Assembly (NCBI GenBank): GCA_015179125.1
Contig: WHVA01000007.1
Span: forward strand, 372,001 to 436,000
DNA from: Gautieria morchelliformis
Taxonomy: Eukaryota; Basidiomycota; Agaricomycetes; Gomphales; Gomphaceae
Direction of reading: 5' to 3'
Length of the DNA: 64,000 nt
Part shown: positions 1 to 64,000 of the stretch, one piece after another
How the letters are laid out: each line of letters opens with the position of its first letter
Position numbering within the stretch: the stretch's first letter is position 1
The notes under the pieces: model-generated
The model's database searches: none
What the model saw: the letters and a program-made list of their open reading frames with translations, nothing else
What the model was told of the DNA's origin: nothing
Position numbers and translations under genes: made by a program

Positions 1-487
1 TATTGTGGGTGGTTGTGAAACAACTAGGACGCGACCTTCTCAACCAAGAAACAACGGAAAATTTCCCCAAGCTCGCATCGCAACTGTGTCGTCAGACTGT
101 ACAGATACCCATAACTTGGTCAGAAGCCACTGCCACCATAAGAGCCCATGGACAACCGGCTATTTATTCCACGGACTCGGTTTCAATCTGACGTTGGTAT
201 GACAATGAGTCCCGCAAACACAACTCAATCCTGGACCTGACCAGTACTAACGCCTGACTGGGTCATGTTGCACAGCTATCAGTTATGATGTTCGTGCCCT
301 GAGTCAGAACAGACATTGGTCACGGAAGTTTGAGCCTCATAGTCTTCGATGGTCAGGGTATTCCATGATACACGCTGACAAGATCTTCCACGGGACAAAC
401 CTCTCTACGCGACTAATAACAATGAGGGTAAAATTTACAAAGACAAGAAGCGTCCTCTCCGACAACCTGCAATATGAATATATAGTC

Positions 488-2399
488 TCAAGCAAGGGCG
501 CCCTACCAGATAATTTTGGCAGACATTTAACGGGAAAAGATGTAACGCACCATGGGGTCCCAAGGGGGCAGGACCACTTTCTCCTTGCCCTGGAAGACTT
601 TCAGAAGATCCTTGTCCGCCAATTGCTTGGGTACGACGACCTGGTATACGTATCTACATGCACACATCAGCTATTGGCCGCCCTAACATGGAGGTTAAAG
701 CATACTCACTCCTCAAACCACGCATCGCTCATGACAAAGTATCCTTTATTACCCGCAGCTTCACCCCAGCTGTTCTCGACCTTATAGCGAATAGGCTTGT
801 TTGTTGCGAGGTCAATGTGCACGGCGCTAATGACCATCGCATGCGTCATAGCAGACTCGTTCACTTGGAGCCGCTCTGCCTTAGTGAGGCTCAGCGTGAT
901 GTTGAACGCGTTCTAGACAAGCATTAGTACGCAGAGTCCATTCGTTCACAACACAAACAAGTCACTGACCTCGTAGTCGTACAGGCCGGTATCCATAAGA
1001 CCGCTGTCTGAGGACTTGCCTACATCGCAACCGAAGAAGACGGGCTGACCAGCTTTGATGCACTATCAGAGAATTCAGCGCAAATGCCAAGGGTTTTATG
1101 GGGGACATACTTTGACGACCGCTTCCTTGAGCCTCTCGATCTCCGTGTTAACATCTGACGGCCCATGTCAGGAAACGTTCGTGGAATGTAACTACTGAGA
1201 AACTCACATAGAACAGGTCTCCCACCCCAAACATTCCCAAGCTTGTCGACCGTGTACAGCTTACCATAGTCGTTGCGCGGGTCATTAATAAGAGAGAAGG
1301 CTTCGGCTGCCTGTGAAGATGTTAAGTCATTATCCTCCATGTCGTGACTACCCACTCACCGGGTACGCCTTTGATGTGAATTGCTTATAGAAGTCTTTCG
1401 GCGTCCCCTCCCACATCTTCGCTGAATGACTGTGTTAGTTGTGGAATTTGCTTAATAAAGCAACCAACCTGTGCCGCTCTTGTCAACATACTCCCAAACA
1501 AACTTCTCGTCAGGGTTCGGCGGCACGCCGAGGGTTACTGTGAGGACATTCCACACCTCCCTCATAAGCTCTTCCTTCTTGCTACGAAGCACCGAAAGCT
1601 GCTCGTCCTTCGTGAGCAAAGACTCCGTCAAAGAACTGTACAGCCTGCGCAAAATTAGAGCATGTTCTCGGAGGCGAGTGGTAAGCAGCTTGTTGAGCGG
1701 GGGGGACTTGCTGGAACTGTGTGTCTCAGGGAATATAGCTTGCGGAACCACCCCGTATCGCTGCAAGAGGTTGGCCGCCATGTCGTACTGACCACCATCG
1801 CCCACAGGGCTGCCCGCCAGGTGGCTGATAAGACGGTCGCCCAAGGGGAGGTTCGCGTGTTGAATCGAGAGCTCGAGATAGTAATTGGATTTCTCGAGCT
1901 TGTCATAAATAAAGAGGTACGATTGCGAGAGCTGGAATTCGGGGATGACAAGTTTCTGCTGGACGGAGTATCGGAGGACATTGGTAGTCGCAAACAGCCA
2001 GCAGCGCCCCGAAGAGTTCTGCGAAGTGATGGGCCCGGTAGAGAAAGGTATAGACGTGTTGAAGATATGTGGGGTATTGATGGCGTTAGATCGGTTCTTG
2101 AGAGCATCGGCAAGCTCTGTCTGCGATAAGATGGTACGCGATAGAGCAAGCTTGGGGTCCTGCGCAGAGATAAGCCCTATTTCGTGAATTCTCGTTCTGC
2201 CACACGAGGAACACACCTGTGACGCAGCAGACTCCCAGTGCCTAAGCGTATCTAGTGTCAGTGACCCATCCGCGGACGTCAGCTTCCCATCGAGGTGCAT
2301 CCTGGCGACTTCATCTACCAGTGCTCGACTCTTGAGCTTCTCGTCGACTACTTCTTGGGCTTTGAGTAGTTGCTGAGGTTTGGAAGGGTAGGAGCCCAT
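488..2399 (-). CDS. BLH1: Bleomycin hydrolase (C1B cysteine aminopeptidase), nine exons
   Basis: Cytosolic papain-fold peptidase that trims N-terminal residues and detoxifies homocysteine thiolactone and bleomycin in known relatives. I read nine exons: 2399-2217, 2159-1469, 1421-1360, 1310-1208, 1154-1111, 1062-970, 912-710, 653-551 and 502-488. Introns are 47-57 nt with GT...AG ends. They sum to 1497 nt, so 498 aa plus stop, in frame throughout. The family motif SSGRCWLFA gives the catalytic Cys at about residue 114 with the oxyanion Gln at 108. THAMVISAVH gives the His at about 416 and VENSWGE the Asn at about 439. The last exon encodes only GALA and stop, the conserved C-terminal tail that folds into the active site. 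The start ATG at 2399 is the first in frame. The first intron is 57 nt and open in frame, so it would be easy to miss. It looks intact and is the only clearly whole housekeeping gene here. Confidence 0.95.
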
Positions 2400-3540
2400 C
2401 GTGGCAGTGGACAAGGATAGCTTACATACAATTAGAAATGGGCGGACGATAAGGCTATGGGAGCCTATAGGGGCCGCGCGTAGGCGCTAATGCGCTGCGC
2501 GTCCAGTCCGAGTTGTCGGAACATGTATCGCAGTAGGCCGGCAACCTGAGACTCATGAAGCCTGAAGGCCTGAAGTAGCCCCACTGACCATTTTGTGCTT
2601 AGCGGGCAGGAATGTCATGCCATGAAGGGGCTGCTCCAAGCTGCGACGCCAGCGAGCGCGAAATATCAGATCTGCTGTGCTTCGCTGGGCGGCGTGCAAT
2701 CCAACCATGTCAAGCTCATCAGCGAAATAAGCGCTGCGGGCACGACCCTGCTCAACAGCTCCTCTCGCCTAACGACGATAACACGCGAATTGACCGGTCA
2801 TGTTTTGGCGCAATTTGTCATTAATCCTAACGATGTCTTGACGCACCGTAGGTATTGCGAGGGCGCGAGGCAGAATCAGGCGTTTACCGAGTGCTTTGAG
2901 CTATGCTCGTGGGTGGAGAGTGCTGAGTATACCGTATGGAGTGTAGCAGAATATCTTTCGGGTGCGACTAGGTGCTGAGGGACGGCGCTTGTCGAGGAAC
3001 ACGACAGTCTTGCAGCGTGTACTGCGCTGCACCGCGTCGGCAGGTAGTACCAGTAGCACTGGGACGTGTGCTGGTGATGCGTTAGGCGTGTATGAGATAA
3101 TGGAGAGCACGGCGCTTCCATACCGTTGCGCCGCCATGAGGAGAAGGTGTACGAGGACACATCTTCGACCTCGCCTGCCAACGGATCATCGCACGAAACA
3201 CGTCCCCCACGACAAGCGTGCATTCCTCCCCTCCTACATCCTGGAAATTGCCGTCACGGAATACCCATTTTATTCCACTCCGCCCACGCCGACCGACCGG
3301 GGTCACCCGATTCTAGGTCAAAGAGGTCATGAATGTGCGTGTGATGTCGCCAGTATTCGATTCGACGGACCCTTTCGCGCGGCAATATCGTCCCCCTCAA
3401 AGTGGGTAGCATATTCAACACAACTTGCAAATAACAACCAACACATTGGCTTGTGCACTACGACGGTCGCAGCCGCACGTCCTCGAATACGACCGCGGAT
3501 CCTCCCCGTCCACTGCCGTGGCGCGCAGAGCTCAAAAAGT
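2400..3540. other. No confident gene; upstream of bleomycin hydrolase
   Basis: The first part must hold the bleomycin hydrolase promoter; I see no clear TATA box. Between about 2580 and 3310 the minus strand has protein-like stretches in changing frames, for example residues reading VLLVLPADAV near 3050 and FADELDMVGLHAAQ near 2730. No family is recognised and no reading frame runs through, so this may be a decayed gene. Confidence 0.3.
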
Positions 3541-3546
3541 CGAATA

Positions 3547-3775
3547 TGTTGGATATGAGTGTAGTAGCTATGTAGCAACGACTCAGTGAATGGGCGATTC
3601 ACTGGGTATGTATAACGGTATTGTACCTATGTAGCAATGACTACATAGGAGTGAGCAAACATACGTTATACTGTACAAATGCGGTACGCACCTCAGTGAA
3701 TGGGGGATTCACTGAGGTGCTACTAACTGTAAGTCCGATAGATATATAGTCTCGGTCATGCTCGACCGAGACTAC
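3547..3775 (-). repeat. Candidate solo LTR with A-B-b' hairpins (minus orientation)
   Basis: Read on the minus strand, the order is hairpin A (arms at 3773-3764 and 3757-3748, 10 bp), hairpin B (3720-3707 and 3701-3688, 14-bp perfect arms, 5-nt loop) and a second copy of B with a shortened 5' arm (3606-3581). A plausible LTR terminus ending CCAACA lies at 3547. The same order recurs at 15.6 and 26.0 kb and inside the copia LTRs at 18.1 and 22.9 kb, which is why I read it as an old solo LTR. The outer end and target duplication are not resolved. Confidence 0.5.
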
Positions 3776-3779
3776 TAAC

Positions 3780-4590
3780 TAGCTATTAGTCTGTGCCCGG
3801 CATGTCTACCGCGGCCCTGCGTTCTACGCTTACCGATACTAACCTCCAACAGAATATGCCTGAAATGGGGAGCCTGACGAGGAATGACGACGTGCAGGGG
3901 CACACGCTGCGTATTGCGCATGGGATTGGCCCCGTCGGTCCGGGGGTGAGACCAGTGTCAAAAATACTATCCACGTTACCTGTTGAGTTTCCGCGAAATT
4001 CGGGTGGGTCTGCCCCTACAAGTGCAGGCCCCATTAAATCGCGCACGTCATCGGGGATCCCGATGACCGTCTTCCTGTCTTTCCCTCGTGCGGCGCGTCG
4101 CCTCAGGAAGCAGCGCAAGCGCTGGCACCAGTGCCGGGACCACCTCGTCCGTCCCAATGCCTGGGTCAGTGCTGCTGTTGTCAGTGTCTTCAGACATGTA
4201 ATCGGGGTGCACCGTGAGCGCGCGACTTCTAATGGCTCGGTGCATTTCATGTGCTCTGTGTCGTCCGTTGCAAGTGTACGTTCCATGTTCTCCGTCGCGA
4301 GCGGAAGTACGGCGACAGGAGGAACAGGCACCGGGGCGCGTGCAAGGCCATCATTGCCGTCATCAGCGTCGGTCTCTCCTTCCTCCGTCTGATGCCTCCT
4401 CTACATTCACAATCCCGGCCACTCTACCCTGCTCCTCATTTGCGCCCGCTGGTCCTGGTTCTGATTCGTCAACGTCCACGCCGCGCGCGCGGAGCCACAT
4501 AAGCGCACTCATCCACATCAGCTCGTGGATGCTGGATCGTGCCGGCGGCATGTAGGCTATCCTACTAGGGAGGAGACAATGAGCAGATAC
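3780..4590. other. No confident gene
   Basis: Long open frames exist on both strands because the sequence is GC-rich, but none shows a recognisable domain and they overlap one another antisense. I see no TE signature apart from the hairpin locus just upstream. Confidence 0.3.
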
Positions 4591-4599
4591 AACGGGCAG

Positions 4600-4828
4600 A
4601 GGGTTGAGCCGAGATCGGCTTGGCCTCGCGCACGAGATCAATGGGGCCTAGACCTCACCAACCATCAGTTCCCAGAGGGAACGGACAGTCGGCCCATTGC
4701 TCGACTCACCCAGAGGACAGAGATGCAAAGTAAAACCGTAAGCGATTGCAATGCAAGGAGACGTTGAGGGTTGAAACCGGTCAGGTCTGGCCTTGCATAT
4801 GAGATTAATGGGCCTAGACATTTGTCAG
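4600..4828. repeat. Diverged direct duplication
   Basis: About 60 bp starting near 4600 recurs from about 4766 with many substitutions. Both copies contain GGTTGA near the start and GGG(G)CCTAGAC near the end. The two copies are roughly 165 bp apart. Confidence 0.5.
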
Positions 4829-4829
4829 T

Positions 4830-7430
4830 CACCAGATCGCAGCGAGAAACCCCCTTTTGACGCATTGTTTCCCAAAAACCATCGGCCCATCTCCCATTAG
4901 ACACAAGGTGATGATCAAGGGCTGTAGTAGCAGTGCAGGAACAGAGGAAAGGGGTATATGGATATCATCCCAGTGAGGTTGTGCCATTAAACAGGGTTTG
5001 CGAAAGGATCATGAGCACGCAACAGCAAATATGGCAATGTCGAAAGAGTTGGTGTGAGTAAGATGTGCTCGAAGTGCCCGTAAGTGAAGCATGGTATCCG
5101 GGTCCTGTCTCAGCAGTGATGAGTGCAGAATTGATGCGCGGCACCATGAGTGGAGTGTTCGAGGATGGAGCGTCGTTAATTTGGTGCCATAACTTGAGGC
5201 CTGCAACCCATGGACACATGGCACCTTTGTGGACGGAACTGGAACTGGCGCCACGAGTGGTAATGAAATACACAAAAGAACATCCAAAGCAGGTACGCGC
5301 AAATCGTCAGGGATAAGGTATACTAATAACCACAGAAGGACGTAAACCGGACAGTAACTAGACAGAGTAATGTTGTATAGAGTTGGCTGATATCTTCTGC
5401 GGACTATCATTGTATCAAGGAGGGAGGTAAAGTGTTGGATTGCAGTTGCAAGGGATGGCTGGCCATAAGGGGAACAGAGTGAAGATGATCGGGGGCAGCT
5501 GCCGGCGGATGCATTGCTGGGAGTAATGATGGAAGGTGAGGCATGGTGGACATGAGAACGGGAGAGGGTATGAAGCGTAGGGAAGCAATGCAGGTTGGAG
5601 AGGACATGCCCAGGAGGGTGGGATTGGCTCGAAGGACATTGTCAGAGCCACGGGGATGTGGTACAGGAGAGGATTGGTCCAAGTACAGCCGGCAACACAA
5701 AGGTGCAACCCAGATTGAAAGTAGAATCAGGAAAAACAACAGCAGATATCTGGTAAGCTTTGTTGGCTGCAGTGGTGGCATAGATAGGTGTGATGAGGAC
5801 ATTGGCAGGGAAGAGAGAAGAGGTAATGCAATGGATAGAACTGCGCTTGCGTGGTGGGGGTATGTCACGTGATGTGTCCGAGAATGACAGTTTTACAAAC
5901 CAAGAGATAAACAATTCAAAGGATGGCAAGCTCAAGGGCGATTGAATCAGCCCATCCACCCTCCAGACCAATTCCAAGCGTCCCGTTTGTCACTGACACT
6001 TAAACCAACGCCCCAGCGTATATGTTGGGAAAAGCAAGGGACACGCAACCACAACGCGGAGCACATGAAACCACCACTGAAGAGATTCCTTTACAGGAGC
6101 TGGAACATGATGGAGGGCCCGGTTGTTTGGAAACATGGACATGAAGTTGCGGAGATAGGATAGGGAATTTTTGTAGACAAAACAAACGTGTTGGTGAGTC
6201 ATGCCACGGTGAACAGTTAAAGAAACAAATGCTGTCACAGTGATGAGAGCACATAAACGCTCCACTCCTGGGAGGGCATGTCCGCCGACAAAGATGGATT
6301 GAATGTGAAGACACCGTCCCCAGTAAGGACGGGATGGCAAGGGAGAGGATAAGTGATGGAGAAAATGTAGCCCAACTCGAAGGGATAGGCAATGGTAATG
6401 CCATGTTTGGAATTAGAGTGAGAGACTGGAGAGCATCAATGAGAGCATCCGCGACGGAGCCTTGAATGCCACAGGGCAAGCGCACATGACAGCAATACAC
6501 AGCATGTGTTTAGGTGAGATGGGTAATTTTTCGGTATGAATTTGGCAATACTGAGGCGTGCGACTTGAGTGCCGGGAGGGCAGGAAGAGGGAAGGATCTG
6601 AGCGAAAGAAGAGTGCTGTAGCATGGATATGAATATAGGACAGGAGAAAAAAAACAGAGAAAACCGTCATTTGTTTAAAGCTCACTCCTCAGCAGAGAAT
6701 CAGTTAAGAGAACCAAGATTTTGAGTGCCAGGAGGACAGGAAGAGATCTGCCTAAGAGGACAGAAGAAAAGCCGTGAGAAGAGCAGACGTAAGGGTCATG
6801 AAATCTGCACAAAAGCAGCAGAATAGTAGCGAGTAGGAAATCGGCAGCATCGGAGAACAAGTTAGAGAACCAGGATTTTAACAACACCGAGAGGAGCGGA
6901 GCGGAAATGCTCATTAAATATGCAATGCGTTAGGAGAGCCATGCGATATCATGGACAAGATTGGGGCAGCAGGATGAAAGGCCCGTATTATGGAGAGCAA
7001 GCTGCTACGCAGACAGATTATAAAGCCTGATGCCTTCGTATAGGATGCAAGAGAAGGCAGTGTTTAGGATATGCAAAGTCACCGCAGAGAGCACGGGAGT
7101 GCTCGAGGAATCAGAGCAGGAGCCACGGGGATTGAACTTGATGCAGATGTGTTAGCTCGATTGGTCAAATGAGGGAGACATTATGCCATTCACAGAGAAT
7201 GGGCCATTCAAGAGGGCAGAAGTGGGAGGCGCTGCGAGCGGAAGGCACACTGGCAGACGGTACCGCAACGTATACAGAGCTTGGGCTTGTGGTCTTTCCG
7301 AAAGGAATTACCAGGGCAAGTGTGTTCTTCGTCGTACGGAGCGTACCGCGATGTAAACATGGCTCAGGCTAGCGGTTTTCCCAAAAGGACTTGCCGGAGC
7401 GAGTACATCCTTTGTCGGATGGAGCATTAT
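4830..7430. other. Purine-rich stretch without recognisable gene
   Basis: The plus strand is strongly enriched in GGA, GAG and AAG, so the minus strand is rich in Leu, Ser and Pro codons and has many open frames that look like membrane segments. None has a start, family motif or splice pattern that supports a gene. The composition continues into the minisatellite downstream. Confidence 0.4.
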
Positions 7431-8010
7431 CAGGAGACGAAGGGTCCCGAGGAGTGAGACGGATGAGCGCCCGTGGAGAGTGAAAGGCAGAGACAGGGTG
7501 ACTGAGCGTGAAAGGTAGAAAGTGTCAGGAGAGAATAGTGTCAAGAGAAACAAAGAGTCACGAGAGCGAGACGGGCAAGCGTCGGTGGAGAGTGAAAGGT
7601 AGAAATAGTGGCAAGAGAGACGAAGAGTCAGGTGAAAGGTAGAACTAAGTGTCAGGAGAGACGAGTCACCAGGAGCGAGACGGACGAGCGAGCGTCCGTG
7701 GAGAGTGAATGGGAGTGAAAGGCAGAAATAAGTGTCAGGCGAGACGAAGAGTCTTGAAGAGCGAGACGGGTGTCCGTGGAGAGTGAAGAGTGAATGAGAG
7801 TGAAAGGCAGAAATAGTGTCAGGAGAGCATAGTGTCAGGAGAGACGCAGTCATGAGAGCGAGACGGAGGGTGAGGAGAGAATAGTGTCAGGAGAGACGCA
7901 GAGTCATGAGAGCGAGACGGACGAGCGTCCCTGGAGAGTGAATGGCAGAAACGGTATCAGGAGAGACGAAGGGTCCCGAGGAGTGAGATGGACGTGTCAG
8001 GATAGGAGGG
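7430..8010. repeat. Purine-rich degenerate minisatellite
   Basis: Imperfect tandem units of very roughly 80-100 bp share words such as GAGAGTGAAAGGCAGAAA, GTGTCAGGAGAGACG and GAGCGAGACGG. Units vary in length and some words are repeated within a unit. One strand is almost wholly purine, which could favour triplex formation; that is inference. Confidence 0.75.
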
Positions 8011-9040
8011 AGCACAATGTGAAATAGAAATCTGCGCCCGTTCGAAGATCACGAAGTACGTGGTATCATGTGGATCAAGCGCATGATGGGGGTGCTAGCC
8101 TGTCGTAAGAGAGGCGTCCGTGAGGTTGCCAACGACAGATAGCCAATTTTGGCATGCTTGCAGGAAGGTGGCGGCGTCGAGAGAAGCTCTCGACGCCCAG
8201 ACGAGAAGGAGTTGCCTAGTGATCGCTTACCAACCCCGTTGCCGAGAGGGATATTATTGTAACGTAGGTTGTAATTTGCAGCGAAAGCGAACAAGAGCGG
8301 GTATGGTGAGCAAGGAGAGCGGTATGCAAATGCAGTTGAAAGCCCGTTCGCATTGTGGCCGAAGGCATCTTGACAACGTTCATTAGTAGTTTGTCGCTGG
8401 CATCAGAATGCAAGGTGTGCAACGGAGGCGACGTGCCAAAGTTAATGGGATCAGGCGGTGTTGGTTGACGTGTGAGGAACCCCAGAGCTTTGGGCAGGGA
8501 CTGAAGGAGCAGACAGCGGTTAGGATGGTACCGAAGGCCACGGAGGAAGATTGGGAACGGAAAGAGACAGGCGGAATTGCGAGTTATGCCTGGAACAAGC
8601 GGCGCGAGCTTAGTGGAAGTGGCGTTGGCTGGGGAAGGTGCAAGCATAATGGAAAGAGCAGCGGCAAATGTGTTACGGAAATGCAGCATAAAAAAAGTAC
8701 TTGAAACACTGGGTATTTGCCCTCTTAGCTCCTCCTACCAGGCATGTGTATGTGTCGGGCCACCAGGCGCCGACAGAGATCAAGTTCGACGATTGTTTCC
8801 CGGGAGCGGCCCAGACCCATCAGCATCGCTGGTCGGTTCGTGCCCAGGAGGTGATACACCTTGAGGAGGTCGTTCGAATAGAAGCACGGAGAAACAATCC
8901 GCTACGCTACTCTTGTGGAGGAGCGAAGGAAAGAAGGGTGTGATTACCAATCAACCCTGTTTGAACTTGTCATGTGTTCCTTATGTAAGTTCAACCGTAC
9001 AATGGTCACGTGACGCATCTCAGGCCAACGTGCGAATAGC
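8011..9040. other. No confident gene
   Basis: Low-information sequence with overlapping open frames on both strands and no recognisable domain. It lies between the minisatellite and the start of the gypsy fragment. Confidence 0.35.
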
Positions 9041-9933
9041 ACATTTTTGGGAAATCGCGCGAGAAAACGTCCCGCCGCACTGGCTTCTATTTCTGTGCAT
9101 TTGGAGCGTCATACTTACTTTGTCCAAGATAAAATATCACAAATGCAACAGTACTTGCGGTGCGAACTCGCAGTCCTAATGAGATTGGACACTGATCCGG
9201 GGGAGCTGAAGACAGAAGTCGGGAAGCCTGGAGCTCGAGACTTCATGGTTGACCTGGACGAGCTACACCAGGAACTTCGCCGCACCATCCTCGAGGCTCA
9301 GAAGACCTACCAAGCCTCGGCTGATGTTCGCCGCAAACCCGCTCCTGATTTCCAAATAGGATCCCTCGCCTTTGTAAAGGCACAGTACTTCCGAACAACG
9401 CGGCCTACCAAGAAGCTCGCCGAGAAGTTTTTGGGTCCTTTTGAGATCATTTCCCGAGCGGGTACTCACTCCTTCACCCTTCAACTTCCAGAACACATGC
9501 ATTCAGTCCATCCAGTATTCCACGTATCCATGCTCGAACCAGCCTCGCCCAACACCATCCCGAACCGAGTTCAGCCTCCTCCACCCCCAGCCGTTATCGA
9601 CGGCGAGCCCGAGTTCGAAGTCTCGGAGATTCTCGACTCCAAGGTCGATAATAGACGGAAGAGCTGCAAACTGCTGTATCTTGTTAGGTGGACTGGTTAC
9701 GAAGGTACGGACAAAGAAACCTCGTGGATCCTCGCTTCCGAGCTTGATCATGCCTCGGAGCTGGTCACCGATTTCCACGAGTCTTATCCGGGCAAGCCGG
9801 GACCTTTGACTGCTCTATGATCATTTCCTTGTTTAACCCCCATGAACCCAGTAGTTAGATAACAAAATCCCCTCACAACCAAACAACAAAAATCAATAAA
9901 TTCCAAGAAATTCCATTATTTCCCTTAGTTAGT

Positions 9934-11095
9934 TTACTCCAACATCCTCATATCCTCTCCCTCGCTCTCCTCGCTACCCTCGCCTGACTCCTCCTCATTA
10001 CTACTGCTACTTCGCTCCACCAGACCCCCATGTCCCCCATAATCTGCCAAGTCTCTCGCCCCCTGCATCCACTTCAAGTAATTCCGCCTCCTCCTTATCC
10101 TCATGAACTCCACATCCGCCCTGTTCATCCTATCATTTGCCGCCCTAAACTCCCCCAACAACTCACACACCCTTTCCCCAACCTCGCCAACCTTCTGTCC
10201 CACATCCCTCACCGCCGCTATCAACTCCCTCATCTCCGCACTTTGCTCCGACCTTTTCATCTTCTTGTCCTTCTTCGCCCTCCGACCTTCCACCTCGGTT
10301 TCCTCCACCTCGGCTTCCTTCCCCTCACTATGCCTCGCTCCCTCTGACCCCTTACCCTTCTCCTCACTCTGCCTCGCTCCCTCTGACCCCTTACCCTTCT
10401 CCTCGCTCAACCTCGCTTCCATCCGCTCCACCCTCGTCTCAAGGGTCCGCTCGACCCAGTCACTTGAGTCGCCGTCCTCTGCAGCCTCATCCCGAACCTT
10501 GGCCTCTTTCCTCGGCCTCGGCCCGTCCTCGGTGTCCTCGCTCCTCGCCCGCTTCTTGCCCACGGTACTCGCCTGACCCTTTCCTGGGGTCGCCTTGCTA
10601 CGATGACCATGGGCTATACTACAGCCCAAGGAGCGTGTCCTGCACCACACGCAGGCACCCTGGTCGGCGAGGCCGAAGTTGAGGCTAACGGCCCGAAGGC
10701 ACGTATAGTCGCGCTCTTCGCAGCGTGCGCACCTCACCTCGGCCTTGGTCGCAAGTTGCCACTCACGAGGCCCTCCGTCGGCGAGCTTGTGCCCGTATAG
10801 GGACAAGTCGGTAGGGTGGTACGAGAACAACATGCGCTTGTACTATACAAATCAGCAGCGTCCATGACCAAACAATGACGGTACTCACCTTCTTGCCGTT
10901 GGGCCCTTCCTGCCACGGCTTCCGCATGTCTATGGCCCCTGCATCCTCAATGGGTCGCGGGACCATGTCGGGTCGAACCTCGGGCATAACCTCGCCCGAG
11001 GAACCGTCCTCCTCAGACAACAAGGTCTGGTCGAACACGTTGTTCGCGCTGTTTTCGTCGATAGCAGAGTTGAAGAGGGCTTGGGGGCGCACCAT
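9934..11095 (-). CDS. Cys-rich, coiled-coil protein antisense within gypsy element
   Basis: Two exons, 11095-10889 and 10842-9934, flank a 46-nt GT...AG intron and give a 371-aa frame. Exon 2 opens with a Cys cluster, VRCARCEERDYTC followed about 17 residues later by ACVWCRTRSLGC. The C-x2-C, C-x2-C spacing suggests a zinc-binding module. A Lys/Glu-rich segment with a repeated SEEKGKGSEGAR unit follows, then a helical heptad-like region and an acidic Ser/Glu tail ending at the stop at 9934. It lies between the chromodomain end and the 3' LTR of a gypsy element and runs antisense to it. No function is known to me. It could be an element-borne accessory gene or a captured host gene. An upstream in-frame GTG was ignored because this is a eukaryote. 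Confidence 0.7.
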
Positions 11096-11266
11096 ATTCG
11101 TTGGCACATGGGATTGCTGCCTCCTACCCACCCTTTTATCTAACCTCGGCTACGATTAAGCTTTGCCTTTCCGGCGACTTAACATCGGGCCGGGATCTAG
11201 ATTCGAGGATAGGCGAACCTTGTTCATATTACGGCCTCGAGGATCTTGGCCATAAGGAGGGGATAC

Positions 11267-11816
11267 TGTAAGAACCCGGCCTTTGGCTGGTTACTTACCG
11301 GTATAACTTTCTTCCGAGCCCGAGCCTTGTGATACTCGTGCCCGAGTACATATGATTCTTATCCTGCACCCGAGCCCGAGCTGGAGCTAGAGCTCATATC
11401 CGACCTTGATCCCATGCCCGTATCCCCTTAGTTACTGATTCCGCTCCATCACGCATCATTCACATATTACCTCGCCCTGACCTCGCCCTGATCTCCACTA
11501 ATATGTTCGCCCCTGACTCATACCCTCGCCCCGTATATAAACCCTCCTGTATGCATTCCTACTCCTCAGTCTGAAAATCAACTATCGTATAACTTTGATC
11601 CCTAGCTAGTTTCTAAGCCTCGCCTCTTAAGCCAAACCTCGCCTCTTATTCGTTTGCCTCCAAAGTTGGGACTCGTGCATAGGGTCGGTGCAGCACATAA
11701 GCTGAAGCCTAGTCCCTCTCCGACTTCCCCATCCAAACCTCGCCCCGTAACCTCGGACCATACCTCGGGTTTCATTCCCGACCTCAGTCAACCTTATGAC
11801 GGATCGTATCGTAACA
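11267..11816 (+). repeat. 3' LTR of gypsy chromovirus
   Basis: Starts TGTAAGAACCC directly after a purine tract and probably ends TAACA. It contains repeated CCCGAGCC words near 11310-11390 and a TATATAAA box at about 11533. The end is inferred from the usual TG...CA rule because the partner LTR is not in the window. Confidence 0.65.
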
Positions 11817-12077
11817 GGCTCAAACTACCATTTTTCTGTCTTACACAGTTGTGGATCCTCCAGCACCCACAACTCTGTTCTGGGCGCTCTATTTCAAACT
11901 CCGCCAGGCACCTCGGCGGTGGCCGCATTTTCGGACTTATGGTCACCCAAGCACCCACAAGTCCAGCAGGATGGCTCTCTCAGTATTTCCAGCTGAGTCC
12001 CAAAGAGTTGCTATATGCAGCCATAGCAACTGTGCAGCCTGTTTGGCTTCACCAAACAATGGGGATCATGGTCAGTC
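11817..12077. other. Possible gag-like leader after LTR, unassigned
   Basis: Sequence just after the LTR can be read as a short proline-rich peptide similar to the opening of fungal gypsy gag proteins. The match is too weak for a call. Confidence 0.2.
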
Positions 12078-12653
12078 ATGACAACTAGGCTGTGCCAGGC
12101 TATGCTCAGCTGTGCTAAGCAGTGCTCTTAGTAATTATGGCTACAGAGCCCTAATTGGCTCAGAACTGCTTACTCAGCTTCTGAGTGCCAAATACATGGT
12201 TATCTGGAGATACAGCCTCAATGACTCAACCAATCCAGGCACAACTTGGAGAGTCAGGAGTACATGACTCAGCCAAGCTGTGCCATGACACATGACCCTT
12301 TTCAGTGAGTCATTCCTGACAAATCAAGCTCTGATTGGTAGGAAGCATGGTAGAGTCCCCTGGAAACAGCCAGTGTCTTCCAACCCTTTCTTCTATCTTC
12401 CACAAGCTTCTTCCCCCATTCCATTAATAGATAGAAGGTTCTACTTGCTTACTAAGCCCTTGTACATTACAATATAAAAGGAGGCCCTTTGCCTGCCCTT
12501 TGAGAAATAAATCTACCCATCTTCTATCCTACACAGCTTGTGTGACTTGCACATCTTACCTAAGTTCCTAACCCGAACTAGAATACTACTCTTGCTTAGA
12601 GTAACTATTCTTAGTTAAGTAGTTGCTTTACTGCTTAGCCACTTAGCCTAACA
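12078..12653 (+). repeat. LTR-like sequence, probable solo LTR
   Basis: The right end reads CTTAGCCTAACA. Inside are a TATA-type box (ATATAAAAGGAG, near 12472) and AATAAA about 40 bp later, the layout of an LTR promoter and polyadenylation region. The left boundary is uncertain (TG at 12079 or 12091) and no target duplication was found. Confidence 0.45.
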
Positions 12654-13074
12654 CGCTGGGTGAAACTCTACAGAGTGAGGTTGGCAATCGATTTTCTTGT
12701 CAATTAGCACTCCAATACCCGAGACGAGCTGTTTAGTTGATTTTCCTGTTCAGTGACTTTCACAAGTCAAGTCAAGTTGTGCGCGAAAGCCACTTCACAT
12801 TACTCTCTCGTTATTGCAGTGCATTGACGTTGGTCGACCCAATCCACTTACAAACTCTCCTGCGGAGCCTATTCCCTCTTTATTAAAAGGAATACTCTTG
12901 GACCCCGATAGTGTCCTTGAACCTACACACTCTTTTAGTTTATTGTTCAGTGCAGCTAAGAAACGCATTGCATTCCAGCTGTAATAACTTGGACTAGTTA
13001 TTACACAGATTGCAACCAAGGTACAAATATTAAAGTATTTCCGGAGTTGTGCTGCTGCATTGAACTGGTATTCT

Positions 13075-13640
13075 ACTAGTCATGTAAACGACACGTTCTT
13101 ATAGACAGAGGCGTTAGCAATAACACCAAAGTCTTGAAGGGTTCCAAAACAACCATCCCTGGACACTCCCTTGAAAGGAGTATCCACTGTCATGGGCAAG
13201 TCAATCCACAGCATGTAACCATGGTTCAGCTTGAAGGGCGTGAACCCTGTGGTGGTGCTGATATTGCTGTTGATGGCCATCTCGACCATTGGGCATTTGT
13301 GCGCCCAGTCCTTTTGGTCATCTCTGATGACTGTTCATAGGATCTGTCCTTTTGAGCGGTTGGCCTGCTCATTAGCTCCATCCGTTTGCAGATGGAACGC
13401 AGTAGCCATGAGGAGTTTAGTCCCCATAAGCTGTTGGAGTTCGCATCAGAATATTGATGTGAAATTTGAGTCTCGATCAGAGACAATGGAGTCAGGGACT
13501 CCATAGAGTCTGATGACTTCCTTGAGGAAAAGCCAGGCAACTTCCTTCGCTGTTGTTGGGAAGAGGTGGACGTGCAATGTGAGCCTGTCTATGATTACCA
13601 TGAGGTAAATAAGCACTGCAACTGTACAGGTTCATGCCAC
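13075..13640 (-). mobile_element. Ty3/gypsy integrase fragment (fossil)
   Basis: The minus strand encodes the integrase catalytic core and the following block. Recognisable pieces are VSDRDSNF, TAFHLQTDG, ERANR and the downstream TGFTPFKLNHGY typical of fungal gypsy integrases. It is broken, with about two or three breaks, and no LTR, reverse transcriptase or gag is attached. It probably belongs to a different family from the chromodomain elements in this window. Confidence 0.8.
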
Positions 13641-13689
13641 TGGTAGATAGAAGTATGGCTCATGTATATCTAAGTTGAATGGGCTCACA

Positions 13690-15320
13690 TCTTGCCGTAG
13701 CATCAGGAGGGAAATGTTGATGAATGGTCTGGCGGTGCCGGCACCATTTCTCCCCATAAGGCATGACGGGCATCAGCCAATCCCACCCCATCCCACATCA
13801 TGCTCAGTATCACAAAAAATCGCGACATTCATTTCGCACACATACAAGCCAACAGCCATTTTCAAACTTATATTGATCAGAATAAATTGAGTATCGATTT
13901 TCGAACAACTTATAGGCGATGGCTGGAGAGCTGATTATCTATCACTATGGATTGTCCAAGAATGATAAAATAGACAAGATCGTCTGAGGATGTGAGGGAT
14001 CAAAGGGAGCAACGTTTATCGAGTATCATAAAACATACCCTATTGCTTCATCTATTGTGAGAAGCTCACCCACTCCTGCTGTGTGGGCATGTCCAAGACA
14101 TTCCCTAGGAGGAACTTCCTTGGAGGACCTGGTGGAAGGCGTAAACTTCCATATCAGCATTAGGACAACGTCAACCCAGAGTCGTGGGAATAAATGAACT
14201 CACCTCATACGGGTGCCGTGGCCATAATACAGCCCTGTACAGCCATGTGTGTAGGGCACGGTGTGCAGCCCTAGTTGAATGTGGGGACAAGGAGATACTG
14301 GCGATGGTGTGGACATGAATGTGATGGTGCGGACACGAATGTGGTGGTGTAGACGTGGGTTGGGATCTCAAGCACCTAGCCATGGTCAACATTCTGGATG
14401 GGGGTAGCACCGGCAGGATCGCCGGGGCTGGGATGATGGGTAGACAAATATGATGACCGACAGCAGCCACTGGGGGATATCCAAAATAATATATATAGAT
14501 CAATGGGGGAAACATGCCGCACGACCCAGCCACAGGGACACAGCGGGAGGACACAATGATGGCATTAGCACGATCCGCAACACACAAGGATGGACACGTA
14601 CCGCTATCAGCCTTTGGGGACACTGCATGCATGAAGTCTGCATTGAGGAACTCGCACTCGTGGGACAATGCCGTGGGGCAAGTGGGGCTAGGCCGGAGGG
14701 GTGCATAGTGCACTGCAGATGACACTGTGGACAGGATGAAGGGCGGGCGCGACCTGCGTGCGCACCACATGATCTGGGTGGGGAGCATGCCACAGACAGG
14801 GTGGAGATGACGCTGGTGAGGGATGTGCGGCGTAGGGTGATAGAGGGGCCGGAGAGGCATCACAAACGTCGATGGGGCCGAGGATGACCGGGGCCGGGAG
14901 GGCGGAGTCGGGCGTGGTGGAGGATGCTGGACTGGCAGGTTGGGGTTCAGGGCAATGGGGAAGGGAAGAGCAGCGGGTGGGAGGAGGAAGGAAGGAGGCC
15001 ATTATAAATATATAGCGCGTGTGATCTACAATTCAATTATCGGGCTCATTCGGCAGCAAGCATAGATACGTGTGAGAGAAGTTGTGAGGCGAGAGAAGAG
15101 CGAGGGTTGCGAGTGACAGCGAAGAACTGCCTCTAAATTTCACCCACATGGACACAGACTGCATAAATCTCCATTGTAATTTCTCCATATACCGGGAGTC
15201 TGGCCCTGCATGCAGGTGCCTGGTATCCACGGCACGTTCTACCAGAGCCTCCTGCTCCTGCCACGTGTACCCATTGCATCACTGCTCACTAGGGGACGTA
15301 CTCCACTTCTCATCAGAGTC
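13690..15320. other. No confident gene
   Basis: Includes long antisense-overlapping frames at 14.2-15.0 kb that are Pro/His/Ser-rich on the minus strand and show no domain. A TATAAATATATA run at about 15003 may be a decayed promoter. No TE signature is recognised. Confidence 0.35.
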
Positions 15321-15321
15321 G

Positions 15322-15480
15322 GTTCGAGCCGTGAAGGACAATTTGTAAACTCGAAGGGCATCCTCATCTCCACTGTGACAGTGATTATGTGTCAGCAACT
15401 ATCTAGTGTGCATGGAGAGGAGCAAGAATTAAAACTAAAGATAAAAAAGGATGGAAGATGCGAGAACAATCTAGAACGTG
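15322..15480 (+). repeat. Dispersed repeat R3, copy 1
   Basis: About 150 bp beginning at GGTTCGAGCCGTGAAGGAC is nearly identical to the reverse complement of 55105-54950. Shared words include AACTCGAAGGGCATCCTC and CAGCAACTATCTAGTGTG. Both ends diverge sharply, which is the mark of a mobile or conserved unit. The GGTTCGAGCC start resembles a Pol III B box, but no A box was found. Confidence 0.7.
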
Positions 15481-15648
15481 CCCACACGAAAAGGTCACTG
15501 GAAGCTAGCAAGTCAGGACTGGAGCCATTACAGGTGCACAGAAACGTCAGAAGCATCAGAAAAGGCAATTACTATTGAGATTAGAGGGAGAGTGGGGGTA
15601 AGCGGAGAACACAGGGTCGCATCCAATGCACGGACTGGTAGTTAGGTA

Positions 15649-15733
15649 GCCACGGTCATGCTCGACCGTGGCAGCATATTACTCGCAACATAGCTAGTTG
15701 TACCTCAGTGAATTGTCCATTCACTGAGCTCCT
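15649..15733 (+). repeat. Hairpin pair of the LTR-like A-B family
   Basis: Hairpin A has arms GCCACGGTC (15649-15657) and GACCGTGGC (15664-15672). Hairpin B has arms CTCAGTGAAT (15704-15713) and ATTCACTGAG (15719-15728). The A loop, ATGCTC, is identical to that at 3758-3763, while the outer stem bases differ and still pair. The expected second B copy is not found; another repeat starts at about 15780. Confidence 0.65.
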
Positions 15734-15779
15734 TTGTCTCTAGATACTGCGCTACTTACAACAATTACAAACTTACATA

Positions 15780-16110
15780 TTGGAAGCATCCAGCACCAAA
15801 TTTCAATTGACAACAGAAGCGCGACAGGGACAGAAGCGCTGTCGTGGCAAGTTACAAAGAGAAGGGGAAGCCTGGAAGTGACATAAGATGGAGCCAGGAA
15901 CCCGGAGCTGAGCAGACAGAACAGGCTCGGGACACGTGGCCACCATGCGCAGGCGGAGTGACATAAGATGGAGCCAGGAACCCGGAGCTGAGCGGACAGA
16001 ACAGGCTCGGGACACGTGGCCGCCATGCCCAGGCGGAATTCACTGAGAGGACGCCGGAGCATGTGTGAGGTCACGTGTGTGCAGTCACGTGGGAGAAACC
16101 TAGGGCTCGG
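15780..16110 (+). repeat. Dispersed repeat REP-1, copy 1, with 80-bp tandem duplication
   Basis: Shares GGAAGCATCCAGC near its start and AGCCAGGAACCCG and CACGTGGGAGAAACC further on with copies near 23.7, 30.3, 33.2 and 34.8 kb. Within it, 15878-15957 is duplicated exactly in register as 15958-16037, with three substitutions. REP-1 is not identified; no protein is recognised in it. Confidence 0.75.
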
Positions 16111-16133
16111 CACCATCCCCATATGAGCCATAT

Positions 16134-16290
16134 ATACGGCTGCCATATTACGGACCCGTACCCGTACCGAAGTTCAACTTGCCTGTTCTGACCGTATTAC
16201 GGTTACGGCACATATGACCACCATACGAGGCCGTACGACATACGGCCGTATATACGCAGTGTACGGGTGACGCATTTACGTAAGGTAACT
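16134..16290. repeat. TACGG/CCGTA-rich cluster
   Basis: Dense occurrences of TACGG and its complement CCGTA, including the palindrome TACGGCCGTA near 16240. A second such cluster lies at 23556-23660, and both sit beside a REP-1 copy. Confidence 0.6.
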
Positions 16291-16790
16291 ATCCCTCAAA
16301 CATTGCCTAATACTGCATAAATACCTGTACACCAAGTCCACACTACTAAATACTTCCAACCACACGCTTGGCCATCTACTGCGCGCACCTCCCACCGTCC
16401 ACTGCTTGCACCCTCTCCTCGAGTACCTCTGCATGTGCCGCACGGACATGCTCCTCATGGAGCTCCTCCCCACGGGCGCGCCCGGCATGGACGCTCTGGC
16501 GAGATACTGGCAGGGGCCAGAGAGGGTGGACAGAGAGCCACGAGCGTGACCATCAACGGTGCCGTACGCGTTGATCTCTATCGGTATGCATAATGATGGC
16601 GCCTGATGAAGTAGAGGGATTAATGGCCTATCTGGGACCACACCGTGCAGAACAAGATGTTGTAGATGAGGCCCATAATGTTATGAATAGGAAAATCAAT
16701 CTATACATTCATATTCATCACTAACAAACCCCTAACGACCTTCTGACTCCATATCTACATCCATATGCAATGCCGGCGCACTCTAGGGCA
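16291..16790. other. No confident gene
   Basis: Short open frames only. No domain, repeat or TE end is recognised. Confidence 0.3.
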
Positions 16791-17090
16791 TGCACGCGCA
16801 CTGTCACTCGCGCATGCCTCTAACCGGCGGCTTCGACCCTGAGCCCGGTTCCAGGGCCGACCGAGGGCTAGATCCGAGATGGAGCGCGGGAAGCGCTCCA
16901 TCGTTCCTGACACATATATTAGGCTACATATGATCAGGTACAGCCTTGGCACCGGTGCATGCATGCGCACCGGCGGCACTCGCTGTCCCATAAACCCCTA
17001 TTATATCTAGTTTAGTACGGGCTCGCTCCAAACACATAAATAGCTAGCATTGTATGATAGAAACACTAGGCAGTTAAACTCCAACCTTGC
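16790..17090 (+). repeat. Structured dispersed repeat H, copy 1
   Basis: Homologous over about 300 bp to 55195-55530 in the same orientation. It contains a 10-bp perfect hairpin (GATGGAGCGC, loop GGGAA, 16878-16902) and a second built on CCGGTGC/GCACCGG near 16953-16973. It ends near CTAGGCAGT. Its class (SINE, solo LTR or MITE) is unknown. Confidence 0.7.
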
Positions 17091-17274
17091 GCTATTGATT
17101 GAAGCCCACAGAGGCTAGTTTTTCCTTTGACTGGATGGAGCAATATCAGTCGGTGTCTAGCGTAGTTGTCACTGCACGCAGTGTTAGTGCAAACAACCGA
17201 AGTTGTTCTCATCTTATTCTCTCTACACGCTTTTACGACCTCACGAACCCTCACTGCGTATGCAACCCGCCGGC

Positions 17275-17965
17275 AATACTTTCTACACATAACGCTCTGA
17301 CATTTCCTCTGGGCAGGCAGTTTCTCCAGGTATCTCGACATATTCCAACATCGGCGCCGAGACAGACAGTAATACCAAGAGGTAGTATGCATGCTGCACC
17401 ACAGCAAGATCCCAGCGATCCTTTGGGGTGTGATTACGCCAATAATTGCTGAAGCGGAATGCCACTCGAGTAAGGCCAGTGATCGGATTAAATTCTGGGT
17501 TCTGGGTTCTTTGAAAAATCATGTCCACCAGTTCAAATGATGTAAGTAAAGGGATCGTAGTCAACGCTTCAACAAATGTCTTGTCCGGACCTGCGGCTCG
17601 CTTATAGATACATTTTGTGATGGAGGTCATGTCAGGAAAGGCTTCCCACAGTTCCTTTGCTGCCAGAACTTGATGATCTATCTCACAAGGATATACGCAA
17701 GCATCCTCGATTTGAAGTACTTTGTAAGGCCCTCAATCAGATGCATGGATGGCTAACAGATACATACTTGATAAAGGACCTAAATTTCTTGCCAATCAAT
17801 TTTCCTGGCTTGTGAAGCGTATGATGATATTCTCGAAACAAATGCGGGATGCACTCTGAACGCAGTCGCTTTGATACCAAGGATAGTGGCAACAATGGCT
17901 TGCAGCGTATGGCTCTGTCCAGGGGTAATTGACACTGTCAAGTCAACGTGCTGAATGACGGACCT
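17275..17965 (-). pseudogene. F-box/LRR-type protein fragment
   Basis: Minus-strand reading gives blocks typical of the large agaric F-box/LRR family: HVDLTVSITPGQSHTLQ near 17930, LWEAFPDMTSITKCIYK near 17640 and LTRVAFRFSNYW near 17450. These proteins recruit substrates to SCF ubiquitin ligases. The N-terminal F-box itself is not seen. The frame is lost at more than one place between blocks, only partly explained by introns, and the 3' end runs into repeat H. The copia element at 18130 is inserted just upstream in the direction of the gene. Most likely a pseudogene; a multi-exon gene split by insertion cannot be excluded. Confidence 0.65.
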
Positions 17966-18129
17966 GCCGTCAGATGAGTGAGAAATGTTGTCCTAGTTCA
18001 AAATATTGGAGTTAGGCGCAGGGGACCTGAGTTTTCCTCCAAGATATTCAGCAGGCACAAGCAACATGCCGCAGTGCATGTGGAATCCCGTTCTCGCCGT
18101 GTGGGTTGTATTGACATTACCATTCAACA

Positions 18130-18617
18130 TGTTGGGTGCATTTATGCTCCTGCACCAAAATCAAGCATAATATATTCAATTTATTGTGTGGTGTTTCAAT
18201 ATTTTCTCATACTGTTCTTGTACCATGCATCCATTTCTCTGCTTATTTTCGAAATTTTCTAGTCACTCTCTATCTCTCCATTTCATTCTGTTATTTCTAT
18301 TTTCATAGGCGGCTGCACCCAGCGGAGTTTGAAATGACTTCGACGCGCGAGCCCTTGGGCGCTAAAGGGCCGGGTGCAAGTATATGCCTTCTGAGACAGG
18401 ATTACACTCCTCTCTCAGTGACAATAAATTCACTGAGAGAGGCGAGTAGTATCTTTCATATTTACATAACATGTTGACTGAAAATTATGTAGTATATTTG
18501 ATTCTAGGTACTGTATTAATACATCAGTGACAATAAATTCACTGAGAGAGTATATTTGATTCTAGCTTTCTAAGAACTCTACCGAACCTTCCCTGCCATA
18601 GCCCCTAGTTGCTAACA
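18130..18617 (+). repeat. 5' LTR of copia element
   Basis: TGTTGGGTGC start, GCTAACA end. It contains hairpin A (18351-18370), hairpin B (18409-18442, 13-bp arms) and a second B loop plus 3' arm (18524-18550). Confidence 0.95.
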
Positions 18618-18623
18618 AGGGTT

Positions 18624-21600
18624 ATGGGCCCCGCAGACACTTCGCAGAAGCTTTTGGGTGTGGAGAAGCTTGCAACAGATGGAAGTAATTGGCCTCTGTG
18701 GCGAGCTACTCTCACAAGTTATTTTGAGTCCAAAAATCTACTCAGGCATATAGAAGGGAGAGCCATTCGACCTCCTGATCCTCCAGTCATGCCCCCAGGC
18801 CATATTCTCACAGAAGCTGAGGAAACTCAGATAGAGAAGGCTGAGGAGAAGCTGGAGAAATATCTTGCCAGAGAAGGACAGGCAAAAACCCAAATAATCG
18901 TCTCAGTGTCAGAGTCACTAGCCCTGATGCTACAGAAGAGACATACAGCAAAAGAAGTCTGGGATGCATTGGTCAATGAGATGACCAAAAAGCCCAAGAT
19001 GGTCCTCACCAACCTGCAGAGACAGCTTCGCAGTATGAGGTGTCCTGAGGATGGAGACTTGAGAGATCACTTGGACAAGGCCCAAGACCTCTATGCTCGT
19101 CTCAATGAGATGGGAGCCAGAATTTCTGAAGGAGAGTTCACCGACATTATCCTTGCATCACTTCCACCCTCCTATGAGGCAGTTATGAATGCCCTTACCA
19201 CGTCGCTCGAAGAATGTGGAATGCCCTTAGTGCCTGATGATATCATCAGAGTACTAAAGGCTCAATACGACAGGAGAAAGACTCTCAATATTTCACAAGA
19301 AGAGCAGGCATTTATTGGTTCATCTACGAAAGGGCAGAAGGGCCGGAAAGACCTGAAGGTGCCTGCATGCACTAATTGCCACAAGCCTGGACATGCTATA
19401 GAGAGTTGCTGGGCTAAAGGAGGTGGTAAAGAAGGCCAGGGGCCACGTCAGAAGAAGAAAGCGAAAGCCAAAAAGAAGAAGGGCAAAGCCAAGGCGAATG
19501 TTGCCGAAGAAGTGTCCTCCGAGGAGGATGAGAGTGGCAGTCCAGCCGCTTTCGCCAATTTCGACTGCTCTAATTTGAGTAGTTTATCTCTGGACACTGT
19601 TGTTATCCTCGACACTGGAACGACCGCACATATGACCCCTCACAAGAATTTATTGAGGGATTACAGTCCATTCTCACAGCCGCGCACAATTCGTGCAGCC
19701 AACAAAGGCACTTTTGATGCCTTCGGTTCAGGCTCACTCGTGCTATCTAACAAGGTTGGAGATAAGACTGTAAACATTACATTGAAGGATACGTTCTACG
19801 CGCCAAAAATGGCTGTTACCCTCATCTCGATCGGCCGGTGCGATGATGCAGGCTATAATACACAAATAGCTGATCAGAAATGCACAATATCCAATCGTAA
19901 AGGCAGGATATTGATGCAAGCACCGAAGCTGAATGGCTTATATCGATTTGATTTACAACACACAAGTGCCGAAGCGCATGTATGCGCATCAGCCATGGAA
20001 ATACATCAAAAAATGGGGCACATTTCACAAAAGTCCCTACAGCACTTGCTCAACCGTGGCATGATATTAGGCATTGAATTGAGCTCAAAAGGTGACAAGG
20101 TTGTTTGCGATGCGTGCATTCAGGCGAAGATTGCACGTAAATCACTTCCTCAGGAACCCAGAAGCCGATCATCAAAATTCGGTGACAGAATTTATTCTGA
20201 TGTCTGGGGACCAGCGAGACACTCCACAATTGACAAGAAATCCTATTATGTGTCTTTCATCGACGACTACTCAAGAGAATCAGTTATCTATTTGATGGCA
20301 AACAAATCGGAAGCATTTTCAAAATACAAACTCTACGAGGCCTTGATGCTTCGACAGAGGAACGTGCACATCAAAGCACTTGTTTCCGACAGAGGGGGCG
20401 AATACACAAGCTCGGAATTTGAACAGCATTTAGCCAAGCAAGGCACGAAGCATCGGTTAACCGTGCACGACACCCCAGAGTCAAATGGTGTTGCTGAACG
20501 TTTAAACCGAACTCTAGTTGAAAGAGCTCGTGCCATGCTATTGGAATCAAGTCTTCCTAAGACTCTATGGGGGCATGCAATTTTGCATGCCAACTATCTT
20601 AGGAATCGGACACACACAAGAGCTTTGCCAGACAAAACCCCTTTTGAAATGATCCATCACGAGAAACCGAACCTGAAAGACATACACGTGTGGGGAATTG
20701 AAGTCTACGTTAAAGTCAAAGAGGGAAACAAACTAGCAGCCCGTGCCAAAAGAGCTCGGTGGATAGGAATCTCTGGACAGAGCCATGGTCACTGCATCTA
20801 CTGGCCTGACTCTCAGAAGGTTTCTGTCGAGCGGAATATTATATTTGACTCAGAGATGAAGGGGGGCAAAGCTCCAATCATTTCTATTGAAGAGTCACAG
20901 CTACCTACGTCCAGAAAAATGGTACAGGCCATCTCGGCGCCAGCACCTATGCCTAGCCGCTTAGTCAGCGAAGAGGCAAAGATCGAGGAAATTGATGATG
21001 ATGAACCAGAGGAACGTCTGAAAGAGCTGCAACCCAGTCAGACTGTTGATGCCAGACCTAAAGAAGCTGCTCCAACAAGGAGAAGCGAGAGAATCCGTCA
21101 GCAGCAGGTGCAGCCGGCCCCAAGTGGTCCCGTAACAAGATCTCAAACTAAGAGACATGCTGGTGCAGATATCACTACACTAGCTTACGAGGACATTGAG
21201 GACCATCAAGACAAATTATTCGAACAAGATTTATCCTCTGTCACTGACGGCATCAGTGATTATAACCTTGCCATCAGTACACTTTCGACCTCCGATCAAA
21301 ACAAAGATAATGTGCTGCCAGATTTGAATCAGACCGAGCCTAGCAATGCAGATGAAGCCTTAAATGATCCTATGTGGAAAGCATCGATGGATAAAGAGTA
21401 TAAGGTGCTACTCGACAAAGGTGTATGGGAAGTGGTTAAACCACCTCCTGGGGCAAATATTGTTGGAAATAGATGGGTATTCCTCTGGAAACGCAATCCA
21501 GAAGGTGAACCCATCACACCTAGATCGAGGATGGTCGCCCAAGGCTTTACACAAAGCTTTGGAGTCGACTACAATGAAACCTATGCACCTGTTGCTCGGA

Positions 21601-22874
21601 TGACTTCCTTACGGATTATATGTGCCATTGCTGCCAGGAACAACTGGCCTATTCACCAAATGGATGTGGACAGTGCGTATTTGAATGCTACACTGCCAGA
21701 ACCTATTTACATGAGACAGCCGTATGGATATGAGACCGGAGACAAAGATGATGTCCTCCTGCTGAAGAAAGCACTTTACGGCCTCAAACAATCTGGAAGG
21801 GAATGGTACAAACGTCTGAGTGGTGAATTTCTCAAGTTAGGATTCACTAAATCAGCTTCGGATGGAGCTGTATTTTGCAGACGTGGACCGAGAGGGCATG
21901 CGATTATTGCAACGGCGGTAGACGACCTCACTATCACAGCTGAGAGTCAACCAATCCTCGATGAGGTAAAGCATGACCTTGCCCAGGTTTTTAGTATGAA
22001 AGACCTAGGCGAGATTCATTGGCTTTTGAACCTCAAAATCGAAAGAGATTGGAATAACAAATCGATTGCAATATCACAAGCTGCATACATCCAAAAAATC
22101 ATCAAAAAATTCAATCTGGATGATGCCAAAACATTTTCCACGCCTCTCGACCCAGCCGTTAAATTATCCAGGGACCAATGCCCTTCTACAGATGAAGACA
22201 AACAGAAGATGTCAAGAATTCCATACAGACAAGCGATAGGATCATTGATGTGGGCAGCAGTAGCCACTCGACCAGACATTGCATTCGCAGTGTCATTACT
22301 TTCTCAATTCCTCGAAAACCCAGGTCCAACACATTGGCATGCAGTCAAACGTGTCTTTAAATATCTAAAAGGCACGATGGACTACAAATTGATACTTGGG
22401 AAGAATCGAGACGGCCTCATTGGGTATTCAGATGCGGATTGGGCTTCTCAAGAGCACAGGCACTCATACTCGGCTTATATTTTTCAGATTGATGGAGGGA
22501 CAGTATCATGGAGTTGTCAAAAACAATCCATAGTAGCCCTATCATCAACTGAAGCCGAATTCGTTGCCCTGACTCATGCGAGTAAAGAAGCCTTATGGAT
22601 GCGCCACTTTATTTCTGAAGTATTCCAACCGCTGAATTGTCCCATCAAAATTTATTCAGACAATCAATCAGCCATTGCCATCGTCTATGGCACTCAACAA
22701 CACACGAGGACCAAACATTTCGACATTAGATTATATTTCATCCGAGATATAGTCGAAGATGAAGAAATCAAGCTTGTGTACCTACCAACGGAACACATGC
22801 TAGCCGATCTTCTCACTAAAGGACTTCCTAGTCCTAGAGTGAGAATCCTCAACGAGAGAATCGGAATATATTAA
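18624..22874 (+). CDS. Copia Gag-Pol polyprotein
   Basis: A 1416-aa frame whose first ATG (18624) lies inside the primer-binding site. Domains in order: gag (UBN2-like) over roughly residues 1-230; a CCHC zinc knuckle (CTNCHKPGHAIESC, about 250); protease motif ILDTGTTAHM (about 330); integrase zinc-finger region and catalytic core with SDVWGP, DDYSRE and VSDRGGEY (about 490-640); reverse transcriptase from NRWVFLWK to the VDDLTI block (about 950-1110); and RNase H with SDADWAS, STEAEF and TKHFDIR (about 1270-1400). In the family, the polyprotein is cut by its own protease inside virus-like particles and makes and inserts the cDNA copy. Confidence 0.95.
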   Translation: MGPADTSQKLLGVEKLATDGSNWPLWRATLTSYFESKNLLRHIEGRAIRPPDPPVMPPGHILTEAEETQIEKAEEKLEKYLAREGQAKTQIIVSVSESLALMLQKRHTAKEVWDALVNEMTKKPKMVLTNLQRQLRSMRCPEDGDLRDHLDKAQDLYARLNEMGARISEGEFTDIILASLPPSYEAVMNALTTSLEECGMPLVPDDIIRVLKAQYDRRKTLNISQEEQAFIGSSTKGQKGRKDLKVPACTNCHKPGHAIESCWAKGGGKEGQGPRQKKKAKAKKKKGKAKANVAEEVSSEEDESGSPAAFANFDCSNLSSLSLDTVVILDTGTTAHMTPHKNLLRDYSPFSQPRTIRAANKGTFDAFGSGSLVLSNKVGDKTVNITLKDTFYAPKMAVTLISIGRCDDAGYNTQIADQKCTISNRKGRILMQAPKLNGLYRFDLQHTSAEAHVCASAMEIHQKMGHISQKSLQHLLNRGMILGIELSSKGDKVVCDACIQAKIARKSLPQEPRSRSSKFGDRIYSDVWGPARHSTIDKKSYYVSFIDDYSRESVIYLMANKSEAFSKYKLYEALMLRQRNVHIKALVSDRGGEYTSSEFEQHLAKQGTKHRLTVHDTPESNGVAERLNRTLVERARAMLLESSLPKTLWGHAILHANYLRNRTHTRALPDKTPFEMIHHEKPNLKDIHVWGIEVYVKVKEGNKLAARAKRARWIGISGQSHGHCIYWPDSQKVSVERNIIFDSEMKGGKAPIISIEESQLPTSRKMVQAISAPAPMPSRLVSEEAKIEEIDDDEPEERLKELQPSQTVDARPKEAAPTRRSERIRQQQVQPAPSGPVTRSQTKRHAGADITTLAYEDIEDHQDKLFEQDLSSVTDGISDYNLAISTLSTSDQNKDNVLPDLNQTEPSNADEALNDPMWKASMDKEYKVLLDKGVWEVVKPPPGANIVGNRWVFLWKRNPEGEPITPRSRMVAQGFTQSFGVDYNETYAPVARMTSLRIICAIAARNNWPIHQMDVDSAYLNATLPEPIYMRQPYGYETGDKDDVLLLKKALYGLKQSGREWYKRLSGEFLKLGFTKSASDGAVFCRRGPRGHAIIATAVDDLTITAESQPILDEVKHDLAQVFSMKDLGEIHWLLNLKIERDWNNKSIAISQAAYIQKIIKKFNLDDAKTFSTPLDPAVKLSRDQCPSTDEDKQKMSRIPYRQAIGSLMWAAVATRPDIAFAVSLLSQFLENPGPTHWHAVKRVFKYLKGTMDYKLILGKNRDGLIGYSDADWASQEHRHSYSAYIFQIDGGTVSWSCQKQSIVALSSTEAEFVALTHASKEALWMRHFISEVFQPLNCPIKIYSDNQSAIAIVYGTQQHTRTKHFDIRLYFIRDIVEDEEIKLVYLPTEHMLADLLTKGLPSPRVRILNERIGIY

Positions 22875-22887
22875 GCTTGAGGGGGCG

Positions 22888-23375
22888 TGTTGGGTGCATT
22901 TATGCTCCTGCACCAAAATCAAGCATAATATATTCAATTTATTGTGTGGTGTTTCAATATTTTCTCATACTGTTCTTGTACCATGCATCCATTTCTCTGC
23001 TTATTTTCGAAATTTTCTAGTCACTCTCTATCTCTCCATTTCATTCTGTTATTTCTATTTTCATAGGCGGCTGCACCCAGCGGAGTTTGAAATGACTTCG
23101 ACGCGCGAGCCCTTGGGCGCTAAAGGGCCGGGTGCAAGTATATGCCTTCTGAGACAGGATTACACTCCTCTCTCAGTGACAATAAATTCACTGAGAGAGG
23201 CGAGTAGTATCTTTCATATTTACATAACATGTTGACTGAAAATTATGTAGTATATTTGATTCTAGGTACTGTATTAATACATCAGTGACAATAAATTCAC
23301 TGAGAGAGTATATTTGATTCTAGCTTTCTAAGAACTCTACCGAACCTTCCCTGCCATAGCCCCTAGTTGCTAACA
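22888..23375 (+). repeat. 3' LTR of copia element
   Basis: Reads the same as the 5' LTR over its 488 bp, including the three hairpin parts at 23109-23128, 23167-23200 and 23282-23308. Confidence 0.95.
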
Positions 23376-23555
23376 CAACAAGATGGCTTGCTGTGTATTT
23401 GGGATACAATATCACTGCATCGCATGAGTTTGAAGCAGAAACAATACATACCGAGTCATAATGGTCGAGCAGAACTTGCGGTTGGCTGCGGGGAGAGTTG
23501 AAGTATTTGACGAGTGACTACTAGGTCTGTAAATACACCTAAGTACCTTGGAAAC

Positions 23556-23890
23556 CCCGTATGTCCGTATGACGGCTGTATATGGCCGTATGACTGCCAT
23601 ATCCGTACCGTCGGGGTTCCAGCGGCCCAACATACAGTACAGATGGGGCTGTAATGTCGTCGTACATGTATATGGTACGGCGCCAAGCCCTAGAGAAACC
23701 GTCGTCATCCGTATCCTTGGGCAGACGCAGCAGAACCTCGGACATGGAGAGCAGACAGAACAAGGGCCAGGGGTATGAGTCTGCCTCGACATAGCCCATC
23801 CATCCCCGTAATCTATCTCCAGCTGACACAACCCATGCCCATTCCACCACGCGCTGCACAGCATGTAGACAGACAGGGAGGGTGTGGGGA
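23556..23890. repeat. TACGG/CCGTA cluster with REP-1 copy 2
   Basis: 23556-23660 is rich in CCGTA/TACGG. From about 23690, GAGAAACCGTCGTC, CAGCAGAACCTCGG and GGTATGAGTCTGCCTC match the REP-1 copy at 33310-33400. The left part instead resembles the reverse complement of 16090-16140, so this copy is a mosaic. Confidence 0.6.
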
Positions 23891-25139
23891 TCCACTCTGG
23901 ATGACACCTCTGTCGGCTATGCAGCTGTCGAATCTGATGATCGCAAGCGCCCGGGTTCATGTAATGCTTGCAGGAGACAGGAAAAATGTGTGCGGGATTG
24001 AGTTTGATATTTATATATATTTGGGATTGGAGGTGGGGCTTACATTGTGGAGGAAATGAAGGGGAATGAGATTAGGATTGGGATGGGGAATGGGAGAAGA
24101 TGAGAGGGGGCGGGTTGAAATCATTATGACAAGAAATATGGGGACAAATACGGATACGGATACTAACACGGCGGCGGGAGAGGCAGAGCGACGACACGAC
24201 ACCTTTTCCTCGAACAGGATAACTATATAGTACAGTAAGAGGATGGATGGGCGATTGCTGCCAATGCGGGAAGGGTGGGATGGAAAATGGGCCCAGCGGG
24301 CTGGGAATGAAAAATACGACTCACAGCACCACGCTCCAACTGTGGCAATGTAGCACCCGGAATGTCGGCCTAGAACCAGCTGGGGGCATCTAGCTGGGTA
24401 CTGTCCGGGTCTATGAAGTCGCTGCCTGCAACATCGTCGCCTGCAGTTTAATCAATGCCGCACATGGCGACGGCGAAGAAGACAGACGCTCACCATCTTT
24501 GGGGGAAGGGGTCTCTATGGATGAAAGCCAGGGTAGCGAGAAGGAACACACTAACATGTGAGGTGAAGATGACGGTAGTGGGGGGATGAGGGTATGGCGC
24601 AGACTAGAGTCGAATGCCGCCGCTCGACTGCTTTATATATGGAGCATCATATCAGTGACGTACGTATGTACGATGTGTACCGCCCGTATGAGCGCGCAAG
24701 TAGTTTAGATCGCGATCGTGATCGAAGAGATTGATCCGGGATCAGATGTATTGATGCTATACCCATTTAGGCTCGATTCGCATCAAACGCGCAGGCACGC
24801 AACGCCACAGCACGCAACAAGGCACGCATCACCTTAGGACGCAGAAGCCTGGAAGCTTAAGCCAAGCCTGTCGATCAACCCACATAAGGTTAGTGGTTCA
24901 ATGGGTTGTCCACAGACCGGTACCGTGGACAAACTTGTGGCGGCAGGGTCATTCTGAAAGCCCCCAAGCGCCATCGCAATTCGATTACAATAACCGCCTC
25001 TCGTAAGCGTGGCTCGGCGCTAAGCCTGTGCGCCAAAACAACTCGTCTCAAGCTAGCGCCTCAACTGAATGTTTTTCAATATCTCGCTTCCTAAAGTTGA
25101 CCATCAGCGTCGTGCAAGAGCGGGTCGACAACTTCGAAA
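23891..25139. other. No confident gene
   Basis: Minus-strand peptide-like pieces near 24370-24430 (reading GSDFIDPDSTQLDAPSW) could be one exon of an unrecognised gene, with possible splice sites on both sides. Nothing else is supported. Confidence 0.3.
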
Positions 25140-25778
25140 TGTAGAAGTTTACGGGGTGGTCACAGTAGGAAAGAACGGCTTAGGTCTTATTAGGCGCCGA
25201 GCACGCCCCACAAAATACAGCGAAGATTACAAACTCCAACACACCTCCTTAATCGAAGCACTCTTCAACTCCAGCTTCCCTGAAAACCAACTCCTGGAAT
25301 AGCTCCAACAGCTTTCCAATACCGAGTGACCTCCCTGGGTAGAATGAGAATATTGAGGCCTCAACAAATAAGGGCTTACACGAACCGCCTCAGAATACGA
25401 AGGCTTGGGTGTGCCATCCACCAATCTCAACAACAACTCGAGTTCCCATGGTTAGTGATGAGTCCTGGTAATGACTGGTGACCGGCAACAAATGGTATGT
25501 GTGTGTGGGTGACATGGTTGGGGGTTTTTCGCGCAATGTGGTAAATGCCTGGAACGTCACAGGGCTTTGCGATGAACTTTACAACGGGAGAGCCCTCTCA
25601 ACCCCAACACCGGGGGAGCACGCGTTTCGATCCCGAGGGAGCCAACAACTAGAGTGAATGGGCGGGGCCCATAACCTGTAGAAGTTTACGGGGTGGTCGC
25701 AGTAGGAAAGAACGGCTTAGGTCTTATTAGGCGCCGAGCGCGCCCCACAAAATACAGCGAAGATTACAAACTCCAACA
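25140..25778 (-). mobile_element. TRIM-like miniature LTR element
   Basis: 639 bp with a CGAAA target duplication (25135-25139 and 25779-25783). Terminal direct repeats of 102 bp (25140-25241 and 25677-25778) differ at two sites. On the minus strand the repeats run TGTTGG...CTACA. The half-tRNA primer site (GGTTATGGGCCCCG, 25676-25663) abuts the 5' repeat and a purine tract (AAGGAGGTG) abuts the 3' repeat. The 435-bp interior has no polyprotein. It is a non-autonomous element of the copia type by its primer site; LTR divergence of about 2% suggests a fairly recent insertion. Confidence 0.9.
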
Positions 25779-25978
25779 CGAAAGCAGGCTTCAATGTAGT
25801 GAATTAGCAGTCTATATAACACATGTCTGTAACTGTACAAACTTTGCCACCCTCTATGAAGGATGTTTTTTCCTGGTGCATGTCGGGTTACTCAGGTACT
25901 GGTATTGGGATATGACACCGTTGGTAAGCGTGGAACGCAGCAGGGCCGTGCCCGGCATCAACGTAGGGAGGATACTCG

Positions 25979-26204
25979 TAGCTTCGGTCCTGCATGACCG
26001 AAGCTAGTATATAGTTCAGACGTATGAGCAGTCGCACCTCAGTGAAGCTATCGTTCACTGAGGTACGCATCGTCTCTCATAGTTACACACGCATTGCTAA
26101 TCGTAATGTATAGCCCATCGTACTTAGGTAGCTATACATGTTACAGTGAAGCTATCGTTCACTGAGCCCATCGTACTTAGTCTACTGCACATAACCCATC
26201 AACA
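25979..26204 (+). repeat. Candidate solo LTR with A-B-b' hairpins
   Basis: Hairpin A: TAGCTTCGGTC / GACCGAAGCTA (25979-26006). Hairpin B: ACCTCAGTGAA / TTCACTGAGGT (26036-26064). The second copy, 26144-26166, keeps the loop and 3' arm but starts at CAGTGAA. The right end may be ATCAACA at about 26204. The left end is not resolved. Confidence 0.5.
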
Positions 26205-26309
26205 ACTGGCACTGAAGCTACAGCCTACAGGATTATGTAATGAATCAGTGTGGCGCCCAGTTCTGCTAGATATCCCTTTCCTCCATCGGTCACCTTCCGA
26301 AATTCAACC

Positions 26310-27996
26310 ATGGAGGCCGTTACGCTGTCTGTCCTTGTTGCCGCTACACTCACCTTGTTCGTCTTTGTACGTTGACCTGCAAACAATCCTAAAGGCCTCC
26401 CATTTCCACCGGTACCTCGACCCCTATTCTTGATCGGAAATTTACGCGACTTGCCCAAGAGGGGCTACGAGTGGATTGCATATGAAAATCTGGCGAGAAA
26501 ATACTGTACGAGGAATGCGATTGCTTGCAGTTGTTGACCTCGTAGGTTAAGAACGAAGTAACAGGTGACATTGTCTACTTCAATGTACTCGGAAAATCCA
26601 TTGTCTCCATCAACTCCTACAAGGTTGCTAACGACTTGTTGGATAAGAAGGGCGCTATTTACTCAGACAGACCTCGTCTTCCCATGATCAAGGAGCTGTG
26701 AATGCCTTTAAATCTGAGACGCTTCATGACCTCACACTATTTAATCTCAGCAGAGGATGGGATAGGAACCTAGTTCTCATGTCCTACTCAGAAGGATTTT
26801 CTACTCACAGGCGAATTGTGCAGCAGAATTCCAGGCGCATGTGGTCGCTACGTCTTATCGACCGGTCATGCTTCGTGAAGTTAAGGTGCTTCTGCAGAAT
26901 CTATTAACTACGCCCAATAGCTTTGTCGTTCATCTCAAGAGGTGAGTACAGGCATCCACTGACTTTTCTACCTGACAGTTGAGCATGCGCAGTATGGCAG
27001 GTGCTATCATTATGATGGTCACATATGGACACCAGATAGCTCCGGAAAACGACGAATTCGTGAAGCTCGCTGAAGATGTCCACGAGAATGCCTCGGAAGC
27101 CCATGGAAGTAGTTTAGTTGACATGCTACCCATTTGTAAGAGAATTCTGGTTATAAGTTGCTGAAACCAAACTTTTGGCTAGTGAAATATGTACCAGCGT
27201 GGCTCCCTGGCGCCTCTTTCAAGCGGAAGGCAATTTTTGCAAGGCAACTCTCTATCAAAATGCGGAATGCACCATTTGAAATGGTCCAGGGGCATCTGGT
27301 GAAGTTATGCAAATTGATATAGTAAGGCTTAATGTATTTATTCCCCCTCCAGGCGGCTGGGACAGCTCGCCCCTTGATGACGAGCTCACTTCTCGAGGAT
27401 AGATTCAATACCGATGGCCTAGATGCCGAAGACATAATCAAAAATTGTGGGGGTGTGGTTTATAGTGGTATGGTATCTTTTCCCCTGCGTCAGTGTTGTT
27501 GTTCAACGATACATCATTGATATAGCCGGTGCGGACACGGTCTGACACTCTCCCTTCTCTGTGCTTATCAGCGCTTACATGTTGGTATAGACTGTCACGG
27601 CATTGACCAATTTCTTCCTCGCTATGATGACATATCCCCACGTGCAAGGTCGAGCTCAGAAGGAGCTTGACCTCGTCATCGGACGAGACAGAATTCCTCA
27701 ATTTGAGGACCGCTTTGAATTGCCGTATCTTTCCGCTCTCATAATGGAGACATTGCGTTGGAAGGCTGTTTCACCCCTCGGTAGGAACCAGTCCCAAAAG
27801 CACATGCATCGACCTTATGCTGCACAACATTAGGCATCCCTCACTGCACCACCGAGAATGACGAGTACCGCAACACTTTTATTCCGAAGGCCACAGTTGT
27901 GATAGCCAACATCTCATGAGTGCACATGAGAATGATATATAATTTTCACAAAAAAAAAATTAGAGCTATGCTTCATGATGAAAATGTGTACGCCGA
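26310..27996 (+). pseudogene. Cytochrome P450 (OrdA-like), N-terminal and central part
   Basis: Agaric P450 of the O-methylsterigmatocystin-oxidoreductase-like group, an ER-anchored mono-oxygenase. From ATG 26310: a hydrophobic anchor (MEAVTLSVLVAATLTLFVFV), the proline-rich hinge (FPPVPRPLFLIGNL, about 26400), SDRPRLPM (about 26670), FKRKA (about 27220), the I-helix AGADT (about 27527) and the K-helix ETLR (about 27748), then MLHDENVYAD (about 27968-27996). Several stops and frame changes not explained by introns show that it is dead, including a TGA soon after the anchor and another after the AGADT. At about 27996 the gene stops and copia sequence begins. The missing heme-binding end lies inverted at 31243-30918, so the gene was cut by an inversion. 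Confidence 0.9.
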
Positions 27997-30268
27997 TCAA
28001 TCCGGGCAGTAGTCCTGCTGGACCGACGGAGGGGTGCGATAGGTGCAGGTGGGGCTGGTGGGTCAAGGTCAGCTGGTGGGTCGGGGTCGGCTGGTGGGTC
28101 AAGGTCGGCAGGAGGGTTGGGAGCAACTGGTGGGTCGGGTTCGGCTGGTGGTCTGGGATTTTCTGGAGGGGCGGCTTCTGGGAGTTCAACGCCTTGGTCC
28201 GGTTGCCCTTCCAGTGGAGCTGCGATCCGCTCAGGAAGTGTGGCGGATGGTAGGAGTGGTTCAGTAATATTGTTAGCTGTAGTAAGACCTGGGACTTCAG
28301 ATTCATCAAAGATGACGTCTCGAGATATGATGGTGCATTTTGTGATGGGGTCCAAGCAGCGCCAACCCTTATAACCGTCCTCGAAGCCAAGGTAAATGCA
28401 TTTGCGAGATCTGGGTTGCAGTCCAGTTCTTTCGTCCTTTTGCACATGGACATAGGCAGTGCAGCCAAAGGTACGCAGCATTCCAAGGTTCGGTTTGTGG
28501 CCAAACCAGGCCTCGTAGGGAGTTTGTCTATGAGCACAGAGGTTGGAGTGGCATTGACGATTCGAACCAATAGTTTTATGGCATCTCCCCACATCGACGC
28601 TGGTAGATGGGCTTGCTGTAGTAGTGCGATCGTTCCTTCCATGAAGGTCCGATTCGTCCGTTCTGAGATGCCGTTCTGCTGCGGTGTGCCCTTCGTAGTA
28701 TGTTCGTGGAGTATACCACGGTGCTGGAAATGTTGGTCCCACTTATGACCAATATATTCCCCGCCTTTGTCGTCCCTAAAACGCTTCACTCTCGAGTTTA
28801 ATTGATTTTCTGCCAGTGCTTCAAAGGCTCGGTAGGCATCAAATGCCTCATCCTTTGTCTTCAGGAGATAAACGGTCCTGTACCTCGTGCAGTCATCCAT
28901 GAAAGTAATCCAGTATCGGTGTCCTGATGGTGTGCGGACTGGGAGAGGCCCATGGACGTCTGAGACAACAAGATCGAGTGGGCTGGATGCGCGGTTGGTG
29001 CTCCTTTTTGGGAAGGGGTTGCAGTGTTGCTTCGCAGCAATACATGGTTCGCAGATATGAGGAACAGTCCCATTTGAGTTTACCTGTATTCCATCAACCA
29101 TGTTATTTTCTAGGAGCTTCTCCAGCCGCGCCTGTCCAATGTGCGCGAGTCGTCTGTGGAGTAAAGGTCGGTCTACTATTTGCGAGGAGATGGCGAGTGC
29201 AAGTTCTTGATTTGGGACTGTGTTCCCAGTCAAGAAACCCGTCCCGTTTTGTACGGCAGCACAGAAGCGCAATTTGTTGCCTTGGATAAATGATATGCGG
29301 TCCTTCACGATGCAGACAGTGAAATTGTGATGTGTGGTAAGGTGGAGGACTGCGAATAAGTTGTTCTGGAGTGCGGGAACATGTAGAACTTTCGAGAACA
29401 AAACGTCTTGTGCCGGTTTCCCGTTGATCATGGGGAAAACAATACTTGCCCCCGCCCAGCTGAGTAGACCACCTCGTTTGTTGCTAGTCTGATGGGTACT
29501 CTGTAGTACTCGTAATTCCGCAGCCAATGACGATGAGGAGTCATGTGGCTGGTCGCTCCTGTGTCCGTGTTCCAGCACAGATCGGCGGCTCCATTGATTG
29601 ATGATGAAGGCGAAGGTCGTAGGTTCGCATTCCCAGCGAGTTCCTCTGTGATATCGCTTGATGTATTTTCTTTCTTTCTCGGAGTGTGGATAGCGTCTCT
29701 GCAAGTGGTGCAAGGGATTCTCATCGCTTCAGGTTTCTGTTTCCTGCGGCAATAGTGTTTCCATCCAGATTCTTGCCTTTTAGCCTTGCCCACATTTCAA
29801 TGGGATTTTCCATGATGCTCTCGACTTGAACGTATTGTGTCGGAGTTAGGGATTCGAGTATGGTGCCGGCGGCCTCCTCCCTCTTCAGAATCCACTTTTC
29901 CGCTTCTCTCGCGTCCATCAGCTTTTTGAGGTCTTCGATGACTATTCGCCATGCGCCTATTTTCATGAGCCTCTCCTGCATTTCGGTTGCCCAGACATCG
30001 TAATTCATGCCCGTGAGTCTGACGCTTTTCACGCGACCTTCAGCTTCTGATTTGGACATACTGGGTTCTTTTCCTTCGATTATAGCGCGGGGCCCATAAC
30101 CTGTCACGCGCAGGACTGAGTTCGAAGGGAAAGTTGATGAGATTACTATCTACCCAGTGAGTACCTAGCACTACGCACCTGAGTTCGAAGGGAAAGTTGA
30201 TAGGGTTTCCCTTCGAACTCAGACTACTACATTGGGCAACTGCGTCACGTGATCTCACACGAGCAACA
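27997..30268 (-). mobile_element. Copia element, 5' half (fossil, inverted)
   Basis: On the minus strand: a 167-bp LTR (30268-30102), the half-tRNA primer site (30101-30088), gag near 30050-29720, protease motif and integrase with SDVHGP, DDKGGEY and RTNRTFMEG, then a Pro/Asp-rich linker. It is not the same family as the 18 kb copia. It is broken, with a few frame breaks, and its other half lies at 31244-33198 in the opposite orientation. The flank beyond the LTR begins CTCTG, the inverted form of the CAGAG found after the other LTR. Confidence 0.9.
30102..30268 (-). repeat. 167-bp copia LTR (5', inverted)
   Basis: Same length as the LTR at 33032-33198, with three differences between them. 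Runs TGTTGCTC to GTGACA on the minus strand and contains one 17-nt 5' arm and two copies of the matching 3' arm. Confidence 0.95.
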
Positions 30269-30917
30269 CTCTGTGCTTCTGTTGTCACTCGGAATTTGGC
30301 ACTGGATGCTTCCATTGATCGCCTCTTCTGCTGCTTCTGTCGAAGCAGTGACGTGTTACACACACGTGCCAGGCATGGGTACAATTGTGTGCTTGAGTGT
30401 GTAAATGTGTGTATCGCGCGGCGCAAGGAGGACCGAGGTGCAGATATTATGTAATGTTCGAATTTAGCGGGCTGACCAGGCCAGACCATCGGCTGCCCCA
30501 GTAAGATAAAGCCCAACCACCATCTCCTCCCACATTAGGACCCCGCTTGCGTTGCGCTGTCCCGTTTGACTTCACCTGCCACACCCCGTGTGATCGCCGC
30601 CAATGGCATCAATTCTAAGATAATTATCAACTTGTAGTGAAGATGCCATGCTATCCTGTATTGGTGGGTGACATACAATGTATTTGGGCGCTTTCACAAG
30701 GCTGGCAAATGAAAATCCCAATAATTACATTGGACACAATACTGCCATTGCGGATCACCTAGGAAGCGTTCGTCATTCCCAAAAGTCTTTCACTCAATGA
30801 CAACACTGGATATCAAATTTGCTGCCCCTTCGAATCGAGGCTTGATATCACAAAGAAAGGGAGAAGGGACACTTGAGCAAGGACAAAGTCAGTACCTGCT
30901 CACACAATGCAGATGAC
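30269..30917. other. Inverted flank of copia insertion with part of REP-1
   Basis: Starts with the inverted target duplication CTCTG (30269-30273). About 30274-30335 matches, in reverse complement, the beginning of REP-1 (GGAAGCATCCAGTGCC...GACAACAGAAGC). The rest is the downstream flank of the P450, without a recognisable gene. Words near 30425-30470 (AGGAGGACCGAGG, ATGTTCGAATTTAGC) recur at 54855-54910. Confidence 0.7.
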
Positions 30918-31243
30918 TAAACATCAATTGTTTTGGATCCCGGCGTACCTGACAAGCCCAGAACTCCAGTGCACGTCAGCCTCAATATTTCTACCATCTG
31001 CATCCTTTGGTTTGGCAATGTGGAAAACATGCAAGATAGATGTGGCAGCAATCCAAAGTGAGTCCTCTGCAAAAAACCATCCGGGGCAGATTCTGAATTG
31101 GTCATAGAAATCGGTATTCAACAGCATCAGCAGCATTGAAGATCTCTAACCTTCTTCCAAAGCCGAATGCGGTGTGGGAAGGATCAGGGGCACCGGGTCT
31201 TTTACCTGCTGGGAGAAAATGTTCCAGATCGAAGCGATGGGAT
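30918..31243 (-). pseudogene. Cytochrome P450, heme-binding C-terminal part (inverted)
   Basis: Minus-strand reading from 31243 gives FDLEHFLPAGKRPGAPDP, then the start of the heme loop AFGFGRR. After a short GT...AG intron, CPGWFFAEDSLWIA carries the heme-thiolate Cys at about 31087, and ILHVFHIAKP follows. This is the piece missing from the P450 at 26310-27996, on the opposite strand. It abuts copia sequence at about 31243/31244. Confidence 0.9.
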
Positions 31244-33198
31244 TATCGCCATCTCCATGACCCATTCCTCCGACCTCATCCACCTCCCGATCATGATGAT
31301 CCAGGCCCTGAGGGGGGTGCAGCAGCCAGCGCTTCAATCATTCAGGCCCTGGAATTCATCTATGATGAATCAGACACCATGGACGCAAATGCAATCTCAC
31401 CGAGTATCATCAGAGCTACACTGAATGCAACAATAAAAGATGGCCACGTTCCCAAGACGTTTGCTGAAGCAATGCAACGCTCCGATGCACCAATATGGAA
31501 GGACTCGACAGACGCAGAGATCCGAGCCCTCCTAGACAATGGGACATGGGAATTAGTGCAATTACCGCCTGGAGAGAAAGCCATTGGCTCTTGGTGGGTC
31601 TTCCGAATCAAGCTCCATTCAGATGGCTCTCTAGATAAATACAAGAGCCGCCTGGTAGCAAAGGGATATACCCAACGACCAGGCATCGATTACGACGAAG
31701 TCTTCGCTCCTACCACATGATGGGCAGCCCTGCGCACAATATTAGCTCAGGGAGCACTACAGGGAGCGCACATCGAATCTGTGGACATATCAAACGCTTA
31801 CCTGAATGGAGTACTTGACGATGATGCAAAAATATATATGCAGCAACCGGAAGGCTATCATCAAGGGGGATCAGACTGGGTATGCAAACTGAAGAGAGGA
31901 CTGTACGGACTAAAACAGAGCGGAAGATTGTGGTACGAACGACTCGGGACTGCATTGGAGAGCATGGGATTCAGGTGGCTCCAATCTGCGCCAAGTGTCT
32001 ATATCTGGATGAGCGACACCACCAAGGTCATCATACCTGTTTTCGTCGATGATTTAACCCTAGTATCGGACTCGAAGCCGGAACTGGACCAGGTCAAAAG
32101 CAAACTAAGCGAAATCTTCAAATTGAAGGATCTGGGCCCGACAACATTGCTACTAGGCGTAGAAGTGGAGTATGATCGCGTACAGAAAAAACTAAGGCTC
32201 TCACAAAAGCAGTATATTCAAGAACTTCTTGATCGGTTCCAGATGTCGGATTGCCGACCCGTATTCACGCCTATGGCCCCAGGTCCGAATTTGAGCTCTG
32301 CCATGGGACCATCAACACCGGAAGAGATGGAGGAAATGAAGGGTGTGCCCTACCTAAACGCGGTTGGAGCACTGAATTACTTGGCCATCGCAACCCATCC
32401 TGATATTGCTTACGCTGTCGGACACCTCGCACGATTTAACTCAAATCCAGGCCCGACGCACTGGACGGCAGTAAAACATCTCTTGCGCTACCTAAAAGGG
32501 ACAATCGACCTAGCACTCACATACGCGCCCGATCTATCAGCCAGGTCATTCCAAACGTGGACTGATGCCGACCATGGAGGAAACCCGGACAACGGTCGGT
32601 CGACCTCCGGATTCCTCACAAAGATTGGAACTGGAGCCATTAGCTGGGCCAGCAAATTGCAGAATATAGTTACCTTGTCCACAACCGAGGCTTAATTCGT
32701 CGCATCCGTCCTAGCGGGAACCGAGATCGTCTGGTTACGGAGCCTATTAGACGAACTTAACGCAAAAGTCGAAGGACCGTCTCACCTCTTCATTGACAAT
32801 CAATCTGCTCTCTCTGCCGCCAAAAACCCTGAACATCATGGATGTATGAAACACCTGGATATTCGGTACTTCTGGCTGCGAGAGAAATTCGCTCATAAAG
32901 TCATTCAGATCGGCTACGTACCCACAAATAGCATGCCGGCGGATCTGCTGACCAAAGCGCTGCCTCGCGAGTCAGTAGAACGGCACAGACGAGCCATGGG
33001 ACTCTTCTGAGGTTGACCGCGTCAGGGGGTGTGTTGCTCGTGTGAGATCACGTGACGCAGTCACCCAATGTAGTAGTCTGAGTTCGAAGGGAAACCCTAT
33101 CAACTTTCCCTTCGAACTCAGGTGCGTAGTGCTAGGTACTCACCGGGTAGATAGTAATCTCATCAACTTTCCCTTCGAACTCAGTCCTGCGCGTGACA
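31244..33198 (+). mobile_element. Copia element, 3' half with LTR (fossil)
   Basis: Reverse transcriptase (WWVFRIKLHSDG, LVAKGYTQRPGIDYDE, LYGLKQSGRLWYERL) and RNase H (DADHGGNPDNGRS, later STEA, TNSMPADLLTKALP), then a purine tract (CAGGGGG) and a 167-bp LTR at 33032-33198. The LTR is followed by CAGAG (33199-33203). Broken, with about two frame breaks. It is the partner of the half at 27997-30268. Confidence 0.9.
33032..33198 (+). repeat. 167-bp copia LTR (3')
   Basis: Hairpin A GTGAC-GCA-GTCAC (33052-33064). Hairpin B has 17-bp perfect arms (33078-33094 and 33105-33121). A second copy of the loop end plus 3' arm lies at 33162-33184. Confidence 0.95.
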
Positions 33199-33203
33199 CA
33201 GAG

Positions 33204-33480
33204 TTGCCAAGACCAGGGTGAAGAAGCTCGGGGAAAGTAGCCAGGAACCCGAACCCAGGAACCCGAAGCCTGCCCGCCATGCGCGCAATTCATCTCTCAA
33301 GCGCCGGATGGGTCACGTGGGAGAAACCGTCGTCTGGGGGATGCAGCAGAACCTCGGATACGCAGAACGGAGAGGACAATGCGGTATGAGTCTGCCTCCT
33401 CATAGCGCATCCGTCCCCTTAAAAATGACACAACACTGCACACGCCCATCCACTACACGCTGCGCAGCACCCAGACAGGG
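33204..33480 (+). repeat. Dispersed repeat REP-1, copy 3 (right part)
   Basis: Continues REP-1 from the other side of the copia insertion: TTGCCAAGA, AGTAGCCAGGAACCCGAA, CAAGCGCCGG, CACGTGGGAGAAACC, CAGCAGAACCTCGG. It shows the copia element landed inside a REP-1 copy. Confidence 0.75.
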
Positions 33481-34256
33481 TGCGGCGGCGCGGGCACGGG
33501 GCGCAGAGTGCCGACACACAGGCAAGAGGACTGGAAGAACACCCCAAATGGACTGCAAAGGTCGGTCAGCACATGTCGCACATCCTTAAGGTGACGATAG
33601 AAGGAAAGGGCGCAGACTCGGAGTAGGCCACGACAACGGCCGTTGAAGCAGCGCGTCACCAAGCATCCGAGTCGTCCCACTCCGCTCATTGCCTCATGTT
33701 GTCCTCTCACCGTGTCGTTTCATACTCTCACTTTCATACTCTCACCGTCGCCTGCATCAAATCCTCTAGCTCCAGCGACACCCATCGGCACCATTTAACC
33801 ACCCTCAACAACAAGGACCTACACAAACATGCTGGCATAAAGACAGGCGGACGTGAAGCAGCCGTCAATGCCGTCGAGCTGTATGGTGGAGGAGTTGGTG
33901 AAGGCGAGAGTAGTGCTTATATGGACTCATGGAGAGGAGTTGGCAGAACAGGAAGCGGCATGGAGAGAGACAGGAAGGAAACAAGAACGAGGGAACAACA
34001 GTGAAAGGTTGAGTTCCAAGAGGCAGACGATCCAGCTCAGGCAGAACACACTCGCTACACGCACACTACCAGGGGCCCGAGGGAACATTAATGGTGGAAG
34101 GTGGACGAAGAGTGGCTCAGGACAGATCTAATCTCAGAGGGTGGATAGAAAGACTCTACCAAGAGGCGGCTCTTGAGAATCGCCAGTTTACGCACGGGAG
34201 CCACAATGACCCGGCGCATGCCGACCCCGATCAGGCATGCGCCACACAATCACTAT
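33481..34256. other. No confident gene
   Basis: Short overlapping frames and simple-sequence tendencies; no recognisable product. Confidence 0.3.
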
Positions 34257-34400
34257 TACGCCACGCGATCACGCCACACGATCACTATTATGCCACACGA
34301 TCGCATCACGCCACACGATCACATCACGCCACACGATCGCATCACGCCACACGATCACATCACGCCACACTATCACAGCCACACGATCACGATCACGCCA
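34257..34400 (+). repeat. Short tandem repeat, CACACGATCAC-type
   Basis: Units of about 19 bp (ATCACGCCACACGATCGC and variants) are repeated imperfectly several times. Units run head to tail without unique spacers, so this is not a CRISPR array. Confidence 0.85.
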
Positions 34401-34463
34401 CGATCATCAATCATTGCCTGATTGGTGTGTTGAATCGCAAGTAGGGTGCTGAGCGCTCTCGGT

Positions 34464-34486
34464 TATATATATATATATATATATAT
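34464..34486. repeat. (TA)n microsatellite
   Basis: About eleven TA units in a row, just after the short tandem array. Confidence 0.95.
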
Positions 34487-34561
34487 CGGCTACTCAAGCT
34501 CGGTTATATAAGAAACAAGGGTTGGGAGTACCAGCTTGGTCAACCCTTGTATGCAGGAGAC

Positions 34562-34736
34562 ACCTACTGTACCTCTCCCATATCAGGCCTGACATCATGT
34601 CTCTGGATCCCACACCCGGTGACCCAGATCGTCTCGTCATTGGATCCCGAGACGATGCGTTTGCCATCCGGAGAGAACCCTACCAAGTAGACACCTGATA
34701 GAACATAAACATCTCCGCCCTCATGGACAAAATCGG
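34562..34736 (-). pseudogene. WD40-repeat fragment
   Basis: Minus-strand reading gives one canonical blade, VGFSPDGKRIVSGSNDETI, then frame-shifted remains of the next strand and a DVRPDMGE loop. The sequence is typical of agaric NACHT/STAND proteins with WD40 tails. Only about one repeat remains, next to a REP-1 copy. Confidence 0.75.
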
Positions 34737-34804
34737 GTTCCGTACAGAAAGTGGCGACCGGAGCCATAACCGGCCCATGGAACGACGGAAACAGCAGAAA
34801 GGCA

Positions 34805-34985
34805 ATCAATGGAAGCATCCAGCGCCAAGCTCCAATTGGCAACAGAAGCACGACGTGGCAAGTTGCCAAGATCAGGAGAAGAAGCATAAGAAGTAGCCAG
34901 GAACCCGAAGCCGAAGGAATGCTCGTGACACATGCCCGCATTCATCTCTTAAGCGCCGGCTGTGTCACATGGGAGAGACCCCTTG
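34805..34985 (+). repeat. Dispersed repeat REP-1, copy 4
   Basis: Begins CAATGGAAGCATCCAGCGCC and runs through TGGCAAGTTGCCAAGA and AGTAGCCAGGAACCCGAAGCC to CACATGGGAGAGACC. It is the most complete uninterrupted copy in the window. Confidence 0.75.
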
Positions 34986-35119
34986 GGGGACACAGCCTAC
35001 CCCAAGCACCGCCACTGTGGGAAAAATCGTCACTCCATGGCATAGACCCGGCTCATGATGGATGACAAGTTGGTGTGCTGATTCAGACTCTGGGGCTTAG
35101 TAGCCACGCTCTAGACGCT

Positions 35120-36318
35120 CGTTTCCTCCCAGTATCAAGCTTGCAAACCCTCTGTCCGATTCTCATGTATCTCTCAACGCGTTAGAGCCCTATCTGGCTG
35201 GGTTCCACTCAACCTATTCTTCAGACCTTCGTCCTCTTGTCCCACCGATATTCAGCGCTTTGCAGCGGTGTTCATAGATAGGCTCCCAATGATCGCAGGC
35301 TCAATATATGATACTCAAGAGGCGCAGGGGGCGAAATCAATGGAGCTTGTTCAATTGACGATGGATGCGGTGCCAATTTGATCTGAGTGGATTCGCCTAT
35401 GTATTGCATACGCCGATCTGCCTGGACCTCTTGAGGTGTCACCCCGAACATTCCTAGGCAGCAATGAATACTCTGAGGACCAACCGTTGCTCATGGCGAG
35501 GTTCATCAACGTAGGTTCATCTATGTCCATCTCCACAGGAGACCTGCCTTTGGATAACAATGATGATCAGTTCAGTTGTGGTACACTGGCCATGGGTATC
35601 AGCATATCCCATGTGCTTGTTGACTGCGCATCGTTCATCAAATTGTTGAAGGAATGGGCTAGAGTGTCTCGCGGCGATTCAGAGTCAGAGCCTCTTGCCA
35701 TCACATCATGGGAGCGCGACTCCGGCATATTCTTCCCTCCACCGACACCAAGAGCTATCCCAAAAAGCGGCCCACTCCCGGTGGCGCGGCTCCCCCACAG
35801 CGTCCTCATCAGTAACAATGTCTAACTTCTTCTTCACTTGGGAATCGCTTCGCAAGTTGAAGCACGCATGCAATCCCACAGAACCTAGCGACTGGGTATC
35901 TACTGGTGACTGCGTGGGTGCAGTTGCCTGGCGAGCAGTTACCGTCGCCCGCGAAGCTTTGCTCAAACCTGGCGTTGACATTGGGTTGAATGTGTCTGCC
36001 GACGGACACAGTCGCTCCAAAGTCCCTGATGCTTTGAAGTACTTTGGTAATCTCTTCACGTACATAGTTTTTTTACACAGATTTGACTGATTGACCCAGA
36101 TGTTGATATATGATTCCAGACCGTACGTCGTTACGCTTTCCTTCCCGGAAAGCACCGTTGCCTCTGTTGCATTAGCTTGTTGCCGTGCTAGAGACAAACA
36201 ACTCACGGAGACTTCCTGCGCTAACATATTGGCATCGTCCGCGACAGCAGACAACATTGAGGACGGTTTGAACCGTGAGGTCGACTCATGGGTATCTTAC
36301 TATTTTCATGATTGAAGC
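35120..36318 (+). pseudogene. BAHD-type acyltransferase (PF02458-like), degraded
   Basis: Members move an acyl group from CoA to alcohols or amines in secondary metabolism. Visible parts: PLVPPIF and LPMIAGSIYDTQEA (35230-35330), QPLLMARFINVGSS (about 35480), GISISHVLVDCASFIKLL with the catalytic HxxxD (H-V-L-V-D, about 35610), SNFFFTWESLRKLK (about 35830), YFGNLFT (about 36045) and a final helical block (SVALACCRARDKQL). The DFGWG structural motif expected near the C-terminus is absent. The frame changes near 35815 without room for an intron, and a stop interrupts the N-terminal part near 35380. I take it as a truncated pseudogene. Confidence 0.8.
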
Positions 36319-36950
36319 AGAGTGGGAGAGCAAGTTGCACGCGAGAGAGGAGTCACTTGCGTATTCCAAACCTGTGACATCACCTCCGAAGGTTATTTGA
36401 ATATAATAATATTTGTCCCCTTGACTGACTAAATAGAGTGGGGCAGGGCTCTAGCTGGTGCTAAAAATTTGCTTTTTTTGTCTTTTTTTTTTTCTGTTTT
36501 TTTTTGGTATCTATTGAGCTCGTCGCTCATGTAATAATACAGAAATTTGGTTAATCATCACCGTTGTCACCTTCGAGTCAACAAGTCAGTATACTCGCAT
36601 AAGAAACGATTGTTGCATCTGCGGTATAGTCAAGACAGCTTGTATAGGTGTGGCTGGCCGTGGCTAGAGTCAAATACCATGCAGCTGTCTCGGTCTACGA
36701 GCAGACCAGCCACAAGGACTTTTCTTTCCTTCCGACCACCACGTACGTGCACTAAGAGTCTTCTCTATACTACGCACAAGATACCTCGGCAGCCCCTCTC
36801 ACCAGGCGTACGATACTATTTAAATCTCAACTTGATCACGAAAGCGAAGAATATTAAGAGGAAGCTGTTGAATACTTACAAGGCATGGAGCTTGCTGTTT
36901 CCTGGTCAAAACATGGCTGATTTATCCTGTCGTCTGTCTAAAGAGAGATA
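36319..36950. other. Poly-T tract and unassigned sequence
   Basis: Runs of T at about 36473-36508 (three tracts of 7-11 T). No gene is recognised between the acyltransferase and the coiled-coil gene. Confidence 0.5.
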
Positions 36951-36956
36951 AAAGGT

Positions 36957-38565
36957 TCAATGCATCCCAGAACAACTTCCAGCTCCCCGAGGCGGCTCTT
37001 CCAGACCACAATCGCGCCGTCACAGGCGTGCTCCCATCAGCGAACGACCTTCTACTGAAAGAAACCAACCTCAATGCTACGAAAGACGCTCTCGAGCTAG
37101 AGAAGAGACTCTTCGATGAGGAGAAATCAGATTGGACGACAAATACGAATGCTCAGAAGAAAAAGCAGGCGTTGATCCAGCGAGGAGCAACAATCATGTT
37201 CAGGATGCACAGGCTAGAAGTGCAGCAAGAGAGGGAAACCATGCAAGCCCTTGAGGACGGGTTGTTGCAAACAGCTCAGCAGGAATTAGACGTTATCAAT
37301 CGGGTGCAGGCGGCAGTCATAAGCAACTTGTTGGCCGCTACTGCTGCCCAGGCCACCTGTGCTGCTGCATGCCTGGACGCTAAAGCGAGGGCCAACACAA
37401 TCAGCGATCGGCTCACCGAGGAATTCGATAAGGTGCACTGTGAGCGACTCCACATCGCAGAGTTAACCGAGAAAGTAAATGTCAAATCCGCTGAACTTGA
37501 CACTCTCGTGTCCGTCGCCAGGGCTGAACGCACCGAAGCTCGCCAATTACCCCAGAGGGCGCAAGCTCATGTGTCTCACTTCAGCTCAGCGGCTGAGGCG
37601 ATAGGCCTCGTCCAAGGACAGATTGAATCCCACGCAATACAGGCGTGAGAAGGGCTTTATTTGGTAATGGAGCAGGAACGAAACGATGCATTAGACGAGG
37701 CACGGTCTGAGGCCCAGGCAACCTGTGCAGCACTTAGGAATGCACGCACAGCCTTCGAGAAGCTACGAGAGAGGGAGAAGGCTAACCTGGCTGAGGGGCA
37801 TGCTCGTGTCGAGCATTCGCGTGCTGTTGTTGAGATGGAGAAAGAACTTGTGAAAAAGGAGATGGCGAGGGCCAGGTTACTTTCGATAAAGGCCGAACGG
37901 GAGAGGGTAGCATCGGTAGATGCGAAGGAAGCGGCACTGGGCAAGCTGCAAGCGGCGCGGTGATGCGGAACGAATCAAGCAGGGCATTGCACAAGCTGGT
38001 CGCACTGATCGTGGCCGAGATGGCAATTTCCAAGTCGACATCAGATAACTTGGTCAAGAACATGACATCAACCGTTGAAGATCAAAAGAATGACAAGGTT
38101 GATGGCGTGATGTCCAGGTTTATATCTCACATCAGCAACAGGGGGGCTTCATCGCAGGCAATCAGTGGCACGACCAGCAGTATCAATGGAATAGAAGGCG
38201 GCAGGGCAGGTGGTCTCCAGAAGAGGTGCACATCTCTGGGCAAGGGATCGCGCTCATCAGTCCCATCGGCAATCTCTCAGCCGCATGCCTTCGACTCGCC
38301 ATGCAGCGAAGCAGAAACCTCCTCGACTAGCAACCTTCCCAACGTTCCCATTACTAAACCCATGACTTTGTGCCAGGAGCCCAGTGTAGCCATCGATACA
38401 AACTCAATGATACCGATCAGAAAGGGAAATGATTTATCTGCTTCAGTCGGCGAAAAAACGAAGAGGCTGAAGATCCATCGAAGCGCAGAGCCATCTACGA
38501 GAAGATGTGACAAGCAATCAGGCAGAATGAAGCTCGGGAATATAAGTAACAGGGCCTACTCCTAG
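36957..38565 (+). pseudogene. Coiled-coil protein, probably degraded
   Basis: No family is recognised. One frame reads from about 36957 through a 206-aa segment (37028-37648) rich in Ala, Glu, Leu and Arg with heptad-like spacing. It then hits a single in-frame TGA (37646-37648) and resumes in the same frame as another 100 aa of coiled coil (MEQERNDALDEARSEAQ...) to 37963. Both segments contain QATCAA. A second frame continues from about 37960 to 38565 with a basic, Ser/Thr-rich low-complexity tail. Introns do not explain the TGA well: the only GT...AG pair around it is 31 nt and shifts the frame. A live gene with a different splice pattern is possible. Confidence 0.5.
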
Positions 38566-39000
38566 GTGCGGTTATAACTTGCAGACGTCTATGGGGATAA
38601 TATTACTGTAGCTCCACCTAATATCAGGCATAAAGGACAGATAGTTTACGTACCTACAGCATTGAGAATCACTGGCATATGTTTTGACGCTGTCCCAAAT
38701 ATTTCGAACCACACATGACCGACCATCTAGTGCCTTCCCTCGTCGAGCAGTGAAAACAGACGAGCTATAAGTATGGGCAGATCCTGTCTTTTAAACGGAA
38801 ACGTGACAATGGATGTATACCCTTGAAACTTGTCGACAGACACCAGCACGATCCGAATCGTCCGAGAAGGCTGGAACTACAGCAATGAGAAGAAGGACGG
38901 GTAAAGGTGGGTCATGAAGTTGAGTCGCCGCTCTAGTTAGTACAGTGCAAGCACATACATACACCTGTTCGACCTAACGTATACTAATCAGGAAAAAAAG
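38566..39000. other. No confident gene
   Basis: No reading frame, repeat or TE end is recognised. Confidence 0.3.
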
Positions 39001-39320
39001 AGGGTGTTACTTAGCTTTACATAGCGCACGTAGCATCTTTAGCGTCGTAGCAACCCCCCTGTCATGTAGCCTTCCGTAGCCGACCACCTGCCATCATAAC
39101 GCAACGTAGTGCGCTGTAGCATGCCACCAAGCTCCGTAGGGATTTGTAGTCCGCTGAGGACAGCCACTACAGGGCACTAGAGAGGCGACGTAGGGGGCAG
39201 TAGCATTTCCCCATGGCTGCATATTGTGTGTAGCTATGCCCATACGGCGTGTATAGTTGCGTAGAACAGCGGCGCAGCCTTTGGATTCCGGTGTAGGCAC
39301 GCAGATAGGGTATAATACAG
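39000..39320. repeat. GTAG-rich degenerate repeat
   Basis: About thirteen GTAG words, mostly as CGTAG or TGTAGC, occur at irregular spacings of 10-30 bp. No longer unit is conserved. On the minus strand it reads as repeated CTAC. Confidence 0.5.
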
Positions 39321-39399
39321 TCATTGGGATTGGGCAAATGGAATAATTACATATATTTATATGCGCTCTGCACGGGAATGAGGATGCAGCTAGTGCCCT

Positions 39400-40485
39400 C
39401 TAACCATCCGAGTGCTCATCGTCATCGAGTGCCTGGGCGGCGCGAGCGAATTTGGCGGCATTGAACGCCGGCTTTCGAGGTTTTGTGACAATGTTCGGGA
39501 ATCCAGCATGCGCACTGTAACAAGATACAGGAAGTAAGACAATGGTTCAGGTATAAACAGGTGGAAAAAAACGCACCGTCCGTGATCATGCAGGCGCTGC
39601 TGGTGACGCGCCAGGGCCTGGCCAGCCCTTTCGCTGTACGTGCGCCACACCTCAAGGCCGCTGAGGTGTCGTCGGTAAACCTCGGCATATTTGACCTCGG
39701 TAAAGTTGTTACCCTTGACAGGGATGCCAGACGTCCACTGGTATACGGCATACTCAACCTGGTCGAGAATATTGTTGCGGCAATGGTATGACACGTGAGT
39801 TTAGGACGTACCGCGGTGAAAACCAATGTGATGGTGGCCTCAGGAATTGGGTGGAAAGAAGCCCTTGAACGCAAACTAGATAATGTGAGTGCATTAACAA
39901 ATAAAAATAAAAATAAAAAAGGATTATGTGGATGACGGACCTCGTTCGCCTGGATCCTTCTGGGACCTGACCGAAGGACAAAAATGAGGAGATATTTGGG
40001 GCCACAGGAACACCTACGTGGCTGGGGCTCAGGTTCGTCCTCGGAATCATTCGCGTTCGGGTCGTTGAGGAACTCAATTTCCTCGTCCCCTAGGCCTTCA
40101 TCCTTAAGAGCAGCGACATCCACTTTCAAGGCTTCTTGTGCTCGAGCTTGCTCCTCACGTGCAAGGCGATGTTCCCGTTGACGGGCAAGTCGTTGCTTGT
40201 CGGCCTCTACCTGGATTTCTGGAACATCCCATGGTAGATTACCCAAATAGCTCAAGATAGATGGTACGTACGATACTCGAGTCCCTTTTCAGCCAGGCGA
40301 GTGCGTGAACTGGGATTGGTAGTGATGGTTTCAGTTGGTGCAGGGCCCAACAAAGGACAGGTCCTCGAGCTCGATTCATCATGAGTTGAGGACTTCTTTG
40401 GCACAGTGGAACGGGTGGGGAGTTGGGTCAGATTGATCTCCTGTAGAGCTTTCCGTTTAGTCACTGGAGCCATTGAGGTCAGCAT
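39400..40485 (-). CDS. Conserved agaric protein of unknown function, multi-exon
   Basis: Exon 1 (40485-40272) encodes a basic, Ser/Thr-rich N-terminus starting MLTSMAPVTKRKALQE. After a 53-nt intron, exon 2 (from 40218) encodes a charged helix (EADKQRLARQREHRLAREEQARAQE) and an acidic DPNANDSEDEPEPQP linker. Later exons encode FAFKGFFPP, then YHCRNNILDQVEYAVYQWTSG, VKYAEVYRRHLSGLEVW and, after another intron, AHAGFPNIVTKPRKP to a stop at 39402-39400. I recall similar proteins of unknown role, often multicopy, in mushroom genomes. The exon between FFPP and YHCRNN does not splice cleanly in my reading, so the copy may be decaying. Confidence 0.55.
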
Positions 40486-40499
40486 GCTTGAACAGGTGT

Positions 40500-41870
40500 G
40501 CAGTCGTGGTGGTCAGGAAGAAGAAACGATGCAGCTTAGAGGTAACCAGTCACATGGCTGTTAGAGTGGAGCACGGCGATCGAAGGCCGTGGTCCCTGCG
40601 GCGTATAAAATCACTCATCAATAGACGCGTCACTGAGGCAAGAAGGTGGCTCAGAGGGCGAATGGGACAGACGAACGTCATGCGGAGCGTATACGGTGTG
40701 CCGGCGACTGGTCTGCTCCACTGGCAAGTGTATTTGCTGTGTAGATCTGCGCACGAAAGGAACCCTGCGCCCTGTGTAGCCGGGCAGTGCATTAGTGTGT
40801 AGATAAGTGGGCAAGAGGAAGCTTGCTTCCCTGCGAAGGTGTACCTGCGCCATGTATTTCTACCGTAGATATGCGCTTTTTCTACCGTAGATACGCACTT
40901 GCACTCTAGCCGACCATAGAAAGGGGATGTCTATGGTAGAAAGGGCCCGGATATGTATCTTACATATGATACATAAGGATGTTTGAGCACGGAGGACTAT
41001 GTGGACTTACGCAGCCACGCGCGCGACTACGTGGGCTACGGTAGACCACGTGACGCGACGTGCTGGTAGGCGTTGCTACCAGAATTTCGGGTTTTTCCTG
41101 ATGTAGGTTTTATTTGTAGTTGAACAGCAAGGGTCATAGTACAGTATATTAAAGAGTTAGATAGATCTTTAGAGTCCATCCACCGGCCCGTCGCCGTTTA
41201 CAGTAACCGGCCAATCAGAGGCTCACATATTGCTGCGTGTGCAACGTGTCTCGTGGATATTTGTAGATACAATCTCGAAGGCCACAGTGATAGGTAAGTA
41301 TATTTCCGCTATGTCTGATATCCAAGCTACTTATTGCAGCTCATTCAGTTGGTAGTGGAACAATCACTAGGTCATGCAGCAACACAGGGTAAACCGAACG
41401 TATGTACTGTGATACATGCGTTGTTCATTAGAATTATCACTGCAAGAATAGTACAGGAACGCAATACTGTCACTTGCCAGTCGTCCATAAAAATTGAATT
41501 CGAGAAGAAATACTGTCGCACACATTGTACAGGCACATAGATTAAACGTCTTCAGCCGGAGGAGCTGTGCGGTGGAAGCTGGTACTGAACCATGTCACCG
41601 ATTTCTGCACACGCTGGTCACTACCATCCCTGATATGGGAAGCAGTAAGATCAGAAGAATTGCCCAGGATGGCAGAACGTTCCCTATGACATCTCATTCC
41701 ATGTTTTGACGGAATGAACTCCTCAAGCTGATAGGATGCTACCTTGGTCCATTTGGAGCGATGTGGTTTACATAATGCTGCATGTGCGGTGGCCTTGGAC
41801 CCTTGATACTAGAGATGTGACGATACAACCGATTCAAGTCCCACAGTGCATGAATTTCGATATCCTAGAT
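40500..41870. other. No confident gene; short repeated words
   Basis: TCTACCGTAGATA is repeated at about 40859 and 40879, with a related inverted word (CTATGGTAGAAAG) at 40930-40945. The rest shows short frames only. Confidence 0.4.
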
Positions 41871-41879
41871 CGACACTTC

Positions 41880-42083
41880 TGTTGCAGTGACGTTGTCACA
41901 TGACGCGATCAACTGCTTAGTCAGATGTCGTGCTGTACAGTACCCTGAGTTCGGAGTGTAGAAGCCTCACTTACTTCTTCCTCCAAACTCAGGTAAGTAG
42001 CTAGTCCCCTAGTGTAGTAGACGAACTCACTTACTTCTTCCTCCGAACTCAGATCGGAGTAATATACTTGTACTGCGCTCACA
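41880..42083 (+). repeat. Solo LTR related in design to the 167-bp copia LTR
   Basis: 204 bp from TGTTGCAGTGAC to GCTCACA, flanked by ACTTC and GCTTC, a near-match target duplication. Hairpin A: GTGAC-GTT-GTCAC (41887-41899). Hairpin B: CCTGAGTTCGGAG with CTCCAAACTCAGG. Second copy of the loop and 3' arm: 42028-42052. Word order matches 33032-33198, but most bases differ. Confidence 0.75.
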
Positions 42084-42389
42084 GCTTCGAGGGGTGCTTA
42101 CTGAAAAACCCGGAGGTAAACTTACTTGCCTAGGAAAGGAATTAGGTTCGTCGCGGGATGGCAGTAACGTTGCTCACGTACTCTTTGACTTTAAGCTCGG
42201 CATCCTGATGGGCTATGGCAGTCTCTGCGACGTTCTTCTGCAGTATCCTAATGTCCCTTTGTTTCGCCGCCAATTGGGGCCGCAGTTTCTCCATCTGTTC
42301 TGTCCGGCTGCAAGTAATGGCCAGCGTCTCAGCAGCCACTTCGAGCGGTTTGTTCTCCTAGAATTCAACTTGATTAAGACGTCAGGACC

Positions 42390-43234
42390 AGTGGAAACAG
42401 GAGGACCCACAGGTACTGGGGCATCATAGTGGCTTCATACGCGGACAGCCACGCAGTAATCTCCGCCTGTAACTCTGAGAGCACCTCCGTGGGGCAACTT
42501 CGATTGTTTAACCCATTGTCAACAGGTCACTACGAGCTTGGCAAGGACTACCTTTCTGCACACGATCCCAGGCTTCTTCCCACAGCTGCGATCCTCTTGG
42601 ACATACCTCTTCCAACTTCTTTTTCAAGAAAGCCTCACTCATCCGCCGGAAATACCTTGCTCGGAAGATTAATAGAACAAGCACACGTTGGCATTTTCTC
42701 AGAAACAAGCATACGGGAGGCTTTTGTCGTTCAGGAAAGGAAGGAAGTTAGGTGTCCATGTGGGGGGAGGATGTCGAATATTGCATGCTTTATAGGGTGG
42801 TCAATAAAAAGCGTTTGGAAGGCTTTGGTACCCGGTGGAAACAGAATGTTTTGATTGGGATAGATCTCGTCAAGGTACTCTGCAATCGCCCAAGAATCAG
42901 GTATAACTGTAGGATCCCCAGCCGACGTGAGGTGACCAGGATCGACGATAACGGGAATGGTGTAGAACCATTTTCGAGGACTAGGGCTATCGAAGAAAGT
43001 TGGAGCTGCGCCCATACCACGTAAGGTAAGCTCGATATTGGGGTACTCGAGCCACACGGTCTTGAAAGGGAGTCCCGTGAAGTTCAGAGCTAATCTGCAA
43101 ACAGTATTATTGTCACCGCCAAGTCAACATAAAATCTTAGGATACACTGACCTGGCTCTCAAGCTCATTGGGTTGCAAGGGTTGCCTGTACGGCTTGCAG
43201 TGTCATAGAGCGTGATACAGGAATTTTCGACCAT
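42390..43234 (-). CDS. Glutathione S-transferase (Ure2-like/GTE type)
   Basis: Cytosolic enzyme joining glutathione to electrophiles. Exon 1 (43234-43152) encodes MVENSCITLYDTASRTGN and ends at a 57-nt intron. Exon 2 (from 43094) encodes the thioredoxin-like domain: LALNFTGLPFKTVWLEYPNIE, a YTIPVIVDP block and PDSWAIAEYLDEIYP, which binds the glutathione glutamyl group, then FPPGTKAFQ. A C-terminal helical part follows near 42700-42540 (YFRRMSEAFLKKKLEEV). The junction at about 42750 does not resolve cleanly and could be an intron or a frame error, so the 3' end (about 42390) is approximate. A second copy of the promoter, exon 1 and the first bases of exon 2 lies upstream at 43480-43792. Confidence 0.75.
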
Positions 43235-43792
43235 GGCGGACGGCAACTGCGATCGTAACTTACTCCACCCGACCTCCCTGAATCAGTTATGATGCGTCAG
43301 TGTGAGCGGTGACCCACAGACCCACAGCGTAATAAGACGCCACTGGCAGAGCAGTATAAAAGAGGTCATCTCCAGCTTACTGTGGGTGAAATGCTTACTT
43401 ACGTGGGCGCGACAACGGATCCACAAAACTTTGCTCAGGTGGTGCACAGAGCTCACTCACTGCAAGGCACGACATGATAGGGAGTCCCGTGAAGTTCAGA
43501 GCTAATCTGCAAACAGTATTAATGTCACCGCCAAGTCAACATAAAATCTTAGGATACACTGACCTGGATCTCAAGCTCATTGGGTTCCAAGGGTTGTCTG
43601 TACGGCTTGCAGTGTCATAGAGCGTGATACAGGAATTTTCGACCATGGCGGACGGCAACTGCGATCGTAACTTATTCCACCCGACCTCCCTGAATCAGTT
43701 ATGATGCGTCAGTGTGAGCGGTGACCCCCAGACCTACAGCGTAATAAGACGCCACTGGCAGAGCAGTATAGAAGATGTCATCTCCAGCTTAC
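43068..43792. repeat. Tandem duplication of the GST 5' end
   Basis: 43068-43380 and 43480-43792 are 313-bp direct copies differing at about ten positions. Each holds the upstream region, start codon, exon 1, intron 1 and the first 26 nt of exon 2. The 99-bp spacer (43381-43479) is itself similar to 52186-52296. Confidence 0.9.
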
Positions 43793-44041
43793 TTCAACCC
43801 AGCCCGAAGGCAAACCAGCTTTCTTGCAAACCAACAACGCTTATATCCGTACATAACCTATCACAAAAAAAAATTCTTCTCCAACTCTACTATCATCTCG
43901 CTCACCTGCGTTGCTGGTTACGCCATCTTCGCCTCCGCCACTGCTAATGTCAACGAATGCTCCGTCATTCACTCACTGTAGAAAGAATAAGCGCTATATT
44001 TCAGTTCCGCTTGCACTACAGCTAAATTACAGTACCGATTT

Positions 44042-44180
44042 GTACTGAAATTTAGTCCCCAAAAAATAATTTCATACAGCACTAAAAATCAGTACTATAC
44101 AAGTACTGAAATTTAGTCCCCAAAAAATAAATTTCATGCAGCACTAAAAATCAGTACTATACAAGTACTGAAATTTAGTA
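44042..44180. repeat. CACTA left subterminal repeats
   Basis: A 61-62-bp unit (from GTACTGAAATTTAG through CACTAAAAATCAGTACTA) occurs twice in tandem plus a partial third copy. Confidence 0.85.
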
Positions 44181-44226
44181 CAGGAAAAAATGCAAAGTCC
44201 AATGACGAAGGAAATTTTTTTTTTAC

Positions 44227-47200
44227 CTAATCAGGATCAATCTCTGGATCCACAAACACCGTCCTGGCGAAATCGCCGCTTCTGTCCACTATGCCCATTC
44301 ATTCCCTCCTCGCTTCACGCGCCCGATGACGCATTCCACGGTACGCAAATCGATTACTACAGAGACCCTCGTCTCTGTGTATGTCGTTACCTCACTGGTT
44401 GCATCCTTCCCACCAGTTGAGCACGGCTGCACAACAGCTAGGAGGTGACGTTTGGGAGTTGGTAGGTTGAGAGTGTGTGAGGGCGCTAGAATAACGTCGA
44501 TGATGCTAAGAAGTTGTCCATAAAACACGCGTCGCACCAACACGGCGAACGCGATGGTTGGGGACCATTAGCGTATACTGTATCAAAGTTGTCCTATTAA
44601 TTGAATACACAGATAAATAATCCAGGACGTACTCGGACAAATGAGGAGTCACGCGTGCCCTTGGCTTGGGTGACGCTCACCGCGCACGATGCTCTGATTT
44701 TGTCCCCTCCATTGGCTATTCGCACCTTGCCCCAACGTGTCATGGTCTGCGGGAGTTTCGTGTCGATGTAGCGGGCCTCACACTCGTAAATTTGCGCAAA
44801 ATAGAGGCAAATTCGTCGCCTCAGGTCTTGATCGGGTTGATATCCGAGCCTGCGTGGTGAACGGAGGATAGAGTGCAGATCTGTAAATATCACAGTGAAC
44901 CAGAAGCACCAAGAACATAAAAAATGACTTACATTCAGGGTACAGTGTCTCAGTTGCGGTGAGTGCACCTTCTACTGTCTCCGCGCTCAGATGCTCCCAG
45001 ACTCGCGCATAACAAGCCTTCAGCTCGGACAATTGCGCTGAGCGTCTGATGTACATACTAAGCGTTGCATATGGGTGGAGTCGGGAATTGATGCGCGATG
45101 CCAACTTCCCACAGAAGCGTTCCATTGGGAACGCCCAAAGCGTCCATGCAGGGCCGCAACGCCGTATGTAATCCGTAATGTGAAGCATCGCGTGAATGCT
45201 GAACGTACAAGCCGGCAAATTGGTTTCTTGATATTTGTAGTACCAGCTGCCGATGTGTCAGATGGGTCAGAAGGTTGCAATTAACAAGCCACTTACTGTT
45301 CATATTGTTGAACCCAAATCACGATCATTTTTTGCAACTCGTCAATTTCTTCCTCAGTTATCGTGAACAGTAAGCACTTTTTGATAATTTTCACCAAGTC
45401 ACAGAAATGACGATAATATTTGGCGTGTGGGAAACGATCGCGCAGGAGAACCGGCCTATGTATTGAAACCAAAACGAGGTGTATTCCGCTTTGTACTTCG
45501 AATTGGTAATATCTGGGAGTGCACCAACGAATTCAGAAGGTATGGTCTTGTACGCTTCTGCCGTCTCACGCCCTATGACTTCCCAAATGTGAGGGGCGAT
45601 GCGATACCCTGCGTCTGCCGGCTCAACATGTTTTAACTTACCCGATCCCGCCCAATGTTCAAGTAGACGGTGCACACGTTCTCGAAGAATAGGTGCATGA
45701 TGTCATGGGGGAAGGAGTCGGGGAAATGGAGGGAGCGAATATCAAGGACATCCGATAAACGATTGATCCCGTAATGCAATCCTAATGCTTCTTGATGTCC
45801 GCCTGTGGTACCTTCACTGATCTCGACTAAATGGCTATCTAGATTCTCACGTGTGCGTGGCGGAAGGTTATAAGGGTCCCATCCATCATCATGTGCTTCT
45901 CCTGGACGCCGGGGAGCCTTTAAAACTGGATAGTAAGTCGTATTCTTGTTACCTGCATGGCTTAATTTCTCCCCTCGGATGAGGCAAAAACGGCACGGAC
46001 AAAAGGCCTTGGCCCCCTGAGGCACAGCAATTTGGACATTGCCGGTAGATCGCCGGAGATCATGATTAGGTACTCATGTAGATCAAAACTTGTTTTAGAC
46101 TCAGCATCGTACGTCCGTATGCCATGCGCGAGTTCGGCAAGTTCTTCATTCAAAGGAATGAAGAACGAATCCAGATCCTTCGGGCTGTGGGGTCCAGGGA
46201 TAACACCAAGCGGGATGAGGTTTTCAATGTGCATCCGAATTTCAGGTGGGAGGTTGAAATTGACCAGTATAATTGGCCAGGCTGAATTGCTTTTAGATTT
46301 GCCATAGCAGGCCGGATGGCAAAAACCTGTAGAAATCCCTTATAAGGTTGAGTACTATTTACCAAGTAATTATGAGTACTAGCCTGGAAACCGTCTGTTG
46401 AAGCCCCCAGAGCAATGTCACGTCCGTCTGAAAAGTACGTGTGCCTCAGCTCGGAGCCGTCGACTATGACTAACCTCTCGAGCAGATCTCGGTAAACAGT
46501 GCCGTCAAGACGTCACTGATTTCGCCTGGCACAGTAACCCGTCGGCTCCGATATTGCAATTTCTTGATCATCGGCAGGGACTCGTACCATGCTTTTATGC
46601 GAGGGATCAGGGGTAGGTACGACCACCTTGCGATAGGTTTGCCATTGGTATGGTATCTCGGGGCTTTGCAGTGGGGGCAGTGTGTGAGGGCGGCGTGTCG
46701 TTTGACGTACAGACAACAAGATTTATTGCACATGTGTAAAACCGTGGTGTCACCCCTGAGAGAATCTCCATTCGGCGATAAACCAGATATTCTGTGTCTA
46801 ATTTTAACTTGTGCCTAAAAAACCGACGGAGGTTGTTGTATGTAGACCTCGAGAGCCCACTCCCTTCGAGTCGCAGAGTGAAAACACTGATGTTGTCGAG
46901 GTCCTCATCCGTAAGTTCATTGTCCCCTATGCAGTAGATTAGATCTGATCACAGTGATATACTTAGAGGATTGACGCTCACGAAGATCATGCAGCTGCTG
47001 CTGCCACACATCGCGAATCGCTCCTGAAGCACTTGGATGAGATTCTCGTCGGTGATCTCATCAGGTTCAAGTTCTTCCTCCTCTTCTTCAGTTGCAGAGG
47101 CTTCCACATCAGGTAGTTCCCCTTCATCAGCCGATTATGTTGTTCTGCTGCTCACGGATTGCTCGCCGTCGAACTCTATGTCAAGATCCATTGAATCCGA

Positions 47201-47445
47201 ATCCTGATGAATCCAGTCCTGAGGCTGGTCCTCAAGTGCTTGATCAGGGGATCGGTCCATCGAGACGCGTCCTTGATCATGGTCGTTGTCGGCTAGACTG
47301 TCTGATGTCGATCAGTACCCTCACCCGATGAGTCAATAGCGAGGGCTAGCGCATCCTCCAAGAGTTTGCGGTGACGATATCGCTGTCGACGCGAGAGTCG
47401 TAACGTACACGAAGGAATGCAGAGACACGGCTGCTTGTCCACCAT
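44227..47445 (-). CDS. Plavaka/tnp2-type CACTA transposase
   Basis: Multi-exon transposase with an RNase H-like fold expected. From ATG 47445: Cys-rich start (KQPCLCIPSC), acidic linker (TEEEEEELEPDEITDENL) and LTDEDLDNISVFTLRL near 46900. Then a zinc-binding CKAPRYHTNGKPIARW region (about 46670), LIPLGVIPGPHSPKDLDSF (about 46210), a CPCRFC motif (about 46005), HFPDSFPHDIMHLFFENV (about 45690), HAMLHITDYIRRCGPAWT (about 45190), FYGQLLSIIDVIL (about 44525) and RTVECVIGRVKRGG (about 44310), with a stop near 44227. The last block needs a one-base shift (near 44288), and the acidic N-terminal part also changes frame near 47310, so this copy is probably inactive. It cuts and reinserts the element in the family. 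Confidence 0.85.
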
Positions 47446-47499
47446 GGTATGGATACGCGTCACTGCCTTTTTTTCCGTAAGTTTTTGATTCTCCGCTGC

Positions 47500-48560
47500 T
47501 TATATTGTTGCGTGGTCATCCGTACCATAGGAATGCGTCGCTCCTAGACGAAAGCATGAACAGCGTTATGTTACGGGAGTCGCGTGGAGCTGGTGACAAA
47601 GGTATATTCCACAAAAATTGCGCCGAATGTGTATTTCATCACTACTCTCAGAGAATGCTCTCGTGCTCTGCACCGCCGTGCCCACTCTTCCTCGTCTCGC
47701 TTCTCCACGCCGTCCTCCAGCCCCGGCCCTTGCATGGTCACTGCATCGCGTCTTTCTCGTTTTCTGTTTGGCCCTGAGTTCGTGTTCCTTGTATGAGATA
47801 TTCAGAATCCTTCATCCCTCCATATTCGATCCTTCCCTTCTCCACTCATTTCTTTTTCTTCAAGTGCTGTCCGCAGATAATGTGGACCTCCAGCAGTCCT
47901 TCCCATTCCTGATTCGCCCAATCTCCTCCCGAACCGCCGCTTTGCTTCCCGGACACATCTCCAGGCTTGCTTGGCTTTGGCCAGGGTGGGCCCCCGTTTC
48001 CAGTGACAATAATCAACAGTATCGCAACAGTGTGGACATGAAGGTGAACCTCACGCCGTTGGCTGGCAATTCTACGTCTTCACTCTGCTGTCCACCAACG
48101 GCTTCCCGTCACCGGCGTGCGCAGGCTCGGGGTGAGTGCACAATACCATTACTGCATGGTCTGTTGACGAATACACCAATGGCGCCGCACCAAGATATCC
48201 AGCCGGGGACCACCGCACCCTCACCGCCACTCTTCGAGCTGAGCTGCAGCACACGGCGGTTGACGGTCGTAAGCGGCGGGACCAGGTCGGGCAGCTGCCA
48301 ACTGATCATGCACGACGTATGCGGATCGTCAGGCCCGACGGTGCAGCAGTGTATAGCTAGCTACCTTGAATTTGATGGGCGTGACGGCTACGCCTGTGGA
48401 CCTGAAATGGGTGCCAACGTGAGCAGGTACGTGCTTGCCTTGCCATGTGGATTTTTAAAGGGGGGGGGCGGGTGGGGCTGATTCGAATCGAACCCGCTTG
48501 GACTCACAGTCAAATCCGCGTACTATTCCTTGTTTCTTCTCACTTCTCCTCATCGTCGAT
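47500..48560 (+). other. Unassigned region inside the CACTA element
   Basis: One long plus frame (47618-48360) is Ser/Pro/Arg-rich and shows no domain. Possible exons are present near 48020-48130 (reading MKVNLTPLAGNST). It may be the 5' part of the gene whose HTH fragment follows. Confidence 0.3.
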
Positions 48561-48573
48561 CGCTGATTCATAG

Positions 48574-48860
48574 GAAACCTAGATTTGATGATCTCGAGCT
48601 TGTTATTAAGCAGTGGGTTGAGGGGATGAAGCCTCAGGGTGTTATCCTATCGGACGCCCTCATTTGGTGCGCCATATTTCTTGTTTCTGATGCTCGTGGT
48701 TGAGTCTTGCCTTTGTCTGTTCGTTTAGCTCCAAAGCCAAGGAAGAAGCTCGGTGATTGGGAATACTGGAGGATAAGTTTAAAGCGTCCTCCGGTTGGCT
48801 TGAAAATTTTAAGCACCGGGTAGGTATTCGCAAAGGCAAATATGAGCTTGTAATTGGGGC
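48574..48860 (+). pseudogene. CENP-B/pogo-type helix-turn-helix domain fragment
   Basis: Plus strand, exon 48574-48666: FDDLELVIKQWVEGMKPQGV, the first helices of an HTH_Tnp_Tc5 domain. After a 62-nt GT...AG intron, SKAKEEAR, then a TGA, then DKFKASSGWLENFKHRVGIRKG, the diagnostic end of this DNA-binding domain. The TGA inside the domain and the lack of a DDE nuclease make it a fragment. Domesticated relatives are sequence-specific DNA-binding proteins. It lies between the two genes of the CACTA element. Confidence 0.75.
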
Positions 48861-49084
48861 GGGGGAGGGTGGGGGTATTAATAACAAAGATGCATATATA
48901 AGACATATCTCTCTCTCATGCTTGTAAACTAAGTAAATTTGGTGACATAAGTATACCTAAATATTGAAAGCCAGCGGAGGCAAAGTTCCATACGTGGCTG
49001 CTTACGTTTACAATACTCAGTCGCTTCCTACCACCACCACCACCTTCCTTCGGTGCCCTCAACTACATAGCTCAGCTTATACTC

Positions 49085-50436
49085 ATGGATCGCATACTCG
49101 ACGACCCCGCGAAACTACAAGGTAAGTGCCCTCTGCCTACAGCCTTCGTCATTCCATTTCTTATCACCTCCATACTTCCGCACAACAGAGCTGTTTCAGG
49201 CAATGGCATCCAGGGGGATGGATGCACAAGCCGTCTGGAAATCTGTGTCTAAATATAAGTCTATCTTATTATTATCACATCCATTTCGAATGCGTATGGC
49301 CGATCAAAGCGCTGATCCAACAGTTCCTCAAAAATAGCTCAGAGCTCAAACGTGCGTCTGCAAGGCGGCGAGAGGAACGATTGGCCCGCCTGCCATGTGA
49401 GGAGCCTCAAGCCCTCTCTGTTGCCAATACTAGTAAGAGTGCAGTGCCAGTGTCCTCGAGCAAGTTCACCATGAGCAAGTCGGCTTCTGCGAAAAAAAAA
49501 ATTCCTTCCAATGTTTCTTCAGCGAGTGCCAGTAACTCTATGACCAAGTCTACGTCAACTAGAAAGTTGGGTTCTGTGAACAACGGGACTGCCTCATGCA
49601 AGGGTTTGACGACGGGTGCCGGGAAGTCCTCTGAGCCAACTCACAAGGTGCGTTTATTATTGTATATCGTAATTCTATACCTAATCAGTGAACATGACTC
49701 GCTCGCGCAAGGGTTCGACGACGGGTGCCGGGGAGTCCTCTGAGCCAACTCGCAAGGTGCGTTTATTATTGTATATCGTAATTCTATACCTAATCAGTGA
49801 ACATGGCTCGCTCGCGCAAGGGTTTGACGACGGGTGCCGGGAAGTCCTCTGAGCCAACTCGCAAGGTGCGTTTATTATTGTATATTGTAATTCTATACCT
49901 AATCAGTGAACATGACTCGCTCGCGCAAGGGTTTGATGACGGGTGCCGGGAAGTCCTCTGAGCCAATTGGCAAGGTGCGTTTATCATTATATATCGTAGT
50001 TCTATACCTAATCAGTGAACGTGACTCTCGCGCAAGGGTTCGACGATGGGTGCCGGGAAGCCCCGTGCAAATTTTCGTTCAGTGGGCAATCATGACCAGG
50101 CCACCAGCTCGATGAAAAGGAAGACACCAGAGGATGGCGAAACGTCTATTCCAGTGGCGAAATGCTATAAAACACTGGAGGATGTGCCAGCTGTAAGTAC
50201 ATTCACCTAGCCGCCTAACAACTTACACTTACTTGCTTCTAGCCCATGCATGCCAAAAGGGTAAGTGAACCATTTGTTGTATATATCAGTGTTAACAGCT
50301 ACAGGCTGCCTCGAAGGCCGGTGCGACAAATAAATCAGCGCCCAGGAAAACGGCTCCCAAGAAAGCCGACCCTGAGCCCAGGAAGTCAAAGCGCCAGGTT
50401 TGTGCTCCTGCAAGACCTGATGCCGACTACGAGTAG
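49085..50436 (+). CDS. Basic Ser/Lys-rich protein with tandem 45-nt micro-exons
   Basis: Nine exons: 49085-49121, 49189-49258, 49338-49647, 49712-49756, 49821-49865, 49930-49974, 50037-50192, 50243-50260 and 50305-50436. They total 858 nt, so 285 aa, in frame with GT...AG introns. The start region reads MDRILDDPAKLQELFQAMAS. Exon 3 is Ser/Lys-rich. Its last 45 nt, the three 45-nt micro-exons and the start of exon 7 are repeats of GLTTGAGKSSEPTRK. Each micro-exon plus its intron is 109 bp, and the donors at 49648, 49757, 49866 and 49975 keep exact 109-bp register. The C-terminus is Lys/Pro-rich (APRKTAPKKADPEPRKSKR), suggesting a nuclear or DNA-associated role. It lies within the CACTA ends and may be its accessory (TNPA-like) or a captured gene. 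Function unknown. Confidence 0.75.
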
Positions 50437-50689
50437 ACACCTCGTAACATCCCTTTTATATCTATGCCACTTTTAACTGATTGCTAACCCATTAGTTGTT
50501 ACCGCTTGCACTCTCCCTACCGACTCTGGCTCTTCACATATGCTCTTCAATGACCTAGCTTGGCCCGTTCATACTACGCTCATCGGTTTACTGCTCTTAC
50601 CCTCACTCGCTCTGACATCATCGGTGTCATTCACTAACTCGTCTCTGTCCTGTTTCCATCCGGTAGCCAATAATATGTGTACCTAAAAA

Positions 50690-50926
50690 TCAGTTCTTAA
50701 TGTACTTTTTATTAGTCCTAAATAAGCTAGAATTCAGTTCATTTTGAGCTAAAAAAACAGTGCAAAGTGGGACATTTTCACTACTAGAAATCAGTTCATG
50801 GTCAAAGGGGCCGAGAACGCTTCGGGAGCTAAAAATCAGTGCTCAAGTACTGATTTTTAGCTGGTTTTGTACTGAAACTCAAGTTCCGTTTCATCTGATT
50901 TTTAGGTGCCGGCGCTTTCTGCAGTG
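50690..50926. repeat. CACTA right subterminal repeats and inverted end
   Basis: Several copies of CTAAAAATCAG in both orientations, including a perfect inverted pair around 50829-50862, then the terminal inverted repeat ending CTTTCTGCAGTG at 50926. Confidence 0.85.
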
Positions 50927-52640
50927 CACTGGTAGCAGCGGAAAACACCTTTACGATAAACGTCGCTGGGGTTTCATGACAGACGCTAGCGAGTCTACCA
51001 TTTGCGGCCACTCAGCCAGCGACATTCATCGATCAGCCTCATCATTTTCCACCAACGTCGTCAGCAGCGTCGACTGTCACACAGCGTCTTTCGGTGGCGA
51101 CCAGAACACCATACCATGTCCCTCACTGTCACCCTCGACAAGCAGCCGCCGGCCGTGCAGTTACAAGCGTTGACCAATGGCATAACTGCTGCCTTCGGGA
51201 CGGCGGGTGTCAGCTTCCCCAGCAGTGTTTGCGACCTATCTGGCGTCCCCAGCCGGACATCCCGTAAATGAAGCACGGTAAGTCTACTAGGCTGTCTGAG
51301 CTGGATCGAGCTTCACCGATTTTATCCGGCAGATGGGTACCATCGTCTGCAGGCTGGATATATGAATAACCCTAATAGGCCTGTCATCGGTGTGGAGAAT
51401 TGTGAACTGATTGATACCTTGGATGTTATATAGCTGTGGATAAAATGTATGCTCGTCATCAATCTGAAAAATGACGGGGTGACGTGATTTGCGAAATTGT
51501 GGCCAAAGTTGTGAAACGACGGTAAAGTAAATTTCAGAAAGAAAGAAACAGGTCTGATCCCACATATCATAGGGTTAGTGCGGAACTGCCAGACGGACAG
51601 GAGACGAGTGTGATGAATCAAATCGAAGCCTATTCTGCCACGGATGATTGGGCGAGGGCTTTGGGGGGACATTAGGAGGGTGGTGCTATGTTTTGTGAGG
51701 CTGCCACCAGGCGGAGTTGTTGAACTCTTTGGAGGTTTGGGGCTTGTTGGGGCTTGTTGGGGCTGGGAAGTGGCTGGATTCGACTTTTGGGCGACGGGGC
51801 TGGTGAAACGCCCGTAAATACAGCGGGCTTGCAGGGTCATAGAGGGAGACGCAGGTGGGGAACGGGGATGAGCCATTTGCGGGCGGATTGGTACGGGACG
51901 GTTCGGAAGTGGATGGCCACGGACGCTCTCGGGGCTTGATAGGATTTGGAGAAGGATTCCTTGGGGACTATACGGTTGGTGTCCGTTAAGGGATTACTGA
52001 TGAAGCACGACAGGGGGCATTGGAGGGTCTAGCCTGGCTGGAAAGTTGGGAGGGAGGATGGACAGGTACCGCGTTTGGAGGTCTGGTAGCGGACTGCTTT
52101 AAGGATGGTATCTGGGCAGATGTTAACTAGTCAGAAAAGCTGCACGTGGGAGCTCATATCTATAAGTGCGGGATAGACCGCATGGGTGAAATGCTTACTT
52201 GGGCCGTTGCGGTCATCCAGGTGTTGTGGGCACAACAACGGATCCACGAAACTCTGCCCAGGTGGTGCACAGAGCTCACTCACTGCAAGGCACGACATGA
52301 TATGTAGCCGCATAGCCTCTGAGGCACGGACCCAGCTGTAAGTATTACCGTACCTACACAGCCACATCGACGGGCGCTTCACCTAGACGCCGGGCACACG
52401 TCACGTGGGCAGTGAAGTGGCATGTCTTCGATGACAGGTTGGAAGTACGCAGTACCACACGGCGCCTCTCGTCGTCTTTTGCCACCTACCACCCACCTCC
52501 AACACTGCGAACAATGAACAACGTTAAGCGCAACGATAAGGACACAGTAGCGTAAGTCCACTATCACTTCTCCAGTGAGCCAACTGTTCACTCTCCTCCC
52601 CGAAGTATTCCCGCAGCAATCAAAGTTGCAGCAAAGGCTC
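50927..52640. other. No confident gene; flank of the CACTA insertion
   Basis: Peptide-like stretches occur at 51117-51270 (plus, starting MSLTVTLDKQPPAVQLQ) and at 51290-51560 (minus), without a recognised family. 52186-52296 repeats the GST spacer (GGGTGAAATGCTTACTT ... GCAAGGCACGACATGATA). Confidence 0.35.
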
Positions 52641-52678
52641 TTTCATTTGCACTATCTATTGTATACTGACTCTTGGCC

Positions 52679-53966
52679 ATGGCAACAGACTTGCGATCCA
52701 CCCATCTTCCCAATGTCACACTGTTCGGCAAGCGTCCTAGTCACTGCTTCGTGAAACTCGTCGTCGATAAGGACATCCCCAGAAGACTGCGTTTTCTGCG
52801 AGAGGCAACACTGCCTCGTGGAATGAGCCATTCTACTTGTGCGTGAATTCCAGCGTTATTGTCTCAATGTGATCTTAAATCCATCCACAGATTCCACTTG
52901 AATCGGTCTTCTGTGTTTGGAAATTGAAGTATATGGCATCATAGCATCCGACATGATGACTACATAGCGGCGCCAGGGAAAGGATTGAGTCGCTGCTTGC
53001 AGAAGGAGCAACTGCAGGTCAGTCCTTTTCGCTCATCGATGGAATGCACGGGTAATCATCGAACACAGCAGCCGTTGCTCGCACACTGCGTAAGTACGAC
53101 GACTGAGGGAACACGCGTGAGGTTCTGACTGTCCTAGAGTTCACCCTCACGTCTTTCGCGACGTCCGACGAGGCGCGGAAGGCCCAGTTGAACGAAGCTG
53201 TCAGCGGAACCAGAGTGGTCGATAATATGAGCCCGGCGCCGTCCCTAATTGTTGATTCATGGGCTGGGGTCGATGTCGCCACTTCCGCCATCGTTACTTT
53301 CAATACAATATCTGCGATTTGGGGTCCCCTCTTGGACAAGGTCAAGCGGTTTCCCGACATCGTGGATAAGGCCTCGGAGGTATAGTTCAAATGCCGGGGG
53401 TCTCCCAGGTCATCTCATGGACACGGTTGGTGGTCGGTTTGCTTTATTCTAGGTCCTTATGCAAACATGGCATGGTCTATCCTGTCTATTCCGCACAAGG
53501 GAAACATATCGCATGCACCAGCTAGATAGATATATCTGACGTCTGGCCAGATGCTCATTGCTTAGAAGGACAGGGACAATAGGATCAATGAGTTTGCGAA
53601 AACCATTGGAGACACCTATGCCATCGTCCACTCGGCAGAGGCGTTGAAGATAATTGATTTGCAAAAGCGATTTATCATGTCTTTGACAACTGGCACGATA
53701 CAGTGTAGTAAATTTATCCGCGACTATGCCAAAAACAAGCACTTCTGTATGTTGGTTCCCACTCTGTCAGGTGGTGATAGTGTTGACCGTCATTCAGGGA
53801 AAGAACTGCGAAAAATCTAGTGTCAGATGTCGACAGCATGGTCAATCAATACCAGGAATCTTTCAGCAAAATCAAGTCGGAGTTACAACAGCATGCCGTG
53901 ATTCATACTGAAATCACTGTACTAGGATTTCTGAATGTTGTCGGCGATGTCTGTGAGTTTTTCTGA
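52679..53966 (+). pseudogene. STAND/NLR-type receptor N-terminal region, degraded
   Basis: From ATG 52679 the reading MATDLRSTHLPNVTLFGKRP and PRRLRFLREATLPRG resembles the C2-like opening of agaric STAND proteins. It continues with helical blocks known from the same proteins: KAQLNEAVSG and TFNTISAIWGPLLDKVKRFPDIVDK (53180-53375), NRINEFAKTIGDTYAIVHSAEALKII (53575-53650), FIRDYAKN (53715) and VNQYQESFSKIKSELQQHAVIHTEITVLGFLNVV (53840-53940). No NACHT or AAA nucleotide-binding domain follows. The blocks lie in different frames; some changes may be introns (for example 52835-52890), others are not. Such receptors are thought to sense non-self and trigger cell death; this copy is truncated. Confidence 0.65.
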
Positions 53967-54949
53967 TCTGGGGCCTTGGTTAGATCTAAAAAAAAGGGTG
54001 CTGTCATGACAGTGTCATTGTGAAATCTGCAGTAGAGTAATGCAACACCAAGTGAGGTGTTGTCATCCACATTGACGCTGCAGACTTTGAGGCGAAGCGA
54101 CTCCTGAAACGCGAATTGAATGGAGAAGCAATCATGTCCACATAGACCCACCAACGTCACCCATTACATAAACTGTGATTATCAGGTACCACACGTGGCA
54201 CCACATCACCGATTGCATCCCTGAACCGCTTCAAGTAAATATGGTGCGTGTCTGTCAAGGTCTCTGTCACGGAAACTCAGCACCATGAACGTTCTTCGTA
54301 AACCATCATCACTATCCCTCACAAACCAAGCAAGGCTCACTTCAGTATACCGACAATTACACCACCACGTGCGATGAGAACCGAATGAGATGAGTGAGGG
54401 TATTGCGGCACCGCGCGCTGAGAATAGAAACAGGCGGTTGGATTCGAAGATCTCGAAGCAGGCGCGCGCGCTTCTGGCGATTGGTTGATTGACAGGCAAG
54501 CTTCTGGGCTTCTGCTTCCTAAGCTGATGCGTGCCTTGTGTGGCGAACCAGCGAAGTGGTCTGCGCGCCTGACGTGGATCACGCCCAAATGGGTATAGCG
54601 TCAATGCATTGATCCCCAATCGATCAATTTGATCACGATCGTGATATATACTGCCATGTGACGTTGATCGAGCGGGGAAGCGCTCTCCTCGGTAAATGAG
54701 TGTGGGGAGGCAGCGGCGTGTTGGACACGTGCCAGGAGGTGCCACGGTACCGAGCGTCCAGGCACACGTATTCGTTGGCAGACTCCCGGGGAGAAAGTAC
54801 AATGGCGTGCTTGTTGGCGGCGCGAGAAGGGTATAAATTTGAGTATCGCGCTCAGAGGAGGACCGAGGCCGGCAGGAGTGGAGCAGACATGGAATGTTCG
54901 GATTTAGCCTCGGGATCGATCTCCGTGGAGGAGTGTGGAGACTTACTTT
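53967..54949. other. No confident gene
   Basis: A minus-strand reading near 54206-54350 (SLAWFVRDSDDGLRR, then FMVLSFRDRDLDRHAP) looks protein-like but has no recognised family. A TATAAATT at about 54833 may be a promoter. 54855-54910 shares words with 30425-30470. Confidence 0.35.
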
Positions 54950-55105
54950 TCTGTTCTAGATTGTTCTCGCCACCTGCCAACCTTTTTTATTTTTAGTTTT
55001 AATTCTAGTTCCTCTCCGCGCACACTAGATAGTTGCTGACAGCTACTCACAGTGGAGATGAGGATGCCCTTCGAGTTTACAAATTGTCTTTCACGGCTCG
55101 AGCCC
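54950..55105 (-). repeat. Dispersed repeat R3, copy 2
   Basis: The reverse complement matches 15322-15480 with few differences, and both ends diverge abruptly. Confidence 0.7.
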
Positions 55106-55194
55106 CCTCCGTTGAGAATGTTGTATTATGGATGGGAAATCAAGTTCTATCCTAGTACTCTTGCGCTGATACTCGCGCATACGCATTACCGACA

Positions 55195-55530
55195 CAGGAT
55201 CTATTAGATGCGCATGACATCACTGGCACGCGCATCTAGCCGGCCCCTTTAACCCTGAGCCGGGTTCCGGGGCCACTCGAGGCACTGATCCGAGATGGAG
55301 CGCCTCCTGCGCTCCATCGTTCCTGAATGACATATTAGCTCCACAGATCAAGGCACAAGTACCTAATGACCAGATAGGTACATACTCCAGCACCGGTGCA
55401 TACATCATGCACCGGCAGCATCTGTTCGCTCCACAAGCGTCATTCACATCTTTCATAGTACAGCTTCGTTCCAAACTAGTTAAATAGCTAGCTACTGTAC
55501 AGTAACAATCTAGGCAGTAAGAAACTCCAT
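55195..55530 (+). repeat. Structured dispersed repeat H, copy 2
   Basis: Same layout as 16790-17090. The GATGGAGCGC hairpin (55294-55318) keeps its stem but has loop CTCCT instead of GGGAA. The CCGGTGCAT/ATGCACCGG hairpin near 55394 is longer than in copy 1. Ends at CTAGGCAGT. Confidence 0.7.
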
Positions 55531-55900
55531 TTAGCTGGCTGTTTGAAGCCACAGTTCTCGTTGTTTTGTCCCCAGACTCGCTTCAGCCCTTAATTGGTGC
55601 TTGAAGACACTTCTCCTTAGTTCCCTTGACCCCTCATCATACACATACGTAGCTGCTTGCGCGCCGTGACTTCCAACAGAGAATTGGTGTAGTGTCTTTT
55701 GGGCTCAAACAGCCACCGAAGCTGAGCTGAGCCTGGCCTAGGACCCAGAAGCAGCCTTACATTCCTGTAGTGTTCTGCGGGCTCGGGCTCGGCCTGGAGG
55801 GGCTCTGGCTCGTCGAATTCTGAGCCCGGCCCTTGAAGATGGGCCTGTAGGAGTGGACGCAGTGGATGCATAAGCTAAGAGCAAACCGCGTCACCCTGAG
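55531..55900. other. No confident gene; GGGCTCGG-rich segment
   Basis: 55780-55830 is rich in GGGCTCGG/CTCGG words, echoed at 56215-56262 (GGCTCGGGCTAAAGCCCGGGCC). No product is recognised. Confidence 0.35.
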
Positions 55901-55904
55901 TCAC

Positions 55905-56187
55905 ACCATGTGACAAATCACATGGTATGCCATTGTTGTCTCAGGTCCCATTGTTTAATAGCTATAGATAGTTTTGTCCGCAGTCACTATTGTTTGCATT
56001 CTACTATTGTTCTTCTAGACTATAAAGTAGATAGCTAGAAATCCTGTCTTCCTCAGTATCTTGCATCGAGCATATACTGAGGTAAGACACTCGTTCTCCT
56101 TCTTATATTTCTTAGTTACTTATACACTTCTGCATAGTTCATCGTATAGGTAATCATACTAGTATCTTGCATCGAGCATATACTGAG
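55905..56187 (+). repeat. Candidate solo LTR with A-B-b' hairpins
   Basis: Hairpin A: ACCATGTGA-CAAA-TCACATGGT (55905-55926). Hairpin B: CCTCAGTAT / ATACTGAGG (56051-56082). The second copy, AGTATCTTGCATCG through TACTGAG (56161-56187), lacks most of the 5' arm. TTCATCGTATAG is also repeated. LTR ends are not resolved. Confidence 0.5.
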
Positions 56188-56334
56188 TTCATCGTATAGT
56201 TTATATAACTTCTACAGGGCCGGGCCAGGCTCGGGCTAAAGCCCGGGCCTGCGGGTGTGGGCAGTCGCCGAAGGGAATCAATGCTGCACACGCATTATGA
56301 TATTTGGTACTTGTACTTAGTATTAAATTCAACT

Positions 56335-56369
56335 ACTAGACAACCTCCTCATCCAGGAGGTTGTCTAGT
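56335..56369. repeat. Perfect 15-bp hairpin
   Basis: ACTAGACAACCTCCT (56335-56349), loop CATCC, AGGAGGTTGTCTAGT (56355-56369). It lies just before the gypsy gag fragment. Confidence 0.9.
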
Positions 56370-56399
56370 TCAAGCTCACAGTCACTCTCTAAGTCTAAG

Positions 56400-57645
56400 T
56401 CAATAGTACCTTCACTGGATCCACCCGTGGTTTTCCCATCACCAACGAGGTCAATCTCAAGTGAGTACATGGGTGCCGGCTCATGGGTGAGCAAGTCGTT
56501 TCATAGGGCAAATTTTATTATCTGGAGGGCCTCCACCTCTATGATGGATGATGGCCACAACACCTGGGGTCCTGACAGTGTTCACTGGTTCAGGAGGTTG
56601 TTTGCTCTGTGTTGAGGGATGATTCACAGAACAAACAAATCATGACAGCCATATGCTCGTGGCTTTGGAAAAGCTCGCTGACAATGGACTCAGTGGAGGA
56701 GACCGTGCCGATCCAAAGGCAAAACTTCGGGAACCCGACCAATTTGATGGCTCAGGCCCGAAGAAACTCCAAGGTTTCCTTCTCCAATGCACATTGAATT
56801 TCCGTGCCAAACCCCAAGCTTTCCGAGATGGTTCTGCGAAAGTGAACTATGTTTTGTCCTTCCTCAAAGGAACAGCTCTTGACTATTTCGAGCCCTTTCT
56901 TGCTGACGACCCTATTAATGAGCCCCTCTAGGCCTCGGACTATGGCATCTTCATGGAAGAGCTTTACCTGAACTTCGGCCCTACAACCAGGTCGCCGATG
57001 CCAAGGTAGAGCTCGAAAGCCTCATCATGAAGGACAGTCACAAGGCAGCTCGGTTTTTTGTCAATTTCTACAGACTCGCATCCATGCTCCAGCACAACGA
57101 TTCGGCTTTGCATCGCCGAGCATACCTTGCTCTGCCGAAACGAATCAAAGACGAAATGGTGCATTTTGACAAACCCCGATCCCTTGACGACCTCCGAGAT
57201 CTGGTCTGGAAAATTGACCAAAGGTATTGGGAACGCCGCGGCAAAGCCTCTCGCGAGACTCAAACCGCACCCAAACCCGAGGCCAAGGACAAGTCCAACC
57301 AAAACCGAGCCCCTCAGAACAATGACCGACGTCAGGGTCAAAGTTCCAGCAACTCCAATGCCAATGCCGGGAATAACAACCAAGGCAAAGGCAAGGACAA
57401 GCACAAAGGGAACGTGTCCAAGAGTCAGAAAAAAACCGACTACACCAACAAGCTCAGCAAGTGGCAAACTCACACCCGAAGAACGCCGGCATTGCATGGA
57501 TAACAACCTCTGCCTGGTTTGTGCACAGAGTGGCCACCGTGCAAAAGACTGCCCAAAGGCCACATTGGCTCAGGCTGCATCGGCTTCTGATGGGAAGACG
57601 TCCGACAATAAACCCGAATCCTTGGCTTTGGGCAAAAAAAAATAA
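56400..57645 (+). mobile_element. Ty3/gypsy gag fragment (fossil)
   Basis: Plus-strand reading gives the gag core (QFDGSGPKKLQGFLLQCTL, then ALDYFEPFL, LALPKRIKDEM) and a CCHC knuckle (CLVCAQSGHRAKDC) with a basic Gln/Asn-rich spacer. Broken, with two or three breaks. No LTR, protease or polymerase of this element is seen; the sequence ends about 60 bp before the LTR of another gypsy element. Confidence 0.85.
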
Positions 57646-57706
57646 TCAGCGACCCTCCGACCTCCGCGCACACCGAGGGTCGCGTTGACTCAACTTACGC
57701 AGTAGG

Positions 57707-58185
57707 TGTAAGGGCAACCCTGGCTAGTCGTGGAGATCACACTACCACACAACTGACAAGGGGAAATCCAAAGTATGTATAATGAACAGAGCATACAAGA
57801 GAGGGGGTTCTCACCTGACAAGGGGAAATCCAAAGAGAAAAGTCTAAGGACCCCCAATGTCAGCGAGCCCGTATTATACTACGCTGCGCAGCCAGGGACA
57901 ACGCTTGGCACCCGCCATCAACCCTGCATCCCCCTGACCCTTGATCGACCCTTGATGCCACCTATTATGCGAGTCGCTTGATTTCCGACACTGTTCCGGG
58001 GCGGAAGTCGGAAATTGGAGTGGAACTGGCAAGGCGAACGGAACTGGTGGAAGTTCTCCCAGAAGCGGAATCGTTCCTGAAAGCGGATGCGGAGATGGAA
58101 TCGGAACCGGAAGCGGAGTCGGAAATGGAGTCGGAACTGGGTGTGGTGTCGGAACTGGAAATGGAAAACAGGGTGTCCCCTGACA
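57707..58185 (-). repeat. 3' LTR of gypsy chromovirus
   Basis: On the plus strand TGTAAGGG to CTGACA. Contains GACAAGGGGAAATCCAAAG twice and a long run of GGAA-spaced words (58010-58165). Confidence 0.93.
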
Positions 58186-61100
58186 TCACCCCCCTCTAGC
58201 GTGCTGCGTCCTCGAAGCGCGGGACACAAGGGATTGAAATGCCAGCGAGCGGATTCGGCGAGGGGCACCTGGATGTGTCCTGTAGAACTCCCGGAGTTTG
58301 TCAGGAGTGGAAACATCTTGCTCCGGGACCCACGAATTCTCCTCGTACCCATACCCTTCCCATTTCACGAGGAATTGGAGTCGTCCTCGCACAAACCGGC
58401 TGTCCAGGATCCGTTCTACCACGTAGTGCTCTTCCCCATCTACAATTTCTGGCGGAGGTGGCGGATGAGCCTTCCGACGTGGAATTGGGTCCTCAAGCAT
58501 AGGGAGTAACTTCACCACGTTGAAGACGGGGTGGAGGCGGGACATGGACATCGGAAGTCGGAGGCGGTATGCATTCCGTCCAACCCTCCGCGTCACTGTG
58601 AAGGGCCCAAGGTAGCGGTGGGCAAGCTTCTGCGAAGGGCGTGTGGTGCGGATGTCACTTGCATCTAGGTACACCTTGTCTCCAACTTGGTACTCTGGGG
58701 CAGGAACCCGGCGTCGGTTGTAGTACCTTGCCATGTCATCCTTGGCCTTCGCAAGGGCCGACTTGGCTTCCGAAAGGGTGGAGTCCATGCGGTCTCGGAA
58801 CTCATTGACCGTCTCGAGTCGGGAGTCGCCTGGCGTGGTTCGAAGCCCATCCGCGGGTGTCGTCCGGAGTCAAGCATGAAGGGAGTCTGTTGCGTGGCGG
58901 AATGGACATGGTTGTTGTATTGGAATTCCGCCAGCGGAAGTAACTCATCCCAGTCATCCTGCCTCTCATTGACAAAGAGGCGGAGATATTGCTCCAACTC
59001 CTGATTGACCCGTTCCGTCTGTCCGTCACCCTGCGGATGGTACGCTGTGGTGGTAGCCAGCTTTATGCCGAGCAGGCGGTAGAGCTCCCGAGTCAGTTCC
59101 GCGACAAACTGCGGACCTCGGTCGGAAACGACTTGCTTCGGGAGCCCATGCAACTTCCAGACATGTGCAAGGAACAGGCGGGCCGCTCCGAGGGCTGTGA
59201 TCGTCGTGTGCGTCGGAATGAAGTGGGACACCTTGCTCACCGAATCCACGACGTTCATGATCGCGTCGTAGCCATGAGACTCTGGGAGTTCAACGATGAA
59301 GTCGACACTGATGGTGTCCCAGCGGGATTCGGGAATCGGGAGCGGAACAAGTTCTCCGACGGGCGGACGTCGTTGCGCTTTGGTTCGGAGACAAAGGTCA
59401 CACGTCTTCACGTACTGTCCGATGTAGCGGGACATCTGAGGCCACCAGTAATTCCGAGCCACTAACTCCAGCGTCTTCCACCTGCCAGCATGCCCAGCGA
59501 CCCGTGTGTCATGGTGCTGGGACACGATGCGACGGCGGAGGTCCGCCCCACCCGGAACATAGACCTTGCCTCTGAAGTGGAGCAGTCCATCACGTTCCGA
59601 CCATTCCGCTGCCCGTACAGACCGTGAGTGCCCCTTCCGGAGTTCCTCCACTGCCTTCACCACCGACTCCTCCTTCTCTCCATTCCGGTACTGCCTCCGG
59701 ATATCCCGGAGCATTTCCGCTTCCGCCCCAACTGCAGTTACTCCTTCTAGGGCACGGATTGCAAAGAGACTTGGGCGGAGCAGTGTCATATCCGCGTTGT
59801 CTCCACTTCCGCTTCCGTGATCCGCGCGGCGGGATAGGGCATCGGGCTTGCCCATGGTGCGGCCAGGGCGGTGGTGGAGCATGAAGTCAAACCGGGACAG
59901 GTGTAGGGACCACCGTGCTTGTCGTCGGTTCAGCTTTTAGCCATGCGGAAATACTCGAGGTTCTTGTGGTCTGTCCAGATCTCAAATGGGCATAGAGCAC
60001 CCTCGAGGAAGTGTCGCCACTCCTCCAGCGCTCGGATGATTGCCAGCATCTCCTTGTCATGGATCTCATAGTTCCGCTCGACCGGACTAAGGCTCTTAGA
60101 GAAGAAGGCAATCGGATGCCACCCCCACCATCTTCCGATGACTGCTGTGACAAGACCGCTCCGGTAGCTGCGTCGGAAGAATCCGCCTCGACTCGATAAG
60201 GGCGAGAGTCGTCGGGAAAGATCAGGACCGGGCGGAAGTGATCAGCTCCTTGAGTTTGTCAAAGGAAGTCTGTTCCGGCTCTCCCCACTGCCATCCAACC
60301 TCCTTCTTGGTGAGGTCGAAGAGGGCACGGGCGTGGCAGGAGAAGTCCTTGATGAACCGCCGGTAGAAATTGACAAACCCAATGAAGGACTGGACCTCCT
60401 TCTTGTTTCGCGGCACGGGCCAATCCGATACACCGGAAACTTTGACTGGGTCCATTTCCACCTTTCCTTCCGACACAATCACCCCAAGATACTCTATCCG
60501 CGTCCGCTCAAATTCGCACTTTTCCGGCTTGAGACACAGGTTGTACTCCCGGAGCCGTTCCAGCACTCTCCGCACGACTTCCCGATGTTCGGACATTGTT
60601 TTCGTGAAAATGAGGATGTCATCGAGGTAGACGCAGACAACCCCTTCTGCTATCATGTCACGGAAAATGTCATTCATCATCGTCTGGAATGTGGCGGGAC
60701 TGTTGGTGAGGCCAAAGAACATGACCTGTGGCTCAAAGAGTCCTCGATTGGTGCGGAATGCGGCCTTCCACTCGTCTCCCTCCGGATCCGGACATTGTTG
60801 AAGCCCCAGCGGACATCCAGCTTAGTGAAGTACCTCGCCCCGCGGAGTTGTGTGATCAGTTCGGAAATGAGTGGAATGGGGTACCGGTTCTTGATCGTGA
60901 TCGCATTCAAGGCCCGGTAGTCCTGCACAAGTCTGAGCGAGCCATCCTTCTTCTTGATGAAGAACACCGGAGATGCCATGGGTGACTTGGAGGGGCGGAT
61001 CCTCCCTGTACGGAGATTTTCCGCAAGGAACGCATCGAGCTCTACCTGCTCCTTGGGTGACAGCGGGTAGACCTTGCAGTTGGTGGGCTTTGACCCAGGC

Positions 61101-63449
61101 TCCAACTCGATGGCGTGGTCCCACAGCTTCCGTGGAGGCAGGGTATCAAACGACTCCTTGGAAAAGACGTCCTCGAACTCCCGCAGGTACTCCGGAATTT
61201 CCGCCTCTACTCTATCATGCCTCTTGAGGCTTCAGCAAGGCGTTGCGAAATATTTCCGGTGGCGCGGATGTGTTCCGCTTCCGGCGGAAGGTTTACGTAC
61301 AGCAAGCGCTCCCCTTCCGTCAGAATGTCTTCCGGCCGAGTCGGATGACGTCGGAATCGGAATCGGAATGGAAGGGGATCCGGTTCAAATTCCGCTTCCG
61401 AGTCTTCTTCTGCAAGCAGTGGATGGGGGCCGGAACGACATGTCTGTATGAGCCGTTCGTCTTCCGCTGCTCCTGGCGCTCCTTCCGCACTTCCGACCGG
61501 CACATGTGACACTTGGCTGGACATCGACTCATCAGTACCTTCCGAGTCTGCCAATTGATCTCCGGGTTGTGCTCCTGAAGCCAGGTAAACCCGAGGATGA
61601 TGTCTTGCTTCCCCAGGCTGGTGACTGCAAAGGAAGTGCGTTCCGAGTGTCCATCGTAGCGGAGAATTGTGTCCACTATCTCCGTGATGGACCCTGCCTC
61701 ATTGGGGCTTCCATCCACATTGACCACCGGGATTGCACGTTGCAACTTCCGCGTGGTCAGTCGGTTCCGTTCCACATAGTCCCGGTCCATAAACTGACCA
61801 GTGGCCCCGCAATCGACAAGGGCGGGTCCGGATTTGACTTCCGCCGTATCGGTCGTCTGAATCTCTACCTTAATGACTAGTGACTTGGGGCCAGGGGTGG
61901 CAGCAACAACATAGCGCTTCGGAAGGCGTCTCTCCCAAGGGCGGATGCGGGATGGACGGGGTGTCAGATTTGGTTTTTGTGCGACTTTATCCGGTGGGTC
62001 TGTACGAAGTGAGGGGAGTGGGGGCTTTTCATTCTCTACTTCAAGACAGGCAAACCGGTTATGTACAGGCAGCAGGGGCACACATCTCACCCGCTGCGTG
62101 TCACAAAATCCGACGCATCTTCCGCTTCCGGTAGACCATGTTCCGCATTTTCGGAAAGTTCTTCCGCAGTGGGCACTCCGTTTATGTCTGCAAGTGCGAG
62201 GAACTCTGGAAGGATCTCGAGTTTCTCCTCTGTGGTCATAAGCCGGATATCAAAGGCTTGGGGGCACTCGCGAGCATAGTGGCCTGGTTGTCGGCAGCGG
62301 AAGCAGGTGATAGTTCCGTGGCCTTTTCCGCGCATGCGGTCAACATCCATCGGGGCAGGGCCACTCTTCGAGGGAGGAGGGCTATGGTTCCTAATAGGAG
62401 CAGGCGGAGCAAGCATCGGAAATAATTTCCGTGTGGGAATGAATGCGCTTCCGGGTTTTGGCACAGGTGGAGTAGGACGAGCGGAACTGCGTGTCGTGTT
62501 CCGACTCGTTTCCACGAAGGCCTCATTTGCGTCCCTGTTCCGAGAAACCTTCTGCGCGGCTTGGTACCACCCTTCCGGGTCATCAAAATCCGGAGCTCCA
62601 TCCCCAAGCAGCGCAACTTGGTTCTGGAGCGTCGGATCAAGTCCTCGTCGGAATTTGATGACGATCGTCTTGTCGTCGTCATATTCCGCAAGGTCGATGA
62701 GCTCCTGGAAGCGATCGATGTAGTCATCGACCGGATCTTTGGCCTGGTACCAGCTCATCCCCTCGAGCTTTGTAAGGGCTGTGAGCTGCTCGTTTTTCGG
62801 GCAGAACTGGTCGGAAAATGTTTTCTCGAACGCGTCCCAGTCCCGGAAGTAGTTCCCCTTGCCCTTTGCTTCATGTCGGATAACCTTGTTTGCAAAACGG
62901 GCTGCGCGGTCCGATTTGAAAAAGGACAATGTCCAGTGAATCCGAGCCTGGTCGTTCGGAAAGAGGTCTCCGACAATTGCGAAGTAGATGCTGCATGTGT
63001 TGAAGAATGCACGTCCCTTCTCCCGATCTCCGTCAAAGTCCGCCGGAGTTGCGGGTTTGACCTTTGCTAACTTCGCGGACATCCTCTTTTCCGCTAGTTC
63101 CGCTTTTCCGAAATCTGGATCGTCCAGCATTTCATTTCCACCACCTTGTGGAGTATCTAACTTAGCCAAAATCGCTTGTAAGGCTGTTTCAATCGCGTCG
63201 GTCTTCATCCGGTTCCGCGTCAATTCCTCCTCCATATTCCGAAGACGATCGTCCGGATCCATGTTGGAAGGAGAAATATGGGACGGGATTTCCGGGGTTG
63301 GGAGCTCGACGTAAGAAGAGGGGCTGTCGTACGCTGTATGTGCGGAAGAGGTTGCGATCTCCGAGTCGCTGTCTCCGATTCCGAACGCACCTATGGCGAA
63401 TGCAACGTGCAGTACGACCACCGGTCCTCTAGGGGAGAGACTTTTCTGC

Positions 63450-63929
63450 TGTAAGGGCAACCCTGGCTAGTCGTGGAGATCACACTACCACACAACTGAC
63501 AAGGGGAAATCCAAAGTATGTATAAATGAACAGAGCATACAAGAGAGGGGGTTCTCACCTGACAAGGGGAAATCCAAAGAGAAAAGTCTAAGGACCCCCA
63601 ATGTCAGCGAGCCCGTATTATACTACGCTGCGCAGCCAGGGACAACACTTGGCACCCGCCATCAACCCTGCATCCCCCTGACCCTTGATCGACCCTTGAT
63701 GCCACCTATTATGCGAGTCGCTTGATTTCCGACACTGTTCCGGGGCGGAAGTCGGAAATTGGAGTGGAACTGGCAAGGCGAACGGAACTGGTGGAAGTTC
63801 TCCCAGAAGCGGAATCGTTCCCGAAAGCGGATGCGGAGATGGAATCGGAACCGGAAGCGGAGTCGGAAATGGAGTCGGAACTGGGTGTGGTGTCGGAACT
63901 GGAAATGGAAAACAGGGTGTCCCCTGACA
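63450..63929 (-). repeat. 5' LTR of gypsy chromovirus
   Basis: Partner of 57707-58185 with about three differences, including one single-base length difference. The same GGAA-rich block lies at 63745-63910. Confidence 0.93.
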
Positions 63930-64000
63930 CTATCTTACTAGGTGGGTACCCGCACTTCGCGCGGGGGTGTAGGTCAAACGCCTCGGTAAGGTCAAACACA
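63930..64000. other. Right flank of the gypsy element
   Basis: 71 bp only, with a GC-rich imperfect inverted repeat (ACCCGC...GCGGGGGT). No gene can be called. Confidence 0.4.

Follow-up and report, generated by a model that had tools for sequence, protein, structure and literature searches.

A 109-bp array of mini-exons and predicted introns varies in unit number among copies of a CACTA-type transposon of Gautieria morchelliformis

Background

The multiplication of introns is a long-standing question for which few recent cases are available. Among the closest described systems, the LRR genes of Tetrahymena are built of tandem 90-bp exons of uniform phase 2, and unequal crossing over is proposed for them (PMC6564038). 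In potato, a duplication across an exon-intron boundary added an intron (PMC4974935). CACTA/En-Spm elements, including fungal and SmTRC1 types, are described with TnpA/TnpD proteins (PMC1636069). A literature search retrieved no CACTA exon-intron array by title or shown abstract, most subscription papers lying outside its coverage.

In the present study, we analysed a stretch of 64,000 nucleotides of the Gautieria morchelliformis genome (contig WHVA01000007.1, positions 372,001 to 436,000 of the forward strand), hereafter called the window, whose positions are used throughout, and compared the exon-intron array that it contains with other copies in the same genome. Within this single genome, the same gene is found at different sites with 0, 1, 2, 3, 4 or 9 units, next to a comparable series in a second family.

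Results

A tandem array of 109-bp units was delineated at 49598-50060 using TRF (109 bp x 4.3, 94 % matches), with a score of 814, so that it cannot be attributed to chance. The sequence-only reading of this DNA had reported donors 109 bp apart, delimiting phase-0 exons of 45 nt and introns of 64 nt (62 nt for the last one); both statements were confirmed, the former by GTGCGT at exactly 49648, 49757, 49866 and 49975, the latter by coordinates and translations (GSTTGAGESSEPTRK, GLTTGAGKSSEPTRK and GLMTGAGKSSEPIGK). Three separate stop-free exons follow unit 1, which is fused to the upstream exon, and the introns (64, 64, 64 and 62 nt) all start with GTGCGT, contain CTAAT and end with CGCAAG (Table 1). 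When the window array is read unspliced, stops are met in all three frames; the coding frames reach the array and resume after it, and are joined only when the introns are removed. Judging from the sequence, the array introns are presumably spliced. The net charge of each window unit ranges from 0 to +2.

Table 1 Features of the array-bearing element, in window positions (introns are predicted)
Feature	Coordinates	Strand	Remarks
Copy of a CACTA-type DNA transposon, with CACTGTAGAAAG at the left end and CTTTCTGCAGTG at the right end	43974..50926	.	Ends common to many copies
Transposase_21 (tnp2) homology in fragmented transposase gene	45965..46339	-	Pfam PF02992, E 1.7e-18, 67 bits against a cut-off of 28.6
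Accessory gene, first coding exon (MDRILDDPAKLQ)	49085..49121	+	Counterparts in C184, C165 and C783; donor GTAAGT at 49122
Intron 2 remnant: mutated donor and deletion junction at 49282-49284	49255..49284	+	
Exon A, made up of a conserved stretch (WPIKALIQQFLKNSSE) and a basic tail rich in Ser and Lys, unit 1 at its end	49282..49647	+	
Exonic part of unit 1 (GLTTGAGKSSEPTHK), continuous with exon A	49603..49647	+	
Array intron 1, 64 nt, GTGCGT...CTAAT...CGCAAG	49648..49711	+	
Unit 2 exon, 45 nt (GSTTGAGESSEPTRK)	49712..49756	+	
Array intron 2, 64 nt	49757..49820	+	
Unit 3 exon, 45 nt (GLTTGAGKSSEPTRK)	49821..49865	+	
Array intron 3, 64 nt	49866..49929	+	
Unit 4 exon, 45 nt (GLMTGAGKSSEPIGK)	49930..49974	+	
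Array intron 4, 62 nt	49975..50036	+	
Exon B: unit-like GSTMGAGK first, then PRANFRSVGNHD	50037..50192	+	
18-nt exon PMHAKR	50243..50260	+	
Last coding exon, basic C-terminus, TAG stop	50305..50436	+	

The array had been placed inside a CACTA element, an assignment supported by the PF02992 match, the inverted ends and the boundaries found in multiple copies. On the left side, the start falls within window 43967-43981 in 32 of the 41 match rows and coincides with 43974 in 21 of these; on the right side, other copies stop at or beside 50926 in 40 places (40 of 86 candidates scored). With both ends recurring across copies, the element is dispersed and multicopy in the genome. Terminal inverted repeats are present (CACTGTAGAAAG on the left, the right end reversed being CACTGCAGAAAG) and begin with CACTG. 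CACTA terminal inverted repeats begin with CACT(A/G), the CACTG variant included, and insertion of these elements is marked by a 3-bp target-site duplication. CACT flanks both element ends and is also the terminal motif, which leaves the exact boundary ambiguous. Open pieces of the fragmented transposase gene are scattered over about 44600-47000, and a DUF4218 match at 44781-45257 (E about 0.004) remained under the curated Pfam cut-off. The shared ends and the minus-strand tnp2 fragments led us to classify the element as CACTA-type. The array-bearing accessory gene is located on the plus strand, i.e. opposite to the tnp2 fragments, and three conserved-region pieces of its protein gave no significant Pfam match, the best one being PROCN (E 0.15, below its cut-off).

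Further repeats were noted in and around the element. Repeats rich in AAATCAGTACT (62 bp x 2.2, TRF) are found near the left end, at 44042-44179, and the last 148 bp of the right end (50779-50926), which start with CACTACTAGAAA and end with CTGCAGTG, resemble a small separate element, but the sequence on either side of this piece is common to copies. To the left of the element, a 300-nt direct repeat is present at 43063-43362 and 43475-43774 (97 %, starts 412 bp apart), and an 82-nt piece at 43403-43484 recurs (91 %) on the right of the element at 52226-52307. A stretch resembling an LTR retrotransposon, with RT- and integrase-like frames recognised by eye, occupies 57707-63824 on the minus strand and is bounded by near-identical direct repeats (57707-58080 and 63450-63824, 99-100 %).

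Unit number was then compared between copies of the element within this genome, a check proposed by the sequence-only reading, and ranged from 1 to 9 across ten copies. The array query matched 11 contigs, of which ten copies (window included) were countable, i.e. 28 units; C970, whose array is interrupted by other sequence at the last intron, the partial copies C344, C409, C745 and C436, and C228, consisting of the 3' end only, were excluded from the counts. One unit was found in C356 and C349, two in C247, C165, C313, C783 and C278, three in C184, four in the window and nine in C537. The distant copy C513 has zero units, exon A continuing directly into exon B.

All exons of the 28 units are stop-free, in phase 0 and multiples of three, with a length of 45 nt in 26 units and 54 nt in the other two. 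Introns of 64 nt predominate (20 units), the others measuring 67 nt (6) or 62 nt (2), and the donors read GTGCGT (19), GTGCAT (7) or GTGTGT (2). GT-AG ends and CTAAT at one position were found in 28/28 units, GT and AG partly by construction, since a script delimited the units with a donor motif and with an AG motif; CTAAT position, exon length and open frame are independent of these motifs. A plain alignment search performed without splice motifs recovers the same arrays. That repeat number can change without breaking the frame, as had been claimed, is borne out by the in-register variation of the ten copies and by a second family with units of 81+48 nt (see below). The 54-nt exon is that of the one-unit copies C356 and C349 and encodes three extra residues (GSKSK end).

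In the flank tree, the window and C537 are sisters (support 0.606) and form a clade with C970 (0.996). C537 is the closest countable copy to the window, with nine versus four units, and the two copies occupy different insertion sites, similarity ending at the element ends. Their last units (unit 4 of the window and unit 9 of C537, exon and intron) are 98 % identical, the inner units numbering three versus eight; inside C537, units 2, 4 and 5 are identical, as are units 1 and 7. Identical units in C537 together with a last unit shared with the window are expected from whole-unit unequal exchange or slippage. The identity of these C537 units might also be taken as a sign of repeat collapse or expansion during assembly, in which case the unit numbers would be artefacts, but we hold this to be highly improbable given that other units carry distinguishing bases, that the graded series comes from ten copies at different places and that the distinct last unit is at the same place in the window and in C537.

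In the four partial copies C344, C409, C745 and C436, exon A is retained over about 140 nt and the 3' end follows directly. Nearly the same stretch is absent from all of them (to about 50614-50664, similarity being lost after 50764), a pattern resembling the spread of a single deletion derivative.

Relatives of the gene were also found in other element families. A protein search with exon A retrieved many distant relatives in the genome, mostly at 34-42 % identity (range 29-62 %), and the PRANFRSVGNHD motif of exon B has counterparts in C405 and C140. In the same part of the gene, C405 carries two phase-0 units, each pairing an exon of 81 nt with an intron of 48 nt. Such 81+48-nt units number one in C1, two in C405 and three in C836, these three copies having been read; two of the three units of C836 have frame-breaking exons of 80 nt. 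Over the 21 contigs of the C405/C1 family, five were assigned one unit by match extent, ten two units and one three units, five being unclassified. With blastn, the C405 unit gave nothing against the window unit beyond chance-level matches of 14-16 nt (E 0.037 and 0.27), and its 27-residue units have a net charge of +3 to +4. The second array would be independent of the window-type array. The intron between the two C405 units starts with GTCCGT like the downstream intron, its remainder being like the upstream one. It looks like a chimera, as expected if the duplication breakpoints fell in both introns.

At this place, one mini-exon of 54 nt is seen in C140, with introns of 61 and 54 nt on either side; exon B of this copy contains a frame break. 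C820 and C663 display in-frame exonic minisatellites in the same tail (18 bp x 2.7 and 27 bp x 2.9). Taken together, the C405/C1 arrays, the C140 mini-exon and the C820/C663 minisatellites indicate that several families have a tail prone to repeats, and the multiplication of exon-intron modules seems to have taken place at least twice.

The origin of the intron itself was considered in the light of C513, whose flanking exons are joined without intron and with one copy of the unit start. Were this intronless state ancestral, the intron could have been born de novo from a tandem duplication of coding DNA (Rogers-type). In line with such a birth, the final 29 nt of the 67-nt introns resemble the coding sequence that directly precedes unit 1. 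A register-fixed test over 23 nt (the last 6 being left out), covering the six units with 67-nt introns out of the 28, gave 15-17 identities in four of them, no more than 1 of 20000 shuffles doing as well. On the other hand, C356 and C349 reach only 4/23 in the fixed register; shifting by one base raises these to 12/23 and 16/23, values equalled by 102 and 0 of 20000 shuffles, respectively, and free local alignment of the last intron with exon A is weak in most of the ten copies (13 to 396 of 500 shuffles as good). Moreover, C140, C405, C1, C820 and C663 have an intron at about the array position, with position and phase 0 judged by eye, which makes the intron look older than the family and favours an old intron part becoming exon, a reverse event that fits the matches equally well. 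The C513 state could also come from recombination between repeats, and the placement of this copy in the tree is too weak (support 0.563) to tell gain from loss. Overall, we judge de novo birth of the intron to be unlikely.

The sequence-only reading further held that the choice between an early and a late acceptor decides between a full-length and a truncated protein. One part of this claim stands, since all 28 units of the ten copies contain an early AG with TGA directly after it. The switch itself is not supported: the likely branch A of CTAAT precedes the G of the early AG by 4 nt, and the late AG by 25-30 nt. According to splicing rules, an AG 4 nt from the branch A is too close for use, which renders a switch of acceptor unlikely. 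As the window gene is in addition deleted upstream, we regard a role of acceptor choice in setting protein length as extremely unlikely.

A nine-exon model in frame for 285 aa had also been proposed. Although this arithmetic is reproducible, exactly 285 aa were obtained from five splice combinations over the ranges scanned in the window copy, and the model does not attest an intact gene; all five combinations use the conserved first donor at 49122, whereas the donor that opens the second intron in the relatives is used by none of them. The latter donor, GTAAGT in the relatives, is lost in the window, where it reads ATAAGT (49255; AAATATAAGTC versus AAATGTAAGTC in the relatives). An internal deletion is also seen at 49282-49284, where C165 and C783 have about 880 nt and about 760 nt more, respectively, including additional exons that separate exon 2 from exon A. 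C184 and C247, with only about 124 nt more than the window at this point, appear to carry deletions of their own. The deletion of C537 differs from that of the window copy, both copies being devoid of much of the upstream gene. The N-terminal part of the window gene is a deletion junction and not an intact gene, and the window copy is most likely dead. The window, C537, C278 and C313 keep exon A open along the 105-aa query.

Divergence between copies was assessed on the 20 units of 45+64 nt, the 8 units of other lengths being left out, and reached 8.1 % in exons versus 6.7 % in introns (153 between-copy pairs, which are not independent). Codons with a single difference comprised 373 non-synonymous and 92 synonymous cases in the same pairs, and nothing in this exon-intron comparison of 153 pairs points to purifying selection on the repeat in these copies. 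CpG-type transitions represented 303 of the 559 exon differences and 359 of the 656 intron differences. Altogether, CpG to TpG/CpA changes amounted to 662/1215 differences, i.e. about half, as cytosine methylation or a RIP-like process would produce. As exons diverge no slower than introns, the copies look like neutral fossils, decaying remains of a gene that was presumably coding while mobile.

An ordinary non-coding 109-bp minisatellite with coincidental splice signals would likewise have exons evolving no slower than introns, and many of the copies are decayed. Such a minisatellite is nevertheless very unlikely: the frames before and after the array are joined only by intron removal, CTAAT and the exon frame are kept in 28/28 units, mini-exons are also found in homologous genes of other families, and exon A has homologs at the protein level.

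Discussion

The array is probably best explained by a symmetric mini-exon and its intron, tandemly duplicated in the basic tail of the second, non-transposase gene of a CACTA-type element, unit number then being changed by unequal recombination or slippage. Once two 109-bp units were present, unequal recombination or replication slippage would add or remove whole units in register. With an exon length divisible by three and a donor, branch site and acceptor of its own in every intron, the array would keep the frame of the mRNA, and about 15 residues (27 in the 81-nt units) would be gained or lost at every step. Transposition would then freeze each state, so that the insertions come to form a graded series of 1 to 9 units. 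Several steps of this multiplication may be read from the copies, namely whole-unit gain, chimeric introns, donor change and possibly loss by recombination.

An intact copy would make the accessory protein, whose basic, low-complexity tail is probably disordered and might help DNA binding, in analogy to TnpA of plants (PMC1636069). The array also represents a route by which the length of a transposon protein may change without frameshift. One may go further and regard the tail as an evolvable length dial, modules being multiplied repeatedly and independently at one fixed place in different CACTA families, and recombination and exon skipping supplying, in active copies, in-frame variants of tail length that tune DNA binding or transposition. 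We give this proposal little credence, and as long as no active copy has been demonstrated, the mostly decaying state of the copies speaks against adaptation.

As regards known systems, the element resembles CACTA/En-Spm transposons by its Transposase_21 domain, its inverted ends and a second product beside the transposase, and differs from them by its CACTG ends, an accessory protein without significant Pfam match and an array in the tail of this protein, whose TnpA-like function would be an analogy only (PMC1636069). Many short exons are also a feature of the Schistosoma micro-exon genes, which have long introns and encode secreted proteins, whereas near-identical 109-bp units are arranged head to tail here (PMC10526429). 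In fission yeast, another case of fungal introns tied to within-gene tandem repeats, the gained introns are tandem repeats reaching into neighbouring exons, in contrast with the whole intron per repeat of the present array (PMC3629103). The potato case shares with this locus a boundary-spanning duplication yielding an extra intron with ready-made signals, but concerns one new intron in a host gene, as opposed to up to nine units in two transposon families (PMC4974935). As in the Tetrahymena LRR genes, the exons form arrays of one length and uniform phase, with a unit number that differs between close paralogs. These exons are, however, of 90 bp and phase 2 in Tetrahymena, versus 45 or 81 nt and phase 0 here, and belong to thousands of genes, often beside a retrotransposon, versus a gene carried inside a DNA transposon, in ten counted copies and 21 contigs of a second family (PMC6564038).
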